Of a DNA stretch of 64,000 bases, positions 1 to 64,000 are shown in pieces; the stretch's first letter is position 1; every line of letters begins with the position of its first letter. Position numbers and translations under genes: made by a program. This stretch comes from Rhizobium sp. ASV20 (GTDB lineage Bacteria > Pseudomonadota > Alphaproteobacteria > Rhizobiales > Rhizobiaceae), in assembly GCF_016429015.1 (NCBI RefSeq), contig NZ_JAELTU010000015.1, positions 1 through 64,000 on the forward strand, in the 5' to 3' direction. The notes under the pieces were generated by a model. It worked only from the letters and a program-made list of their open reading frames with translations. It made no database searches and was not told the DNA's origin.

Positions 1-64
1 CGACGGGCCTTACCGAGCCTAGACATGCCTGCCTTACCTCAAGCATGATTCGTTTCTTCAGCAC

Positions 65-961
65 GTGAGCGAATTCAGCCGACCAGACTACAAGCGCATC
101 CTCGATCGCGTCTGCAAGCTTGAAATCGAAAAGGCTGATGGTCGCAAATCCCGTGTCGGGGATGCGAAGATCGCGAACATCGCGGTCAGCACTGCCGAGA
201 AAATCTATCACGGTTTTGCCGGCGAAAAGGGAAATCGGACTGGCGAAAAGGTTATCATGTATTGCGCCACCATGTGGCGCCGCATGAAGCCACATCATCC
301 TGAACTCTTCCGATCAGACACGCCAAACCCATGGGAAGGCGTGACTCGCAAGAAGCGAGACAAGAAGATCAAAGGCCACGTCGACCGGGCAACGGTCTAT
401 AGTTTTGCGGAGAAAGCCATATCGGAAGGAAGGGGGGAGTTAGCGGTGGCCGCTGTTCTGGCCTTCGAATGGCTTATGCGGCCATCGGCCATAGGTGCGG
501 GCTATGCCGCCTGGAACGGCTACCGGGGCGAAAGCGCGCCGGATAAGATCATCATCGGCCACCGGAAAAACAAGCAGCGGGCAGAGCATCCGCTTGAATA
601 CGTCGAAGACGATGGGACAGTCGTAAAGCTTTACGAGGACGCGGAGAAGATTCTTGCCGCCGCGCCCCACTATGGTTTGTCGATCGTGTGCCAGCGGTCC
701 GGAAAGCTATTTGGCGACGGGACGCGGTTATCTCAGGAGATCCGCGCTTTCGCCGACGTGAATGGGTTCACGGGATTTACCCTCGACCAGGCGCGGCACG
801 GCGGCATGACAGAACTGGAAGAGATGGGCTTGACCGAAGGACAAGGTCGCGTGCTGTCGAAGCATAAGACGTCCTCGGCCTACCGTGGGTATGCCAAGGA
901 AACGGAAAAGCGTGTGCTCGAAGCTACGAAACAGCGTCGACTCGGCAAGAACGGCTCGTGA
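65..961 (+). CDS. Tyrosine recombinase (phage-type integrase), probably N-terminally truncated
   Basis: Site-specific recombinase of the tyrosine family. The C-terminal half carries the expected order of catalytic elements: an Arg in MRPSAIGAG, a Lys-containing strand (GHRKNKQRAEHPLEY), an Arg-His box (LDQARHGGMTELEE), a second His (SKHKT) and the Tyr in AYRGYAK. Family members of this type are usually near 390-400 residues, so about 80-100 N-terminal residues are missing. The GTG at 65 has no visible ribosome binding site, and the same frame stays open and reads like family sequence back to a TAG at 20-22. The gene may therefore be a decayed remnant or be interrupted at the window edge. It ends 106 bp before tRNA-Cys, a plausible island boundary (inference). 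Confidence 0.72.
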   Translation: MSEFSRPDYKRILDRVCKLEIEKADGRKSRVGDAKIANIAVSTAEKIYHGFAGEKGNRTGEKVIMYCATMWRRMKPHHPELFRSDTPNPWEGVTRKKRDKKIKGHVDRATVYSFAEKAISEGRGELAVAAVLAFEWLMRPSAIGAGYAAWNGYRGESAPDKIIIGHRKNKQRAEHPLEYVEDDGTVVKLYEDAEKILAAAPHYGLSIVCQRSGKLFGDGTRLSQEIRAFADVNGFTGFTLDQARHGGMTELEEMGLTEGQGRVLSKHKTSSAYRGYAKETEKRVLEATKQRRLGKNGS

Positions 962-965
962 ACCG

Positions 966-999
966 TTATTCAGAATAAGAAAAGGACATTATTCAGAAT
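966..999 (+). repeat. Direct repeat TTATTCAGAAT x2 behind the integrase
   Basis: TTATTCAGAAT occurs at 966-976 and again at 989-999, 23 bp apart, between the integrase stop and tRNA-Cys. Each copy contains the small palindrome ATTC-A-GAAT. The position suggests recombinase arm sites or an operator; that role is inference. Confidence 0.4.
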
Positions 1000-1067
1000 G
1001 AACCCTCTTGCGCTTTCCTTCGGATCATTCTAAATCCCCGCCACCACACCGAAATTACCTTTTGGAT

Positions 1068-1141
1068 GGCCTCGTGGCGGAGTGGTTACGCAGAGGACTG
1101 CAAATCCTTGCACCCCGGTTCGATTCCGGGCGAGGCCTCCA
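1068..1141 (+). tRNA. tRNA-Cys (GCA)
   Basis: A 74-nt cloverleaf with acceptor GGCCTCG pairing with CGAGGCC, U discriminator as expected for tRNA-Cys, and encoded CCA. The anticodon GCA lies in GGACTGCAAATCC and the T loop is GGTTCGATTCC. It lies just downstream of the integrase gene. Confidence 0.95.
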
Positions 1142-1381
1142 TACCTTCCTTTATACGCTAGTAACTCATTGACATCGCTCCGAAATATTTTCGGCGCGAC
1201 AATTCGGGCTTGAAGCTTTCCGCCACACCAGACGAGATTTGGCAATCCGCTCCGGCTTCGAGCGCTCAGCCTCCCGGAACTCGCCTTCCCTGTCATCTGC
1301 CATGTAGACCGCCAAGCCGCAAACGGCGGCGGGGTATGTGCTGTGCGCCGCTTTCGTCCAAAACCAAAACGCGCAAGCCAC

Positions 1382-1406
1382 GGAACCAAATTGCGCTCGC
1401 GCCGTT
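1382..1406 (+). promoter_or_regulatory. EcfG/RpoE2-type stress promoter, GGAAC-N16-CGTT
   Basis: GGAAC at 1382-1386 and CGTT at 1403-1406 are separated by exactly 16 bases. This is the consensus of the alphaproteobacterial general-stress ECF sigma factor. It lies about 40 bp upstream of the DUF883-like gene, on the same strand. Confidence 0.7.
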
Positions 1407-1445
1407 CCTGAGAGGCGAATTTACACCACTCGTCAGGAGAATATC

Positions 1446-1742
1446 ATGGCAGACATCGGGCTCGACAAGGATATCAACTCTCAGATCGAAGAGCTTCGGA
1501 GCCAGATCGACAAGCTTTCGAGCGATCTGGCGAAGAGGATCGATAGCGCTTCCGAGCGAGCTGACGAGGCCCTTTCTTCGGCAAAAGCCAAGGTTACGAA
1601 TATCGCCGACCACGCGCGGGCAGAGGGTCGTAATGTCGTGCAGGCTGCAAGGGATAATCCAACCGCAACAAGCTCGATCCTGGTTGCGACCGCTCTCCTC
1701 GGGCTTTTTGCAGGTCTGGTGATCGGCAAGCTAGCGGATTAG
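1446..1742 (+). CDS. DUF883/ElaB-YqjD-like membrane-anchored protein
   Basis: A 98-residue protein with a long amphipathic, coiled-coil-prone helix (about residues 8-65: SQIEELRSQIDKLSSDLAKR, then Ala-rich heptads) and one C-terminal transmembrane segment (about 73-95, ILVATALLGLFAGLVIG). This is the build of the ElaB/YqjD (DUF883) family, tail-anchored inner-membrane proteins some of which bind ribosomes in stationary phase. The start was chosen at the ATG at 1446 because of the Shine-Dalgarno CAGGAGA just before it; the open frame upstream is unlikely to be translated. The EcfG-type promoter at 1382-1406 predicts induction by general stress. The cellular role is not known from sequence. Confidence 0.8.
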   Translation: MADIGLDKDINSQIEELRSQIDKLSSDLAKRIDSASERADEALSSAKAKVTNIADHARAEGRNVVQAARDNPTATSSILVATALLGLFAGLVIGKLAD

Positions 1743-2109
1743 CATCGGCAACCTAATGCCGTTGAGAAAAGATGGTCCGATCGGCAACAGTGCCGGTCGG
1801 GCTGGCAAGAGTCTGGCGATGCAATTCACGTTCGTTCGTGCGCAGGCTGCCCAGATCCGAATTCCCGTTTGATCGCCCGGCAATCTGGCAAACGTCTGTC
1901 GTACGAAAACCCAGCATGGATAGGCAGCCGTAACAGCGCAAGCACCTGAAACGGCCGATATCGCGTGTTCACTTTCCCGCGTTCGCGTCAGTGGCGCTCA
2001 TCAGGAACTTGCGTTGCCAAATACTCCCTGGGGACATCAAGAATGCCGGCGCCAATTGCAAGGCAACGCGGATCGGAATAATTAGTGCCGATACACGCCA
2101 GGGGTACGA
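1743..2109. other. Intergenic gap, no gene seen
   Basis: No convincing coding frame. A short hairpin (CGGCA 1746-1750 / TGCCG 1757-1761) follows the DUF883-like stop codon and could be a weak terminator. Nothing else stands out. Confidence 0.5.
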
Positions 2110-2874
2110 ATGCAGATGAACGACACATTTCGGTTGAATCACCAGCAACCTGTCTTTTCCGCGACGGTGACGGCATTTTGGCGGAAACATTTCCTGACCG
2201 GCACCACCCTTCATCGCGACGGCAGCTTTTCCCTCGCCGTCAGCCCGGATCTCGACGACGACAATCGGGTGATGATGCTGCATCGGCCCGACACTCCGGT
2301 TCAAGCCGTTGTGACGATGGCAGTCGCCGGCAAACTGGGTTTCCAAGAAGGAGAAGTCCTTTCCGAGACTGAATTTCGCCATGCGCTGGATGCCGCCCAA
2401 ATTCTTCTCAACGACGCCGATGCGGTTTTCTACTACCTTGAGCCGGCGAAACAATCGCTTTTGCAGGAGATCTCCGTTGGGCAAGTACGCCAATTAACGG
2501 AGCTGGATAGGGTTGCATTTGAGGCGTTTCAGGCAGCGGCATCGGAAGAAGACCTGGACGCTGCTTATGTAGAACTGGATCATTGGCTGGTATTCGGTGC
2601 TTTTGAAGGAGCACGCCTGGTTTGTGCCGCAAGCATGTACTCTTGGGACGATGCACTTATCGCCGATGTCGGCGTGCTGACACTGCCCACCTTCAGGGGA
2701 AAGGGACATGCGAGGAATGTAGTACGGGCAATAAGCCGTCAAGCCTACGCGCAAGGGTACGAGCCGCAATATCGATGCCAGGTCGACAATCACGCCTCGC
2801 TGGCTTTAGCGACGGCCACAGGCCTGACGGAGTTCGGCAAATGGGAGGTGGTTTCACCCGATTCGCCCAACTGA
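2110..2874 (+). CDS. GNAT family N-acetyltransferase
   Basis: A 254-residue protein whose C-terminal half (about 140-250) has the GNAT fold. A substrate-side strand (IADVGVLTLPTF) is followed by the acetyl-CoA loop RGKGHARNVV, which matches the R/QxxGxG/A motif, and the final strand has NHASLALATATGLTEFG. The N-terminal 130 residues look like a divergent half-domain, as in two-part GNAT proteins. The substrate cannot be predicted. The start at 2110 is supported by AGGGG five bases upstream; an ATG two codons later is the alternative. Confidence 0.8.
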   Translation: MQMNDTFRLNHQQPVFSATVTAFWRKHFLTGTTLHRDGSFSLAVSPDLDDDNRVMMLHRPDTPVQAVVTMAVAGKLGFQEGEVLSETEFRHALDAAQILLNDADAVFYYLEPAKQSLLQEISVGQVRQLTELDRVAFEAFQAAASEEDLDAAYVELDHWLVFGAFEGARLVCAASMYSWDDALIADVGVLTLPTFRGKGHARNVVRAISRQAYAQGYEPQYRCQVDNHASLALATATGLTEFGKWEVVSPDSPN

Positions 2875-3074
2875 TCGATGGGCCTTCCAGCCTCCTGAGG
2901 CGACGGGGCCGGCAATCCCTCTCGGCTGAATTTTAAGTGCATTTTCGTGGCCTCTCTCAACGCCGGAACAATCAGCGGCATCTTTCCCATTGAGATTGCA
3001 GCCGGAAGATGATTCTATGCGATCTGCGTAGCCGAATGTCCGCGTCTCCACCCGATTTTTGACCCGAGCGGCCC

Positions 3075-4928
3075 ATGTCGATTTCAGACGCGATCTACCG
3101 TCCCTTCGAGAAGCTCATCCGGCCGCTCGATATCCCCTATCGACCACTGCCGTCGAAGGGGCCGGTTGCTGTTCTCCTACACTTCATCCGGATGTTTCGC
3201 GGCATCCTTATCACGCTTGCCCTCTGCACCATGGCGATCGAGGCCATGAGCCTGACGACCGTTTGGGGGCTGTCGATCATCGTCGATGGCGTAACACAGC
3301 AGGGCGCTCGCGCATTCTTGCACAATGACCGGATGCTGTTAATTTTCCTTGGCCTAATGCTTTTCCCATGCATCCCGATCGGCTCCTTCCTCGTCAATAC
3401 ACTGAATTCGCATACACTCGGCATCGGCATGCCGGCCGCCATTCAATGGCAGGGCCACAAGGCGGTGGAGCGCCAGGACCTCGCCTTCTTCCATGATCTC
3501 TATGCCGGCCAGGTCGCCTCGCGCCTGCAGCAAGTGGCATCAGCCGTGCAGCAGCAGGTCATCTCGGCTTTCCAGTCCATGCCGCGCTTCGTTATGCAGA
3601 TGGTTGGCTCCGTCATTCTCCTGAGCGCGCTCTCCTGGCAGCTCGCCCTGCCGACCATCGCCTGGATCACGCTTAACGTCCTGCTCGCCGTCAGGCTGGC
3701 GCCTGTCTTCACCGAGCGCGCGCGCCGCTCCGCCAAGCGCCGCAGTCTGATTTCCGGCGCTATCACTGATGTTTACGCCAATATGCAGATGGTGAAACAA
3801 TTTGTCGCCGAAGACAGCGAGGCGGGCGCTATCCGCGACATAATCGGCAAGGCCATCGAAGCGCAGCAAAGTGAGCAGCGCATCTATCGCACCTCTGAGG
3901 TCATCGTCGTTGTTCTCAACATGATGCACTGGCTGGCAATCCTGTCGATCGGCTTCATCGGGCTCGTCAATGGCTTCGTCACGATCGGCGAGTTCACTGC
4001 CGCCGTTTATGTCCTCACCCGGCTGTCCGGCCACACCTTCACGTTCCTGCAGATGGGCCAGCAGATCTTCCAGGCAATCGGCACGATCAAGGACGCCATG
4101 CCTGTCATGACGACAGCGCCGACGATCACCGACCAACCGGATGCGGCCGAACTTGTTGTGCGGCGGGGCGAGATCCGGTTCGACAATGTCCGCTTCGCCT
4201 ACAAGTCGGGCAAACCGGTGATCGACGCTCTGTCATTGACGGTGCGGCCCGGTGAGAAGCTGGGCCTTGTTGGCGTTTCCGGAGCCGGCAAGACGACGCT
4301 CGCAAACCTGCTGTTGCGATTCTACGATATCAAGAACGGTGCAATCCTCGTCGATGGACAGGATATCCGTGAGGTCACGCAGGCAAGCCTTCGCCGCAAC
4401 ATCGGTGTCATCGCCCAGGACGTTGCGCTGCTGCACCGCTCGGTCGGCGACAATATCCGCTACGGCCGGCCGGATGCGACGCAGCGCGAGATCGAACATG
4501 CGGCAAAGATGGCAAATGCGGAAGAATTCATTGCCAGTCTCGCGGATGGCGAGGGCCGCAAAGGTTACGATGCCTTCGTCGGCGACCGTGGCATCCGGCT
4601 TTCCGGAGGTCAACGCCAACGCATTGCCATCGCTCGCGTGTTGCTGAAGGATGCGCCGATCCTCATTCTCGATGAGGCCACCTCTGCCCTCGACAGCGAA
4701 TCGGAGGCGGCCATTCAGGAAAAGCTCAATCTGATGATGGAACGAAAGACGGTGATCGCCATAGCGCATCGCCTGTCCACCATCGCCAAGATGGACAGGA
4801 TCATCGTGCTCGATCACGGGCGCATCGTCGAACAAGGCATGCCGGATGAGTTGGTCGAGCAGGACGGCCTTTTCGCCCGCCTCTGGAGACGTCAGACCGA
4901 TGGATTCATCGCCAAGGAGATCAGCTAG
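3075..4928 (+). CDS. ABC exporter, fused permease-ATPase (multidrug/lipid type)
   Basis: A 617-residue half-transporter of the type that works as a homodimer in the inner membrane. An N-terminal transmembrane domain (about 30-330, five or six helices) is followed by one nucleotide-binding domain: Walker A GVSGAGKTTL near 400, Q-loop AQDVALL, signature [13 protein letters not shown] near 510, Walker B ILILDEATSALD near 530, and H-loop IAHRLSTIA. This domain order is typical of ABCB/MsbA-like exporters, and the family exports drugs, lipids or peptides. The neighbours do not reveal the substrate. Confidence 0.9.
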   Translation: MSISDAIYRPFEKLIRPLDIPYRPLPSKGPVAVLLHFIRMFRGILITLALCTMAIEAMSLTTVWGLSIIVDGVTQQGARAFLHNDRMLLIFLGLMLFPCIPIGSFLVNTLNSHTLGIGMPAAIQWQGHKAVERQDLAFFHDLYAGQVASRLQQVASAVQQQVISAFQSMPRFVMQMVGSVILLSALSWQLALPTIAWITLNVLLAVRLAPVFTERARRSAKRRSLISGAITDVYANMQMVKQFVAEDSEAGAIRDIIGKAIEAQQSEQRIYRTSEVIVVVLNMMHWLAILSIGFIGLVNGFVTIGEFTAAVYVLTRLSGHTFTFLQMGQQIFQAIGTIKDAMPVMTTAPTITDQPDAAELVVRRGEIRFDNVRFAYKSGKPVIDALSLTVRPGEKLGLVGVSGAGKTTLANLLLRFYDIKNGAILVDGQDIREVTQASLRRNIGVIAQDVALLHRSVGDNIRYGRPDATQREIEHAAKMANAEEFIASLADGEGRKGYDAFVGDRGIRLSGGQRQRIAIARVLLKDAPILILDEATSALDSESEAAIQEKLNLMMERKTVIAIAHRLSTIAKMDRIIVLDHGRIVEQGMPDELVEQDGLFARLWRRQTDGFIAKEIS

Positions 4929-5104
4929 CTCCAACGCGCACCACATCGATCCCTTGCGGATCGTAGCGCGATGGACGATATCCCCAAATCCCCATGCGAC
5001 GCGTTCGATGAAACGCATGAAGCGCAGCCGCAGGCCGCTCTTACCCGCTGGCTCTGAAACCCAGATGACTATCTTCAAACGATAGAGACACCCGAGGATA
5101 TGAC

Positions 5105-5554
5105 ATGTTCCGACTACGCCAAGCGAAACCGACCGACGTAGCGCGCAATTTCGAGATATGGCGGACCGCGGTTGAAGCCACCCACCATTTCCTCGATGCA
5201 GCGAATCTCGAAGCGATCGGCAAGATGGTTGCTGAGGAATATCTGCCGAATGCGGAGTTCACGGTTGCGGTCGATAGCCATGACCTGCCCCATGCCTTCC
5301 TTGGCACAAGCGGCGACCATGTCGATGCACTTTTCGTGCACGCCGACAGCCGGGGAATGGGTTTGGGTCGCCTGCTTCTCAACGACTTTCGCGCTGGAAA
5401 GAGTATCGTGACTGTCGACGTCAACGAGCAAAATCCGGATGCGACAGGCTTCTATCAACGTCTCGGTTTCAAAGTGACAAGCCGCTCGGAACTGGACGAT
5501 CAGGGCCGCCCCTACCCGATCCTCCATCTGCGATGGGAAAGATCGGCGATCTGA
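5105..5554 (+). CDS. yjaB: YjaB-like GNAT acetyltransferase
   Basis: A 149-residue single-domain GNAT protein. It resembles Escherichia coli YjaB along its length: an N-terminal VEATHHFL segment, the DALFVHADSRGMGLGRLL acetyl-CoA loop, NVNEQN-like VDVNEQNPDATGFYQRLGF, and a C-terminal SELDDQGRPYPILHL. YjaB binds acetyl-CoA; its physiological substrate is not settled. The gene stands alone, 176 bp after the ABC exporter. Confidence 0.85.
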   Translation: MFRLRQAKPTDVARNFEIWRTAVEATHHFLDAANLEAIGKMVAEEYLPNAEFTVAVDSHDLPHAFLGTSGDHVDALFVHADSRGMGLGRLLLNDFRAGKSIVTVDVNEQNPDATGFYQRLGFKVTSRSELDDQGRPYPILHLRWERSAI

Positions 5555-6334
5555 ACCATTATCCGTGATGCTCAGGTAGTTTTTCGAATCATCCGCACGC
5601 ATCTCCTGCTGCGCGCCTCAGAGGCGATCCGGGTACTGAGACCGGTGCATGCCTGTGCTCGATCGATGGTTCATCCAACGCGCCGACCCATGCCGGAATG
5701 ACGCATCCTGCCAGCCCATTCAGGTAGGTTATAGAAACCTATGGTAGATGCTAGGTTTGCTACTACCGGTTTGGATGCCACCCCCGAACCGGGCAGTGCC
5801 GCGTCCGACGAGACTACGCCCCCAGTAGTGTCGTCGGACGCACCCTGCTCATTGTGGGGCGCCACAGGACCGCTGCTATGCGGTCGCTTGAGCCACATCC
5901 CCGCCATAGTTGATGAGAGTTGCTGGCGCTTGCGAAATGCGGCGGTTGTCGAACGCAAACGAGCGCGACGCCACGCCATTGCCCTGTGACACACATCGTT
6001 TTTGCCTGCTTTCGTCCCACATTGCCGGCATTTCCCGGAACTTTCGGCTCAGGAGGTTTCGTGGCCTGGCCATGCCGAATTGAGCACGAAATGGGGCGCG
6101 TCGATGGCTCAGCCGGCGAATTGCGTCATTTTTGCAACAAACATTTTTTTCGAATAGCGCGCATATAGTTCGCTCCGCTTAGTATCTTGCCAAATCAGTG
6201 AAGCAGGTTCAGGAAATAGTTCGCGAAGCTTATTACTTCGCACCTACTGACTAGGGAACATGAACGGGATGGGGTTGGGCACGTCGTTTTACGGCGCGAT
6301 ATCTCACGCCCAATCAAGAGAGATTGGAGTTATT
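5555..6334. other. Long intergenic region with palindromes, upstream of the porin gene
   Basis: About 780 bp without a credible gene; the small open frames have no ribosome site or family resemblance. It holds a cluster of inverted repeats at 5725-5885 (listed separately) and, near the porin, a leader hairpin GCGAAG 6223-6228 / CTTCGC 6236-6241. The A/T-rich stretch near 6130-6170 is the likely promoter zone of the porin gene. Confidence 0.6.
5725..5885. repeat. Cluster of four inverted repeats (possible palindromic element)
   Basis: Inverted repeats are TAGGTT/AACCTA (5725-5730, 5736-5741), GGTAG/CTACC (5743-5747, 5763-5767), the long hairpin at 5801-5841, and GACCGC/GCGGTC (5868-5873, 5880-5885). 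The long one pairs GCGTCCGACGA with TCGTCGGACGC, then a single mismatch, then ACTAC with GTAGT around a 7-nt loop. No T tract follows, so it is not a usual terminator. Rhizobial genomes carry intergenic palindromic elements such as RIME; membership is unproven. Confidence 0.6.
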
Positions 6335-7435
6335 ATGAACATCAAGAGCCTTCTTCTCGGCTCCGCTGCTGCACTGGCAGCAGTATCCGGTGCTCACGCG
6401 GCGGACGCGATCGTTGCTGCTGAGCCTGAGCCACTGGAATACGTTCGCATTTGCGACGCATACGGTGCAGGCTACTTCTTCATCCCGGGTACGGAAACCT
6501 GCCTCAAGATCGGCGGCAAGGTTCGTACGGAAGGTGAGTGGTACAACGCTTACAACCGCGACAGCCATCAGGGCACGCTGTGGCACACCCGTGCTGAGTT
6601 GAACGTCGACACCGCGACCGACACCGAATACGGTCCGCTGAAGACCGAGACCATCGTTCGTTGGGATTGGAACGATGGCGGCTCCACCAGCACCAACCTG
6701 CTGTGGTCCTACATCAGCCTCGGTGGCTTCACCGTTGGTAAGAAGGACTCTCAGTACAACCTTTACATGGGTTATGCTGGCGACGTCATCAACGACGACG
6801 TGATCTATGACGGTCCGTACGAACTGAACCAGTTGACCTATGAATATGACGCTGGCAACGGCTTCTCGGCGGTTATCTCGCTCGAAGACAGCAACTCTGC
6901 TTCGGATTCCACGACCTACAACGGTGCATGGGTACAGTCTGAAGGTAACCACTACGCTCCGAACGTCGTTGCCGGTGCTGGCTTCAAGTCTGGCGCATGG
7001 GGCTTCAAGGTTGTCGGCGGTTACGACTCGATCGTCGAAGAAGGCGCTATCAAGGCTCGTATCGATGCCGACTTCGGCGCATTCTCGGCCTTCTTGATGG
7101 GCGGCTACAACACCGACGGCAAGAAGCTGAACCAGTATGCCGGTTCGAACCAGGACATCTCCGCTTGCACGGCGCCGAACGGCACTGTGAACGGCGCGAA
7201 GTGCGGCTGGGGTGACTGGGCTGTTTGGGGTGGCGTTGGCGTTCCGGTCAACGACAAGCTGAAGTGGAACGTCCAGCTCGCTTACACCGACTCGAAGATG
7301 TTCGAAGCAACGACGAACCTGAAGTTCAACCCGGTCAAGAACCTCCTGGTCGAGCCGGAACTGACTTACGTTCACTATGATTATGCCCACGACGACACCG
7401 TCTCCGGCATTCTCCGCTTCGAGCGTAACTTCTAA
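6335..7435 (+). CDS. ropA: Outer-membrane porin, RopA-like (Porin_2 family)
   Basis: A 366-residue beta-barrel porin. It has a signal peptide (MNIKSLLLGSAAALAAVSGA, cleavage after AHA) and the Porin_2 start LEYVRICDAYGAGYFFIPG, then GTETCLKIGGKVRTEGEW. Alternating amphipathic strands follow, and the protein ends in RFERNF with the terminal Phe used for barrel assembly. Such porins are the major general-diffusion channels of Rhizobium outer membranes. The ATG at 6335 was preferred to an in-frame ATG at 6260 because it starts the signal peptide. Codon use is strongly biased, as in highly expressed genes. A strong terminator follows. Confidence 0.93.
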   Translation: MNIKSLLLGSAAALAAVSGAHAADAIVAAEPEPLEYVRICDAYGAGYFFIPGTETCLKIGGKVRTEGEWYNAYNRDSHQGTLWHTRAELNVDTATDTEYGPLKTETIVRWDWNDGGSTSTNLLWSYISLGGFTVGKKDSQYNLYMGYAGDVINDDVIYDGPYELNQLTYEYDAGNGFSAVISLEDSNSASDSTTYNGAWVQSEGNHYAPNVVAGAGFKSGAWGFKVVGGYDSIVEEGAIKARIDADFGAFSAFLMGGYNTDGKKLNQYAGSNQDISACTAPNGTVNGAKCGWGDWAVWGGVGVPVNDKLKWNVQLAYTDSKMFEATTNLKFNPVKNLLVEPELTYVHYDYAHDDTVSGILRFERNF

Positions 7436-7469
7436 CCTGATCAGATTTGACCTCCGATCAGAGAAGGAA

Positions 7470-7503
7470 GGGGGCCGGCTTTCCCTGCCGGCCCCCTTTT
7501 TTC
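7470..7503 (+). terminator. Rho-independent terminator of the porin gene
   Basis: GGGGGCCGGC (7470-7479) pairs with GCCGGCCCCC (7487-7496) over a 7-nt loop and is followed by a T tract starting at 7497. Confidence 0.93.
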
Positions 7504-7581
7504 TTGCCGGTAAACTCCTGAAATCGAAGGCGTCCCTCCCTATTGGCGCGCATCACGAAGCCCTCTGATCAACCAGAAGGG

Positions 7582-7606
7582 GGAACCTTGTCGTGATCGT
7601 CGCGTT
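7582..7606 (+). promoter_or_regulatory. EcfG/RpoE2-type stress promoter, GGAAC-N16-CGTT
   Basis: GGAAC at 7582-7586 and CGTT at 7603-7606 have exactly 16 bases between them, about 40 bp before the start of the Arg/His-rich secreted protein. This is the second perfect match to the stress consensus in the window. Confidence 0.7.
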
Positions 7607-7647
7607 TTCCATTGAAAGGGACGTGATCGAATAAAGGAGTTACCGCC

Positions 7648-7965
7648 TTGAAATATGTTGCTACATTTGCTTTGACAGCCGCGCTGGCCGTGGGCTCTTT
7701 GCTATCAGCCACCCTGCCGACGACGGCAGCCCCGCTTGGCGCTTCACCTACGACCACGTCAGATATCATTCTCGTCCAGGATCATGGCACCCGCTGGCAT
7801 CCGGACGTCGACAATGGTCGGAGAGCGTACTGGCGTGACCGCGATCGTCGCCATTGGCGTGACGACCGAGACTGGGACCGCCATCATTGGCGTGGCGGCT
7901 GGCACGACGACCGTCGCTACTATCATCGACATCATAGTGGCGTAACGTTCGAAATTCGCCCCTGA
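7648..7965 (+). CDS. Small secreted Arg/His/Asp/Trp-rich protein
   Basis: A 105-residue protein with a signal peptide (MKYVATFALTAALAVGSLL, cleavage near TTAAP). The mature part is very rich in Trp, Arg, His and Asp in a loose WRDDRDWDRHHWRGG pattern. The start is a TTG with a strong Shine-Dalgarno (AAAGGAG) seven bases upstream. Small periplasmic proteins of this kind are common and uncharacterised in rhizobia; metal, polyanion or envelope binding is a guess from composition. The perfect EcfG-type promoter upstream suggests stress induction. A hairpin GGCCCC/GGGGCC (7966-7980) lies just after the stop. Confidence 0.75.
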   Translation: MKYVATFALTAALAVGSLLSATLPTTAAPLGASPTTTSDIILVQDHGTRWHPDVDNGRRAYWRDRDRRHWRDDRDWDRHHWRGGWHDDRRYYHRHHSGVTFEIRP

Positions 7966-8134
7966 GGCCCCTATGGGGCCGTACGCGGCATGGCAGCCTC
8001 ATAGCGACCCACTGCTGTCATCGCCGCAACGCAGCCAGCATGCCACCCGAAAAGCCAACGGCCGCTGCCGAAAATATCGGAAGCGGCCGAATTGCATTGA
8101 AGGGTAATTTAAATCAGTTCGAAGCTTCTACCGA

Positions 8135-8320
8135 TTATCGGCAGACGCGGACATTGCGGACGACCCAATGGCCGTGAACCTTATGCTTTACCTTCTTCAT
8201 ATGGCAGTGGTGATGATGGTGATGGTGGTGACGATGATGCATCGGAGCCGCCTCGGACGGTGCGCTGACGGCGAAGACCGATGCCAGTGCGAGTGCGGAA
8301 GCAAGAAGCAGATTTTTCAT
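8135..8320 (-). CDS. Small secreted His-rich protein
   Basis: A 61-residue protein with a signal peptide (MKNLLLASALALASVFAVSA, cleavage near SEAAP). A run of eight His inside MHHRHHHHHHHHCHMKK follows, then a basic tail KVKHKVHGHWVVRNVRVC. The His run with an adjacent Cys suggests binding of Ni, Zn or Cu in the periplasm; this is inference from composition. The natural signal peptide and codon use argue against a cloning tag. It faces the other small secreted gene (7648-7965) with about 170 bp between their 3' ends. Confidence 0.72.
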   Translation of the reverse strand: MKNLLLASALALASVFAVSAPSEAAPMHHRHHHHHHHHCHMKKVKHKVHGHWVVRNVRVCR

Positions 8321-8599
8321 GTCGAACCTCTAAAGCATTGGGGGACTATGCTGCGTATTTCACGCACCCAACTAGATGCGCCTGCTCAGATTAATACTAC
8401 ATGAACATTCGCTCACATTCGCGAGAGCAACCATGCCTTGAGCGAATTTTTATCGAAACGCCACACGCACCTACCGCAGTATCGCGGGTGTATCGTCTTG
8501 ATACACTCGATTGCCGGCGCAACGAGGTTGTGTGCAGGCGCAAATGCAAGAGCCTGTTGTTGCACGACAAAAAGCTCTGCAGGAGCGATTCTTCAAGCT

Positions 8600-9004
8600 T
8601 CAGCCAATAGGGGTTCGGATGGGCAGCAGAACTCGAACACGCTGATCGCGAAGATACAGGCCGCCCCAGGCCAGCATACCCAAAAACAAACTTATAAGTT
8701 GCGGCGGAGAGCCGAGTTCCCCGAGGCGAAAATGCGTGCAGATGGCGCCGCCCAGAAAGCCCGTCGTCAGGATCGCCCCGAGAACCGCCGTGCGCGGAAT
8801 CGCGTAAAGGATCGCACATACGAGGATGATCATCCCGAGCAAGCCTGCATGGTCCACCGCAAAACCTGTCGCCTCCATCTCTGCCTTGATCAAAGACGGA
8901 AAAAACAGATCGACCGCCGCGTCAGCCGCCAATGCCAGAATCACGACAGCGCTGAAAACCCACCCCAGCAGCGCTCCTTTGTGGGAACTCCCATTCTCAC
9001 TCAT
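8600..9004 (-). CDS. DoxX-like small integral membrane protein
   Basis: A 134-residue protein with four predicted transmembrane helices (WVFSAVVILALAADAAVDLF, LLGMIILVCAILYAI, AVLGAILTTGFLGGAI, LISLFLGMLAWGGLYL). The arrangement resembles the DoxX-like family, including a TGFLGGAICTHFRLG segment between helices 3 and 4. The function of these proteins is mostly unknown. The ATG at 9004 was chosen over an earlier in-frame start because AGGGGGATGAA precedes it and the additional residues do not look like protein sequence. Confidence 0.72.
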   Translation of the reverse strand: MSENGSSHKGALLGWVFSAVVILALAADAAVDLFFPSLIKAEMEATGFAVDHAGLLGMIILVCAILYAIPRTAVLGAILTTGFLGGAICTHFRLGELGSPPQLISLFLGMLAWGGLYLRDQRVRVLLPIRTPIG

Positions 9005-9261
9005 TTCATCCCCCTTTTTTGCCAGCCCGGCTTGCAGCGCACGTCGCCCATGGGCACATGCCCCTAGAGACTGGGGCAAACTGACACCGACAAAAGAGAA
9101 AGGTCAACGAGGATAAGACACCGGCATCGTTACAACGTTGCCAGCCGGGGCTCTGATAGAGAGAGGATCGAAGAGCTGTAGCGATATCAGCGTCGGCATA
9201 ATGGAAGAGGGCAATGACGCCCAACCAATGCAATGATATTAGAAAACTCTCTGAAGAAGAG

Positions 9262-9336
9262 TGGCTCCCCGGGCCGGATTCGAACCGGCGACCTGTCGAT
9301 TAACAGTCGAATGCTCTACCGCTGAGCTACCAGGGA
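9262..9336 (-). tRNA. tRNA-Asn (GTT)
   Basis: Read on the minus strand, acceptor TCCCTGG pairs with CCGGGGA (one G-U), with G discriminator and encoded CCA. The anticodon GTT is in CGACTGTTAATCG and the T arm has GGTTCGAATCC. 75 nt. Confidence 0.95.
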
Positions 9337-9452
9337 ATGCGCTTGGCGCGGTGTGAGTGGGCTTCTACAAATGCTTTCCCGATTTGCCAAGCGGTTTTTT
9401 CAAAAAAATGTATTTCTCTTGCATTATTTCGTCGCCTCACCATTTTCTGTGG

Positions 9453-9764
9453 ATGACTGATCAAAGCGGAACGACAGCCAACACCGACCAAAAGGCCCGG
9501 AAAACAAGGCGTTTTGGCATAGATCCATCCACTCGCGAGCTGGTTTTCGGCTCTGTGAGAATTCCACTGCCCCAATCACGCCTTGCGCGCGTCGGCCTGG
9601 GGATAGCGCTCGTTTTTGGTGGCCTGCTCGGTTTCCTGCCCGTGCTCGGCTTCTGGATGTTGCCATTAGGCCTCATCGTGCTGTCACATGATATGCCGGC
9701 CGTGCGGCGATGGCGTCGCCGCTTTTCCGTGTGGTGGGCAAGAAAGCGTCGCCCGGCGAACTGA
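9453..9764 (+). CDS. PGPGW-family small membrane protein
   Basis: A 103-residue protein. A polar N terminus (about 45 residues) precedes two hydrophobic helices with the family-like core LGFLPVLGFWMLPLGLIVLSHDMP, then a basic tail RRWRRRFSVWWARKRR. This matches the putative transmembrane PGPGW family; no function is known. The ATG at 9453 was chosen because the upstream extension overlaps the tRNA-Asn promoter region and is not protein-like. It is transcribed away from tRNA-Asn. Confidence 0.7.
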   Translation: MTDQSGTTANTDQKARKTRRFGIDPSTRELVFGSVRIPLPQSRLARVGLGIALVFGGLLGFLPVLGFWMLPLGLIVLSHDMPAVRRWRRRFSVWWARKRRPAN

Positions 9765-9770
9765 CATCGT

Positions 9771-10328
9771 CTATCTGGAGCCAATCGGGCGAGCGGGATT
9801 GCCGACGACGGTTGTGCCCGCCGCGACACTCTTCGTGACAACCGCTCCCGCTCCTATGATGGCACCGTCGCCGATCGCCACGCCGCCGACGAGGATCGCT
9901 CCGCCACCGATCCATACATTCGCGCCGATCGTGACCGGCCGCGCGATCTCAATGCCCGCTCCGCGCAGCTCTGGGTCCTTGTGGTGCTCGGCGCAATATA
10001 TATGCACGCCCGGCCCCAGCATGCTGCCCTCGCCGATGCGCACGCTGCCGCTGTCGAGAATGGTGCAACCGGCGTTGAGATAGACCCGGCGACCAAGCGA
10101 GATGTTGATCCCGTAGGCACAGTGGAACGGCGCTTCGACAAAGGCTGTCTCCGCAACATCGCCAAAGAGCCCGGCCAAGGCGGGACCGAGATTGCCGCGC
10201 TGGGCGGGCTGCATCGTATTATGCTCGTGGACCGCTTCCCGTGCCCGCCAGCGCAGAGCATCCAGTTCGGGATCGAAGCAGCAGTACCATTCTCCACCCG
10301 CCATCTTCTGACGCTCGCTCAGACCCAT
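9771..10328 (-). CDS. Sugar O-acetyltransferase, Maa/NodL type
   Basis: A 185-residue left-handed beta-helix acetyltransferase. The N-terminal maltose-acetyltransferase domain (MAGGEWYCCFDPEL, RWRAREAVHEHN) precedes hexapeptide repeats (IGANVWIGGGAILVGGVAIG, DGAIIGAGAVVTKSV) and the end motif VVGNPARPI. The catalytic His is in GVHIYCAEHH. The family transfers acetyl from acetyl-CoA to sugars; NodL, which acetylates Nod factors, and maltose acetyltransferase Maa cannot be told apart here. No nod genes are nearby, so a general sugar acetyltransferase is more likely. It is convergent with the PGPGW gene (6-bp gap). Confidence 0.85.
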   Translation of the reverse strand: MGLSERQKMAGGEWYCCFDPELDALRWRAREAVHEHNTMQPAQRGNLGPALAGLFGDVAETAFVEAPFHCAYGINISLGRRVYLNAGCTILDSGSVRIGEGSMLGPGVHIYCAEHHKDPELRGAGIEIARPVTIGANVWIGGGAILVGGVAIGDGAIIGAGAVVTKSVAAGTTVVGNPARPIGSR

Positions 10329-10571
10329 ATTCTCATTCCTCCGATGCCTTCGGGATTCGCTGGGCCTCATCTTGCAACATCACTCTAGGCGCCAGCAAGG
10401 AAGCCTGTCGGCCGCAGCTCGCGGCACTCGCAAGCGGGCCGCGGGTCAATGTTGCCCGCACGTCTTTTTTAGCAACATCTCAACTGCACGATCCTGCGAA
10501 GAGCGATTGTCCGCAAGTCGCTTCCCTGAGTGGAAAAACCCGCCAATACGGGGATTTTTGCCCACAACAAA

Positions 10572-10589
10572 CTGTCACACAGCTTGTCT
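10572..10589 (+). promoter_or_regulatory. Candidate Pho box upstream of ugpB
   Basis: CTGTCAC (10572-10578), a 4-base spacer and CTTGTCT (10583-10589) lie 68 bp before ugpB. The first half matches the PhoB consensus CTGTCAY fully; the second half is weak. ugp operons are classic Pho-regulon members. Confidence 0.45.
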
Positions 10590-10656
10590 ATAACGCCGCT
10601 ACCGCGGACTTGCGCAAGACCACCGGTTCCGAGCTTTCAAAAAGGAAATAGGGATT

Positions 10657-12009
10657 ATGTCTAAACTTAAGAACTGCATTTCGGCTGCAGCAGCCGGTGT
10701 CATGAGCGTAGCGCTGGCCCTGCCTGCTGCTGCTGCTCCGACCAAGTTCGATTTCTGGTTTGGCCTGTCGGGCGACCTGGAACGTGTCGTCCAGACGCTC
10801 TGCAAGAACTTCAACGATTCCCAGAAAGACTACGAAGTGTCGTGCGTAAGCCAGGGCAACTACGATGCCGCCCTGCAGAACACGATTGCCGCTTTCCGCG
10901 CCGGCAAGCAGCCGACCATCGTTCAGGTCTATGACGTCGGCACCGCGACGATGATGCTTTCGGGTGCCTACCATCCGGTCAGCAAGCTGATGTCCGAGAA
11001 CGGCTACAAGGTCGACTGGAACGACTACTTCCCCGGCATTGCCCGCTACTACGCAACGTCGAAGGGCGAGCTGCTCTCCTTCCCGTTCAACTCCTCGACC
11101 GCCCTGCTCTACTGGAACAAGGACGCGTTCGCCAAGATCGGCAAGACCGCCGCTCCGAAGACCTGGGAAGAAGCCGCCGAAGACATGAAGGCGCTGAAGG
11201 GCGCCGGCTACGAATGCCCAATGGCTATTAACATCTCCGCCAACGAAAGCTGGCAGCTGATGGAACAGTTCTCCGCTATTCACGACCAGCCGGTCGCGAC
11301 GAAGAACAATGGCTATGACGGCCTCGACGCCCGTCTGACGGTCAACAAGACCAAGTTCGTCAAATACGTTACCGACCTCAAGAGCTGGTACGATCAGGGC
11401 TTCGTCAAGATCAAGTCCAAGGATCTCGGCCAGGATATGGTGCAGGCCTTTGCTTCCGGCGATTGCCAGATGATCATGACGTCCGTTGGCGACCACGGCA
11501 CGGTTACCAAGACCCAGAAGGCAGGCATGAACTGGGATGTGGCCGAACTTCCGGTCTACGCCGGCACGGAGCGCAAGAATTCGCTCGTCGGTGGCGCATC
11601 GCTCTGGGTCCTCTCCGGCAAGTCGGCTGGCGAATACAAGGGTGCAGCGGCATTCCTCGACTTCATCGGCAAGCCTGAAACCGCCCTCTTCTGGTCGACC
11701 AACACCGGCTACATCCCGGTGAAGAAGTCCGGCTTCGACTTCATGAAGTCCTCCGGCTTCTACGACAAGGCTCCCTATAAGGGCCGCGAAGTCGCTATCG
11801 CCAGCTTGACCGCTTCCGAGCCGACCCCGATCACCCGCGGCGTCCGCCTCGGCAACTTCACGCAGATCCGCGCTGAATTCGGCAACCAGATGCAGGCCAT
11901 TTTCGCCAACAAGGTCGGCGTCCAGGAAGGCCTCGATAACCTCGTCAAGAATGGCGACGTCGTTCTTGAACGCTTTGAAGCCACCTACAAGGGCAAGCAG
12001 CTGCCATAA
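10657..12009 (+). CDS. ugpB: sn-Glycerol-3-phosphate ABC transporter, periplasmic binding protein
   Basis: A 450-residue extracytoplasmic solute-binding protein (family 1). The signal peptide ends near LALPAAAAP; the mature part starts TKFDFWFGLSGDLERVVQ and contains the UgpB-like stretch FPFNSSTALLYWNKDAF and the SLVGGASLWVLSG segment. It captures glycerol-3-phosphate (and possibly glycerophosphodiesters) in the periplasm and delivers it to UgpAE. AAAGGAA gives a good ribosome site. It leads the ugpBAE unit, downstream of a candidate Pho box, and a strong hairpin follows it that could raise ugpB expression over ugpA. Confidence 0.93.
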   Translation: MSKLKNCISAAAAGVMSVALALPAAAAPTKFDFWFGLSGDLERVVQTLCKNFNDSQKDYEVSCVSQGNYDAALQNTIAAFRAGKQPTIVQVYDVGTATMMLSGAYHPVSKLMSENGYKVDWNDYFPGIARYYATSKGELLSFPFNSSTALLYWNKDAFAKIGKTAAPKTWEEAAEDMKALKGAGYECPMAINISANESWQLMEQFSAIHDQPVATKNNGYDGLDARLTVNKTKFVKYVTDLKSWYDQGFVKIKSKDLGQDMVQAFASGDCQMIMTSVGDHGTVTKTQKAGMNWDVAELPVYAGTERKNSLVGGASLWVLSGKSAGEYKGAAAFLDFIGKPETALFWSTNTGYIPVKKSGFDFMKSSGFYDKAPYKGREVAIASLTASEPTPITRGVRLGNFTQIRAEFGNQMQAIFANKVGVQEGLDNLVKNGDVVLERFEATYKGKQLP

Positions 12010-12033
12010 GCAGCGCAAGCTCAAGACAAACAG

Positions 12034-12059
12034 CGTCCGCCGGGGTTTCCCGGCGGACG
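12034..12059 (+). other. Stem-loop between ugpB and ugpA
   Basis: CGTCCGCCGGG (12034-12044) pairs perfectly with CCCGGCGGACG (12049-12059) over a GTTT loop. With no T tract it is more likely an mRNA-stabilising or attenuating hairpin, as is common between a binding-protein gene and its permease genes. Confidence 0.7.
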
Positions 12060-12107
12060 TTCGTTATGTGACCGTTGTGGCATCGGGATACCAAGCCGGA
12101 AGAGACC

Positions 12108-12992
12108 ATGGAAAAGCGTATAACTTTCAATAAATGGGGCGTTGGCATTCTGTTCGCAGTGCCGCAGTTGCTCCTCATCTTCACCTTTTTCTATTGGCCT
12201 GCCGGTCAAGCGGTCTTCTGGTCCTTGACGCTGCAGCAGCCCTGGGGCGGCGGCAATATCTGGGTCGGGCTCGATAATTTCAAAGCCATTCTCGCGAGTG
12301 CCGATTACTGGAACTCGGTGACGATCAGCATCGTTTTCGCCGCCATCAGCACCAGCATTTCGATGGGAGGCGGCCTCTTACTCGCGGCCTTGACCGATCG
12401 ACAGCTGCGCGGTTCGAAAATCTACCGTGTGGTGTTGATCTGGCCCTATGGCATCGCGGCTCCCGCCGCAGCGATGGCCTTCCGCTTCATTCTGGCGCCG
12501 GAAGCCGGCCTCATCGCCGTGGTCAATCAGTGGTGGCCGGGAATCTGGGATCCAGGCCTTGATGGCAACGCCGCCATGGCTTGCATCATCGCCGCCTTCT
12601 CGTGGAAATATATCGGCTACAGCTTCATCTTTTTCCTTGCGGCCTTTCAGGGCATCCCGCGTTCGCTGATAGAAGCCGCTGCCATGGACGGTTCCAGCGT
12701 CCTGCGCCGCTTCTGGGATATCCAGTTCCCGTTGATCACGCCGACGATCTTCTTCCTGCTTGTCATCAACATTACCGAGAGCTTCCAGGATTCCTTCGGT
12801 ATCGTCGACATCATGACGTCAGGCGGGCCGCACAACTCGACCAATCTCATGGTCTACAAAATCTATTCCGACGGTTTCAAAGGCCTCGATTTTTCCGGTG
12901 CGGCGGCACAGAGCATCGTTCTGATGCTGCTGATCATCGTGCTTACCATCTTCCAGTTCCGCTTCATCGAGCGGCGCGTGCATTACCGTTGA
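12108..12992 (+). CDS. ugpA: sn-Glycerol-3-phosphate ABC transporter permease UgpA
   Basis: A 294-residue inner-membrane permease with about six helices. It has the ABC-coupling EAA loop (SLIEAAAMDGSSVLRRFWDIQFP) near residue 200, the contact site for the UgpC ATPase. The N terminus (MEKRITFNKWGVGILFAVPQ) and GFKGLDFSGAAAQSIVLM are typical of UgpA. The start at 12108 was preferred to an upstream in-frame ATG at 12075 because it aligns with the family start and GAAGAGACC lies before it. It forms a heterodimeric channel with UgpE, encoded 8 bp downstream. Confidence 0.92.
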   Translation: MEKRITFNKWGVGILFAVPQLLLIFTFFYWPAGQAVFWSLTLQQPWGGGNIWVGLDNFKAILASADYWNSVTISIVFAAISTSISMGGGLLLAALTDRQLRGSKIYRVVLIWPYGIAAPAAAMAFRFILAPEAGLIAVVNQWWPGIWDPGLDGNAAMACIIAAFSWKYIGYSFIFFLAAFQGIPRSLIEAAAMDGSSVLRRFWDIQFPLITPTIFFLLVINITESFQDSFGIVDIMTSGGPHNSTNLMVYKIYSDGFKGLDFSGAAAQSIVLMLLIIVLTIFQFRFIERRVHYR

Positions 12993-12999
12993 GGCTGAC

Positions 13000-13914
13000 A
13001 TGGTCGAGCGCACACCCATCCTTAATTTCTTCACCCATCTCATCCTGTTCATAGGCTTCGTGATGGCGGTCGGGCCGCTGGCAATCGTGGCCGTAGCCGC
13101 ATCGCACAATCTGGCCGACGTCAACAAAGTGCCGATGTCGTTGATCCCGGGCTCGGACTTCTGGATCAACATGCAGACGGCGTGGAACACCGCCAATCTC
13201 GGCCCCAAGCTGCTGAACAGCCTGATCTTCGCCAGCGGCGTGGCAGCGGGAAAGGTGATCATTTCGGCGATAACAGCCTTTTCCCTGGTCTATTTCCGCT
13301 TTCCCGGTCGCCATTTCATCTTCTGGCTGATTTTCATTACGCTGATGCTGCCGCTGGAAGTCCGTATCGTGCCGACCTATGCGGTCGCAGCGAACGTTCT
13401 GTCGCCTTATCAGGGGATTCTCGATGTCACAGGCATCAGCTGGCTCATCGAGAAGGTTACAGGTATTGAAGTCGCGCTGAACCTCGGGCTGCTCAACTCC
13501 TCCATCGGCCTGATCCTGCCATTGATCGCGACAGCGACAGGGACCTTCCTCTATCGTCAGTTCTTCCTGACGATCCCCGACGAGCTGACCGAGGCCGCGC
13601 GCATGGATGGCGCCGGAGCGCTACGCTTCTTCATCGACATCCTGCTGCCGCTGTCGCGCACCAATATGGCGGCACTTGGCACCATCATGTTCCTCTGGGC
13701 ATGGAACCAATACCTCTGGCCGTTGCTGGTCACCACCGATCCGGCTCACGTGACGGCGGTGCACGAACTGAAGTCACTCATCCCCAACTTCGGTGGCCTT
13801 CCGGAATGGCACATCGCCATGGCCGGCACGCTGATCATCATGCTGCCTCCGCTCGCTGTCGTTGTACTGATGCAGCGTTGGGTCGTTCGCGGCATGATCG
13901 CTACTGAAAAGTGA
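13000..13914 (+). CDS. ugpE: sn-Glycerol-3-phosphate ABC transporter permease UgpE
   Basis: A 304-residue permease, partner of UgpA. It has six or so membrane segments and the EAA loop ELTEAARMDGAGALRFFIDILLPLS. It starts with MVERTPILNFFTHLILFIGF after GAGGCTGAC. It ends the + strand ugp unit; unlike in the usual ugpBAEC order, the ATPase gene does not follow on the same strand but faces it from 15359. Confidence 0.92.
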   Translation: MVERTPILNFFTHLILFIGFVMAVGPLAIVAVAASHNLADVNKVPMSLIPGSDFWINMQTAWNTANLGPKLLNSLIFASGVAAGKVIISAITAFSLVYFRFPGRHFIFWLIFITLMLPLEVRIVPTYAVAANVLSPYQGILDVTGISWLIEKVTGIEVALNLGLLNSSIGLILPLIATATGTFLYRQFFLTIPDELTEAARMDGAGALRFFIDILLPLSRTNMAALGTIMFLWAWNQYLWPLLVTTDPAHVTAVHELKSLIPNFGGLPEWHIAMAGTLIIMLPPLAVVVLMQRWVVRGMIATEK

Positions 13915-13921
13915 TTGAATA

Positions 13922-13953
13922 GCCTGCCGCTCCTATCGAACGGAGCGGCAGGC
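13922..13953 (+). terminator. Terminator-like hairpin after ugpE
   Basis: GCCTGCCGCTCC (13922-13933) pairs perfectly with GGAGCGGCAGGC (13942-13953) over an 8-nt loop. The T tract is poor, so termination may be partial. Confidence 0.7.
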
Positions 13954-14185
13954 ATCTTGCATCCATATCTCGGCAAGTGCACACCATGGCTCGTGGCTCC
14001 AGCATCCCCCGAAGGGATAGCGGCCCGGAAGCAAAGCCGACCAGGCTTCGTGCCCAAACGACGGTCGGCCTTCAGCAAGATTTCGTTTTTCAAACTTATA
14101 GCCGCCACACACGCCGCATGAGGCCGAGCGTCCGTGCCGATCGGATCGGCATCAGACCTTCAACGACGGGCCCCGTCGTGCATAC

Positions 14186-14216
14186 AAAAAAACCCGGAAA
14201 TCGTGAGATTTCCGGG
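14186..14216 (-). terminator. Rho-independent terminator of ugpC
   Basis: On the minus strand CCCGGAAATC pairs with GATTTCCGGG over a 4-nt loop (14193-14216) and is followed by seven Ts (14186-14192). Confidence 0.93.
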
Positions 14217-14246
14217 CGCACCTGCTGAAAATTGATGTTTGAAATT

Positions 14247-15359
14247 CTAGTGTGCCAACACCTTGAGCGGCACGACGGTTGCAACGGCGTCAAGCCGCAA
14301 ACCTGTATCCTGGGCAAAAAGATGCGTGTGCTGCTGCGGCAGCTCCAGCCCGACCGATTGACCGGTCTGGCCTGTGGTGTGATCCGATACGGCAACGGCG
14401 AAGCTCGATCCGTTGATATCGCAGTGAATGACGCGGCCGGCACCGAGTTCTTCGACAAAATCGACCGTGGCCGGAATGGAGCCGGGCGTTCCTGCCGGAA
14501 CGAGGCGCACATGCTCCGGACGGATGCCGAGAGCGACCGGGTTGCCGCCGTGACGTCTGCCGATGTTTGCGTCGATGCCGATCGGCAGACCATCGAAGAT
14601 GACCTGTTCGCCCGTGGCCGAGAATGTGCCTTCGAGGAAATTCATCGCCGGAGAGCCGATGAAGGAGCCGACAAAGCGGGTGCGCGGTGTGTTATAGATT
14701 TCAAGCGGCGTGCCGACCTGCTCGACATTGCCCTTGTACATGACGACAAGCTTGTCAGCGAGCGTCATGGCCTCGACCTGATCATGCGTCACGAAGACCG
14801 AGGTGGCCGACAGGCGCTTGTGCAGGCGGCGGATTTCGACGCGCATCTGCACGCGCAGCTTGGCATCGAGGTTGGAAAGCGGCTCGTCGAAGAGGAAGAC
14901 CTTCGGTTCGCGGATAATGGCGCGGCCCATGGCGACGCGCTGGCGCTGACCGCCGGAAAGCTCTGCCGGCTTGCGGGCGAGATAATCTTCAAGGCCGACG
15001 ATCTTGGCGGTTTCCTTGATGCGGCGATCCCGCTCCTCGCGCGGCACGCCGGCGACCTTCAAGGCATAGCCCATGTTCGCGGCGACATTCATGTGCGGGT
15101 AAAGCGCATAGTTCTGGAAAACCATGGCGCAGCCGCGCTCGCGCGGCTCGAGCTGGTTGACCACCTTGCCGTCGATGACAATCTCACCGGAGGAAATGTC
15201 CTCTAGGCCGGCGATCATGCGCAGCAACGTGGACTTGCCGCAGCCGGACGGTCCGAGAATGACGACGAATTCTCCCGAGCGGAAGTTCAGGTCAACGCCG
15301 TGGACGACCTGATTGCGTCCATACGCCTTGCGAACTTGTTCGATCCGAATTTCGGCCAT
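14247..15359 (-). CDS. ugpC: sn-Glycerol-3-phosphate ABC transporter ATP-binding protein
   Basis: A 370-residue ATPase of the UgpC/MalK type. Walker [10 protein letters not shown] (36-44), Q-loop [12 protein letters not shown], signature [14 protein letters not shown], Walker [13 protein letters not shown] and H-loop VTHDQ precede a C-terminal TOBE/regulatory domain ([12 protein letters not shown]). MalK-type ATPases can serve several sugar importers, but its closeness to ugpBAE makes it the natural partner. It sits on the opposite strand in convergent orientation, with its own candidate Pho box at 15422-15439 and its own terminator. Confidence 0.9.
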
Positions 15360-15421
15360 TTCAATCTTCCCCGTCTGTCAATTCTGGGCATGTCAATCGG
15401 GTGGACTGCTAGCGAATTTGC

Positions 15422-15439
15422 ATTACAGAACAGTGACAA
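15422..15439 (-). promoter_or_regulatory. Candidate Pho box upstream of ugpC
   Basis: On the minus strand TTGTCAC-TGTT-CTGTAAT matches the two-half PhoB consensus CTGTCAY-N4-CTGTCAY at 12 of 14 positions, about 63 bp before the ugpC start. Confidence 0.6.
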
Positions 15440-15519
15440 GGATGCCTTATATCACAAGCGACATTCAGATTGCCTCACGAGAGTTGCGTCTAGAATTTCC
15501 TTATAAAACGCTCGGTAGT

Positions 15520-15545
15520 GGAACCATTTGGAGGCCGCCGCCGTA
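15520..15545 (+). promoter_or_regulatory. Weak EcfG-type promoter upstream of photolyase
   Basis: GGAAC (15520-15524), 17 bases, then CGTA (15542-15545), about 40 bp before the photolyase start. The -10 has one mismatch to CGTT. Photolyase genes are stress-sigma targets in several alphaproteobacteria. Confidence 0.4.
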
Positions 15546-15582
15546 TAAGGGTTCCGATACTGACAGAGCATTTTGAAAAGCA

Positions 15583-17064
15583 ATGAAAAGGCGAACGGCC
15601 AGAGCCATGACGACATCAAAGGAAGAGCCTCCCCCCATTCTGCTTTGGTTTCGCAAGGATTTGCGCCTGGATGACAATCACGCCCTGCATGCTGCGGCAG
15701 CATCGGGTCGCCCGGTCATCCCCATCTACATTCGCGAGCCGGAAGCGAAAGGCTGCGGACCGCTCGGTGCTGCACAGGAGTGGTGGCTGCATCATTCGCT
15801 CGTTGCATTGCAGACGTCGCTCGACAGGCTGGGCAGCAAGCTCATCCTTCGAAAAGGCGATGCGCTAACCGCGCTCGAAGCGCTTCTTGCAGAGACCGAT
15901 GCGGAAGCCGTGGTCTGGAACCGGCGCTACGATCCCGCCGGCATCGCGGTGGACACAGAGATCAAGACAGCATTGCGGGACAAGGGCATCGAGGCCAACA
16001 GCTTTGCCGGACAGCTGCTGCATGAGCCGTCACGCCTGCGCACCGGCTCCGGCACACCCTACAAGACCTACACGCCGTTCTGGCGGGCGCTGGAGCAATC
16101 CGGCGAGCCGCCCTTCCCCATCGATGCACCTGCGAAGCTCGAAACGCCCAGTCGATGGCCGCAATCGGACAAGCTGGACTCGTGGTCGCTGCTGCCGACC
16201 AAGCCAAACTGGGCATCGGGCTTCCCCGATATGTGGACACCGGGGGAAGGCGCCGCACATGAAAAGCTCGCGGATTTCATCGATGACGCAATCGATGGCT
16301 ATGCGGTCGATCGCGATTTTCCCGACAAGCCGGCCACTTCCCTGCTGTCGCCTCACCTGGCCCTCGGCGAGATTTCCCCGGCGCGTATATGGCATGCGAC
16401 GCGCGGTCTCTCGGGCAAGATCCCGACAGACAATATCGTTCGTTTCCGCAAAGAGCTTGCCTGGCGCGAATTCTGCTACCACCAGCTCTTCCAATTCCCA
16501 AAACTCCGTACCACGAACTGGAGCGGCCGCTATGACGATTTTCCATGGCGCGAGGATGCCAAGCTCTTCGACAGCTGGCGACGCGGCCAGACCGGCTATC
16601 CAATCGTCGATGCCGGCATGCGGCAGCTCTGGCGTCACGGCTGGATGCACAATCGCGTCCGCATGATCGTCGCCTCGTTCCTGATCAAGGATCTGTTGAT
16701 CGACTGGCGCGAGGGCGAAGCCTGGTTTCGCGATACGCTCGTCGATGCCGATCCGGCGGCGAATGCAGCCAACTGGCAATGGGTGGCGGGATCCGGCGCC
16801 GATGCCTCGCCCTTCTTTCGCATCTTCAATCCGGTATTGCAGGGAGAGAAATTCGATCGGGACGGCGGCTATGTCCGAACCTTCGTGCCGGAACTCGCCG
16901 CGCTCGACAGAAAGTACATCCATCGACCATTCGAGGCGCCGGGCGATGTGTTGAAACGCGCAGGCATAGAACTCGGCACGCACTATCCGCGCCCTATCGT
17001 CGATCACGCCGTCGCACGGCTACGCGCGCTTGATGCGCACGCGTCGCTGAAGCGTGATGAATAG
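15583..17064 (+). CDS. phrB: Deoxyribodipyrimidine photo-lyase (class I CPD type)
   Basis: A 493-residue flavoprotein that uses blue/near-UV light to split cyclobutane pyrimidine dimers. The N-terminal antenna (Rossmann) domain begins ILLWFRKDLRLDDNHAL. The C-terminal FAD domain has the LAWREFCYHQLFQFP helix, GYPIVDAGMRQLWRHGWMHNR, and the FAD-contacting ANWQWVAGSGADASPFFRIF. An ATG at 15607 is an alternative start; neither has a strong ribosome site. The gene ends 2 bp from the convergent SDR gene. A weak EcfG-type promoter lies upstream. Confidence 0.93.
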   Translation: MKRRTARAMTTSKEEPPPILLWFRKDLRLDDNHALHAAAASGRPVIPIYIREPEAKGCGPLGAAQEWWLHHSLVALQTSLDRLGSKLILRKGDALTALEALLAETDAEAVVWNRRYDPAGIAVDTEIKTALRDKGIEANSFAGQLLHEPSRLRTGSGTPYKTYTPFWRALEQSGEPPFPIDAPAKLETPSRWPQSDKLDSWSLLPTKPNWASGFPDMWTPGEGAAHEKLADFIDDAIDGYAVDRDFPDKPATSLLSPHLALGEISPARIWHATRGLSGKIPTDNIVRFRKELAWREFCYHQLFQFPKLRTTNWSGRYDDFPWREDAKLFDSWRRGQTGYPIVDAGMRQLWRHGWMHNRVRMIVASFLIKDLLIDWREGEAWFRDTLVDADPAANAANWQWVAGSGADASPFFRIFNPVLQGEKFDRDGGYVRTFVPELAALDRKYIHRPFEAPGDVLKRAGIELGTHYPRPIVDHAVARLRALDAHASLKRDE

Positions 17065-17066
17065 TC

Positions 17067-17897
17067 CTATTCCGCCGGATGCGGGGTCACTCGCGTTCCG
17101 ACCGTACGGCGCTTGCGGCCGCTGCCGAGAAAATATCTGAGCACTCGGAAATAGAGACTATAGGGCAAGAACTTCATCAACTTCGCCCGATAGACCATCC
17201 GCTTCGGGAAACTGATGTCGAAGGCTGACGATTTCAGTCCTGCGGCGATCGCGTCGGCCGCCTGCTGCGCCGATACCATATCCGGCATCTTGAACGTGTT
17301 CTGCGCCGTCAGCGGCGTATCGACATAACCTGGCGTGACGAGCTGGACATGGATACCCATGCGGTCGAGTTCGAATTTCAGGCTCTCGGCCATATTGATG
17401 AGGGCAGCCTTGCTGGCCCCGTAGGCCGCCGTACCCGGCAGGCCGCAATAACCAGCCAAGGAGGATACGAACGCGATCTGGCCGTAGCCTCTTGCCCGCA
17501 TATGACGCACTGCCGGAATGAGACAGTTGACCACGCCATGAAGATTGACAGCGAAACTGCGTTCGAACACTTCGTGATTGAGATCCTCCCCCCGCGCCGG
17601 CAGATAGATGCCGGCATTCAGAACCACCAGAGCAACAGGGCCGTGCTGATACTCTATGGCGGCAACGGTGTGTTCCATATCCTCGGGATTGGTGACATCT
17701 CCGTCGAGAACGACGATGCTGCCGGCAAATGCGCTCGCCTCGGCTTGCAGCGCCAGGAGCTTGTCATGACTGCGCGCCGTAACCGCAACCTTGTAGCCTT
17801 CTTCGGCCAGCTTCAGCGCGAGCGCGCGGCCGATACCGGAACTGGCGCCGGTGATCCAGACGACTCCGTGTTCAGGGCGTGCGATGAACGGGCTCAT
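17067..17897 (-). CDS. Short-chain dehydrogenase/reductase (SDR)
   Basis: A 276-residue classical SDR. The cofactor loop TGASSGIG lies near the N terminus, followed by NAG (LNAGIYLPA), catalytic Ser in FVSSLAG and YxxxK in AAYGASKAALINMAESLKFEL. The C-terminal tail is basic (GSGRKRRTVGTRV) with a hydrophobic stretch, hinting at membrane association. The substrate is unknown. It converges on phrB with a 2-bp gap; GGAGAAGAGCC precedes the ATG. Confidence 0.87.
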   Translation of the reverse strand: MSPFIARPEHGVVWITGASSGIGRALALKLAEEGYKVAVTARSHDKLLALQAEASAFAGSIVVLDGDVTNPEDMEHTVAAIEYQHGPVALVVLNAGIYLPARGEDLNHEVFERSFAVNLHGVVNCLIPAVRHMRARGYGQIAFVSSLAGYCGLPGTAAYGASKAALINMAESLKFELDRMGIHVQLVTPGYVDTPLTAQNTFKMPDMVSAQQAADAIAAGLKSSAFDISFPKRMVYRAKLMKFLPYSLYFRVLRYFLGSGRKRRTVGTRVTPHPAE

Positions 17898-18191
17898 GGC
17901 TCTTCTCCTTGGCTGGCGGCCGCCTCCATCAAACGCTTAAACCGCGGCCGTCCGTGGCACTTTAGAACTAACGCATCATTGTGGCCGCTTTCGGCCAGTT
18001 TGGTGGCTTGGCGAGGAAAACAATGTCACCGATCAGAGACGGAGCTATCCCGGAAAAACTAAGGGCGATGATCGCTGCCAAGTCGAATTTTGCGGCGCGA
18101 ACAAAGAGTGAGGAACAGAATTTCTTGCCTATGCAGCCTTGTGAAGGGAAAAGACCGTTCTTACAGTAGTTGCGAACAGAAGGCAGATTCC

Positions 18192-19232
18192 ATGAGCGTC
18201 CATCCGTCCGTCCTCGAAGCAATTGGCAATACGCCGTTGATCAAGCTCAAGGGCGCCTCCGAGGCGACGGGCTCGACCATTCTCGGGAAGGCTGAGTTTT
18301 TGAATCCAGGCCAATCGGTCAAGGACCGAGCTGCGCTTTACATCATCCGCGATGCCGAGAAGAAAGGCCTGCTGAGGCCCGGCGGCGTTATCGTCGAAGG
18401 TACGGCTGGCAATACCGGCATTGGCCTGACGCTGGTTGCCAAGGCGCTCGGCTATCGCACTGTCATCGTCATTCCAGAGACCCAGAGCCAGGAAAAGAAG
18501 GACGCGCTGAAGCTGCTCGGCGCCGAACTGGTTGAGGTTCCGGCCGTTCCCTACAAGAACCCGAACAACTATGTGAAGGTTTCCGGCCGTCTTGCCGAAC
18601 AGCTGGCAAAGACCGAGCCGAACGGCGCGATCTGGGCCAATCAGTTCGATAATGTCGCCAACCGTCAAGCGCATATCGAGACGACGGCCAGGGAAATCTG
18701 GGCCGACACGAACGGCAAGGTCGACGGCTTCATCTGCTCGGTGGGCTCCGGCGGCACGCTGGCAGGCGTCGCAATGGGCCTGCATGCCTTCAACAAGGAC
18801 ATCAAGATCGGCATTGCCGATCCGGAAGGCGCCGCGCTCTACGAGTTCTATAAGAACGGCGAGCTGAAATCCTCCGGCTCCTCGATCACCGAGGGCATCG
18901 GCCAGGGCCGCATCACGGCGAACCTGGAAGGCTTTACGCCCGATTACACCTATCAGATCACCGATGCGGAAGCGCTTCCCTATGTCTTCGATCTGGTTGA
19001 GCATGAGGGGCTATGCCTGGGCGGCTCGACAGCCATCAATATCGCCGGCGCCGTCCGCCTCGCCAGGGATCTCGGTCCTGGACATACCATCGTGACCATC
19101 CTGTGCGATTACGGCAATCGCTATCAGTCCAAGCTATTCAACCGCGACTTCCTGAAGTCCAAGGGCTTGCCGTTGCCGGCCTATCTCGAAAAGCGGACGG
19201 ACATAGCCGTCCCATACGAAACAACAGCGTGA
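18192..19232 (+). CDS. cysK: Cysteine synthase A (O-acetylserine sulfhydrylase)
   Basis: A 346-residue PLP enzyme that makes cysteine from O-acetylserine and sulfide. It shows NTPLIKLK, the PLP lysine in SVKDRAA (Lys44), the substrate loop EGTAGNTGIGL, and the PLP phosphate loop VGSGGTLAG. The ATG at 18192 was chosen because the sequence from MSVHPSVLEAIGNTPLI aligns with the family, whereas the upstream extension is not protein-like. It leads a four-gene + strand unit with alaX (4-bp gap), sseA and a GNAT gene. Confidence 0.9.
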   Translation: MSVHPSVLEAIGNTPLIKLKGASEATGSTILGKAEFLNPGQSVKDRAALYIIRDAEKKGLLRPGGVIVEGTAGNTGIGLTLVAKALGYRTVIVIPETQSQEKKDALKLLGAELVEVPAVPYKNPNNYVKVSGRLAEQLAKTEPNGAIWANQFDNVANRQAHIETTAREIWADTNGKVDGFICSVGSGGTLAGVAMGLHAFNKDIKIGIADPEGAALYEFYKNGELKSSGSSITEGIGQGRITANLEGFTPDYTYQITDAEALPYVFDLVEHEGLCLGGSTAINIAGAVRLARDLGPGHTIVTILCDYGNRYQSKLFNRDFLKSKGLPLPAYLEKRTDIAVPYETTA

Positions 19233-19236
19233 TCAA

Positions 19237-19974
19237 ATGACCGTCAATGCCCTCTATCGTGACGATTTCTATCTCTCGACCGCCGAAGCAGTCGTAACCG
19301 CGATCCACGAAGACGGGGGCATCGAGCTCGATCAGACCTGTTTCTACGCCACCTCGGGCGGGCAGCCGGGCGACACCGGTTTTCTGGAGCGTGGTGACGG
19401 CTCCAGGATCATGCTCGGCCAGACGAAGCACGGCCCGATCAAGGACATCATCATCCATGTGCCACTCGAGGGCCAACCATTGCCCATCGTCGGCGAGAAG
19501 TTGGTGCTGCACGTCGATTGGCCGCGCCGCTACAAGCTGATGCGCATGCACACCGCCTGCCACCTGCTCTCGGTGGTTTGCTCCTATCCGATTACCGGTG
19601 CGGCGGTCGGCGAAGAGGAAAGCCGCGTCGATTTTGACATGAGCGAGACGATCGACAAGGACGAAGTGACCGAAAAGATGATGGCGCTGGTCAACGAGAA
19701 CCACCCCATTTTCGTTCGCTGGATCACCGACGAGGAACTGATTGCCAATCCGGGCATTGTCAAATCCAAGAATGTGCGCCCGCCGATGGGCCTCGGCCGC
19801 GTGAGCCTCGTCTGCATCGGCGAGGATTCGGCCGTCGACAGCCAGCCCTGCGGCGGCACGCATGTGTCCGAGACGCAGGAGGTCGGCGCGATCTACATCG
19901 CCAAGATCGAGAAGAAGGGCAAGGAAAACCGCCGCTTCCGCATTCGCTTCGGCGCGCCGGCCGACGAAAGCTAG
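19237..19974 (+). CDS. alaX: Alanyl-tRNA editing protein AlaX
   Basis: A 245-residue stand-alone relative of the AlaRS editing domain, which hydrolyses mischarged Ser- or Gly-tRNA(Ala). The zinc-binding motifs are present: HTACH in the first half and SQPCGGTHVS in the second. The N-terminal part (FYATSGGQPGDTGFL) is the tRNA-synthetase class II (alanine) second additional domain. It follows cysK by 4 bp, so co-transcription is likely, linking amino-acid synthesis with mischarging control. Confidence 0.9.
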   Translation: MTVNALYRDDFYLSTAEAVVTAIHEDGGIELDQTCFYATSGGQPGDTGFLERGDGSRIMLGQTKHGPIKDIIIHVPLEGQPLPIVGEKLVLHVDWPRRYKLMRMHTACHLLSVVCSYPITGAAVGEEESRVDFDMSETIDKDEVTEKMMALVNENHPIFVRWITDEELIANPGIVKSKNVRPPMGLGRVSLVCIGEDSAVDSQPCGGTHVSETQEVGAIYIAKIEKKGKENRRFRIRFGAPADES

Positions 19975-20038
19975 GCGAGCGAACGCCTATATCCATACCC
20001 CCGATAACAACACCAAGAGACATAGCAGGGAGATCATC

Positions 20039-20896
20039 ATGGCAGCGGACAAGAGCCGTTTCGTCGTATCCGCCGACTGGCTGCAAGGCGAGCTGGGTGC
20101 AAAGGACCTGCGCATCCTCGACGCGTCCTTCTATCTTCCGGCGCAGAAGCGCAATGCCGACGCCGAATATGCCAGTGGCCATATTCCAGGCGCCATCCGC
20201 TTCGATCAGGATAAGATAGCCGATCATTCGACCAATCTCGCGCATATGGTTCCCTCGCCCGAATTCTTCGCGGCGGAGGTCGGCAAGCTCGGTATCAGCG
20301 AAACGGACCGCATCGTCGTCTATGATGGTCCGGGCTTGTTTGCCTCGCCGCGCGTCTGGTGGCTGTTTCACATCGTCATGGGTGCACCGAACGTCTACGT
20401 CCTCGATGGTGGCCTGGATGGCTGGAAGGCCGAAGGACGACCGCTGGAAACGGCGCTCCCAGCCTTCGAAGCCGCAACATTCAAGCCGAAGTTCAACGGC
20501 AGCCGCGTCGTCGCTCTCGATGAGATGCGCGGCATTGTCGACAGCAGCTCATCGCAGATCGCCGATGCCCGCGGCGCCGGCCGCTTTGCTGCAACCGAAC
20601 CGGAGCCGCGCGAAGGCATGCGTTCCGGCCATATGCCGGGTGCAAGGAGCCTGCCATCGGGCGTCTTCGCGACGAACGGCAAATTCAAGTCCCTGCCTGA
20701 GCTGCGCGAGACGATCGAAAAAGCGGGTATCGATCTCGAAAAGCCTGTCGTGACGACCTGCGGCTCCGGGATTACCGCCGCGATCATCACGCTGGCGCTC
20801 GAATCTCTCGGCCATGGCAGCAACAGGCTGTATGATGGCTCCTGGTCGGAATGGGGTAGCCGCGCGGATACCCCCATCGTCACCGGTCAAGATTGA
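20039..20896 (+). CDS. sseA: 3-Mercaptopyruvate sulfurtransferase
   Basis: A 285-residue tandem-rhodanese protein. The inactive N-terminal rhodanese ends in DGGLDGWKAEGRPLE. The C-terminal one carries the active-site loop CGSGITA (Cys241), the signature of mercaptopyruvate rather than thiosulfate sulfurtransferases. It transfers sulfur from 3-mercaptopyruvate to thiols or cyanide. The ATG at 20039 follows AGGGAGATCATC. The reading frame stays open upstream, but that part overlaps alaX. It lies 64 bp after alaX in the cysteine-related unit. Confidence 0.92.
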   Translation: MAADKSRFVVSADWLQGELGAKDLRILDASFYLPAQKRNADAEYASGHIPGAIRFDQDKIADHSTNLAHMVPSPEFFAAEVGKLGISETDRIVVYDGPGLFASPRVWWLFHIVMGAPNVYVLDGGLDGWKAEGRPLETALPAFEAATFKPKFNGSRVVALDEMRGIVDSSSSQIADARGAGRFAATEPEPREGMRSGHMPGARSLPSGVFATNGKFKSLPELRETIEKAGIDLEKPVVTTCGSGITAAIITLALESLGHGSNRLYDGSWSEWGSRADTPIVTGQD

Positions 20897-21465
20897 GCAT
20901 CAAGATCGTGAAAACACCTTCGTCGATCAAGGTTCACATCACCCGTCTGGAAATGACCGCACCGCCCAAGGCCAGCCTGGCGGTGCCAGTCAATATCCAG
21001 ACGGCCATCATGCGTTCGCCCGGCATTCCGCTGCCGTTCTATCGCTATCTGTATCGTCAGGTCGGCGCTCGCTGGCATTGGGTGGATCGCCTTCGCCTCT
21101 CTGATGAGGAGCTGGCGGCGGTGCTTCACGACCAGCGCAACGATATCAGCGTGCTCTACGTCAACGGCGCTCCCGCGGGCTTCTTCGAATATTTCCGCCA
21201 GGATGAGGAGACGATCGAGCTCAGCCATTTCGGCCTTATCGAGCATGCGCTCGGCCTTGGCATCGGCAAGTGGTTCCTGCTCCAGTCGCTCTATGCCATA
21301 TGGTCGCTGAACCCACAGCGCATCGTGACGACAACAAACGATCTCGATCACCCGCGAGCGCTTCAGCTCTATCAGATGTTCGGTTTTTCGCCGATTTCCA
21401 CCGGCAAGGGCATCGTCCGCCCGTTGAGCGACAAAGAGCTCCTGGAACTCGCCAAGAACGGCTAG
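20893..21465 (+). CDS. GNAT family N-acetyltransferase
   Basis: A 190-residue GNAT protein starting with TTG that overlaps the sseA stop by 4 bp, a translational-coupling arrangement. The family features are KVHITRLEMTAPP at the N terminus, FYRYLYRQVGARWHWVDR, acetyl-CoA loop GLGIGKWFLLQ, and the C-terminal TNDLDHPRALQLYQMFGFSP. The LDHPRAL motif marks a subgroup common in alphaproteobacteria whose substrate is unknown. It is the last gene of the cysK-alaX-sseA unit. Confidence 0.85.
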   Translation: MSIKIVKTPSSIKVHITRLEMTAPPKASLAVPVNIQTAIMRSPGIPLPFYRYLYRQVGARWHWVDRLRLSDEELAAVLHDQRNDISVLYVNGAPAGFFEYFRQDEETIELSHFGLIEHALGLGIGKWFLLQSLYAIWSLNPQRIVTTTNDLDHPRALQLYQMFGFSPISTGKGIVRPLSDKELLELAKNG

Positions 21466-21535
21466 AAGCAAGAAACGGGTGGTTTCTCACCTTGCGCCGA
21501 TGCATGCCATGGCATATCTCGAAAGGAGTTTTGCC

Positions 21536-22045
21536 ATGTCTTCCATCGCCTTTGCCGCCATGCCGACAGCCGATGCCGAGATCCTGTGGGGCGGCGGAGT
21601 TGATGCCTATGGCCATCAACCCGAAACCATGATCTCGGACGGCCCGGGCCATCCCTGCCGGCATTGCCTGCACAACATCAATGCCGGCGAGGAGATGTTC
21701 GTCCTTGCCTATCGTCCCTTCCCGGAACTGCAGCCCTATGCGGAGACAGGTCCGATCTTCCTGCACAAGACGCCCTGCAAGCGCTATGCAACGGAAGAAG
21801 TCCTGCCGCCGGTATTGGCGAGCAGCCGGGATTTCATCGTGCGCGGTTACGGAAAGAACGATCGCATCGTCTATGGTACGGGTGCGGTGACACCGACCGG
21901 AGACATTCCCGCCTATGCTGCTTCGCTACTGGAACGGCAAGATATTGCCTATGTCCACGTCCGTTCGGCACGCAACAATTGCTATCAGTGCCGGATCGAC
22001 AAAGTCGAGACGCCGGCACTTGCGGATGCCGGCGCCTTTATCTGA
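21536..22045 (+). CDS. DUF1203 domain protein
   Basis: A 169-residue protein of the DUF1203 family, function unknown. Recognisable parts are PCRHCLHNINAGEEMFVLAYRPF, GPIFLHKTPCKRY, the RDFIVRGYGKNDRIVYGTGAV stretch and the C-terminal YVHVRSARNNCYQCRID. Several conserved Cys/His residues could bind a metal (inference). The ATG at 21536 has a strong Shine-Dalgarno (GAAAGGAG). It converges with ald, 6 bp apart. Confidence 0.85.
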   Translation: MSSIAFAAMPTADAEILWGGGVDAYGHQPETMISDGPGHPCRHCLHNINAGEEMFVLAYRPFPELQPYAETGPIFLHKTPCKRYATEEVLPPVLASSRDFIVRGYGKNDRIVYGTGAVTPTGDIPAYAASLLERQDIAYVHVRSARNNCYQCRIDKVETPALADAGAFI

Positions 22046-22051
22046 CTGGTA

Positions 22052-23170
22052 TCAGGCTACATTGAGGATGCTTTCGGGCGCGACGGCCTCGTAACCCAAC
22101 GCTTCCGCCACCGGTTTGTTGGTGACGCGACCCTTATGAACATTCAGGCCGTTGCGGAGGTGCTTGTCTTCCGCAATGGCACGCAGGCCACGATCCGCGA
22201 GCGCGAGGCCGTAATAGATGGTGGCGTTGTTCAGCGCATGTGCCGAGGTGACGGGCACCGCGCCCGGCATGTTGGCGACACAGTAATGCACGACCCCATC
22301 GACCACATAGGTGGGGTCGGAATGCGTCGTTGCATGTGAAGTCTCGAAACAGCCGCCCTGGTCGATGGCCACGTCGACGATGACAGAGCCGTTCTTCATG
22401 CCAGACAGCATTTCGCGCGTGACCAGCTTCGGCGCGGCGGCGCCGGGGATCAGCACTGCACCGATGACGAGATCGGCGGAGAAAACTTCCTCCTCCAACG
22501 CCTGGATGCTGGAGTAACGCGTATGAACGCGGCCGTTGAAGATATCGTCGAGCTGGCGCAGGCGCGGCAACGAGCGATCGAGGATGCTGACATCGGCGCC
22601 GAGCCCTGCCGCCATCTTGGCCGCATGCAAGCCGACAACGCCGCCGCCGATGATCGTCACCTTGGCCGGCAGCACGCCAGGCACGCCGCCAAGCAGGATA
22701 CCGAGGCCGCCATTGGCCTTCTGCAACGCCGTGGCGCCCGCCTGGATGGACAAGCGACCGGCAACCTCGGACATCGGCGCCAGAAGCGGCAAGCCGCCGC
22801 GCTCGTCAGTCACCGTTTCGTAGGCGACGGCGGTCACACCGGAGGCAAGCAGGCCCTTGGTCTGTTCCGGATCGGGTGCGAGATGCAGGTAGGTGTAGAG
22901 AAGCTGGCCTTCACGGAGCTGCGCCCACTCCGAGGGCTGCGGCTCCTTGACTTTCACGATCATGTCGCACTTCTCGAAAATATCCTTGGCGCTCGCGGCG
23001 ATCTTAGCGCCGGCAGCGGCATAGGCGTGATCGTCGGCGCCGATGCCGGCACCGGCTTTCGTTTCCACCCAGACCTCGTGGCCATGGGCGACATATTCAC
23101 GAACAGACGCCGGTGTCAGGCCGACGCGATATTCATGGTTCTTGATTTCCTTGGGGCAACCAACGCGCAT
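22052..23170 (-). CDS. ald: Alanine dehydrogenase
   Basis: A 372-residue NAD-dependent enzyme that interconverts L-alanine and pyruvate plus ammonia. It starts MRVGCPKEIKNHEYRVGLTP, with the substrate-binding Lys/Arg region VKVKEPQPSEW and the Rossmann loop IIGGGVVGLHAAKMA, and ends near the GLNVHKGRVTNKPVAEALG stretch. The ATG at 23170 follows CGAGGAGGAG; the in-frame extension upstream covers the divergent promoter and was rejected. It is divergent from an Lrp/AsnC regulator with a 150-bp shared control region. Confidence 0.94.
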   Translation of the reverse strand: MRVGCPKEIKNHEYRVGLTPASVREYVAHGHEVWVETKAGAGIGADDHAYAAAGAKIAASAKDIFEKCDMIVKVKEPQPSEWAQLREGQLLYTYLHLAPDPEQTKGLLASGVTAVAYETVTDERGGLPLLAPMSEVAGRLSIQAGATALQKANGGLGILLGGVPGVLPAKVTIIGGGVVGLHAAKMAAGLGADVSILDRSLPRLRQLDDIFNGRVHTRYSSIQALEEEVFSADLVIGAVLIPGAAAPKLVTREMLSGMKNGSVIVDVAIDQGGCFETSHATTHSDPTYVVDGVVHYCVANMPGAVPVTSAHALNNATIYYGLALADRGLRAIAEDKHLRNGLNVHKGRVTNKPVAEALGYEAVAPESILNVA

Positions 23171-23245
23171 TTCACTCCTCCTCGAATGCTTCTGCGTCTT
23201 ATCTTCTCCGATGGAAATGAGACCACCACAGCCCCGCAATGTCCT

Positions 23246-23293
23246 TGCAAAGACAATTTGCACTGCAGTCATTTTTCGTGATTTATTGCGCAA
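23246..23293. promoter_or_regulatory. Candidate AldR operators in the ald-aldR intergenic region
   Basis: A perfect inverted repeat TGCAAA-GACAA-TTTGCA (23246-23262) and a palindrome TTGCGCAA (23286-23293) lie between the divergent genes. Their position and dyad symmetry suit an Lrp-type regulator. Confidence 0.45.
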
Positions 23294-23320
23294 ACAGGAG
23301 TTTTTTCGAAAGTTCTTCGA

Positions 23321-23782
23321 ATGTCCGACCTCGACGCCATAGATCATTCGATTCTGCGGATGCTGCAGCAGAATGCGAGGATCACCAATGCGGAACTGGC
23401 CGAAAAAGTCGGCCTATCTCCCTCGGCCTGCTCGCGAAGGCTCGATATCCTCGAAAAGAGCGGCGTCATCGCCGGCTACCACGCGCATCTCTCGCAGAAG
23501 GCGCTGGACTACAAGATGATCGCCATCGTGCATATCTCGCTGTCCGGCCAGTTTGCAAAGACGCTCTCGGAATTCGAGACGGCGGTGAAACGCTGTCCGA
23601 ACGTGCTTGCCTGCTACCTCATGTCCGGCGAGTACGACTACATCCTGCGCGTCGCCGCGCGGGACCTTGAGGATTACGAGCGCATTCATCGCGACTGGCT
23701 CTCCGCCCTGCCCCATGTGGTGAAGATCAATTCGAGCTTTGCATTGCGCGAAGTCATCGAGCGGCCGAATGTCGGCCTCTGA
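23321..23782 (+). CDS. aldR: Lrp/AsnC family regulator, likely AldR
   Basis: A 153-residue Lrp/AsnC regulator. The N-terminal winged helix-turn-helix (LDAIDHSILRMLQQNARITN, then VGLSPSACSRRLDILEKSG) precedes a C-terminal RAM/ligand domain (YKMIAIVHISL, YLMSGEYDYILRVAARDLEDYERIHRDWL). Rhizobial AldR proteins are encoded divergently from ald and activate it in response to alanine; the identical arrangement here supports this role. Confidence 0.9.
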   Translation: MSDLDAIDHSILRMLQQNARITNAELAEKVGLSPSACSRRLDILEKSGVIAGYHAHLSQKALDYKMIAIVHISLSGQFAKTLSEFETAVKRCPNVLACYLMSGEYDYILRVAARDLEDYERIHRDWLSALPHVVKINSSFALREVIERPNVGL

Positions 23783-23788
23783 CCTGCG

Positions 23789-24592
23789 CTAGCGAATATC
23801 CAGCAGCAACGCACGATGATCGGAAACTTCGGGCTCGGCAACGGGATCGAAGTCGATGACCTCGATATCAGGCGTCACCAGCATGTAATCGGCAAAACGC
23901 GGCTGCTTGCGATAGTGAGACGTGCGCGTGTCGCCATGTCCCCGTGAGGTGACGAGATCGGTCAATCCCAGCTTGCCCAGTACTTCGAAGGTTTCACTGC
24001 CCGGCAGCAGGTTGAAATCGCCGCAGACGACCAGTCGGTCGCCCTCCTGTTTCACTTGTCCGATCAGATCCACCAACGCATTGGCCTGATGGTGTCGCGC
24101 TGGCGTGTCACCCTTACCTATGACGTCCCGCAGGCCGTGCATATGGGCGATGGTGATTGGATAGCCGCGATTATAGTCGAACAGGCGGATGCAATGAGCG
24201 TTGCGCGAGCGCGGATGCTCTCCCCAACCATCGGTCGAGAATTCACCATGAACGAAACCTGCCGCTTGGCCGATGACGGGATAGGTTCTGCGGACGAAGG
24301 TCGCCAGCCCGAATTCGGAGAAGAGCCGCCGGTCGCCGTCGAAGAGGTCGCCGCGCGCAAACGGGAGAAACCACCCATCATGCGCCGGCAAGGCAGCCTT
24401 CAATTCCTCGAAGAGATTAATCCGCTGCATAAGTTCGACGCCGTGATCTCTGTAGGTCAGCCAGTCTCCTTGTACACCCGGTGTCCGCCCTACTTCCTGA
24501 AGGCACAGAACATCTGCGTCGATATCGACCAAGTACCGCATCAGCGGTTCGTGCAGCAGGCCGCCCCACGCATTCAGCGAAACGATACGCAT
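23789..24592 (-). CDS. Endonuclease/exonuclease/phosphatase family protein
   Basis: A 267-residue EEP-fold phosphohydrolase. The characteristic catalytic motifs are SLNAWGG, LCLQEVG (metal Glu), VVCGDFNLLPGS (Asp/Asn) and the C-terminal VSDHRALLLDIR (catalytic Asp-His). There is no signal peptide, so it is cytoplasmic. The substrate (nucleic acid, phosphoester or sphingomyelin-like) is not predictable. It converges on aldR with a 6-bp gap. Confidence 0.85.
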   Translation of the reverse strand: MRIVSLNAWGGLLHEPLMRYLVDIDADVLCLQEVGRTPGVQGDWLTYRDHGVELMQRINLFEELKAALPAHDGWFLPFARGDLFDGDRRLFSEFGLATFVRRTYPVIGQAAGFVHGEFSTDGWGEHPRSRNAHCIRLFDYNRGYPITIAHMHGLRDVIGKGDTPARHHQANALVDLIGQVKQEGDRLVVCGDFNLLPGSETFEVLGKLGLTDLVTSRGHGDTRTSHYRKQPRFADYMLVTPDIEVIDFDPVAEPEVSDHRALLLDIR

Positions 24593-24751
24593 GTCCTGCC
24601 CTTTCGAAATTCAGATTGCGGGCCGCGATCAGACACCAAAGTCCGGTCCGAATCGGGACGGCTCGCTACAATCTTAGCGATTATCCTAAGCATCTCTCAA
24701 TGCACACCTGCTATCCAGGATGTGAAAAGATGTACGGGCTGGGATAACATC

Positions 24752-25111
24752 ATGCAGTTCTCTTCGAAATCTCTCGTGCAAGGCAATCTCAAAATCAAGA
24801 CACGAGGTTCGCCGCGCCATCACGCCCGGTTGATGGGTCAGGTTCGCTACTTCACGAAGCTTGTCGCCGGTCGTGTCGTCGATATTTCCACAAACGGGAT
24901 CGCTCTCGATCTGCAATCGCCGCTCTATGCCGCAGCCGGCAGCAAGGTTCGTGTCGAGTGCGATGATATCGGCTTGCTGGATGGCTTCGTGCGCTGGACC
25001 CACAATGGCCGCATCGGTATTGAATTCGACCGCTCGTCCAATGCATCGGCAAAGGTTGCTTCCTATTTTCGCTTTTTTCACAAGGACATAAAGCCGGTTC
25101 TGAAACGCTGA
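24752..25111 (+). CDS. PilZ domain protein
   Basis: A 119-residue single-domain protein with PilZ signature elements: an Arg-rich N-terminal segment (TRGSPRHHAR) and the DISTNGIAL motif matching (D/N)xSxxG, then DGFVRWTHNGRIGIEF. PilZ domains bind cyclic di-GMP and switch motility, exopolysaccharide or adhesion machinery. The first element is a loose match to RxxxR, so binding is likely but not certain. The open frame extends far upstream; the ATG at 24752 starts the conserved part. Confidence 0.72.
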   Translation: MQFSSKSLVQGNLKIKTRGSPRHHARLMGQVRYFTKLVAGRVVDISTNGIALDLQSPLYAAAGSKVRVECDDIGLLDGFVRWTHNGRIGIEFDRSSNASAKVASYFRFFHKDIKPVLKR

Positions 25112-25150
25112 CCAAAAGTTCGCGCTTGCGGACTCACATCCACAATAAGC

Positions 25151-25168
25151 CTGTCACATTCCTGGTGC
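25151..25168 (+). promoter_or_regulatory. Weak Pho-box-like site upstream of the phosphodiesterase gene
   Basis: CTGTCAC (25151-25157), four bases, then CTGGTGC (25162-25168). The first half is a perfect Pho half-site and the second is poor. The phosphate-scavenging gene downstream makes Pho control plausible. Confidence 0.3.
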
Positions 25169-25249
25169 ACACCTTCACAAATCGTCCTAATCTCCGCTTT
25201 CCCGAGAGATGATCGACGGACAATAGCCCTATCGTTGAAGGAGTGTTCC

Positions 25250-27238
<1,989 letters not shown>

Positions 27239-27253
27239 GCGGGTGACGATATG

Positions 27254-27280
27254 GTCCTCTCCTCCTTGCGAGGAGAGGAC
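27254..27280. terminator. Shared hairpin between cpdB and the LysR gene
   Basis: GTCCTCTCCTC (27254-27264) pairs perfectly with GAGGAGAGGAC (27270-27280) over a 5-nt loop in the convergent gap. T tracts are weak on both strands. Confidence 0.65.
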
Positions 27281-27282
27281 TA

Positions 27283-28251
27283 TCATTCAGCGGCCAGCCG
27301 CTTTTCTTCCGGATGAAACATCTCGACCGCCGCCTTGAAATCCGCCTGGTTCGGGCATTGTGACAGGCGCGAGCGGAAGGCCTCGATCATCCAGGCAGCA
27401 GCTGGACCGGGTGGATTGTCGAGCTTGCGGATCGCATAGATCGGATATTCACTCTGATCGTAGGCATCGAGGGGCAGCGGCACGAGCCGTCCCTTTTGCA
27501 AATCTTCCATGATGAAGGATGCCGGCAAGCCGCCCCAGCCCAGACCTCCGCGGATCAGCTGATGCTTGGTGGCGATATCGCTGACGCGCCAGGTCTTATA
27601 CGACAGGACATTGAAATCCTTGCCATTCGTCAGGCTTGAGGCATCGGTGACGACCAGTTGCACCTCCTCGCGCACATCGGCAAGCGTCAGGGGCCTTCCG
27701 ATCCCTGCAAGCGGGTGCGTCGGTGCTGCGACAGGCATCATGAAAGAATGGCCGATGCGTTCGATCATCAACGCGTCGTCCTGCCTGATCACCGAGCCGC
27801 CGATCCCGATCGTCGACTTGCCGCTCGCGACGAGTTCCAGCATCGTACCGAGTTCTCCGGTATCGAGACGCAGCGAAACGTAGGGGAAGCGATCACGAAA
27901 TTCACGCAGCACCTCGACGGTGGCGTGGACAGGCACCATGACGCTGATGGCGACAGCCACTTCTGCTTCGAGTCCGGTCTTCAGACCCTTCACTCTGGCG
28001 CGCATCACCTGAAGATCGGAGAGAATGCGGCGCGCATCTTCCAGCATCACCCTGCCCGCATCCGTCAGCTTCGGCTGGCGCGAGCCGGAACGCTCGAACA
28101 GCGGCATCTCCAGCTGTGCTTCCAGATTGGCGATCGTGTAGCTGATGACCGATTGCGCACGATTGAGCGCACGCGAAGCCGCGGAAAAGCTGCCGGACTC
28201 TGCAACGGTCAGAAACACCTGCAGCTGGTCAAGGGTGGGATTGGGAAGCAT
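27283..28251 (-). CDS. LysR family transcriptional regulator
   Basis: A 322-residue LysR regulator. The N-terminal helix-turn-helix (LDQLQVFLTVAESGSFSAASRALNRAQSVISYTIANLE) precedes a C-terminal effector domain (VAVAISVMVPVHATVEVLREFRDRFP, GIGGSVIRQDD). It is divergent from the azoreductase gene and probably controls it through the inverted repeats at 28264-28307. The effector is unknown; quinones or electrophiles would fit regulators of azoreductase-like enzymes (inference). Confidence 0.9.
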   Translation of the reverse strand: MLPNPTLDQLQVFLTVAESGSFSAASRALNRAQSVISYTIANLEAQLEMPLFERSGSRQPKLTDAGRVMLEDARRILSDLQVMRARVKGLKTGLEAEVAVAISVMVPVHATVEVLREFRDRFPYVSLRLDTGELGTMLELVASGKSTIGIGGSVIRQDDALMIERIGHSFMMPVAAPTHPLAGIGRPLTLADVREEVQLVVTDASSLTNGKDFNVLSYKTWRVSDIATKHQLIRGGLGWGGLPASFIMEDLQKGRLVPLPLDAYDQSEYPIYAIRKLDNPPGPAAAWMIEAFRSRLSQCPNQADFKAAVEMFHPEEKRLAAE

Positions 28252-28263
28252 CGGCCATCCATT

Positions 28264-28307
28264 CTATCGATAATTACAATCCATATTATCACAGTTTTTC
28301 TCGATAG
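28264..28307. promoter_or_regulatory. LysR-type binding site between regulator and azoR
   Basis: Nested inverted repeats GATAAT-N10-ATTATC (28269-28290) and CTATCGA...TCGATAG (28264-28270, 28301-28307) lie in the divergent promoter region, as expected for a LysR recognition/activation site. Confidence 0.5.
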
Positions 28308-28388
28308 CACTGAGGACTTATCTATTAACCCGAACGAGATCGGATTCTCCCAGCCGATTTTCGCAACCCATTGAAAAGGAAAACGGAT

Positions 28389-29003
28389 ATGTCCTCCATT
28401 CTGCTTCTGACTTCCAGCCCGCGCCCGGATTCGCTCTCCAGCAAGATCGCCGTCGAGCTGGCGGAGAAGATCAAGGCCAACAATCCGGGCAAGACGCTCG
28501 TCAAGCGCGACCTCGCAGCCGACAACCTGCCGCACATCGACGGTCCTTTCACGGCCGCCATCCGCACCCCGGCCGACGCCCGCACGCCCGAACAACAGGA
28601 ACTCGTGAAGGTTTCCGACGCGCTGGTTGACGAGCTGCTCGCAGCCGACACCGTCGTCATCGGCACCGGCCTCATCAACTTCAACATCTATTCGTCGCTG
28701 AAGACCTGGATCGACAATATTGCTCGCGCCGGCCGCACCTTCACCTACACCGAAACCGGCCCGAAGGGTCTGGCAACCGGTAAGAAGGCCTATATCGTGC
28801 TCGCTTCCGGCGGCGTCTATTCCGAAGGCCCGGCCGCTCCGCTGAACCACGCCGTTCCCTACCTGAAGTCGGTCCTCGCCTTCATCGGCATCACGGAAGT
28901 TGAGACCGTCTATGTCGAAGGCATTGCCTTCGGTCCGGAAGCGGTCGAGAAGGCAATCGGCGCCGCTCAGGCCCGCGCCTCCGAGCTGGCTCTCGCCGCT
29001 TAA
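28389..29003 (+). CDS. azoR: FMN-dependent NADH azoreductase
   Basis: A 204-residue flavodoxin-fold enzyme that reduces azo compounds and quinones with NADH. It starts SSILLLTSSPRPDSLSSK, an FMN phosphate loop, and has the GTGLINFNIYSSLKTWIDNIARAGRTFTY-type FMN-binding stretch (residues about 94-122) and ASGGVYS. The second in-frame ATG at 28389 was chosen because AAAAGGAAAACGGAT precedes it and it begins the FMN strand. It is divergent from its likely LysR regulator and ends in a strong terminator. Confidence 0.92.
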   Translation: MSSILLLTSSPRPDSLSSKIAVELAEKIKANNPGKTLVKRDLAADNLPHIDGPFTAAIRTPADARTPEQQELVKVSDALVDELLAADTVVIGTGLINFNIYSSLKTWIDNIARAGRTFTYTETGPKGLATGKKAYIVLASGGVYSEGPAAPLNHAVPYLKSVLAFIGITEVETVYVEGIAFGPEAVEKAIGAAQARASELALAA

Positions 29004-29028
29004 TCGACAGCATTATTCGGATAATGAC

Positions 29029-29062
29029 AGCGGCCGGCTCCAACCGGCCGCTTTGTTATTTT
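29029..29062 (+). terminator. Rho-independent terminator of azoR
   Basis: AGCGGCCGG (29029-29037) pairs with CCGGCCGCT (29044-29052) over CTCCAA, then TTTGTTATTTT. It overlaps the stop codon of the convergent tetR-type gene. Confidence 0.85.
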
Positions 29063-29637
29063 GCCCCTGGCAGCGTGTTCACAAACTGCTTCACTGTCTC
29101 CAGAATCTCGTTCGACAGCGCCTTGTCATTTGCCACGCGAGCGAGGCCGAGCGCGCCGGTTATGAGACAGGAGGCGATAATCGCCTTACGCCTGGCTTCG
29201 GCGGTCTCCGGCTCCGGCATACGCGCCGTCATGGCCTCGAAATTCATTCGCAAGCCTTCGGTCGCGACTGCGCGAACCGCATCGCTGCTACGCGCCATAT
29301 CCGCCGTCAGCGCCGCATAGGCACAGCCCTCACCGCAATGATCCCGGTGACGTTCGCTAAGGTAGCCGTCGACATAGTCGTTCAGCGAAATGCTTTCGGG
29401 GACAATCCCCTGCTCCTCCTGTTGCCGCCGCCACGACCCGATCGCCGATTCTATGGCTTCTGCCACCAGTTCGTCGCGGGAGCCGAAATGCTTGTAGAAG
29501 CCGCCGACCGTCAGACCCGCTTCCTTCATCAGATCGGCAACGCCGATCCCTTCCAAACCTTCCTCACGCAGACGTTTGGCGGCAAGCGTCACGATGCGTT
29601 CGTGCGTCTTCTGCTTTTCCAGTTGCGAGCGGCCCAT
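29056..29637 (-). CDS. TetR family regulator
   Basis: A 193-residue TetR-type repressor. The N-terminal helix-turn-helix (THERIVTLAAKRLREEGLEGIGV, then MKEAGLTVGGFYKHFGSRDELVAEAI) is followed by a ligand domain with CGEGCAYAALTADMARS, typical of a subgroup next to oxidoreductase genes. The start at 29637 (MGRSQLEKQKTHERI) was chosen because the longer frame would run over the operator region. It is divergent from an SDR gene with two operator-like repeats between them. Confidence 0.88.
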   Translation of the reverse strand: MGRSQLEKQKTHERIVTLAAKRLREEGLEGIGVADLMKEAGLTVGGFYKHFGSRDELVAEAIESAIGSWRRQQEEQGIVPESISLNDYVDGYLSERHRDHCGEGCAYAALTADMARSSDAVRAVATEGLRMNFEAMTARMPEPETAEARRKAIIASCLITGALGLARVANDKALSNEILETVKQFVNTLPGAK

Positions 29638-29669
29638 CGAAAATCCTTTCGTGCCCGGCTTGACAAAAT

Positions 29670-29709
29670 GGATTACGATCATAATCCTTATAGATAACGA
29701 TCATAATCC
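29670..29709. promoter_or_regulatory. Tandem TetR operator-like repeats
   Basis: ACGATCATAATCC occurs at 29675-29687 and 29697-29709, exactly 22 bp (two helical turns) apart. The first copy sits in a dyad GGATTA-CGATCA-TAATCC (29670-29687). The pair lies between the divergent regulator and SDR genes. Confidence 0.6.
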
Positions 29710-29742
29710 AGATCGTGACAAAAGCCAACAGGAGCTACGAAC

Positions 29743-30519
29743 ATGCGTCTCAAGAACAAGGTTGCCGTCATCACCGGCGGAAACAGCGGCATCGGCTTCG
29801 CCACAGCCCGCCTCTTCCTCGCCGAAGGCGCCAAGGTCGCCATAACCGGCCGCAACGCGAAAACACTGGCTGCGGCGGCAGAAGAACTCGGCGGTGGCGT
29901 TCTGGCGTTGCAGGCTGACACGACCGACATTCCGGCCATGGAGAAGGCATTTGCCGAGGCTGCCGAAAAGCTCGGAAAATTCGATGTCGTCTTCGCCAAT
30001 GCCGGAATTGCTGGCGATACCCCGCTCGGCAAGACGACGCTCGAGCAGTTCGAGACCATCGTGCGCATCAATTTCACCGGCGTCTTCTTCACCGTGCAAG
30101 CGGCTTTGCCACATCTGAATGATGGCGGCTCGGTGATCCTCAACGGTTCGGTTCATGCTGTGCTCGGCATTCCCGGCGCATCGGCCTATGCCGGCACCAA
30201 GGGCGCCGTTCGCGCCATGACCCGCAATCTTGCGTCTGAGCTTGCACCGCGCGGCATCCGCGTCAACCAGGTCACGCCTGGCGCCACCAAGACGCCAATC
30301 TGGGATCCACGCGCCGCCACGCCGGAAGCTTTGGACGCGCTGCAGACCCGCTATGGCAACATGAGCCCGCTCGGCCGCATGAGCGAGGCGGACGAGATCG
30401 CCAAGGCTGCGCTCTATTTCGCCTCGGATGATTCCGCCAACGTCACGGCCATCGAAATCACCGTCGACGGCGGCGCCATCAACGCTCCATCCGGCGCAAA
30501 AATGTTTCGCGCGGCTTGA
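29743..30519 (+). CDS. Short-chain dehydrogenase/reductase (SDR)
   Basis: A 258-residue classical SDR. The cofactor loop ITGGNSGIG is near the N terminus, with FANAGIAGDTP, catalytic Ser in NGSVHAVLG, and YxxxK in SAYAGTKGAVRAMTRNLASEL. The C terminus has ITVDGGAIN. It probably uses NADP(H) because an Arg follows strand 2 (TGRNAKT). Together with the divergent TetR gene it forms a typical repressor-target pair that responds to the SDR substrate or a related toxic compound. Confidence 0.9.
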   Translation: MRLKNKVAVITGGNSGIGFATARLFLAEGAKVAITGRNAKTLAAAAEELGGGVLALQADTTDIPAMEKAFAEAAEKLGKFDVVFANAGIAGDTPLGKTTLEQFETIVRINFTGVFFTVQAALPHLNDGGSVILNGSVHAVLGIPGASAYAGTKGAVRAMTRNLASELAPRGIRVNQVTPGATKTPIWDPRAATPEALDALQTRYGNMSPLGRMSEADEIAKAALYFASDDSANVTAIEITVDGGAINAPSGAKMFRAA

Positions 30520-30689
30520 GCGTGAGCGAAGCCCGAGAGCCTTCGAGCTCGACGACTGGTACGAGGTCGCCCAACGCTGATGCGAAGGGCGGCCTTTGCA
30601 ATGCCCTGATCCCGAAGCGGACAAGTCTGGTCTTTCCCGCCGTTCTTGATACAACAGAGAAGCGACGCCCCAGGGTACAGAGAAGAAAG

Positions 30690-31154
30690 ATGCTAGTTCC
30701 TTTATACACGCGGCGACACTTCGGGCGCTTGGGTATCTGGCATATACGCGGTTGGCACATCAAGGCTTACGGAATCTCCGCGCATACCTCGGAAAAAGAA
30801 CATTTCTTGCAACCGGAATTGATCACGGAGGCACGCTCTTTCGTCGAAGCCAATTTTGCCCGCATGAACGAGACACCGCACTATTCGGCAGGCTTTGCCA
30901 TCGTACACCACGGAAGTAGCGCAAAGACCCTGTTGACCCAATGGTGGGTAAACGAGTGTGTTTGCATGCAATACGCCGCTCAGTCCGATTATTCGGGACA
31001 TCCGAAGTTTTCATTGACGAAGAGTGATCTGTTGGCCTGCGCTTATGAGCTGGTCGCCATTGATTTCGAGCGACGCGCCTGGGTTTCGACGATCATGTCG
31101 GGAATGCCGATGAAGAACTATCTGGAAAGCTGGCTGCCCGACGGTCTCTACTAA
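30690..31154 (+). CDS. Hypothetical protein, about 154 residues
   Basis: I do not recognise this protein. From the ATG at 30690 (preceded by AGAAGAAAG) it has a basic N terminus (MLVPLYTRRHFGRLGIWHIR), a central part with FAIVHHGSSAKTLLTQWWVNECVCMQY, and ends in MPMKNYLESWLPDGLY. No signal peptide or membrane helix is visible. The sequence looks like a compact soluble protein rather than a random open frame. The same frame is open back to 30516, but that extension is Ser/Arg-rich and low in complexity and was not used. Confidence 0.6.
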   Translation: MLVPLYTRRHFGRLGIWHIRGWHIKAYGISAHTSEKEHFLQPELITEARSFVEANFARMNETPHYSAGFAIVHHGSSAKTLLTQWWVNECVCMQYAAQSDYSGHPKFSLTKSDLLACAYELVAIDFERRAWVSTIMSGMPMKNYLESWLPDGLY

Positions 31155-31309
31155 CGCAGCTCATCGTGAGGCCGGCCAAGCGCCTGTATATCCGCTAAGT
31201 TGCTACGGAGCTTCCGATTGCCGCACGCCGCCATTCAGGGATCTTCACCGGTCCATTTCCTCAAGCTGCAGCATCGCCAATACGTCTTGGAACCCCGTTG
31301 GACCAACGA

Positions 31310-31849
31310 ATGACTTTGAACTTCCGAGTAATCACCCCAGACGACAGCGCAGGTCTGTTAAATTTATGGAGAAATACCTGGAGCGCTACCTATAGCCTAA
31401 GTTTGGGTCAAAACGCATTGTCGATCATGCTCGAAGACCTGGAGCGCAGAGGGACGGCATCGATGTTGCCGGGTTCAGGCGAGCGCGGTTACTGCATTGC
31501 CTCAGACCATCAAATCCTTGGAAGCGCGATCGTCGCGGAACGGGGAGCGATCGCCTATCTGTGGGGAATGTATGTTCACCCCAGCCAACAACGCAAAGGC
31601 CTCGGTTCGCGGCTGCTGTATGGCGTGGCGAGCACAATCGAAGTCGCCAGAAAGGTCGAAGGCAGGGTTCTCGTTTCAAGCCCGATGGCTATCGGCTTCT
31701 ATAGAAAGCACAGCTTTGCGGAAACCGGTGACGAGACGATCGAAATAATGGATAGCGTGATGGCTTCGACGGTGGTGATGTCCGCCAGTATCGAGAGGTT
31801 GAAGGCCGCGTCGCAAGAATTCAAATTCCTTCATCGCGACCTCAGATAA
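31310..31849 (+). CDS. GNAT family N-acetyltransferase
   Basis: A 179-residue GNAT protein: the N-terminal strand FRVITPDDSAGLLNLWRNTW, central strand AIAYLWGMYVHPSQQRKGLGSRLL carrying the acetyl-CoA loop QQRKGLG, and the C-terminal MAIGFYRKHSFAETGDE. The substrate is unknown. The ATG at 31310 was taken rather than a TTG four codons earlier. It is convergent with the HlyU-like gene, 13 bp apart. Confidence 0.8.
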   Translation: MTLNFRVITPDDSAGLLNLWRNTWSATYSLSLGQNALSIMLEDLERRGTASMLPGSGERGYCIASDHQILGSAIVAERGAIAYLWGMYVHPSQQRKGLGSRLLYGVASTIEVARKVEGRVLVSSPMAIGFYRKHSFAETGDETIEIMDSVMASTVVMSASIERLKAASQEFKFLHRDLR

Positions 31850-31862
31850 ACCCGCCTGAAGA

Positions 31863-32201
31863 TCAGACCTGGCGAACCTTTTCGCCGTCGCCAAACAGAC
31901 CCGCCCCGTTCTGGTCGATGATCTGCTGTGCCTTGCGGAAGGTCGATTCCACGGCATCGTCCGACGAGGTAAAGACATCGGCGCGGATGAAATTGCGCAC
32001 CAGGATCTCGCCGTTTACGTCCTTCTCGATCCGGCCCATGAGGCGGAACTGATTGCCCTCGCGCTGCGGGGTCGCATGGATCGTGCAGCCGGCATGAACC
32101 TGCGGTTCTGCGCTGACCGTAGAACCGCCGGATTTCTCAGCGCCCGGCTGTGCCGGGCCACCGGTGAAGATCGAGATGATATTTGAAAAGAACGAAGCCA
32201 T
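31863..32201 (-). CDS. HlyU family protein
   Basis: A 112-residue protein of the alphaproteobacterial HlyU family. It begins MASFFSNIISIFTGG and contains the core FRLMGRIEKDVNGEILVRNFIRAD and the C-terminal FRKAQQIIDQNGAGLF. The family is annotated after a Vibrio transcriptional activator, but whether these short proteins bind DNA is uncertain. It lies 37 bp downstream of ilvA on the same strand and may be co-transcribed. Confidence 0.82.
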   Translation of the reverse strand: MASFFSNIISIFTGGPAQPGAEKSGGSTVSAEPQVHAGCTIHATPQREGNQFRLMGRIEKDVNGEILVRNFIRADVFTSSDDAVESTFRKAQQIIDQNGAGLFGDGEKVRQV

Positions 32202-32238
32202 GGATCGCCTTTAGCATGAAGGTTGCAAGCTCGCAAAG

Positions 32239-33489
32239 TCAAATGATCAGGTTTGCCAGGATCTCGTTTTCAGTGATGTCCTCATAGCCCATGCCGGAGC
32301 TTTCGAAATTGGCGATAAGCTGCTTGAAATTATCGGGATTCTTCGTCTCGATACCGATCAGGATGGAGCCGAAATTGCGGGCGCTCTTCTTCAGATATTC
32401 GAAGCGGGAGATGTCGTCCTCAGGGCCGAGCATGTTGAGAAAATCGCGGAGCGCACCGGGGCGCTGCGCCAGACGCAGGATGAAGTATTTCTTCAGCCCG
32501 GCATAGCGCATGGCGCGCTCCTTGACGTCAGGCAGACGCTCAAAATCAAAATTGCCTCCGGAGACGACGGCAACGATGGTTTTGCCGCGAATGCTGTCGC
32601 CGTCGAGCTTTTCCAGCGCTGTGATAGCCAGCGCACCGGCAGGCTCCAGCACCACGCCTTCGACATTCAGCATATCGGTGATCGTGACGCAGATGGCATT
32701 TTCTTCGATGAGCTTGACCTGCTCGGCTGCGAACTCCTTCAGGGCGGCGAAGTTCAGATCGCCGATACGCCCGACTGCCGCGCCATCCACGAAATTGTCC
32801 ACCTTGGCCAAGGTAACCACATGCCCTGCCTCGATGCTGCGGCGCAGGCTCGGCGCACCGGCAGGCTCGGCAAAGGTAAACGCATCGGGGGCAACCGCGT
32901 CGGCAAAATAGCCGGTAATCCCCGCTGCGAGACCGCCGCCGCCGACAGGCAGCAGGATACGGTCGGCGACGACGCCTTCCGGCAACTGTTCAGCGATTTC
33001 AGCCGCGACGGTTGCTTGTCCTTCGATGATATCGAGATGATCGAAGGGCGGCACCATGACGCCGTCGATCTTTTCGACATGCTCGCGCGCTGCCTGATAG
33101 CACTGGTCGAAGAAATCGCCGAAGAGTTTGATGGTGATGAATTCGCCGCCGAAGATGCGGGTCTTGTCGATCTTCTGCTGCGGCGTCGTCACTGGCATGT
33201 AGACCACGCCGGGCACGCCGAAATGACGGCAGACGAAGGCAAAACCTTGGGCATGATTGCCGGCGGATGCGCAGACGAAGGTCTTTCCCGTACCGCCCTT
33301 CGCAATCACCTTGCGGAAGAAATTGAAGGCGCCGCGAATCTTGTAGGAACGGACCGGCGTCAGATCCTCACGCTTCAGCCAGATGTCGGCCCCACAGCGA
33401 GCGGAAAGATGCTCGTTCAGCTGCAGCGGCGTTGCGGGAAAAAGGCCACGCATGGCCTCGGTTGCTTCGAGAACAGTCTGTTTGTCCAC
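32239..33489 (-). CDS. ilvA: Threonine ammonia-lyase (threonine dehydratase)
   Basis: A 416-residue PLP enzyme that deaminates threonine to 2-oxobutanoate, the first step of isoleucine synthesis. The PLP lysine is Lys50 in SYKIRGAFNF; the phosphate loop is LPVGGGGLAAGI. A single C-terminal ACT-like regulatory domain (YFILRLAQRPGALRDFLNMLG) makes this the shorter form found in rhizobia rather than the 510-residue E. coli type. ilvD, another branched-chain gene, lies 27 kb away, so there is no operon. Confidence 0.92.
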   Translation of the reverse strand: MDKQTVLEATEAMRGLFPATPLQLNEHLSARCGADIWLKREDLTPVRSYKIRGAFNFFRKVIAKGGTGKTFVCASAGNHAQGFAFVCRHFGVPGVVYMPVTTPQQKIDKTRIFGGEFITIKLFGDFFDQCYQAAREHVEKIDGVMVPPFDHLDIIEGQATVAAEIAEQLPEGVVADRILLPVGGGGLAAGITGYFADAVAPDAFTFAEPAGAPSLRRSIEAGHVVTLAKVDNFVDGAAVGRIGDLNFAALKEFAAEQVKLIEENAICVTITDMLNVEGVVLEPAGALAITALEKLDGDSIRGKTIVAVVSGGNFDFERLPDVKERAMRYAGLKKYFILRLAQRPGALRDFLNMLGPEDDISRFEYLKKSARNFGSILIGIETKNPDNFKQLIANFESSGMGYEDITENEILANLII

Positions 33490-33890
33490 GGCTTATCCGT
33501 CCTTCTTCAATAAGCCCCCGCTATGACACAGGAAACATGACCAAAGAAAGCCTGTTTATAGCGCTTTCGGATCTGGGGGCGCGATATGCGCTGCCACTTA
33601 CGAGCAGTTAACTATTTATGCCTCTGACAGCGGAATTCCTAAAATCTGCGAGTTGACAGCAAAGCTCCCCCTGCGTCCAATATGACACAGCCATCATGAT
33701 GATGGTCAGAGGCCCGCCCCAACACCGATCCGTCGGCGCAGGCGGGCTTCGCCTGAGACTATCCAAGTTCTTCAGGAGCCGCTGCCGCTTCGCAGCATAT
33801 GAATCTGTGAACCTGCAAGCACGTAACCTGGCTTACCGCGAAAAACATTTCCTTGACTGAATCGCTCAAGTGCTTGAAGGGAAAAAGCAC
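33490..33890. other. Intergenic region between ilvA and tRNA-Leu
   Basis: About 400 bp with no credible gene. It should hold the ilvA promoter on the minus strand and the tRNA-Leu promoter. A small hairpin CAGGCG/CGCCTG (33739-33744, 33750-33755) is visible; a small RNA cannot be excluded. Confidence 0.5.
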
Positions 33891-33976
33891 GCGGACGTGG
33901 CGAAACTGGTAGACGCAAGGGACTTAAAATCCCTCGACCTTTGGTTGTACGGGTTCGACCCCCGTCGTCCGCACCA
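33891..33976 (+). tRNA. tRNA-Leu (TAA)
   Basis: An 86-nt class II tRNA with acceptor GCGGACG pairing with CGTCCGC, A discriminator and encoded CCA. The anticodon TAA is in GGGACTTAAAATCCC, with a long variable arm and T loop GGTTCGACCCC. Confidence 0.95.
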
Positions 33977-34062
33977 AAATCAAGCTAGATCACGATAAGA
34001 ATGATAAAGGCGCAGCTTTCGCCGCGCCTCTCTCCAATATCCAATAATAGTCCAGGATCGGA

Positions 34063-34662
34063 TCAAGCCGTCAGCTTGGCGGCGATCTTGGCGACGTGGG
34101 CGCCCTGATATTTCGCGGCTTCGAGTTCGATTTCCGAAGGCTGGCGCGAGCCGTCGCCGTTGGTGATCGTCGAAGCGCCGTAGGGCGAGCCGCCCTTAAC
34201 TTCTTCCGTGCCCATCTGGCCCTGGAAGGCATAGGGAAGGCCGACGACGGCCATGCCGTGGTGCAAAAGGGTCGGGATGAAGCCGAGGATGGTGGATTCC
34301 TGGCCGCCGTGCTGGGTCGCCGACGAGGTGAAGACCGAGCCGACCTTGCCGACGAGCTTGCCGTTGAACCAGAGGCCGCCGGTCTGATCCCAGAAATTAC
34401 GCATCTGCGAGGCAACCGTGCCGAAACGGGTGCCGGCGCCGACGATGATCGCGTCATACTCCGCCAGTTCATCCGGCGTTGCGATCGGGGCTTCCTGATC
34501 GAGCTTGAAGTAGGAAGCCTTTGCGACTTCTTCCGGCACGAGTTCCGGCACGCGCTTGACGGTGACTTCTGCACCTGCGGACTTTGCGCCTTCCGCGACG
34601 GCATAAGCCATCTTTTCGATATGACCGTAAGCGGAATAGTAGAGAACCAGAACCTTAGCCAT
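34063..34662 (-). CDS. wrbA: NAD(P)H:quinone oxidoreductase WrbA (type IV)
   Basis: A 199-residue flavodoxin-like quinone reductase: N-terminal FMN loop [15 protein letters not shown] contacts [24 protein letters not shown] and [11 protein letters not shown], and the C-terminal [10 protein letters not shown] stretch. WrbA tetramers reduce quinones by two electrons and so limit oxidative stress. It is convergent with tRNA-Leu; a hairpin AGGCGC/GCGCCT (34008-34029) between them may terminate it. Confidence 0.95.
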
Positions 34663-34906
34663 GAGAACGTCTCCTGTTTGCTAGACGCGTTAAGTGTTGC
34701 ATTCGGTTTTATCAGTGATGCGACGGCGGAGCAGCCCCCATGCTCAGAACGCACTGTTCATTCTGCGTAGACGAAAATTCATTTGCAACATCTTGCAATG
34801 ACTGTCGGCGACGCGAAAACGACCGTTTGCATTCGCCGCAAACAGCGCTACCTATTCAAAACCTTTTATGTGAACGCGCAGCGCGCGCTTTTTCCTGGAT
34901 GTCTTC

Positions 34907-35680
34907 ATGTCAAACGAAACCATTGTCACAGCCGCCATGCTGGCCATCGGCGACGAACTGCTCTCTGGCCGGACGAAGGACAAGAATATCGGCCATCTCG
35001 CCGATGTACTGCTGCTGGCTGGCATCGACCTGAAGGAAGTGCGCATCGTAGCCGATGAAGAAGATGCGATCGTGTCGGCGCTGAATGCCCTGCGCGGCCA
35101 GTATGACTATATCTTCACCTCGGGCGGGATCGGCCCGACCCATGACGATATTACCGCCGATGCCATCGCAAAGGCGTTCGGCGTAGCCTGCGAGCATGAT
35201 GCCGAAGCCATGCGGATCATGGGCGAAATGTATGCCCGCCGCGAAATGGAATTTACCGAAGCCCGCCAGCGCATGGCGCGCATGCCCGTCGGATCGAAGC
35301 ACATTGCCAATCCGGTTTCGACGGCTCCAGGCTTCAACATCGGCAATGTCTACGTCATGGCCGGCGTTCCGCAGGTTTTCCAGGCAATGCTGGACAATGT
35401 CATTCCAACGCTCAGGACCGGCGCACGCGTTCTGTCGACCGCCATTTCCTGCCCCTATGGCGAGGGCGAGATCGGGACGCCGCTTGGCCTCATCCAGAAG
35501 GCTCATCCGGACACCAGCATTGGCTCCTATCCACGCTATGTCGGCCAGTTCTTCTCGACAGAGATCGTCGTGAGAGGCCGTTCCGCTGACCTGGTTGAAA
35601 ATGTCGCAGCCGAAGTACGCGCGATGATCGAAACCATCCGACAGTCGAAAGCCAAGGAAAATCAGTCCGCTGAGGCGTAA
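34907..35680 (+). CDS. CinA-like molybdopterin-binding domain protein
   Basis: A 257-residue protein with the MoCF/CinA N-terminal fold: AMLAIGDELLSGRTKDKN, FTSGGIGPTHDDITADAIAKAFG, then VSTAPGFNIGNVYVMAGVP. It corresponds to the first domain of CinA, which in some bacteria has ADP-ribose pyrophosphatase activity and takes part in NAD recycling. The C-terminal nicotinamide-nucleotide amidase (PncC) domain is missing, as is usual for this stand-alone rhizobial form. Confidence 0.87.
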   Translation: MSNETIVTAAMLAIGDELLSGRTKDKNIGHLADVLLLAGIDLKEVRIVADEEDAIVSALNALRGQYDYIFTSGGIGPTHDDITADAIAKAFGVACEHDAEAMRIMGEMYARREMEFTEARQRMARMPVGSKHIANPVSTAPGFNIGNVYVMAGVPQVFQAMLDNVIPTLRTGARVLSTAISCPYGEGEIGTPLGLIQKAHPDTSIGSYPRYVGQFFSTEIVVRGRSADLVENVAAEVRAMIETIRQSKAKENQSAEA

Positions 35681-35708
35681 CGTTCAACGACGACGTGCAT
35701 TTTGTTGG

Positions 35709-35733
35709 GGAACCGAAACGATCTCGGCGCATT
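35709..35733 (+). promoter_or_regulatory. Weak EcfG-type promoter upstream of the universal stress protein
   Basis: GGAAC (35709-35713), 16 bases, then CATT (35730-35733), one mismatch to CGTT. It lies about 63 bp before a universal stress protein gene, a fitting target. Confidence 0.35.
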
Positions 35734-35795
35734 ATTCTGAAGCGGAATGCTGATATAATGTAGCGATCCAACCCTTCCGCGTGGGAGATCACGTC

Positions 35796-36641
35796 ATGTC
35801 TTATAAAACCATTGTGACCGTCCTCGACAATCCCGACAACACGCGCGTCGCCGCCGACTTTGCCGCCGCCTTCGCCAAGGAGCATGGCGCGCATATTGTT
35901 GGCCTGCATGCGGAAGTCGTTTCGACCGTGCCACTTGTGGCGCCTATGGAAATTCCGGACCCCGTTGCGGTGCAGGCGCTTCAGGAAGTCGTCCATAATC
36001 AGGCGATCGAGATCGAGCGGCTGTTTCGTTCGAAAATGGAGAATGCCGGCCTCGACTACGAATGGCATAGTTTCGCCAGCACCGTCGGGTACGGCACTGA
36101 GCCCCTGGTCGAAACGGCCCGCAGCGCCGATCTGCTGATCGGAGTGCAGCCGGATCCATCCAAATATTCCGACACTCAGGTCGATGTCGAAACTTTCCTG
36201 TTCGACAGTGGCCGGCCGGTTTTGCTGATCCCCTATGTTCTGAAGGAGCCGAAGCCGATCCGTCGCGTCCTGATCGCGTGGAACGGCTCCAAGGAGGCGG
36301 CGCGCGCAACCTTCGATGCCCTGCCCTTTCTGAAAGCTGCCGATTCCGTTGAGATCCTCTCGGTCAGCACCTCCGAGAAGGAAACGCACCCCTCGAAGGA
36401 GAGCGGTATCCAGATTGCAGCGGCCCTCACCCGTCACGGCGTGCGCGCCAAGTTCGAAACGGCGGCCTGCACAGGCAAGTCGACACCATCGCAAGTCATC
36501 GAAAACCGCCTTGCGGATGATAGCATCGATCTCCTCGTCATGGGCGCCTATACCCATTCCTGGCTCTGGCAGATGATCTTCGGTGGCACGACGCGCACCT
36601 TGCTGCAATCCATGACGGCAATGACGCTTTTAGCGCGTTGA
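35796..36641 (+). CDS. Universal stress protein (tandem UspA domains)
   Basis: A 281-residue protein with two UspA-like halves. The first (YKTIVTVLDNPDNTRVAADFAAAFA) is degenerate. The second (RRVLIAWNGSKEAARATFDALPFL) ends in GAYTHSWLWQMIFGGTTRTLL, an approximate Gx2Gx9G(S/T) nucleotide-binding loop. Such proteins help survival under starvation and oxidative stress. The ATG at 35796 follows TGGGAGATCAC. A weak EcfG-type promoter upstream would fit stress control. Confidence 0.87.
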   Translation: MSYKTIVTVLDNPDNTRVAADFAAAFAKEHGAHIVGLHAEVVSTVPLVAPMEIPDPVAVQALQEVVHNQAIEIERLFRSKMENAGLDYEWHSFASTVGYGTEPLVETARSADLLIGVQPDPSKYSDTQVDVETFLFDSGRPVLLIPYVLKEPKPIRRVLIAWNGSKEAARATFDALPFLKAADSVEILSVSTSEKETHPSKESGIQIAAALTRHGVRAKFETAACTGKSTPSQVIENRLADDSIDLLVMGAYTHSWLWQMIFGGTTRTLLQSMTAMTLLAR

Positions 36642-36955
36642 TCGCTCAAAGACGTGGAAATCAGAGGTTTCCGACGGGAATCTGCACCGCCTCGTTGCCC
36701 CGCTGCTATTGCCTTTTGACGGTAAATCCAGCAGAAAGCAGCGACCGATGACAGAATTCCCGCCAGGGAACCGTTCGCGCGGTCCATGGAACATGATCCC
36801 GAAAAGCAGAGGCTTTTCCCTGATGCGATCCTGTTCAAGTCGATAGCAGCGAATCGCGTTCCGGATTTGGTTCATGGTCCGCGCCCGCCGCGGGTTCTGC
36901 TCAGGGTCGCCGGCGCGCCGGTGCGTCGTCATTCCATGCCCCGGAGCCTGTAATC
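36642..36955. other. Intergenic gap, no gene seen
   Basis: About 310 bp upstream of gpt. Open frames on both strands lack ribosome sites or family resemblance. No repeat or terminator was recognised. Confidence 0.5.
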
Positions 36956-37453
36956 ATGTCCCTCCCCGATAAAGCCTTTCCCGTATCCTGGGATCAATTC
37001 CATCGCGATGCCCGCGCACTTGCCTGGCGGCTCGCCGGCCTCAACCGCGAATTCAAGGCGATCGTCTGTATCACCCGCGGCGGCCTCGTGCCCGCCGCCA
37101 TCATCTCGCGCGAGCTCAACATCCGCCTGATCGATACCGTCTGCATCGCCTCCTACCATGACTATTCAGAGCAAGGTCAAATGAACCTGCTCAAGGGCAT
37201 CGCCCCGGAACTGTCCGCCAATGGCGGCGAAGGCGTGCTTGTGGTCGACGACCTCACCGATACGGGCAAAACGGCTCTCGAAGTTCGAGCCATGCTGCCT
37301 AAGGCGCATTTTGCCTGCGTCTACGCCAAGCCGACTGGCGTTCCCACCATCGATACCTTCATCACCGAAGTCAGCCAGGACACCTGGATCTACTTCCCCT
37401 GGGACATGGGCTTCACCTACCAGGAGCCGATCGCCAAGGGTCATCGCGGCTGA
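36956..37453 (+). CDS. gpt: Xanthine-guanine phosphoribosyltransferase
   Basis: A 165-residue purine-salvage enzyme that converts guanine and xanthine to GMP and XMP with PRPP. The PRPP-binding loop [13 protein letters not shown] is clear, and [19 protein letters not shown] and the C-terminal IYFPWDMGF match bacterial Gpt over the full length. It stands alone and is followed by hairpins at 37475-37545. Confidence 0.93.
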
Positions 37454-37474
37454 AGCCGGTTTCGGCGCGAATCA

Positions 37475-37545
37475 CCCCCGGTTCCATTCGGGGGATCAAA
37501 GCGAACTGAAACAGTCAGAATAGAGGTGGGCGCTGCGGCGCCCAC
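37475..37545 (+). terminator. Two hairpins after gpt
   Basis: CCCCCG/CGGGGG (37475-37480, 37489-37494) and GTGGGCGC/GCGCCCAC (37526-37533, 37538-37545, 4-nt loop). Neither has a T tract; together they may end gpt transcription or belong to an unrecognised RNA. Confidence 0.5.
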
Positions 37546-37792
37546 TACATTTAGTAGGCGGCGAACAACGAGAACGCGCGAGATTCAAGGCGTTCCATGC
37601 GAATCATAATGCACGACGGCATGCTTTTGCCCCGCTGCCAATGACTTCAGGGTCACGGTCACAATTTTGTCGCTTTTGACTCCGGCAGTGATGCCCTTTC
37701 CTTCATTGGTCGTCGCAACAAGGGCGAGCATCTCCCCTCAAGCCGTTGAATCTTTTATCCTCCTGGCGTTTCCCCAATTTCCACAGGGGAGC

Positions 37793-37808
37793 CCACAAGA
37801 TATTGTGG
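37793..37808. promoter_or_regulatory. NrdR-box-like palindrome, distal
   Basis: CCACAAGATATTGTGG is a perfect 6-bp dyad with a 4-bp centre and matches the NrdR consensus acaCwAtATaTwGtgt at 13 of 16 positions. It lies about 410 bp upstream of nrdJ, so its role is unclear. Confidence 0.4.
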
Positions 37809-38038
37809 TTAACAATCCGTCTCAAACCACCCCTTGACGGACTCATGTCTTTCAAAGTTAATGGACGACGTTGCGGCGGCGACTGGACCAGGCGGTTTTA
37901 CGAGGGCTGGTTCTCAATTCGAAATCGGATTTGGATTCGGGGCGATACACTCTCAGAAGTGGCCGCCGTCGGGATTCCTGTGCCTATGTCGATGCTGCCA
38001 GAAAATTGGATGCGGGGACTGGCGACAATAAGCTGTTA

Positions 38039-38085
38039 ATACTATATTTAGTGTTTGCAGCCACCATCACCACAAGATACGGGAG
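38039..38085. promoter_or_regulatory. NrdR box pair upstream of nrdJ
   Basis: ATACTATATTTAGTGT (38039-38054) matches the NrdR consensus at 14 of 16 positions. A degenerate second copy (38070-38085, left half CCACAAGATA) starts exactly 31 bp later, the usual spacing of paired NrdR boxes. Confidence 0.65.
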
Positions 38086-38218
38086 ATCATCTCCGGATGA
38101 CACCTCCTGTCAGATAGCGGATTGAAAGCTGGCTGCGCGTTGAACTCGCCATGCCGGAATGGGAATTTTTGCGTCCTGCTTCCAAGCGGGCACGCACCAA
38201 CGAATGAGGATCGGGATC

Positions 38219-41200
38219 ATGCGCATCGAACGTCGTTTCACGAAGGCCGGCCAATCGCCCTACGCGGATATCGAATTCCGCAAGGCGACGAGCGAAATCA
38301 AGAACCCGGATGGTTCGATCGTGTTCCGCCTCGAAAACATCGACGTTCCCGCGCAGTTCTCGCAGGTTGCAGCCGACATTCTCGCGCAGAAATACTTCCG
38401 CAAGGCCGGCGTGCCCGCCAAGCTCAAGAAGGTCGAGGAAAACGACGTTCCATCCTTCCTGTGGCGCTCCATTCCCGATGATGCCGCCATGAAGGATCTC
38501 GCGAAAGAAAAGCAGACCGGCTCCGAAACCGATGCGCGCCAGGTCTTCGACCGCCTCGCCGGCACCTGGACCTACTGGGGCTGGAAGGGCGGCTATTTCT
38601 CGTCCGAGGAAGACGCTTCCGCCTTCTGCGACGAGCTTGCCTACATGCTCGCCACCCAGCGCGTTGCTCCTAATTCGCCGCAGTGGTTCAACACCGGCAT
38701 GCACTGGGCCTATGGCATCGACGGCCCCGGCCAGGGCCACTATTATGTCGACCCGTTCACCGGCAAGCTCACAAAGTCCAAGTCGGCCTATGAGCATCCA
38801 CAGCCGCATGCCTGCTTCATCCAGTCCGTCGAAGACGACCTCGTCAACGAGGGCGGCATCATGGACCTCTGGGTCCGCGAAGCTCGCCTCTTCAAGTATG
38901 GTTCCGGCACCGGCTCGAATTTCTCGATGCTGCGCGGCGAAGGCGAGAAGCTTTCCGGCGGCGGCCGCTCTTCCGGCCTCATGAGCTTCCTGAAGATCGG
39001 CGACCGTGCTGCCGGCGCCATCAAGTCCGGCGGCACGACCCGCCGCGCCGCCAAGATGGTCGTCGTCGACATCGACCATCCGGATATCGAGGACTACATC
39101 AACTGGAAGGTCAAGGAAGAACAGAAGGTTGCTGCCCTCGTCACCGGCTCGAAGATCGTCGCCAAGCATCTGAAGGCGATCATGAAGGCGACGGTCAATT
39201 GCGAAGGCGATAACGACGATTGCTTCGACCCAGCCAAGAACCCCGCCCTGAAGCGCGAGATCCGCGCCGCAAAGAAGGATCAGGTTCCGGAAAACTACGT
39301 TCAGCGCGTCATCCAGTTCGCCCGCCAGGGCTATAAGGATCTCGAATTCAAGACCTATGACACGGACTGGGATTCTGAAGCCTACCTCACGGTTTCAGGC
39401 CAGAATTCCAACAACTCGGTTTCGATCAAGGACGACTTCCTACGTGCCGTCGAGAACGATGGCGACTGGAACCTGACCGCCCGCAAGGACGGCAAGGTCA
39501 TCAAGACGCTAAAAGCCCGCGACCTCTGGGAATCCATTTCTTACGCCGCGTGGGCATCGGCCGACCCAGGCCTGCACTTCAACACAACGATGAACGACTG
39601 GCACACCAGCCCGGCCGCCGGCCCGATCCGCGCATCCAATCCGTGCTCGGAATACATGTTCCTCGACGACACGGCCTGCAACCTCGCCTCGTTGAACCTG
39701 ATGACCTTCAAGGATGCAGCGACGAAGCGCATCAACATCGCCGACTACGAACACGCCGTCCGCCTCTGGACCGTGGTTCTCGAAATCTCCGTGATGATGG
39801 CGCAGTTCCCCTCGCGCCGCATCGCCGAGCTTTCCTACGAATACCGTACGCTCGGCCTCGGCTACGCCAATATCGGCGGTCTGCTGATGTCGTCGGGCAT
39901 TCCCTATGACAGCGACGAAGCCCGCGCCATCGCCGGCTCGCTGACCGCGATCATGACCGGCGTTTCCTATGCGACCTCGGCTGAAATGGCGTCGGAACTT
40001 GGAACGTTCCCGATGTTCCAGCCGAACCGCGAAAACATGCTGCGCGTCATCCGCAACCATCGCCGCGCCGCCTATGGCGAGACTTCGGGCTATGAAGGCC
40101 TGTCGGTCAATCCGGTGGCGCTGATCCACTCCGAAAACCCGGATCAGGATCTCGTCGCGCATGCCAAGGCTGCCTGGGACAAGGCGCTGGAGCTCGGCGA
40201 AAAGCACGGCTACCGCAATGCCCAGGCCACTGTTATCGCACCGACCGGCACGATCGGCCTCGTCATGGATTGCGACACGACCGGCATCGAGCCGGATTTC
40301 GCCCTGGTGAAGTTCAAGAAGCTTGCCGGCGGCGGCTACTTCAAGATCATCAACCGCGCCGTTCCGGAAGCGCTGCGCACGCTCGGCTATTCCGAAAGCC
40401 AGATCGCCGAGATCGAGGCTTACGCAGTCGGCCATGGCAACCTGAACCAGGCTCCGGCCATCAACCCGTCGACGCTAAAGGCCAAGGGCTTCACCGCCGA
40501 GAAGGTCGATGCCGTCAACGCCGCGCTCAAGAGCGCCTTCGACATCAAGTTCGTCTTCAACCAGTGGACCCTCGGCGCCGACTTCCTGAAGGGCACGCTG
40601 AAGGTGTCCGACGAGCAGATGGCCGACATGAGCTTCAACCTGCTCGACCATCTCGGCTTCTCCAAGAAGGACATCGAGGCTGCGAACATCCATGTTTGCG
40701 GTGCGATGACGCTGGAAGGCGCGCCGTTCCTGAAAAACGAGCATCTTGCCGTCTTCGATTGCGCGAACCCCTGCGGCAAGATCGGCAAACGTTACCTCTC
40801 GGTCGAAAGCCATATCCGTATGATGGCGGCTGCCCAGCCCTTCATCTCGGGTGCCATCTCCAAGACGATCAACATGGCCAACGAAGCCACCGTCGAGGAT
40901 TGCAAGAACGCCTACATGCTGTCCTGGAAGCTCGGCCTCAAGGCCAACGCGCTCTACCGCGACGGCTCCAAGCTCAGCCAGCCGCTGAACGCTTCGCTGA
41001 TCGAAGACGATAGCGACGAGGATGCGCTGGAAGAATTCCTGCAGGCCCCTGCTGCCGCGCAGGCCGTGACCATCACCGAAAAGATCGTCGAACGCGTGAT
41101 CGAGAAGGTCGTGCGCACACAGGAGAAGCTGCCGGGCCGCCGCAAGGGCTATACCCAGAAGGCCAAGATCGGCGGACACACGATCTTCCTGCGCACCGGC

Positions 41201-42013
41201 GAATATGACGACGGCCGTCTCGGCGAAATCTTCCTTGACATGAACAAGGAAGGCTCGGCTCTGCGCGCCTTCATCAACAACTTCGCGATTTCCGTCTCGC
41301 TCGGCCTGCAGTACGGCGTGCCGCTCGAAGAATATGTCGACGCCTTCACCTTCACCAAGTTCGAGCCAGCCGGCATCGTGACTGGCAATGACGCCATCAA
41401 GAACGCGACGTCGATCCTCGACTACGTGTTCCGCGAACTGGCGATCTCCTACCTCGGCCGTCACGATCTCGCCCATGTCGACACGTCCGACTTCAGCAAC
41501 ACGGCGCTCGGCCGCGGCGTTTCCGAAGGCAAGGCCGATGTCGTCTCCAAGGGCCTGACCCGCGGCTACAAGCCGACGCTGGTTCCGGCCTCGGGCGATC
41601 GTCCGGCCGCGGACGTCAAAGGCGCCGCCACGGCGGCTCCCGCCCGGGCTGCATCGCTCGGCACTGTAACCGCTTTTGCCGGCAACACGGTACGCAAGTT
41701 GGAGCCGACAAGCGCAGTTTCCACCTCGGAAGTCGTCGCCTTCAAGCGCGATTACGAGGAGCGCGCCAAGGAACTGGCCGAAGAAATCGCCGAGGAAGTG
41801 GCGGAAGAAACCGGCCTCTTCACCGACAAGGCTGCAAGCGACGCGGCAACTGCCAAGACGGACGCCAAGAAACTGGAATCCGAACGCCGCGCCCGCTCCA
41901 TCATGCAGGGCTATACGGGCAACATGTGCACCGAATGCCAGAACTTCACGATGGTGCGCAACGGCACCTGCGAGAAGTGCGACACTTGCGGTGCCACGAG
42001 CGGCTGCTCTTGA
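38219..42013 (+). CDS. nrdJ: Vitamin B12-dependent (class II) ribonucleotide reductase
   Basis: A 1264-residue adenosylcobalamin-dependent reductase that converts ribonucleotides to deoxyribonucleotides with or without oxygen. The catalytic Asn-Cys-Glu motif is NPCSE (474-478). The substrate/phosphate region ([21 protein letters not shown]) and a C-terminal TSCPD domain (near 980-1100) are present, followed by an Ala/Lys-rich linker. The Cys-rich tail MCTECQNF...[14 protein letters not shown] probably re-reduces the active site or binds zinc. The ATG at 38219 follows GAGGATCGGG; an ATG five codons earlier is possible. NrdR-like boxes lie upstream and a strong terminator downstream. Confidence 0.95.
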
Positions 42014-42043
42014 TGATTTATCGTGCTCTTAGCTAATCCATCA

Positions 42044-42072
42044 ACGGGGCGAGCAATCGCCCCGTTTTTTTT
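42044..42072 (+). terminator. Rho-independent terminator of nrdJ
   Basis: ACGGGGCGA (42044-42052) pairs with TCGCCCCGT (42057-42065) over GCAA, followed by a run of Ts to 42072. Confidence 0.95.
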
Positions 42073-42450
42073 ATGGCAAGGTGTTTCGTAATCGGACTGA
42101 AGTTGCACATTCCCAAATTGCACTATGACAGCCCCAGGCTGCCAGTGCCGGGGCAACACGCTCCCCTGTCGACTGAAAATTATCCGCCAGTGCGGCTGTT
42201 CTCAAGGAAATGCCTAGATGGCTGAAGGCCTGACTTTATAAGCGCCAATGCCCCTCACCCTAAATGCCCGATTTCGGCCACGAAACCGGCGGGAAATCAT
42301 CCATTTTCATTGAAATTGTTGCTACAGCAATATTCGGTCTGCCGAGCCTCAAAACTGTAATTCACGGTGCCCGGCCCTTTGACGCTTCTTATCGCTCAAT
42401 CCCGCCGTTAGTGCGTCGGAGATGGCAGTTCAATCGTGTGAGGCACCGCT
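42073..42450. other. Intergenic gap before the acyltransferase gene
   Basis: About 380 bp with no credible gene. TTGCAC is repeated near 42104 and 42117. No other structure was recognised. Confidence 0.45.
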
Positions 42451-43449
42451 TTGAAAACCGGCAGCGATATCACGAGCATTCAATATCTGCGCGCCATCGC
42501 CGCAATTTCCGTTCTCTGTTTCCATGTCAGCGAGACATATGGCCTTGATTTCAAGGTCGGAGCAGCGGGTGTCGACATATTCTTCGTCATCAGCGGCTTC
42601 ATCATGTGGGTCACGACCGAGGGAAGATCGCTCGGCCCGCAGGAATTCATGTGGCGGCGGCTTATCAGAATAGTGCCGCTCTACTGGATCGCGACCGCAG
42701 CAGCCTTCGTCGTCGCCGTGCTGAAACCGCAATTCTTCTTTAATACGAATTCGAGCATCGAGAATTTGATCGGCTCACTGTTCTTCGTGCCCTTCATGAA
42801 GGACGAGGCATTGCATCCCGTCGTCGAGCAGGGATGGACCCTGTCTTACGAGATGTTCTTCTATCTCATCTTTTCGATTTCACTGCTTCTGCCTGAGCTC
42901 AGGCGGCTATGGTTCCTAATGGCGACGCTGGTGGCCGTCGTCATCGCGCATTACCTGCTTCCTCTCGGCTATCTCAGTGTTTTCACCCAGCCGGTCATTC
43001 TGGAATTTGCAGCCGGCATCGTCATCGGACGCCTGTGGAAACAAGGTTTTCGGCTGCCCTTTCCAGCCGCCATCGGCTTGATGATCGGTGGGGCCGTGCT
43101 GCTTGTGGCGGGTGACCCGCTGATCCATCTGGAACGGGCCGTCCGCTGGGGCATACCAGCGGTGTTGCTATTGTCGGGTGCCGTTTTCGCGGAGCGGGAG
43201 CGAGGGGTGCCGCAGCTGGCATTCCTGCATTTTCTGGGGGACGCCTCCTATTCCATCTATGTCTGGCATGTGCTGACCGGCATCCTGGTGACGGCGCTGC
43301 TTTTGCGCGTCGGGATGCCGCATGGCATGCAGCCTGTGTTGATCGCATTGGGTTCGCTCGCCTTTGCCATCGTCTGCTACCTGTGCATCGAGCGCCCGAT
43401 ACAGCGGAAAATGCGATCATCGCGCCCACGGCCCGCCTATCGCGGTTGA
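42451..43449 (+). CDS. Acyltransferase 3 family membrane protein, ExoZ-like
   Basis: A 332-residue protein with about ten membrane helices. It has the acyltransferase-3 start ITSIQYLRAIAAISVLCFHVSE (the His is the likely catalytic residue), then GAAGVDIFFVISGFIMW and WRRLIRIVPLYW. This family O-acetylates exported polysaccharides; the rhizobial member ExoZ acetylates succinoglycan. No exo genes are nearby, so the polymer is unknown. Translation appears to start at TTG (42451) after a GTGAGG sequence. Confidence 0.85.
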   Translation: MKTGSDITSIQYLRAIAAISVLCFHVSETYGLDFKVGAAGVDIFFVISGFIMWVTTEGRSLGPQEFMWRRLIRIVPLYWIATAAAFVVAVLKPQFFFNTNSSIENLIGSLFFVPFMKDEALHPVVEQGWTLSYEMFFYLIFSISLLLPELRRLWFLMATLVAVVIAHYLLPLGYLSVFTQPVILEFAAGIVIGRLWKQGFRLPFPAAIGLMIGGAVLLVAGDPLIHLERAVRWGIPAVLLLSGAVFAERERGVPQLAFLHFLGDASYSIYVWHVLTGILVTALLLRVGMPHGMQPVLIALGSLAFAIVCYLCIERPIQRKMRSSRPRPAYRG

Positions 43450-43489
43450 TGTATGAGACCGCATGACCGGATGGCGGCAGACCAACGCA

Positions 43490-44623
43490 TCAGGGTTTCG
43501 GCACCGCTCCCGACGGCTTGGCCGTCCCGTCGATAACCGGGCAGGATTGCGGCACCGGTTGATCAAACAGGACGGCGATGCCGCAATCCGAGGTGAACAT
43601 TGCTTCGTCGTCATGCCCCACGCCGGGCACCTCGACGACCTTCTGGTTGAGCTCGGAAGGATGCCGCTTCTTCATGTAGTCGAAATACGTCAGCCCGCGT
43701 GCAAGCCGGTATGGCCCCTGCGCCATTGCTCCGCAGGAGCGGTCGATGAAATGGGTGTAGGGATTCGTGTCCGCCTGGCACAGCAGATAGACGACATTGC
43801 GCGCGGCATATCGGCCTTCGAGCAGCTTCGGGTCCTGCGAGGATACATAGGGTGGCGCGCCGGTCAGCCCATAGCGCCACTGCGTCGCCTTCGGACATGC
43901 GGCCAATCCAGCTTGCTGATCCGGCAAGGCCGGGCGCTCATTGTCGAAATAGATATAGCTCGACGGATTGGCGACGAGATAGCGAACGGAGATGCCGGCA
44001 CTCGTCAAATCTTCCGCCTCCCGTCCGACTACCGCATAACGCTGAACCAGCTGGGCGCCCGCCGAGTGCCCCATCACGATGACGATCTTCAGCGACGGAT
44101 AGAGACGGCGATCGGCAAAGTGCTTCAGCAGGGCATCAAGCGCCGAGAAGGAGCTGATCGGCGCCGGCTGGCGCGCGGCCTCTCCGCCTTTCCAGCCATT
44201 CTGCGTCCAGGCCAGCGTCTGCGGAGAGAGCGAGAAGGCGACGACGTCGGGTTCAATCAGGAATTGCGGCGCGACCACCATCGTGCCGTCGGCAAGATCG
44301 TCGGCCTGTGCGAGCAGTTCCTGTCCGGTTGCATAATAGGCATCGGCGTTTCGGAGCGTACCATGGACTATGATCAGCGCCTTCGTCACGTCAGGCGATG
44401 CCGCTTCGATCGCGCGATCCGCGTAGATGGGCAACTCGCCCTTACCTTCCGGCGTATCGATGAGCAGGCGCTGGTCCGCGACCTCCTTGACGGGCTCCTC
44501 GAGCCGAGCGTGTTGGGAGGTCGCATCGGTTGACCAGGCCTCGCTCGACATGCCGATGGCAATCAACGCCACGATGGACAATCGCGCGAAAACCCGGCGC
44601 TGAATGCTTGTCAGAGTCTTCAT
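43490..44623 (-). CDS. Secreted alpha/beta hydrolase
   Basis: A 377-residue protein with a signal peptide (MKTLTSIQRRVFARLSIVAL, then IAIGMSSEAWS). The alpha/beta-hydrolase core has the oxyanion strand ALIIVHGTLRNADAYY, nucleophile elbow GHSAG, and a late His in VPGVGHDDEAMFTSDCG. Several Cys residues in the second half may form disulfides, as expected in the periplasm. The substrate is unknown. The ATG at 44623 begins the signal peptide; an ATG ten codons earlier is less likely. Confidence 0.8.
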   Translation of the reverse strand: MKTLTSIQRRVFARLSIVALIAIGMSSEAWSTDATSQHARLEEPVKEVADQRLLIDTPEGKGELPIYADRAIEAASPDVTKALIIVHGTLRNADAYYATGQELLAQADDLADGTMVVAPQFLIEPDVVAFSLSPQTLAWTQNGWKGGEAARQPAPISSFSALDALLKHFADRRLYPSLKIVIVMGHSAGAQLVQRYAVVGREAEDLTSAGISVRYLVANPSSYIYFDNERPALPDQQAGLAACPKATQWRYGLTGAPPYVSSQDPKLLEGRYAARNVVYLLCQADTNPYTHFIDRSCGAMAQGPYRLARGLTYFDYMKKRHPSELNQKVVEVPGVGHDDEAMFTSDCGIAVLFDQPVPQSCPVIDGTAKPSGAVPKP

Positions 44624-44925
44624 CTGTAAAAACTCGGCTGCGGCGGATAACAATGAATATAGCCACTTCCAGTTAAGCGGAAGATGGCGGGCGATCCAAT
44701 CAAACGTCCGCCGAGTTGAAAGTAGTACCGATTAAACGACGGAGCGAAGAGGAATCCGTCGTCCCGGCAAAAGTTTCCCTTATATGGCAACCGGCCCGCG
44801 CGGAAATTGTCGCCCCTGAACGTCAGTTCGCTATCGATCTCACATCTCCGCCCGAAAACCTGCGACAGAACCGACAACCCGTGGCATAAGGCCCCCGAAA
44901 ACTTATTTGTGGGCCTCGCGTAGAC

Positions 44926-46548
44926 ATGATCCGTATCGAAAATATCAGCAAGCAGAACAGCCACCGTATCCTCTTCATCGAGGCATCCGCGGCACTCAAC
45001 AGGGGCGAGAGCATCGGACTTGTCGGTCCCAACGGCGCCGGCAAGACGACGCTTTTTCGCATGATCACGGGACAGGAGCAGCCCGACGAGGGACAGGTCT
45101 CCGTCGATAAGGGCATCACCATCGGCTACTTCAATCAGGATGTCGGCGAGATGGAAGGCCGCAGCGCCGTCGCCGAGGTGATGGAAGGTGCAGGCCCCGT
45201 CAGCGCGGTTGCCGCCGAGCTGCGCGAGCTGGAAGCCGCCATGAGCGATCCGGATCAGGCCGACAGGATGGATGAGATCATCGAGCGCTACGGCGAGGTG
45301 CAGGCGCGTTATGAAGAGCTTGACGGCTATGCGCTTGAGGGCCGCGCCCGCGAAGTTCTGGCGGGTCTCAGCTTCAGCCAGGAAATGATGGACGGAGATG
45401 TCGGCGCGCTATCGGGCGGCTGGAAGATGCGCGTGGCGCTGGCCCGCATCCTGCTGATGCGCCCCGACGTCATGTTGCTCGACGAGCCGAGCAACCACCT
45501 TGACCTCGAAAGCCTGATCTGGCTGGAAGCCTTCCTGAAAGGCTATGAAGGCGCACTTCTGATGACCTCGCACGACCGCGAGTTCATGAACCGCATCGTC
45601 ACCAAGATCATCGAGATCGATGCCGGCAATCTGACCAGCTATTCGGGCGACTACGAATTCTACGAGCAGCAGCGCGCCCAGAACGAAAAGCAGCAGCAGG
45701 CGCAGTTCGAGCGCCAGCAAGCGATGCTTGCCAAGGAAATCAAGTTCATCGAGCGTTTCAAGGCCCGAGCTTCTCATGCTTCGCAGGTGCAGAGCCGCGT
45801 AAAAAAGCTGGAAAAGATCGATCGCGTCGAACCGCCGAAGCGCCGGCAGACGGTTGCCTTCGAATTCCAGCCGGCGCCACGCTCCGGCGAAGATGTGGCC
45901 GTGCTGAAGAACGTCCATAAGAAATACGGCAGCCGCAGCATTTACGAAGGGCTGGATTTCATGGTGCGCCGCCGCGAACGCTGGTGCATCATGGGCATCA
46001 ACGGAGCTGGTAAATCCACCCTGCTCAAGCTGGTGGCAGGCACGGCAGAGCCGGATGATGGCAGTGTGGCACTCGGCGCCAGCGTGAAACTGGGATATTT
46101 CGCCCAGCACGCCATGGATCTGCTGGATGGGGAACGCACCGTATTTCAGCAGCTCGAACACGATTTTCCGCAGGCAGGCCAAGGCTCGCTGCGTGCGCTT
46201 GCCGGCTGCTTCGGCTTTTCCGGCGACGATGTCGAGAAAAAATGCCGTGTGCTGTCGGGCGGCGAGAAGGCGCGGTTGGTCATGGCGATCATGCTTTTCG
46301 ACCCGCCGAACCTGCTGGTGCTGGACGAGCCGACGAACCATCTCGATCTCGACACCAAGGAAATGCTCATCCAGGCGCTGTCGCAATATGAAGGCACAAT
46401 GCTGTTCGTCTCGCACGACCGTCATTTCCTGGCGGCACTCTCCAACCGCGTTCTGGAGCTGACGCCCGAGGGCATCCATCAATATCCCGGCGGCTATACG
46501 GAGTATGTCGAGCGCACCGGCTACGAGGCACCCGGCCTCAAGAGCTGA
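44926..46548 (+). CDS. ABC-F family ATPase
   Basis: A 540-residue soluble protein with two ATPase domains and no membrane part. The first has Walker A GPNGAGKTT, signature LSGGWKMRVALARILL and LLDEPSNHLDLES; the second has GINGAGKST, LSGGEKARLVMAIML and VLDEPTNHLDLDT. Between them is a charged P-site-tRNA-interaction linker (YEQQRAQNEKQQQAQFERQQ). ABC-F proteins act on the ribosome in translation or antibiotic protection. No resistance context is seen, so a housekeeping translation factor is likely. Confidence 0.92.
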   Translation: MIRIENISKQNSHRILFIEASAALNRGESIGLVGPNGAGKTTLFRMITGQEQPDEGQVSVDKGITIGYFNQDVGEMEGRSAVAEVMEGAGPVSAVAAELRELEAAMSDPDQADRMDEIIERYGEVQARYEELDGYALEGRAREVLAGLSFSQEMMDGDVGALSGGWKMRVALARILLMRPDVMLLDEPSNHLDLESLIWLEAFLKGYEGALLMTSHDREFMNRIVTKIIEIDAGNLTSYSGDYEFYEQQRAQNEKQQQAQFERQQAMLAKEIKFIERFKARASHASQVQSRVKKLEKIDRVEPPKRRQTVAFEFQPAPRSGEDVAVLKNVHKKYGSRSIYEGLDFMVRRRERWCIMGINGAGKSTLLKLVAGTAEPDDGSVALGASVKLGYFAQHAMDLLDGERTVFQQLEHDFPQAGQGSLRALAGCFGFSGDDVEKKCRVLSGGEKARLVMAIMLFDPPNLLVLDEPTNHLDLDTKEMLIQALSQYEGTMLFVSHDRHFLAALSNRVLELTPEGIHQYPGGYTEYVERTGYEAPGLKS

Positions 46549-46567
46549 TAGCGCGTCGCTCGACGCG

Positions 46568-47581
46568 CTACTGTGTGTTGATCGAAGGGGCGGCGCCGGC
46601 GTTGATGACGGCAACGGGCGCCGCCCTGCCCCGCACGCGGATCTCGATGCGGCGTCGTGCCTCGACGGCGCCGCGCTGGCCCGAAGTGATGGTATCACCG
46701 GGCAGGATCAGTTGCGCTGCCGACATCGGCAGGATGGTGGCATCCTTGAGCTTGGGATTGGCCTTGAGCACGTTGGCGACCGCGATCGCGCGGGCCAATC
46801 CGAGCCCGGCATTATCAGCCGGCAACAATGCCGAGACCGGAAGCTTGCCGGCCATGGCGCTGATCAGCGTATCGTCGAGATTGGATTTGTCGCGCGATAC
46901 CGGTTGCTCGTCCGTATGGCCGATCACTTCGACGATATTGGCGCCATAGAGGCTGAGATTGCTGGCAATCTCATCCGTAATGGTGCCATCCAGCAATTGC
47001 GCAAAGGTGCCGGTGAGTTCGGCGCTTCCGGACTGGAAATAGTTCTTCTTGGCGTCATCGAGGTTGATGATGGGCGGCCAGTCGTGCATGCCGTTCCCGC
47101 CGCCATTGCCGGCCAAAAGCTTGCCGACCTGGTCGGGCGCTGACGCAAGCGCCACCCCATGTTCCTTGAGAACTGCGGCCACCTTGGCCAGCGATTTCAG
47201 ATCGTCCGGCGTTGCGCCCTGGTCTGCCATGCTGTCGAGCGTTTCTTTCGCCAGCACCAACTCCCGCCATTGCTTGTCCACAACGGCCTTGTCGGCAGCG
47301 GAGAGATCGCTTGAGACGACCTTGGACTGCAGCAACACGATCTCGGCTGCCTGCTCGGTCCGCTTCTTCTCCAACACGGCGACCTGCTGTTCGGCCTTCT
47401 CAAGCTTGCGCTCGACCTCGTAGCGCTTGTGTCTTTCCGCTGAAATCATTGCGGCGGCGACGAGCAGCAGGCAAAAGACCAGAAGCAGCATGGACTCGGC
47501 CATCGTCAAGCCAAGGATCAAGCCACGATTGTAGCCTTTGTGCTCCAGTTTCGGCGTGCTGTCCGAGCCACCTGCTACCAT
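46568..47581 (-). CDS. MotB/OmpA-like protein of a four-gene membrane system
   Basis: A 337-residue inner-membrane protein. One N-terminal helix (about 21-45) contains TMAESMLLLVFCLLLV, which resembles the MotB/ZorB ion-channel helix but has Glu29 at the place of the essential Asp. A coiled coil (50-90) and a linker follow, then a C-terminal OmpA-like domain (about 168-320) with YFQSGSAEL, VIGHTDEQPVS and NAGLGLARAIAVANVL, the peptidoglycan-binding layout. It would be a stator-like subunit anchored to the cell wall. The start (ATG 47581, or GTG 47590) overlaps the end of the MotA-like gene. It is the last gene of the unit and not a flagellar MotB: no flagellar genes are near. Confidence 0.8.
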   Translation of the reverse strand: MVAGGSDSTPKLEHKGYNRGLILGLTMAESMLLLVFCLLLVAAAMISAERHKRYEVERKLEKAEQQVAVLEKKRTEQAAEIVLLQSKVVSSDLSAADKAVVDKQWRELVLAKETLDSMADQGATPDDLKSLAKVAAVLKEHGVALASAPDQVGKLLAGNGGGNGMHDWPPIINLDDAKKNYFQSGSAELTGTFAQLLDGTITDEIASNLSLYGANIVEVIGHTDEQPVSRDKSNLDDTLISAMAGKLPVSALLPADNAGLGLARAIAVANVLKANPKLKDATILPMSAAQLILPGDTITSGQRGAVEARRRIEIRVRGRAAPVAVINAGAAPSINTQ

Positions 47582-48513
47582 AAATGCCACCAGCGTTTTC
47601 GGGGCACCGTCTCCATCGTCGGCACGACATCGCGGTCACCGCCAGCGGCTCTTGGCGGCACCTGCCCCATTGCTTCGGCCATGCGACCGAGCGCCACTTC
47701 GATGTTGCGCAGGGGCTGAAGCTGCGCCTCCGACATCTCCTTGATAGCGGTAATTGCAGGCGCCAGCTCGGCGCGCACGACGTCCTCCGGCGAGCGGATC
47801 TCTTCCAGCTTTCTGCCGACATTCTCGACGGCGGTGCCGAAAGCACCAATGATCTCCGAAAGTTGCGATGTCGTCGTCGTCAGCTGAGCGGCAGCGTCGT
47901 TGATCGGGGTGACCGCCTGCTTCGCCAGCATTTCCAGGATCTTGTTGATTTCCTGGCCGTTGCGTTCGGCCTGCCGCGCGATCTCCTCAAAGCCTTCCGA
48001 CAGCATCTGGTTGCTGACGCGACGGTAATGAGAAAATTCGCGCGAGGAGGAATCGAGTTCAGTACGCACACGCCGCGTCATCTCCGCAAGCTCGTGACGC
48101 ACGCTGCGCTCGATGTCGATCGGGTCGCGCCGCATCTGGTTGAAGAGGATGCGTAGCGTTACGCCGGCAATGGTCGAGGTGACGGCGATGCCGAAATTGC
48201 GGACGATGGTCTCGATCGATGTTTCGCCGGCAAAGAGATAGAGCGATACGCCGAGACTCGACAGGGTGAAGAGAAACCCCATGTAGTAGAGATTGTCGCC
48301 CGCCTGCTCATTGTGCAGCCGGAAGCCGGCAAAGGCGAGCGATACGATGAAGTAGATCGCCATCAGCACGAGCGGTATGCCCGTCACGAGCGGTAGCGAC
48401 CATTCCATGAGCTTCGACGACCAGATGAAGATCATCCCGCCGATGGTGATGGAAGCGAAGAGCGCCATCGGCCCGTAATCCCGGAAGAGATATCTCGCCT
48501 CGGTGTCAGCCAT
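47575..48513 (-). CDS. MotA/ExbB-like membrane protein with long coiled-coil tail
   Basis: A 312-residue protein with four predicted helices (about 14-34, 41-64, 76-95, 101-124). The last contains NFGIAVTSTIAGVTLRI, which recalls the hydroxyl-lined channel helix of MotA/TolQ/ExbB. A long cytoplasmic tail (125-300) is rich in heptads (LAEMTRRVRTEL, EEIARQAERNGQEINKILEML). It pairs logically with the MotB-like protein to form an ion channel. Its ATG overlaps the stop of the VWA-like gene (ATGA) and GGAGGGG lies upstream. The architecture, four helices plus tail, is like ZorA of Zorya, but no Zorya effectors are present. Confidence 0.75.
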   Translation of the reverse strand: MADTEARYLFRDYGPMALFASITIGGMIFIWSSKLMEWSLPLVTGIPLVLMAIYFIVSLAFAGFRLHNEQAGDNLYYMGFLFTLSSLGVSLYLFAGETSIETIVRNFGIAVTSTIAGVTLRILFNQMRRDPIDIERSVRHELAEMTRRVRTELDSSSREFSHYRRVSNQMLSEGFEEIARQAERNGQEINKILEMLAKQAVTPINDAAAQLTTTTSQLSEIIGAFGTAVENVGRKLEEIRSPEDVVRAELAPAITAIKEMSEAQLQPLRNIEVALGRMAEAMGQVPPRAAGGDRDVVPTMETVPRKRWWHLW

Positions 48514-49331
48514 CAGCGTATCCCCTCCAAACGCACGAAGCCGTCGAAATAGCCGTTGTTGTTCTTGATCCACTGCGCCCAGAAGTTCGCGAGATCCTCG
48601 ATGCTGAACTTCATGTTCGGCCTCTGAAAGGCAAGGATCTTGACCGTGACGCCGTCCAGTGACGTGCGAAAGCGATCGTTTGCCGGGCTACGCTGATACT
48701 TCTGATAGGACGCGCCATCGCGGTAGTTCGAGAAGGCGGCGGTGTGTTCGATCATATCGGAGGCAATGTAGAGGCGCTTCGGCAAGCCATGCGGAGCATT
48801 GGCGAAGACCTCCAGATTGATCTTCTGGATGGCCGCCATGATCGGCGACAGCCGGCCGGATTCGCCTTCAGTCAGCTTGCCCGCGATATCGGCGAGCGGT
48901 TTCTGGAACCCCTTCTCCCAACGCGCCTGCGCCAGACGCGGGTTGCTGGTCCATTCGTCGACGCTCGCGCCGCTTCCGGGATTGCAGCCGTGAAAGGTCT
49001 GGATGAGCTCCCCTTCCTTCTCGGTCAGAGCATAGATATCGATGGCGCCACCGATCGGAACGTCCGCCACAATTTTCTGGAATTGATTGCGCAGATCGAG
49101 CGCCGTCGTATCGGCGATCGGGTCGGTGACATCGAGCAGAATAGCGGTTTCCGCCTTCGGGCCGTCCACAGGGCACAGCGATGCCTGATCGACGGCGACA
49201 TTGCCGTTCGCCTTGTAACGCAGCCAGCCGTAGGCACCGACGATCCCGAGAGACAGGACGGCGAGGCAAACCGTTGCGATGATGAGACCGGCGGATCCGC
49301 CGCGCCGGCTACGCCGCTTGCGTCGAGCCAA
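48513..49331 (-). CDS. Membrane-anchored VWA-like protein
   Basis: A 272-residue protein. A very basic N terminus (MARRKRRSRRGG) and one membrane helix (about 13-35) place the rest in the periplasm. The soluble domain looks like a von Willebrand A fold: a strand with DVTDP (67-71, a partial MIDAS D-x-T motif), an alternating helix/strand pattern, and IASDMIEHTAAF as the later acidic metal loop. The start is a TTG at 49331 with GGAGAG five bases upstream, overlapping the preceding gene by 23 bp; the longer ATG frame (49400) overlaps it by 92 bp. The role is probably binding a partner of the MotAB-like channel (inference). Confidence 0.68.
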   Translation of the reverse strand: MARRKRRSRRGGSAGLIIATVCLAVLSLGIVGAYGWLRYKANGNVAVDQASLCPVDGPKAETAILLDVTDPIADTTALDLRNQFQKIVADVPIGGAIDIYALTEKEGELIQTFHGCNPGSGASVDEWTSNPRLAQARWEKGFQKPLADIAGKLTEGESGRLSPIMAAIQKINLEVFANAPHGLPKRLYIASDMIEHTAAFSNYRDGASYQKYQRSPANDRFRTSLDGVTVKILAFQRPNMKFSIEDLANFWAQWIKNNNGYFDGFVRLEGIR

Positions 49332-50757
49332 GGATGCTCTCCGGGAAAAGATTGTCGAGCTGATGATATTTCTCGATGGCGCGCTCGAATTCGTCGCCAA
49401 TCCGCTTGATTTGCTCCGACAATTCCGTCTGGGCGCTCTGGATGCGCGAGCCGAGGACCTTATCGTCCCATTCTTCTTCGGTGCGGATGACGGGCGTCAG
49501 GCGCTCCATCCTATAGGCTGACTTGAAGTAAGACGGTTCCTGCTCGGTGCGTGCCGTCCTGTTGGCATCGCGGTAGGAGGTCAGCAACACATTGGCTGCG
49601 CGCTCGAGATGGTTCTGGTGTTCGACGAAAAGGCCGGCAGTCCTCGCGCGATGGGCGATGATGGCAGCCGTCTCCTGCCGACGCAGCGATAGATCGCGAA
49701 TAATTTCCTCGATCTTGCCGTTGTGGTCGTCACGGATCTCGCGAAGATCTTCGATCAGATCCAGCTTCCGGTCGATGTAATTGTCTCTTGCCGTGTCAAG
49801 GCGCTTCTGGACGCCGGCAAAGCCTGGATAGGGATCTGTTAGATAGCAGCCGTCGATGAAGGCGACGAGCGAGAACATCAGGCCGATGGCAAAAAGCATC
49901 CACGAGTTCAGTTCCGTCAGCCCGAGCGGCGCGGCCTTCAGGCGTTGGATCACCTCGGCACCGGCACCGCTCAAGATTGTTGCCGAGACCTCGCGGTAGT
50001 GTGCGAGCGCGATGTTGATACCCAGCGCGACGGCCACATAGGCAACGAGCCCGAGAAGGCCGAGCAACTTCAGCACATAAGACCGATGCACCAGGAAGCG
50101 AACGCAAAAGAAGGAGAATATCAGCGCCATGCCGATATTCAGGAAGGCGAAGGCAGCAGCCTCCGTTACCCCGCCGACAAGGCCTTGCTCGCTTCCCTTG
50201 GCAAGGAAGCTGCCGTTCATCACCATTTCGATGAGGACAAGGAAGACGATGAGCGAGACCTTGAAGCCCCATGCCGCCTTGCTCGAAACCTTGGCGGCGC
50301 GCTGCAGCTTGTGAGTGGCCTTGAAGCCGACCATCTCGTCCTCGGCGGTTTTCAGCTTGCGGCGCAGACCATGAAGCTCATCGACGCCGCTTGCCACTTC
50401 CGCCTTGAAATCCGAGACGCTGGAGGCGTTAGCCTGGCGGATCAAGCCGAATTGGCCCTCGAAATCAAGGTTGCGCAGACGGCTGTCGAACGTCTGAAAC
50501 TGGTCCTCGAGGATCTGGTAGGAACTCTTCTTTTCCGCCTCAACCCAGGCGACGAGGCGCTGTTCCGTTTCATCGAAGGATTGGGCGTCCGGCGCTGGCC
50601 GGTTCTGCCGCCCCGCTGCAGCACCCTTCTCTTTCAGATCGAGAGTAGAGCCAAGCTTCTCGATATCGACGACGGGAAAGACGTCCGTCGACGCACGGAA
50701 ATCATGGCTTGTCTCCCGAACGTTGTCCCAGAGACGATTAAGGGCTTCGAAACGCAA
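49309..50757 (-). CDS. Four-helix membrane protein with flanking coiled coils, first gene of the unit
   Basis: A 482-residue protein I cannot assign to a family. The N-terminal 160 residues are charged and coiled-coil-prone (RLVAWVEAEKKSSYQILEDQ). Four membrane helices follow (about 165-187, 196-222, 229-253, 283-304), then a long charged C-terminal part (310-482) with heptads such as LRRQETAAIIAHRARTAGL. Translation starts at TTG 50757 after GGGGAAGA. It opens a compact minus-strand operon with VWA-like, MotA-like and MotB-like genes, so it is probably the cytoplasmic/membrane scaffold of the same machine. Confidence 0.7.
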   Translation of the reverse strand: MRFEALNRLWDNVRETSHDFRASTDVFPVVDIEKLGSTLDLKEKGAAAGRQNRPAPDAQSFDETEQRLVAWVEAEKKSSYQILEDQFQTFDSRLRNLDFEGQFGLIRQANASSVSDFKAEVASGVDELHGLRRKLKTAEDEMVGFKATHKLQRAAKVSSKAAWGFKVSLIVFLVLIEMVMNGSFLAKGSEQGLVGGVTEAAAFAFLNIGMALIFSFFCVRFLVHRSYVLKLLGLLGLVAYVAVALGINIALAHYREVSATILSGAGAEVIQRLKAAPLGLTELNSWMLFAIGLMFSLVAFIDGCYLTDPYPGFAGVQKRLDTARDNYIDRKLDLIEDLREIRDDHNGKIEEIIRDLSLRRQETAAIIAHRARTAGLFVEHQNHLERAANVLLTSYRDANRTARTEQEPSYFKSAYRMERLTPVIRTEEEWDDKVLGSRIQSAQTELSEQIKRIGDEFERAIEKYHQLDNLFPESILGSTQAA

Positions 50758-51048
50758 TGATCTTCCCCGGCGAATTCATCAACTTAGAAAGGACAAGACG
50801 ACAAACCGATACCGTACCGGTTGTCCCCGGTCCAGCGCGATATGACCGAGGTTAGGATGCGATTGTGGTAAAGAATAGCCCGAGCGCATTGCGATTGGAA
50901 AACATCTGCCTGCATGAAGAGTGGTCATGACGCCCGTCGCAGCAAAATGCCGTCATAAAGTGTCTTGCGATCTTTCGGACCTGCTCCGCCGTTGGGTATT
51001 GGATGTTGCTCTGTCACATGACCGCTGCGCGCTCTTGCGACACATGCA
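50758..51048. other. Gap between the SARP-type regulator and the four-gene unit
   Basis: About 290 bp with no credible gene; the probable promoter region of the four-gene unit on the minus strand. No clear sigma-70 or EcfG match was found by eye. Confidence 0.45.
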
Positions 51049-52959
51049 CTATTGGGCGCACTCCTTCCAGAAACCCGCCCTATGCAGCCCTTCAAGATAG
51101 ATGTCGCGCTGCCACTGTTCCTTGAATGGCAAGACGGAAACCCAGCGATCCACATCGAAATCGGGAATGGTCTTGTGAATGCGCCGAACGAAGAAGGCTG
51201 CTCTATTCTCTTCCCCGAGCATCGCCCAGCTCGCCGCTGAAACCCGGTCCGCCAGGCGAGGATCGGCCATTCGGCCGATATAGTCCAGCGCAGCGTCAAA
51301 ACGGCCGAGCGTATAGCTCGCCACGGAAGCGGTCCAAAGATAGGTGTCGGGACTGAGCGGATTGAGCGCAATGGCACATTCGATCTTCTCCAGCGCCAGG
51401 TCCGGCCGTGACGAATGAAGCAACACCTCGGCGTGGTCGGCGATGATGCCGGCATGGCCGGGATTGAGGGCTTCGGCAAGCTTCAAGGCCTCGATGCTTT
51501 CGTCGTTTGCTCGCTGAAAGCTCTTCGTCAGGCCAAGCTCGCGGTAGCCGTCGGCGATATCATGCCGCGCCGCGATTGCCTGCTTGGCATAGTTTTCGGC
51601 TTCATCCAGCAACGCCTTGTCGCCACCCGATGTCAGCACCCACTCCTTGGAAAAGGTTCGAGCCACGGAACTCAGGCCGGGGGCAAAATCACCGCCTCCC
51701 CGTAATGCAGCGATCAGCTCAGATCGCGCCCTCTGCAGGTTCGGGATCGAGAGGCGTTCGAGATAGCGCTTGCCGGCAAGATAGCGCTGATAGGCTATCG
51801 GGCTTTTCCTGAAATAGGATCGCATCATCTCCCGGCGTTCGATCTGTCCGGCGACAGACAGGACGATGTGGCGCGTGACCGCCTCTCTCTCCCGCTTTGG
51901 CGAGGACGGCCCAAGATTGACGCGCTCGGCCCAAAGCACCTCATCCGTGCCGGCATCGACCAGTTGCGAAAACAGATGAGGCTCTGCGGCCCCAGCACTC
52001 GGTCTGATATCCAGAATGTAGGAACGATCTCCTTGATCGAAAGTTGCAGCTGTATGCCGTCCACCCCCGCTGACCCGCACAGAGGTGCGACGATCTCCGA
52101 TATCCAGGCTTTCCAACGCGTACAAACCGATGGTGATACCCTGCACCAAAGCCAGCGCATCGTAGCCTTGGGCTGGCTCGACGCGGGAGGGCAGAAGCAA
52201 AAGCGGTATCTCCAGTTTCCGCGATGCGGACGCGACCTCCTTCTCCGACGAGACGGTGCTCTCCCCATCCGATACCACCGCTATATCCTGCCGATCCGAC
52301 CACAACGCCAGAAGTGCGTTGCGCTGCTCGAAAATCTGCCGGAAGTGCTCGACCTCACCTGCTGTATCGAATATCCGCAGCAGAATTCGATGCATATCCC
52401 GATCGTCCGGATCAATGCCGAGAAGCAGGGTGGCAACATCCTTCACCAAAGCGATCTCGTCTTTGGTACTTGCCTGCTCGGCCGCAACTTTCAACACTTC
52501 CTTTACCCTGAGGCCATGCCGGTGCCTCTGGGCTTCCCGCCATTGGAAGAAAATCGCGCTCTGGCAACTGACTCCCTTCAGAAACTCCGCCTGCTGCGCC
52601 TCGACCAACGATTTCAGTGTCGCAATTGCCGATCCGGCATCGCCACTCCTGAAGACCGTGCAATCGGCAAGCGAAGGCGCGGATTGAAGTTCGACGGTGG
52701 TTTCGCTGAAATGGAGAAACGATTTACCCAGCTCGGCCTGGCGCCCCCTTATCCGGGAAACGAGTTTGCGTAGATTGACTTGCGCACTGCCATTATCATC
52801 GCGCCCCCACAGAAAACGGCCAATCGCGCTGCGGGGCGCACGCATATTCGGATCCATCATCAGATAGACCAGAATCAACAAGCCCTTCTCAGGAAAGGCG
52901 ACCTCTCGCCCGTCACCATCCAGAAGCTTCAAACCACCAAATACATGCAGTGAAAACAT
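51049..52959 (-). CDS. SARP-type (BTAD) regulator with TPR region
   Basis: A 636-residue cytoplasmic regulator. The N-terminal OmpR-like winged helix (MFSLHVFGGLKLLDGDGREV, then KGLLILVYLMMDP, SAQVNLRKLVSRIR) and bacterial transcriptional activation domain (about 100-230) define the SARP class. The middle (LEIPLLLLPSRVEPAQGYDALALVQGI) recalls a degenerate TolB-like/CadC sensor domain, and the C-terminal third holds tetratricopeptide-like repeats (HDIADGYRELGLTKSFQRANDE, ALNPLSPDTYLWTASV). SARPs are best known from actinobacteria. The ATG at 52959 starts the DNA-binding domain. It is the nearest regulator to the four-gene membrane unit. Confidence 0.82.
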   Translation of the reverse strand: MFSLHVFGGLKLLDGDGREVAFPEKGLLILVYLMMDPNMRAPRSAIGRFLWGRDDNGSAQVNLRKLVSRIRGRQAELGKSFLHFSETTVELQSAPSLADCTVFRSGDAGSAIATLKSLVEAQQAEFLKGVSCQSAIFFQWREAQRHRHGLRVKEVLKVAAEQASTKDEIALVKDVATLLLGIDPDDRDMHRILLRIFDTAGEVEHFRQIFEQRNALLALWSDRQDIAVVSDGESTVSSEKEVASASRKLEIPLLLLPSRVEPAQGYDALALVQGITIGLYALESLDIGDRRTSVRVSGGGRHTAATFDQGDRSYILDIRPSAGAAEPHLFSQLVDAGTDEVLWAERVNLGPSSPKREREAVTRHIVLSVAGQIERREMMRSYFRKSPIAYQRYLAGKRYLERLSIPNLQRARSELIAALRGGGDFAPGLSSVARTFSKEWVLTSGGDKALLDEAENYAKQAIAARHDIADGYRELGLTKSFQRANDESIEALKLAEALNPGHAGIIADHAEVLLHSSRPDLALEKIECAIALNPLSPDTYLWTASVASYTLGRFDAALDYIGRMADPRLADRVSAASWAMLGEENRAAFFVRRIHKTIPDFDVDRWVSVLPFKEQWQRDIYLEGLHRAGFWKECAQ

Positions 52960-53196
52960 GATCTTGTTCGCGACCCGCATCGACCGATGTCGGCGGAGCA
53001 AACCGAGGCCGACTTTCGCTTACCGCATTGATTTCATTCCAGTACGAACAAACATGGCTCAATCTTCATACGATTGCAATGTGCGAGAAGGCGCGGCGAT
53101 TTCAAGTCCGATTGCGGCCGGCTCGAAAAACTGCTCGCCAAATCGTCGGCATGGCATATTTTGCAGCGCACGCGATCTGACCCGGAGCATCATGCC

Positions 53197-54210
53197 ATGA
53201 CGTCTTTACCCTTCAAGAACATCTGCATTTACGGCGCCGGCGCTCTCGGCGGCGCGATTGCGGCAAAGCTGGCTGCATCCGTTGAACAGGCGCAGATTTC
53301 CGTCGTCGCGCGCGGGGCACATCTTGCGGCCATTCGCTCCGGCGGCATCCAACTTTGGGAGCCAGGGGTGGAACGCCCGCTCATTGCGCGGATGACTGCA
53401 ACGGACGATGCGGGCGAATTGCCGCCACAGGATCTTGTCATTACCGGGCTCAAAGGCCATCAGCTCGCGGCCGCCGTGCCCGGAATAGCGAAGCTCTTGC
53501 ACACAGGCACCCGCGTTGTGATGATCCTCAACGGTGTACCATGGTGGTATTTCCACAGGGACCAAAAGAGCGGCCATGCGGAATATCAAATGGAGGAGCT
53601 GGATCCGAACGGCGATCTCTGGCGATTGATCGGCCCCGAGCGAGTGATCGGCTGCGTAGCCTATCAGGGTGCTGAAGTCTTGGGGCCTGGCGAAATCAGG
53701 CTCAGCAACAATGGCCACTTCATCCTGGGTGAGCCATCCGGCGAGACGACGACGGACATCGAAGCCATCGCGGCACTGCTGCGGAAGGCCGGAGTCAAAA
53801 TCTCGGTGTCCGCGCGCATTCGCGACGATATCTGGAGCAAGCTGATGGGCAACGCGGCATTCAATCCGATCAGCGCACTGACGCGAGCCTTGATGTCGGA
53901 GATCATGAATGATCCGGCGCTTGCATCCATGGTCGGTCAGGTCATGAGCGAAGTCAAAGCGGTTGCCGAATCCCTCGGGTCGCAAGTGGCAATGTCCGTC
54001 GAGGAACGTCTGGACCGTTCGCGCCAGATCGGGCCGGTGCGTACCTCGATGCTACAGGATCTGCTGGCCGGCAAGGCGCTGGAAATCACGCCTCTTGTTG
54101 GCGTTGTCGTTTCGCTTGGCAAGCTGACAGGCGTGGCGACACCAGTTTCCGCAACGATACTTGCATTGGTGACGCAGCTCGACCGCACGAACCAGCAGGC
54201 GGCCGGGTAG
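53197..54210 (+). CDS. 2-Dehydropantoate 2-reductase family (ketopantoate reductase-like)
   Basis: A 337-residue NADP-dependent reductase: N-terminal Rossmann loop YGAGALGGAIAA and C-terminal ApbA domain with the catalytic Lys in WSKLMGNAAFNPISALTRA. The role in pantothenate synthesis (PanE) is possible, but many rhizobial paralogues of this length act on other 2-oxo acids. The ATG at 53197 begins the Rossmann strand; the upstream in-frame part is the divergent promoter shared with the SARP gene. Confidence 0.83.
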   Translation: MTSLPFKNICIYGAGALGGAIAAKLAASVEQAQISVVARGAHLAAIRSGGIQLWEPGVERPLIARMTATDDAGELPPQDLVITGLKGHQLAAAVPGIAKLLHTGTRVVMILNGVPWWYFHRDQKSGHAEYQMEELDPNGDLWRLIGPERVIGCVAYQGAEVLGPGEIRLSNNGHFILGEPSGETTTDIEAIAALLRKAGVKISVSARIRDDIWSKLMGNAAFNPISALTRALMSEIMNDPALASMVGQVMSEVKAVAESLGSQVAMSVEERLDRSRQIGPVRTSMLQDLLAGKALEITPLVGVVVSLGKLTGVATPVSATILALVTQLDRTNQQAAG

Positions 54211-54368
54211 CGCCCGCCTGCAGCTTGTCGGCACGGCAAGCGCCGCATCGGCCACCTCGTCCCACCGCTCGATTCTTTATATCGCCCTTATTTTCTCGTC
54301 TTCCGCCGGGAATGGATTTCCTATGCCCGCAAGACCTACGCTTGCATGGACATATGGAGATAAGTGCC

Positions 54369-54596
54369 ATGCTCGAGACGCACACAACCAATCTGGCCGA
54401 ATCCATTCGGATCCTGGTTCATAACAGTGACGAGAAACATCATCGCAGAACTGCATCGGCGCCGGCGGTAATGAACCAGTCAGGGCGCCAGCGTCTCGGT
54501 CGCAAGGTCCGCGAAAAGCGCACGTTTTGGGCGATGCTCGTCTTCGGGCTGCTGCTCGGCGGTCTCGAGCTTTTCATCGTCCTCCACTATCTCTGA
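54369..54596 (+). CDS. Small single-span membrane protein
   Basis: A 75-residue protein with a polar, basic N-terminal region (residues 1-50, RRTASAPAVMNQSGRQRLGR) and one C-terminal helix (FWAMLVFGLLLGGLELFIVL). I do not recognise a family. The ATG at 54369 was chosen because GGAGATAAGTGCC precedes it; an ATG five codons upstream is possible. It is 13 bp before the DapA-like gene and may be co-transcribed with it. Confidence 0.6.
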   Translation: MLETHTTNLAESIRILVHNSDEKHHRRTASAPAVMNQSGRQRLGRKVREKRTFWAMLVFGLLLGGLELFIVLHYL

Positions 54597-54609
54597 GCAG
54601 TAAAAGAAC

Positions 54610-55551
54610 ATGGGCAGGCAAGGCTTGCAGAAGCGTATCGGCGGCACGATCACCGCCCTCGTTACGCCGTTTCGAGACGGTGCACTCGACACCGTCGATT
54701 TGATGGCACATGTGGAATGGCAGCTGCTGAGCGGTGTCGATGGCTTGCTCACCTGCTCTCTTACGGGCGAAGGACCGACGCTGACCGATGCCGAGCGAAT
54801 GCGGATCACCGAGATCTGCGTCGAGCTTTCGGAAGGCAAGACGCCGGTCGTCGTTGCGACGGGTACGAACGACACGACGACAACGATCGAAGAGACGCTG
54901 CAGGCGCAGCGGCTCGGTGCCGACGCCGCCTTCGTGACCGTGCCCTACTATTCCAAGCCGACGCAGAAGGGTGTTCTCCACCACTTCGAGCAGATTGCGG
55001 CACAAACCGGCATGCCCCTCATCATCCACAACCAGCCATCGCACACGGCAATCGACCTGGCTCCCGCGACGATCGCACAACTTGCCGAAATCCCCGGTAT
55101 TATCGGGATCGCAGATGGAAGCGGCGATATCTCCCGCATCGATCTCTGGCGCCCCTTGCTACCACAATGGTTCGGTCTCTACACTTCAAGCGACGAAAGC
55201 GCGCTCGCTTTCACCGCAACTGGCGGCCAAGGCTGCTTTTCCGCCGCCGCCAACGTCGCTCCGCGACTCTTCCATGCGATGCAACATTCTGCCGCCTGTG
55301 GTCATCTCTCAGTCGCCCATTCAATCGACGGGCGCTTGCGACCACTGTTCAAAGCTCTCACTCGCGAGAGCGAGCCCGCCGCGGTGAAACATGCCCTCGC
55401 CGCCTTGAGAGATATGGAATCGGAGCTACGCTTGCCTCTGGTTCACGTTTCGCCCGAAACCGCGGCAGAGATCCAGATCGCCATTACGCCCTTTCGGATC
55501 GATGGCGGCAGTCGGCTGGCTTCTCGTCAAGCCTTTCGACTTGGTCTGTAA
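54610..55551 (+). CDS. DapA-family protein lacking the Schiff-base lysine
   Basis: A 313-residue (beta/alpha)8-barrel of the dihydrodipicolinate synthase/N-acetylneuraminate lyase family: GTITALVTPFRDGALD, the pyruvate-carboxylate loop SLTGEGPTLT, VPYYSKPTQKGVLHHFE and IIHNQPSHTAIDL. The Schiff-base Lys (in the IGIKEATGD motif of DapA) is replaced by Ala168 in IGIADGSGD, and the proton-relay Tyr (IYNVP) by His140 in IHNQP. It therefore cannot do the usual aldol chemistry and is not the DapA of lysine synthesis. It may bind a ligand or catalyse another reaction. Confidence 0.8.
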   Translation: MGRQGLQKRIGGTITALVTPFRDGALDTVDLMAHVEWQLLSGVDGLLTCSLTGEGPTLTDAERMRITEICVELSEGKTPVVVATGTNDTTTTIEETLQAQRLGADAAFVTVPYYSKPTQKGVLHHFEQIAAQTGMPLIIHNQPSHTAIDLAPATIAQLAEIPGIIGIADGSGDISRIDLWRPLLPQWFGLYTSSDESALAFTATGGQGCFSAAANVAPRLFHAMQHSAACGHLSVAHSIDGRLRPLFKALTRESEPAAVKHALAALRDMESELRLPLVHVSPETAAEIQIAITPFRIDGGSRLASRQAFRLGL

Positions 55552-55694
55552 AAGCCGAGCTATCCCTATGAGATTTTTATACTTTTCTCAGTTCAGCCAA
55601 ATGGAAATCCTAGCAAACCATCCATAGATTCAACGGCGTAGCACTGGAAGCGGTCTACTTCGACCCACGGTGCTGGTGACACTGGAAAGGAACT

Positions 55695-55892
55695 ATGATG
55701 TCACGTTATACGCATGCTGGCCTAGCCGCCGATCCCCTCCAACGTCCTCGTGCCGTCGCCCTTGTCAGGAGCGAACGGCACTTCTCTTCAGAAGCGCTTT
55801 TGCACGGCCTTGGCGCCGTTGCGCCTCGGCTCGGCTTCGTCCTCCTCATCGCCGGCACTTTACAGCTGGCAATGCATCTGGCCGGTCACTGA
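55695..55892 (+). CDS. Small membrane protein
   Basis: A 65-residue protein: MMSRYTHAGLAADPLQRPRA, a short basic middle, and one C-terminal helix (LGFVLLIAGTLQLAMHLAG). A clear Shine-Dalgarno (GGAAAGGAAC) precedes the start. The family is unknown to me. It is followed by another small gene 33 bp downstream. Confidence 0.62.
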   Translation: MMSRYTHAGLAADPLQRPRAVALVRSERHFSSEALLHGLGAVAPRLGFVLLIAGTLQLAMHLAGH

Positions 55893-55925
55893 ACACAACT
55901 GAAGAGATCCAAGAGGAATAAAAGC

Positions 55926-56195
55926 ATGGCAAATGCATTGAATATTCAGCGCCGCGCGACCCATAATCGCCTCGTCCAGGTTCCGGCTCGCTTCATCATC
56001 GGCCGCGACCGTCGCGGCAACTGGATCGTGCAGGACCGCGAGGGGCTGGTCGGCGGCCTGTTCCGCAACGAAGCTGCCGCCCTGCACTTCGCTGCCGAGG
56101 AATGTAATCATAACCCGGCCGACATATGTCATGCGCCCGAGGGCGCTATCCTCGACCTGAATGGGTTCGCATCCACCTCATCCAATCTGCATTGA
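55926..56195 (+). CDS. Small hypothetical protein
   Basis: An 89-residue soluble protein with an AAGAGGAATAAAAGC ribosome site. The middle part RRGNWIVQDREGLVGGLFRNEAAALHFAAEE resembles the strand-helix unit of DUF2188-type small proteins (weak). The end is Cys/His-containing (CNHNPADICHAPEG). No function can be given. Confidence 0.65.
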   Translation: MANALNIQRRATHNRLVQVPARFIIGRDRRGNWIVQDREGLVGGLFRNEAAALHFAAEECNHNPADICHAPEGAILDLNGFASTSSNLH

Positions 56196-56298
56196 ACCGC
56201 ACCCGGGTGCAGGCTTCGACAGCCGCATCCGGCCGAACGCTTCCTTAACCCGCATTCGGGTAGGTTTCGGCCAGGATGTCCCAGAAAATAGAAACACG

Positions 56299-56628
56299 AT
56301 GTCGAAGCCTGCTTTTCGCTATAGCCACTACGATCTCAAGGAACAGCGCGCCGGAACGGTGATTGAAATCACGCTCTCGGCCATCGCCAATGTCAGGCTG
56401 ATGAACGGCTCGAATTTCGAGCGCTTCACCGAGACGCTAAAACACCAATTCCTCGGTGGCGTTGCCAAGAAATCACCGATCCGGCTGTCCATTCCGGAAG
56501 CGGGCCATTGGCATCTGGTGGTCGACATGGAGGGGCACAGAAGCCTGGCGGAATCGAGCGTGAAGATGGTCGACAAGACCATTGCGCCGCGCATGCAGAA
56601 AACACCGCAGGACACCGCCCAGAGCTGA
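56299..56628 (+). CDS. DUF1883 domain protein
   Basis: A 109-residue protein of the DUF1883 family: FRYSHYDLKEQRAGTVIEIT, VRLMNGSNFERF, then SPIRLSIPEAGHWHLVVDMEG. The fold is a small beta barrel of unknown function, sometimes joined to TIR or phage-related domains. The ATG at 56299 starts the conserved part; the upstream in-frame extension is not protein-like. It converges with rarA (7-bp gap). Confidence 0.83.
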   Translation: MSKPAFRYSHYDLKEQRAGTVIEITLSAIANVRLMNGSNFERFTETLKHQFLGGVAKKSPIRLSIPEAGHWHLVVDMEGHRSLAESSVKMVDKTIAPRMQKTPQDTAQS

Positions 56629-56635
56629 TTTGAGA

Positions 56636-57952
56636 TCAGCGCTCGCCACGCTCCTTGCGCAGCTTGGCCCACCAGTCCAGCCGCTTGCGGATATCCCGCT
56701 CGAAGCCGCGCTCCGGCGGGTCGTAGAAGGTCTGTCGGCCCATCTTTTCCGGAAAATAATTCTGGCCTGAAAAAGCGTCCGGCTCGTCGTGATCGTATCG
56801 ATAGCCGTCGCCATACCCCTCCGTGCGCATCAGCTTCGTCGGCGCATTGAGGATGTGCCTGGGCGGCAGGAGCGAACCATTCTGCTTGGCGGCCTGCGTC
56901 GCTGCCTTGAACGCGGTGTAGACCGCATTCGATTTCGGGGCCGTCGCGAGATAGACGCAGGCTTGCGCCAGCGCCAGCTCCCCCTCGGGCGAGCCCAGAT
57001 AGTCATAGGCGTCCTTGGCGGCATTGCAGATCACCAACGCCTGCGGATCGGCAAGCCCGATATCCTCCACCGCCATGCGCACCAGCCTGCGTCCGAGATA
57101 GAGCGGATCCTCCCCGGCATCGAACATGCGGGCGAGATAATAGAGGGCCGCGTCGGGATCCGAGCCACGCACGGATTTATGCAGCGCCGATATCAGATTG
57201 TAGTGTCCATCCTGCGCCTTGTCATAGACCGGAGCGCGGCGCTGCACGATCTTGACCAGCATGTCGGGATCGAAACGCTCGTCCTTGCGCGCGGCACGCC
57301 AAACCTCTTCAGCAAGTGTCAGTACCGATCGGCCATCGCCATCGGCCATGCGGACAAGGCTGGCACGGGCATCGTCCGTCAGCGGCAGCGGCTTTGCCTC
57401 TACAGCCTCTGCACGGCGCAACAACTCCTCCAGACTGTCCTCGTCATGTGAACGGAACGTCAGGACGCGGGCACGCGAGAGAAGAGCGGCGTTAAGTTCG
57501 AAAGACGGATTTTCGGTCGTCGCTCCCACGAGAATGACGGTGCCGTCTTCCATGACGGGCAGGAAACTATCCTGCTGGGCGCGATTGAAGCGATGGATCT
57601 CGTCGACGAACAGCAGCGTCTGGCGGCCGTCCATACGGCGCAAACGCGCCGTCTCGAACACCTTCTTCAGATCGGCAACGCCGGAAAAGATCGCCGAAAT
57701 CTGTTCGAAGGCAAGACCGGCCTCCCCCGACAAAAGCCTTGCAACCGTCGTCTTGCCGGTGCCGGGCGGTCCCCAGAAAATCATCGATCCCAGCGAACCC
57801 GCCTCGATCATCCGGCGTAGCACGCCGTCCTCGCCGGTCAGATGTTCCTGACCGGTGACTTCAGCCAGGGTTTGCGGCCGCAGACGATCGGCAAGAGGCC
57901 GCTTGTTGGCGACCTCCTCCGGTATCCGCGGCGCAAACAGGTCGTTGCTCAT
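56636..57952 (-). CDS. rarA: Replication-associated recombination protein A (AAA+ ATPase)
   Basis: A 438-residue clamp-loader-like AAA+ ATPase (RarA/MgsA/WRNIP1 family) acting at stalled replication forks. It begins RIPEEVANKRPLADRLRPQT, with Walker A WGPPGTGKTT, Walker B LLFVDEIHRFN and sensor VGATTENPSFELNAALLSRARV. The C-terminal tetramerisation part contains SDPDAALYYLARMFDAGEDP and SPEGELALAQACVYLATAPKSN. Its ATG overlaps the stop of the DegP-type gene (ATGA), so the two are translationally coupled. Confidence 0.95.
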   Translation of the reverse strand: MSNDLFAPRIPEEVANKRPLADRLRPQTLAEVTGQEHLTGEDGVLRRMIEAGSLGSMIFWGPPGTGKTTVARLLSGEAGLAFEQISAIFSGVADLKKVFETARLRRMDGRQTLLFVDEIHRFNRAQQDSFLPVMEDGTVILVGATTENPSFELNAALLSRARVLTFRSHDEDSLEELLRRAEAVEAKPLPLTDDARASLVRMADGDGRSVLTLAEEVWRAARKDERFDPDMLVKIVQRRAPVYDKAQDGHYNLISALHKSVRGSDPDAALYYLARMFDAGEDPLYLGRRLVRMAVEDIGLADPQALVICNAAKDAYDYLGSPEGELALAQACVYLATAPKSNAVYTAFKAATQAAKQNGSLLPPRHILNAPTKLMRTEGYGDGYRYDHDEPDAFSGQNYFPEKMGRQTFYDPPERGFERDIRKRLDWWAKLRKERGER

Positions 57953-59352
57953 CGGAAGAACTGCCGGATACGCTGGCCGTCGCGCTCGATCTCGACGCGC
58001 CAGAAGCTCGGGTTCGACGTGACGGTCTTCTGGAGGATTTCCGTCGTGTTGATCGCCACGCCATTGATGGAGATGACGATATCGCGGGCAGCAAATCCCA
58101 GCCGGTCGGCCGGCGAATTCTGCTTCAGGCTCTCGATGACGACGCCCGTGGAATCCGGCGGCATATGCAGATCATCGGCAACGCGCGGCGAGAGATTGGC
58201 AACGGTCGCGCCGGAGAAGGGATTGTTGCCCTCGATCACCCGCTCATCGCGCGGCGTCGATTCGGGCGCGGCGGCAAGCGTCATCGTCGCCTGATGCTCC
58301 TTGCCATTGTCCAGCACCGTCAATGCCACCGTGGCGCCGAGGCCCGCCGTGGTCAGGCGGTAGCCGAGCGCATCGGGATGCTCGATCGGGATGTTATTCA
58401 GCGCGGTGATCACTTCGCCCGGCTTGAGGCCAGCCTTGGCCGCCGGCCCGCCATCGACCACCTTGGTCACCAGCGCACCGCGCACCTTGTCGAGGCCAAG
58501 CGCTTCGGCAACGTCCGATGTTACGGGTTCGAACGAAGCGCCGATATAGGGGCGCTCGAAAGCCTTGTCACCGCGATCGGCAGCCGCGAGGAAGACCTTG
58601 ACCAGATTGGCCGGGATGGCGAAACCGATACCGTTGGAGCCGCCGCCCTGGGAGAAAATCGCCGTGTTCAGCCCGATCAACTGGCCGGTCATGTTGACGA
58701 GCGCGCCGCCCGAATTGCCGGGGTTGATCGAGGCATCCGTCTGGATGAAGAAGCCGACTTCGTTCTTCACCTGATTACGGGCGAGCGCCGAGACGATGCC
58801 GCTCGTGACAGTCTGACCGACGCCGAATGGATTACCGATCGCAAGCACGAGATCGCCGACCTCGATACCATCGGAATTGCCGAGCGGCAGAACCGGAAAG
58901 GTCTCGTTCTTCGACTGGATCTTTAGGACGGCGAGATCGACGCGATCATCCTTCAGAATGACCTTGCAGGGAAACTCGCGGCCGTCCGAAAGCGCGATCT
59001 TGATATCGTCGGCGCCATCGACGACGTGGTTGTTGGTGATGACGGTGCCGTTTGCCTCGACGATAACGCCCGAACCCAGAGATGATTGCTTCTCGGTGCG
59101 ATTCGGCATGCGCTGGCCGAAGAACTGCTCGAAGAAGGGATCGCCGGCAAAGGGGGACTGACGCTGCACGACGCGTTCGGCATAAACGTTCACCACGGCG
59201 CCGGACGTCTGCTTGACCAGCGGCGCGAAGGAAAGCTGCATCTGCGTCTGGCTTTCCGGCAGCGTCTTCGCCGTCTGAGCCTCAGCGGAAAGCGGCATCG
59301 CCATGATGAGGGCAATCATCGAAACGGCAGTGCGCTTCAGGAGGACTTGCAT
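57949..59352 (-). CDS. DegP/HtrA-type periplasmic serine protease
   Basis: A 467-residue periplasmic protease/chaperone. The signal peptide (MQVLLKRTAVSMIALIMAMP, cleaved after AEA) is followed by a trypsin-like domain with triad His109 (TNNHVV), Asp139 (RVDLAVLK) and Ser214 (NPGNSGGAL), then two PDZ domains (GALVTKVVDGGPAAKAGLKPGE; STGVVIESLKQNSPADRLGF). It degrades misfolded envelope proteins. The ATG at 59352 follows AGAAGGAAG. It lies upstream of rarA in one unit, the usual rhizobial arrangement. Confidence 0.93.
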   Translation of the reverse strand: MQVLLKRTAVSMIALIMAMPLSAEAQTAKTLPESQTQMQLSFAPLVKQTSGAVVNVYAERVVQRQSPFAGDPFFEQFFGQRMPNRTEKQSSLGSGVIVEANGTVITNNHVVDGADDIKIALSDGREFPCKVILKDDRVDLAVLKIQSKNETFPVLPLGNSDGIEVGDLVLAIGNPFGVGQTVTSGIVSALARNQVKNEVGFFIQTDASINPGNSGGALVNMTGQLIGLNTAIFSQGGGSNGIGFAIPANLVKVFLAAADRGDKAFERPYIGASFEPVTSDVAEALGLDKVRGALVTKVVDGGPAAKAGLKPGEVITALNNIPIEHPDALGYRLTTAGLGATVALTVLDNGKEHQATMTLAAAPESTPRDERVIEGNNPFSGATVANLSPRVADDLHMPPDSTGVVIESLKQNSPADRLGFAARDIVISINGVAINTTEILQKTVTSNPSFWRVEIERDGQRIRQFFR

Positions 59353-59528
59353 GGAAACTTCCTTCTTTAATGCTCTTGAAACAACGTTGTAGCGCCCGAC
59401 GCTAGAAAGAAAAGAGGGCGGAAGCATGAAGCATAAATGGATGTTTGCGGCGATAAAAAACAGGCTCGCTGAACAAAAACGTGCTGTCATGCATTTCGGG
59501 ATTGGAAGTCATCAAATGGAGCAGAAAT

Positions 59529-59876
59529 ATGCGATTGAACAGCCTTGCCGCCGCCGTCTTCGTTACCGCTTTCGGCATGGCCGGAACCTCCCATGCAGCC
59601 AGCTTCGATTGCGAAGCGCAGAACCTGAAGCCAGACGAAAGGACGATATGCGACGTCAGGGCGCTCAACGACGCTGACGTGAAGATGGTAACGACCTTCG
59701 ACCTGCTCTCCGGCCTTCTCGCCATGGGCTCGCGCGGCACGCTGCAGGATCAGCAGACAGAGTGGCTAAAGAAGCGGCAAGCCTGCGGCGCCGATGCTGC
59801 CTGCCTCAAATCCTCCTACGAGGAGCGCCTGAAGCAGCTCAACGAGGCATACAAGCAGATCAATCGACCGCTTTAG
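59529..59876 (+). CDS. LprI/DUF1311-like secreted protein
   Basis: A 115-residue secreted protein. The signal peptide (MRLNSLAAAVFVTAFGMAGT, cleavage near SHAAS) precedes a four-Cys domain: FDCEAQNLKPDERTICDVRAL, then QTEWLKKRQACGADAACLKSSYEERL. This Cys pattern and the W-x3-R-x-C core match the lysozyme-inhibitor LprI N-terminal (DUF1311) type. Binding of lysozyme is not proven for most members. The ATG at 59529 has GGAGCAGAAAT before it. Confidence 0.8.
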   Translation: MRLNSLAAAVFVTAFGMAGTSHAASFDCEAQNLKPDERTICDVRALNDADVKMVTTFDLLSGLLAMGSRGTLQDQQTEWLKKRQACGADAACLKSSYEERLKQLNEAYKQINRPL

Positions 59877-59918
59877 GGTCGCATCCTTCGATGATGTTGG
59901 CCTCTCCGCCGGACAAAG

Positions 59919-59944
59919 CTCTCTCCCCGCCTATGGGGAGAGAG
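59919..59944 (+). terminator. Hairpin after the LprI-like gene
   Basis: CTCTCTCCCC (59919-59928) pairs with GGGGAGAGAG (59935-59944) over a 6-nt loop, without a T tract. A looser hairpin at 60063-60087 may serve ilvD on the other strand. Such pyrimidine-rich palindromes are common between rhizobial genes. Confidence 0.6.
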
Positions 59945-60092
59945 TTAGAGTGAGAGGCCGCCCGCGCACGGACGGGTGAACTCCACCGTTGCGATAAAGC
60001 TCGAAAAGCCCCTCATCCATGCTCTCCCGGCCGAGTTCCACTCGACCGTTCGAGTCCGCTTTCTCCTCGCCTTGCGGGGCGAAGGAGCTTGG

Positions 60093-61931
60093 TTACTTCC
60101 CACCCAGATCGCGCACGGCGCCGCGGTCGGCGCTCGTGGCAAAAGCGGCATAGGCCTTGAGCGCCGTTGTCACGTTGCGCTTGCGCGGCTCGGCCGGATG
60201 CCAGCCCTTGGCGTTCTGTGCTTCGCGGCGAGTCGCAAGTTCGGCATCGTCGACACGCAGGCTGATGGTACGGTTCGGGATGTCGATGTCGATCATATCG
60301 CCTTGGCGGACCAGGCCGATCGTGCCGCCGTTTGCGGCTTCCGGCGAAGCGTGGCCAATCGACAGGCCCGAGGTGCCGCCGGAGAAGCGGCCGTCGGTGA
60401 TGAGCGCGCAGGCCTTGCCGAGGCCCTTCGACTTCAGATAGCTCGTCGGATAGAGCATTTCCTGCATGCCGGGGCCACCCTTCGGGCCTTCGTAGCGGAT
60501 AACGACGACGTCGCCAGCCACGACCTCGTTGCCAAGGATGCCCTTGACGGCAGCGTCCTGGCTTTCGAAAACCTTGGCCGGGCCGGAGAACTTCAGGATC
60601 GACTCATCGACGCCGGCCGTCTTCACGATGCAGCCGTCGATCGCCAGATTGCCCTTCAGGACGGCGAGGCCCCCATCCTTGGAGAAGGGATGCTGGGCGT
60701 CGCGGATGACGCCATTTTCACGATCGAGATCAAGCTCTTCCCAGCGCGCGCTCTGGCTGAAGGCAACTTGTGTCGGAACACCGCCGGGAGCGGCGCTGAA
60801 GAGCTCCAGGGCAGCCTTGTTGTCGGTGACGGCGATATCCCACTGTGCCAGAGCCTCGCCCAGGGTCGCAGCGTGAACGGTCGGCAGGTCGGCATTTATC
60901 AGTCCGGCACGGTTCAACTCGCCGAGGATCGCCATGATGCCGCCGGCGCGGTGAACGTCTTCCATATGAACGTCGGACTTGGCCGGAGCCACCTTGGACA
61001 GGCAGGGAACACGCCGTGACAGACGATCGATGTCGTCCATGGTGAAATCGATTTCGCCCTCATGGGCAGCCGCGAGGATATGCAGCACGGTATTGGTCGA
61101 GCCGCCCATGGCGATGTCGAGCGCCATCGCATTCTCGAACGCACCCTTGCTGGCGATCGTCCGCGGCAGAGCCGTCACATCGTCCTGCTCATAATAGCGC
61201 TTTGCCAGAGCGACGACACGGCGGCCGGCCTCGAGGAAGAGTTCCTTGCGGTCCGAATGAGTGGCGAGCGTCGAGCCGTTGCCCGGCAGCGACAGGCCGA
61301 GGGCTTCGGTCAGGCAGTTCATCGAATTGGCGGTGAACATGCCCGAGCACGAGCCGCAGGTCGGACAGGCGGAGCGCTCGATGACCTGGACGTCTTCATC
61401 GCTGATCTTGTCGTCGGCAGCGGCAACCATGGCGTCGACGAGGTCGAGAGCAACCTTCTTGCCATGCAGCACGACCTTGCCGGCCTCCATCGGGCCACCG
61501 GACACGAAGACTGTCGGGATGTTCAGGCGCAGTGAGGCCATCAACATGCCGGGGGTGATCTTGTCGCAGTTCGAAATGCAGACCATGGCGTCGGCGCAAT
61601 GGGCGTTGACCATATATTCGACGCTATCGGCGATGAGTTCGCGCGACGGCAGCGAATAGAGCATGCCGTCATGGCCCATGGCGATACCGTCATCGACGGC
61701 GATGGTGTTGAATTCCTTGGCAACGCCGCCGGCCGCTTCGATTTCGCGCGCGACGAGCTGGCCGAGATCCTTGAGGTGAACGTGGCCGGGCACGAACTGC
61801 GTAAAGGAGTTAACCACCGCAATGATGGGCTTGCCGAAATCGCTGTCCTTCATGCCCGTCGCGCGCCAAAGGCCGCGCGCACCGGCCATGTTGCGGCCGT
61901 GGGTGGTGGTTCTGGAACGATAAGCTGGCAT
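60093..61931 (-). CDS. ilvD: Dihydroxy-acid dehydratase
   Basis: A 612-residue iron-sulfur enzyme of valine/isoleucine synthesis that dehydrates 2,3-dihydroxy acids to 2-oxo acids. Cluster and metal ligands are visible in [12 protein letters not shown] and [37 protein letters not shown] lies near the C terminus. The ATG at 61931 ([20 protein letters not shown]) follows GACGAGGAAGACACC. It stands alone; ilvA is about 27 kb away on the same strand. Confidence 0.96.
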
Positions 61932-62270
61932 GGTGTCTTCCTCGTCATCCTGGAATTTGTGCGGCGTCGGCAGGGGCCAAAGGTTTCGGGCCGAAGGGGA
62001 CGCCGGCAACTCCGCTTTTTGGAATTGTCCTAATCCAATCGTGCAATACTGTCACTATCAACTCAAGCGAATCCGGTACGCCGCCGGGCAAGGGCTGCGT
62101 CCGGTCAAACAAGTCGTCCGACTAGACTTGGGAAGGGAACGGCCCGATCACAAGCGCACACAAAAAGTTGCTTTCACTTCCAAAGAAATGCCGGCCTAAG
62201 AGTGTAACAAAATCCCTGCCCGCTGCGTATCGCTGATATCGAAGCCGTTACCGCATAGAGGAATTGTCCC

Positions 62271-63221
62271 ATGGCCTTCTTCCGCCCGCCGAAAATCGCA
62301 TCCTCCGAGATCACGCCGCCCTCAGTCTATCTGAAGCGTCGCGAATTTCTGACGGTGGCGGCAGCCGGCATCGGCTTGGCTGCCGTTGGGGGCAAGGCGG
62401 CGATGGCCGAGGCGCTGACGGCGACCAAGAGCAATTACACGGTCGACGAGAAGCTGACGCCGATCAAGGACGTCACCACCTACAATAACTTCTACGAATT
62501 CGGCCTCGACAAGGCCGATCCGGCCAACCTCTCCGGCAAATTCAAGCCGCGGCCGTGGACGATCAAGGTCGACGGCATGGTCAACAAGCCCGGCACCTTC
62601 GACATCGATGCATTGATCAAAGAATTTCCGCCGGAAGAACGGGTCTATCGCATGCGCTGCGTCGAAGCCTGGTCGATGGTCATCCCGTGGGACGGCTTTC
62701 CGCTTGCCGCCCTGCTCGATAAGGTGGAGCCGCAGGGTAGCGCCAAGTTCGTCGCCTTCGAAACGGTCGTGCGACCAGCCGAGATGCCGGGACAGTCAGG
62801 CCTGCTGCAATCGCTGGACTGGCCCTATGTCGAGGGTCTGCGCCTGGACGAGGCACGCAACCCTCTGACGCTGCTGGCCGTCGGCCTCTATGGCGAGACC
62901 CTGCCGAACCAGAATGGTGCGCCGATCCGCCTCGTCGTGCCGTGGAAGTATGGCTTCAAGGGTATCAAGTCGATCGTGCGCATCACGCTCACCGACAAGC
63001 AACCGCTCAATACCTGGCAGGCAACGAACAGCCAGGAGTACGGCTTCTATGCCAACGTCAATCCGGCGGTCGATCATCCGCGCTGGAGCCAGGCGACCGA
63101 ACGGCGCATCGGCGAAGGCGGATTCTTCAGCTCGAACCGTCACCCCACCCTGCCCTTCAACGGCTATGCCGATCAAGTCGCCAGCCTCTATAGCGGCATG
63201 GACCTCAGGGCGAATTTCTGA
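62271..63221 (+). CDS. msrP: Protein-methionine-sulfoxide reductase catalytic subunit MsrP
   Basis: A 316-residue periplasmic molybdoenzyme that repairs oxidised methionines in envelope proteins. A twin-arginine signal ([20 protein letters not shown]) directs folded export. The molybdopterin is held by Cys130 in [37 protein letters not shown] is also typical. It receives electrons from MsrQ, encoded directly downstream with a 1-bp overlap. Confidence 0.95.
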
Positions 63222-63874
63222 TGGCCCTCTCCTTCGCTCTCCGCAAGCGCTGGCAACCCGCCTCCATCTGGGCGCTCTACGTTGTCGGCCTTCTGCCGGC
63301 AGCTTGGGAGTTCTATCTCGGCGCAACGGACCAGCTCGGCGCCGATGCGGTGAAAACCTTCGAGCTTTTTCTTGGATTATGGGCGATCCGCTTCCTGCTG
63401 CTAACGCTTGCAGTGACGCCGCTTCGCGATCTCTTCGGCTGGAACTATCTGCGCTATCGACGCGCGCTCGGCCTGCTCTGTTTCTATTATGCGCTGATGC
63501 ATCTGACCGTCTACATGGTGCTAGATCAGGCGCTCGACGTGCAGGCGGTCATTGACGATGTGCTGAAGCGGCCCTTCATCATGTTCGGCATGGCAGGGCT
63601 CGTCATGCTGCTGGCGCTTGCCGTGACATCGAACAACCTCTCGATCCGACGGCTCGGCAAGGCATGGATCTGGCTGCATCGCCTAGTCTACATCGTCGCC
63701 GCCTGCGGCGCCCTGCACTTTGCCCTGTCGACCAAGATTCTTTCACTCGAGCAGTTCATCTATATCGGCCTGCTGATCGCCATGATCCTCTATCGATCCT
63801 ATCGGCCGATCATGATGGAGAGGCGGCGGGCTGCGCGCAGACCGGCTGCAGCCTCAAGTTCCAGAGCGGCCTGA
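63221..63874 (+). CDS. msrQ: Heme-binding membrane subunit MsrQ
   Basis: A 217-residue membrane b-type cytochrome of the ferric-reductase-like family that passes electrons from the cytoplasm or quinones to MsrP. It has about six helices with conserved His residues (YALMHLTVYMVLDQ; WIWLHRLVYIVAACGALHFAL). The start codon overlaps the msrP stop (TGATG), so translation is coupled. Confidence 0.94.
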   Translation: MALSFALRKRWQPASIWALYVVGLLPAAWEFYLGATDQLGADAVKTFELFLGLWAIRFLLLTLAVTPLRDLFGWNYLRYRRALGLLCFYYALMHLTVYMVLDQALDVQAVIDDVLKRPFIMFGMAGLVMLLALAVTSNNLSIRRLGKAWIWLHRLVYIVAACGALHFALSTKILSLEQFIYIGLLIAMILYRSYRPIMMERRRAARRPAAASSSRAA

Positions 63875-63907
63875 AGGCGGCCGCCCTGATCTCTTCAAAC
63901 GTTCGGG

Positions 63908-64000
63908 TCAGTCAGCCGCACTGGCGATTTTCGGCTGGCCCTTCTCCTGCACCTCGGCTGTTACCGTCAGGCCGGCGATCAGCTTCGTGCCATCAGGCAC
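63908..64000 (-). CDS. C-terminal end of a possible HlyD-type membrane-fusion protein (partial)
   Basis: Only the last 30 codons are in the window, ending in the TGA at 63908-63910. The residues PDGTKLIAGLTVTAEVQEKG resemble the end of the beta-barrel part of HlyD/EmrA-type adaptor proteins (GLTVTAEV). The assignment is tentative because so little is visible. It converges with msrQ, about 33 bp apart. Confidence 0.4.
   Translation of the reverse strand: MPDGTKLIAGLTVTAEVQEKGQPKIASAAD

Follow-up and report, generated by a model that had tools for sequence, protein, structure and literature searches.

A 64,000-nucleotide window of the Rhizobium sp. ASV20 genome (the whole stretch of DNA analysed here) raises the question of what a DHDPS-family protein is for once the Lys that forms the Schiff base in DapA has gone. 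The family assignment itself is straightforward: the PF00701 (DHDPS) profile match scores 214.2 bits against a cut-off of 22.1 and covers residues 11–291 of the 313-aa protein. In alignments to MosA (2vc6), other solved DHDPS and Rhizobiales homologues, the positions of E. coli K161 and Y133 are occupied by Ala168 and His140, respectively, which bears out an earlier note on this DNA that had read the Schiff-base Lys and the relay Tyr as replaced by exactly these residues; the Lys expected of a functional DapA is absent. The pocket also has T44 changed to Leu51, R138 to His145, G186 to Ser193 and I203 to Phe210. Six of the eight active residues of DHDPS given in the accessible excerpt of PMC3369909 (T44, Y106, Y107, Y133, R138, K161, G186 and I203) are altered and Y106 and Y107 alone remain, and the proton relay T44–Y133–Y107 is broken at Leu51 and His140, with only Y107 (Tyr114) retained. 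The carboxylate loop, described earlier as largely kept, is unchanged at T45–G46–E47 and altered at G43 (Ser50) and T44 (Leu51). The earlier claim that aldolase chemistry should be impossible is slightly too strong, as a point mutation of K161 in E. coli DHDPS is described in the same excerpt of PMC3369909 as leaving activity 'largely impaired', although five further active residues are changed here. Judged from its sequence, the protein is a member of the known DHDPS fold family that fails the residues of a working DapA.

Despite the missing residues, the NCBIfam dapA equivalog TIGR00674 is passed (231.6 vs 206.15 bits); a whole-protein score that accepts Lys-less proteins in this way is a source of misannotation and may mislead pathway reconstructions. 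Eight DHDPS-family genes are present in the ASV20 genome, seven of them with the Lys, and a canonical dapA (L001) is present. The AlphaFold model of the protein was built from eight sequences and is poor (mean pLDDT 61), and the pocket and interface were therefore assessed from alignment alone; with this model as the query (pLDDT 61, rmsd ~8.5), the best 50 Foldseek rows were all DHDPS, the top one being 2vc6 at E 3.8e-23.

We searched 148 Rhizobium genomes at E<=1e-60 and obtained a graded series of relatives, from which the orthologous group was taken as 90 rows, one per genome, among the matches listed. Canonical dapA- and MosA-like rows were excluded, some by motif and others by identity and range alone (for instance G004, G008, G027, G053, G068, G069 and G146). 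Residues were checked in 82 of the 90 members, the window's own included, comprising 42 sequences of clade A, 39 of clade B and L057; the eight members outside this check are G065, G093, G105, G106, G114, G116, G119 and G127. The Lys is missing in 81 of the 82, the sole exception being L057, in which Lys, Tyr, Thr and Arg are all present, and a 91st member, G135 (39.9% identity), is also without it. Both artefacts that the earlier note had raised can be set aside: no other Lys is brought to the K161 position in the alignments to solved DHDPS and Rhizobiales homologues, as an alignment shift would do, and the close homologues, which in the case of a sequencing error would all carry the Lys, lack it in the proportion just given.

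The replacements themselves are less uniform. At position 168, clade A (n = 42) has A in 37 members, C in 3 and V in 2, clade B (n = 39) has V 16, L 9, R 5, I 4, A 3, C 1 and T 1, and clade C, from other genera, has V/E/Q/M/A. At position 140, H (40) and D (2) occur in clade A, D (18), E (18), Y (1), S (1) and V (1) in clade B, and C/G/H in clade C. The family alignment that the earlier note had proposed thus finds the Lys absent across the orthologous group, but Ala and His are no fixed new active site. A single conserved new active site in all Lys-less members is not supported, since positions 51, 140 and 168 vary both between and within clades, and the variety of residues at position 168 favours dispensable catalysis over one new chemistry.

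We reconstructed a tree of 85 rows from which the active-site columns had been removed. In this tree the Lys-bearing L057 is sister to clades A and B (99/95 and 100/94), and the Lys-less clade C (100/96) is sister to the Lys-bearing L106–L112 (95/81). Parsimony places two changes of Lys state on the tree; a single clade of all 58 Lys-less rows was rejected (AU p=0.0152, for a clade named after the tree had been seen), and a wider tree of 70 rows that includes other families has four changes, two of which rest on long branches. These topologies imply that the Lys would have been lost independently at least twice. Lys-bearing and canonical sequences share 75 invariant positions; among these, losses affected 15/36 pocket versus 1/39 other positions in clade A (41 rows, L017 left out; Fisher p 3e-5), 10/36 versus 0/39 in clade B (p 3e-4) and 10/36 versus 1/39 in clade C (p 2e-3); these p-values are indicative, because the pocket set was drawn from strand ends after the changed positions had been seen. 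Lys-bearing members have an identity of 0.88 in the pocket and 0.56 elsewhere. In clade A the pocket is likewise better conserved than the remainder (0.80 vs 0.71), which is compatible with a bound ligand or with new chemistry.

The earlier note had proposed a sensor, a binding protein or an enzyme with different chemistry, a set that is still right as far as it goes; the pocket varies, and the genomic context, which the note did not mention, carries most information on the gene in the form of small partner genes and kdp-like operators (Table 1).

Table 1 Features around the Lys-less DHDPS-family gene, with positions in the window
Feature	Position	Strand	Description
Upstream element	54276..54323	+	5′ of tm54–dapA-like; degenerate KdpE-like repeat 54276-54292
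TAT-N19-AATGGANNTCCTA block of upstream element	54289-54323	+	
tm54	54369..54596	+	75 aa, one C-terminal hydrophobic segment; ends 13 bp 5′ of dapA-like start
Lys-less DHDPS-family ORF (dapA-like gene)	54610..55551	+	313 aa, ATG start; from Pfam and alignments to solved DHDPS
Downstream element	55565..55612	+	5′ of s55–s56; KdpE-like repeat 55565-55581
s55	55698..55892	+	64 aa, conserved 'ADPLQR' near N terminus, hydrophobic C-terminal half
s56	55926..56195	+	89-aa orphan family, strict partner of dapA-like gene

The hydrophobic segment of tm54 reaches a Kyte-Doolittle maximum of 2.27 (residues 54–72), and that of s55 is weaker, with a maximum of 1.76. The s56 family has the core RFxVGRDxxGxWVVxDRxGLVGGLFxxExAAxHFAxxE, and no Pfam or NCBIfam family was matched by the window's s56. 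Likeness to UPF0339/DUF1508 (YegP) is a weak similarity of model fold, unsupported by profiles: the s56 model (mean pLDDT 68.7) has its best VIA match in 2k8e (YegP; Z 5.0, rmsd 3.1, 58 aligned) and scores Z 3.3 against 2k49 (UPF0339 by title), hhalign against DUF1508, represented shallowly by 7 closely related sequences, gave a probability of 0.3%, and when 32 s56 members were scanned against Pfam at E<=1, DUF1508 was absent from the eight families that any of them hit. The best match of that Pfam scan, DUF7250 (2/32 members, best E 0.0024), was rejected as too weak, and a Foldseek search with s56 returned nothing at E<=0.001.

The association of s56 with the dapA-like gene is close. Among the matches listed, s56 lies directly downstream on the same strand in all 90 Rhizobium group genomes, 90 of the 95 s56 rows in the genus fall within 900 bp 3′ of a dapA-like gene on the same strand, and both genes are missing in 54 of the 148 genomes. 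Four Rhizobium genomes have s56 without a dapA-like match (among the matches listed): in G034 (L199) the dapA-like gene is broken by frameshifts and the s56 match adjoins it, in G135 the dapA-like frame lies below the search threshold, G089 has an s56 remnant, and G021 has a distant s56 elsewhere. Beyond the genus, the family search covered 30 loci, of which five are Rhizobium; s56 adjoins a DHDPS-family gene in 29, the exception being L176, and does so in 8 of 16 loci in other families of the order; the Lys is also missing in the other-family loci L233, L239, L241, L242 and L244. A small gene of the s56 family stands beside the Lys-bearing paralogue in L057, L210 and L133 (the L107 place with wider flanks), and since Lys-bearing members also adjoin s56, the common role is not simply that of being dead. 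Some further observations concern the same neighbourhoods. The motif [AI][DE]PLQR is common to s55 and some s56 N termini (e.g. L098 and L076, where no s55 was seen), and is perhaps a docking motif. In some other-family loci, next to kdpA, the dapA-like gene has two s56 matches nearby (L245, L247, and L246 with one on each side). In 9 of the 15 other-genera loci compared (L132–L135, L138–L140, L148 and L149), the dapA-like gene is preceded by a reading frame for a conserved protein of 130–150 aa with an LREHxVWEA-like motif.

Median pairwise dN/dS values for the dapA-like gene are 0.180 (clade A, 71 pairs), 0.233 (B1, 149 pairs) and 0.158 (B2, 20 pairs), beside 0.132, 0.216 and 0.089 for s56; tm54 has 0.178 (clade A, 72 pairs), and s55, at 0.378 and 0.390, shows the weakest constraint among the genes measured. 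The comparison genes gave 0.019–0.037 (rarA) and 0.113 and 0.133 (panE). The dapA-like gene is under purifying selection, weaker than that on housekeeping genes.

The elements on either side of the gene are kdp-like in sequence. Downstream, the direct repeat CCTATG-AGATT-TTTATA (55565–55581) is followed by a AAATGGAAATCCTA block to 55612, and the first half of the flanking element resembles the ASV20 kdp promoter, TTTATA-AGATT-TTTATA, 5′ of kdpA. The E. coli KdpE site consists of TTTATA and TTTACA, 5 bp apart (PMC3264566, accessible excerpt), an arrangement that the ASV20 kdp promoter fits, and TTTATA-like half-sites with a 5-bp spacer, as in this E. coli consensus, are found at 55565–55581. 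TAT-N19-AATGGANNTCCTA has exactly two exact copies in the 8.3-Mb genome, those flanking the dapA-like gene, and a single additional place with one mismatch. Exact copies occur in 83 of the 148 Rhizobium genomes, in 94 rows of which 59 lie at the dapA-like gene, 27 in genomes outside the 90-genome group, G034 and G135 included, and the other 8 elsewhere.

A matrix built exclusively from 19 kdp promoter sites (13 Rhizobium and 6 other loci) ranks 55565–55581 first in the 64-kb window with 21.6 bits, the next site scoring 9.1. The upstream copy at 54276–54292 has rank 21 (2.6 bits) and is weak in many other clade A loci too; in many clade B relatives the upstream site scores 17–30 bits. Across 57 Rhizobium group loci with wide flanks, a flanking site ranks first in 56 (the exception is L102), and both flanking sites hold ranks 1–2 in 34. 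In other Rhizobiaceae genera (L132–L141, L147–L149 and L210), the best site near the module reaches at least 15 bits in 3 of 14 loci (15.6 in L136, 16.3 in L149 and 25.8 in L147), and several have nothing above 9. In Rhizobium, and in some other families as well, the evidence for these putative operators is strong; it is not so everywhere. By number, a scan of the ASV20 genome with a short operator pattern and one mismatch is indecisive (3 places vs 5 for the reversed control), and we therefore relied on the kdp-only matrix and a genus-wide exact scan; the exact matches of the short pattern in this genome are two, here and at kdp, for a pattern drawn after both sites had been seen. In the genus-wide scan, TTTATRNGATTYYTATA occurs exactly in 132 of 148 Rhizobium genomes and its reversed control in 0 of 148. 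Thirty of its loci were fetched, 28 of which lie upstream of kdpA and 2, by coordinates, are the dapA-like upstream site; 13 rows among the matches listed are the upstream site of the dapA-like gene or tm54.

In R. leguminosarum, potassium limitation reshapes transport via PtsN and KdpDE, according to the accessible excerpt of PMC3665714. In ASV20 the kdp genes are on another contig than the dapA-like gene, and in other families the two are physically linked: kdpA (PF03814) lies 0.6–2.1 kb from the dapA-like gene in six of seven other-family loci chosen for carrying both s56 and the dapA-like gene (L245–L249 and L251, the exception being L250; L251 has its dapA-like frame in two pieces). On the short stretch of an eighth locus of this kind, L231, kdpA is likewise present. 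Pfam identified kdpA and kdpC in L248, and KdpD in the kdp stretch of the ASV20 genome, with kdpB appearing as general P-type ATPase domains. KdpE-like sites 5′ of the dapA-like gene or s56 score 21.3 bits in L245, 24.2 in L246, 15.3 in L250 and, more weakly, 12.1 in L249. Near kdpA, s56 is also found with no DHDPS-family gene nearby (L176, L232 and L237), and kdp genes occur on the same 12.9-kb stretch in 3 of 14 loci of other Rhizobiaceae genera (L134, L136 and L147). In the ASV20 kdp operon (L253, 5908–6215), two very short membrane-protein-like ORFs precede kdpA, the upstream one ending in YTKACDSL; the 29-aa ORF before kdpA is presumably KdpF-like.

Loci that have lost the gene show what may remain behind. 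A dapA-like match is absent in 15 of 17 further loci. In 13 of these 15, the upstream element is followed by DUF1883 within ~0.5 kb and then by rarA, with a further gap before rarA in L202, L203 and L207; the element is missing in the other two dapA-less loci, L208 and L209. Of the 17 loci, 15 bear the element (L199 and L206 counted), and 9 of these contain a tm54-like ORF when a strict motif is applied. Several Rhizobium genomes (L193–L207) thus retain tm54 behind a KdpE-like element without the dapA-like gene and s56, and tm54 may have its own role in potassium limitation; the module as a whole, lost or broken in many Rhizobium genomes, is not essential. As for RNA, no family reached the gathering threshold within 50000–60000, and the three tRNAs of the window all lie outside that interval. 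A 650-aa protein without a Pfam family, encoded at 51049–53001 on the minus strand and diverging from a panE-like gene, occurs in 7 of the 80 fetched loci and looks like a winged-helix plus repeat regulator.

The catalytic residues have been lost while the gene has been kept with its partners behind a putative kdp-type switch, and it probably helps in potassium starvation other than as the usual enzyme. We consider it probable that the dapA-like protein is a pseudoenzyme of the KdpE regulon: when potassium is limiting, it would act as a non-catalytic subunit that serves as a scaffold or senses a ligand and is kept close to the membrane by its small partners tm54, s55 and s56. It would be a DHDPS paralogue that has given up Schiff-base aldolase chemistry while retaining the barrel sequence and, at the tight-dimer interface, the tyrosine loop. 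We infer that tm54–dapA-like and s55–s56 would form two operons under the control of the KdpFABC pump's response regulator KdpE, which would bind both and turn them on when potassium is scarce; that the barrel, unable to make the Schiff base, would perform no chemistry and bind a ligand or protein instead; that tm54 and s55 would hold it near the membrane, with s56 bound to it; and that the Kdp pump, KdpD or another transporter are candidate targets of its action. More tentatively, s56-linked DapA paralogues at large may constitute a potassium-limitation class in which catalysis is dispensable, DHDPS having become a sensor or adaptor in several lineages that tunes the Kdp pump or its signalling together with s56 and KdpE-controlled membrane proteins; we regard this wider proposal as possible rather than probable.

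Other readings must be weighed, which overlap with one another in part, so that our estimates of their probability need not sum to one. The conserved pocket of clade A could be that of an enzyme remodelled for a Schiff-base-free reaction needed at low potassium, formed by Ser50, Leu51, His140, His145, Ala168 and Phe210 with Tyr114, Glu54 and Asp195 kept. Its replacement residues are indeed near-fixed (Leu51 40/42, His140 40/42, His145 39/42, Ala168 37/42 and Phe210 40/42), the pocket is conserved above the remainder of the protein, and Glu54, Tyr114 and Asn215 are invariant among the counted members of clades A, B and C. The residues at positions 140 and 168 differ in clades B and C, however, while the partner gene and its linkage are unchanged, and no DHDPS-family enzyme is known to work without the Lys; we consider such an enzyme unlikely. 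The kept Y106/Y107 loop (PYYSKPxQ), with a Tyr that reaches the neighbour's active site, together with Glu54, Asn87 and Thr89, which we take to be positions around the DHDPS dimer cleft, would also suit a prozyme-like subunit that adjusts a catalytic DHDPS (dapA or MosA) at low potassium by joining it in mixed dimers or tetramers. A canonical dapA is available in the genome for such a partnership, but a homodimer would equally need these interface residues, and we saw no linkage to canonical dapA, the tight links being to s56 and, in other families, to kdp; we rate this reading as quite unlikely.

Two further accounts fare worse. Constraint on a redundant gene might have been relaxed, its catalytic residues drifting toward loss, and the absence of the gene and s56 from 54 of the 148 Rhizobium genomes (among the matches listed), the frameshifted copy in G034, the s56 remnant in G089 and a dN/dS several-fold above that of rarA (0.02–0.04) all fit such decay. 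We nevertheless find it very unlikely given a dN/dS of 0.16–0.23, an s56 that is equally or more constrained, retention of the gene in 90 genomes (among the matches listed) down to ~41% identity, conserved operators, and changes that are confined to the pocket and not spread. Finally, residual activity of the K161A type might supply diaminopimelate or lysine at low potassium: E. coli K161A has been crystallised (3i7q), activity after K161 mutation is called 'largely impaired' in the excerpt of PMC3369909, and the dapA equivalog cut-off is passed. With T44, Y133, R138, G186 and I203 altered simultaneously and a canonical dapA already in the genome, a weak DHDPS of this kind is hardly credible. 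Should the wider proposal of a potassium-limitation class be true, a metabolic-enzyme fold would have been repeatedly recruited as a regulator of potassium homeostasis. The main reading would tie orphan small proteins and a dead aldolase to potassium limitation, and the clades with their Lys-bearing sisters offer a natural experiment in enzyme death, and on what a DHDPS without its chemistry is for.

Our searches of the open-licence literature turned up neither a DHDPS-family pseudoenzyme nor a connection of DHDPS with kdp, and no paper with 'dihydrodipicolinate synthase' together with 'pseudoenzyme'; no DHDPS-family member of the KdpE regulon was found there either, a paper on the drought response in Arthrobacter being the one match for the two subjects together. 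Prozymes are pseudoenzyme regulators of metabolic enzymes, and the dapA-like protein resembles them as a paralogue whose catalytic residues have gone although it is otherwise conserved and under selection. With DapA and MosA (PF00701, TIGR00674) it shares a full-length barrel alignment at 37–41% identity (2vc6, 6xgs, 4i7u and 3si9, all Rhizobiales), the Y106/Y107 loop and T45–G46–E47; it differs from them in the Schiff-base Lys, Tyr133, Thr44, Arg138, Gly186 and Ile203, and in the linkage of its gene to s56 and KdpE-type operators. E. coli DHDPS mutants K161A, R138H, T44V and Y133F have been crystallised singly, according to the structure titles; here all four positions are changed, and the protein matches K161A and R138H exactly. 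The Lys-bearing s56-linked paralogues in other Rhizobiaceae and Phyllobacterium (e.g. L057, L107 and L210, the last on a plasmid of Phyllobacterium sp. 628) likewise have an s56-family gene beside them, and L057 and L107 fall within the same clade as the dapA-like protein (100/99); they keep Lys161, Tyr133, Thr44 and Arg138 and could therefore be catalytic. The likeness to the KdpE regulon (kdpFABC) lies in a putative operator in which 5 bp separate two TTTATA-type half-sites, and in the dapA-like and s56 genes that adjoin kdpA in other families.
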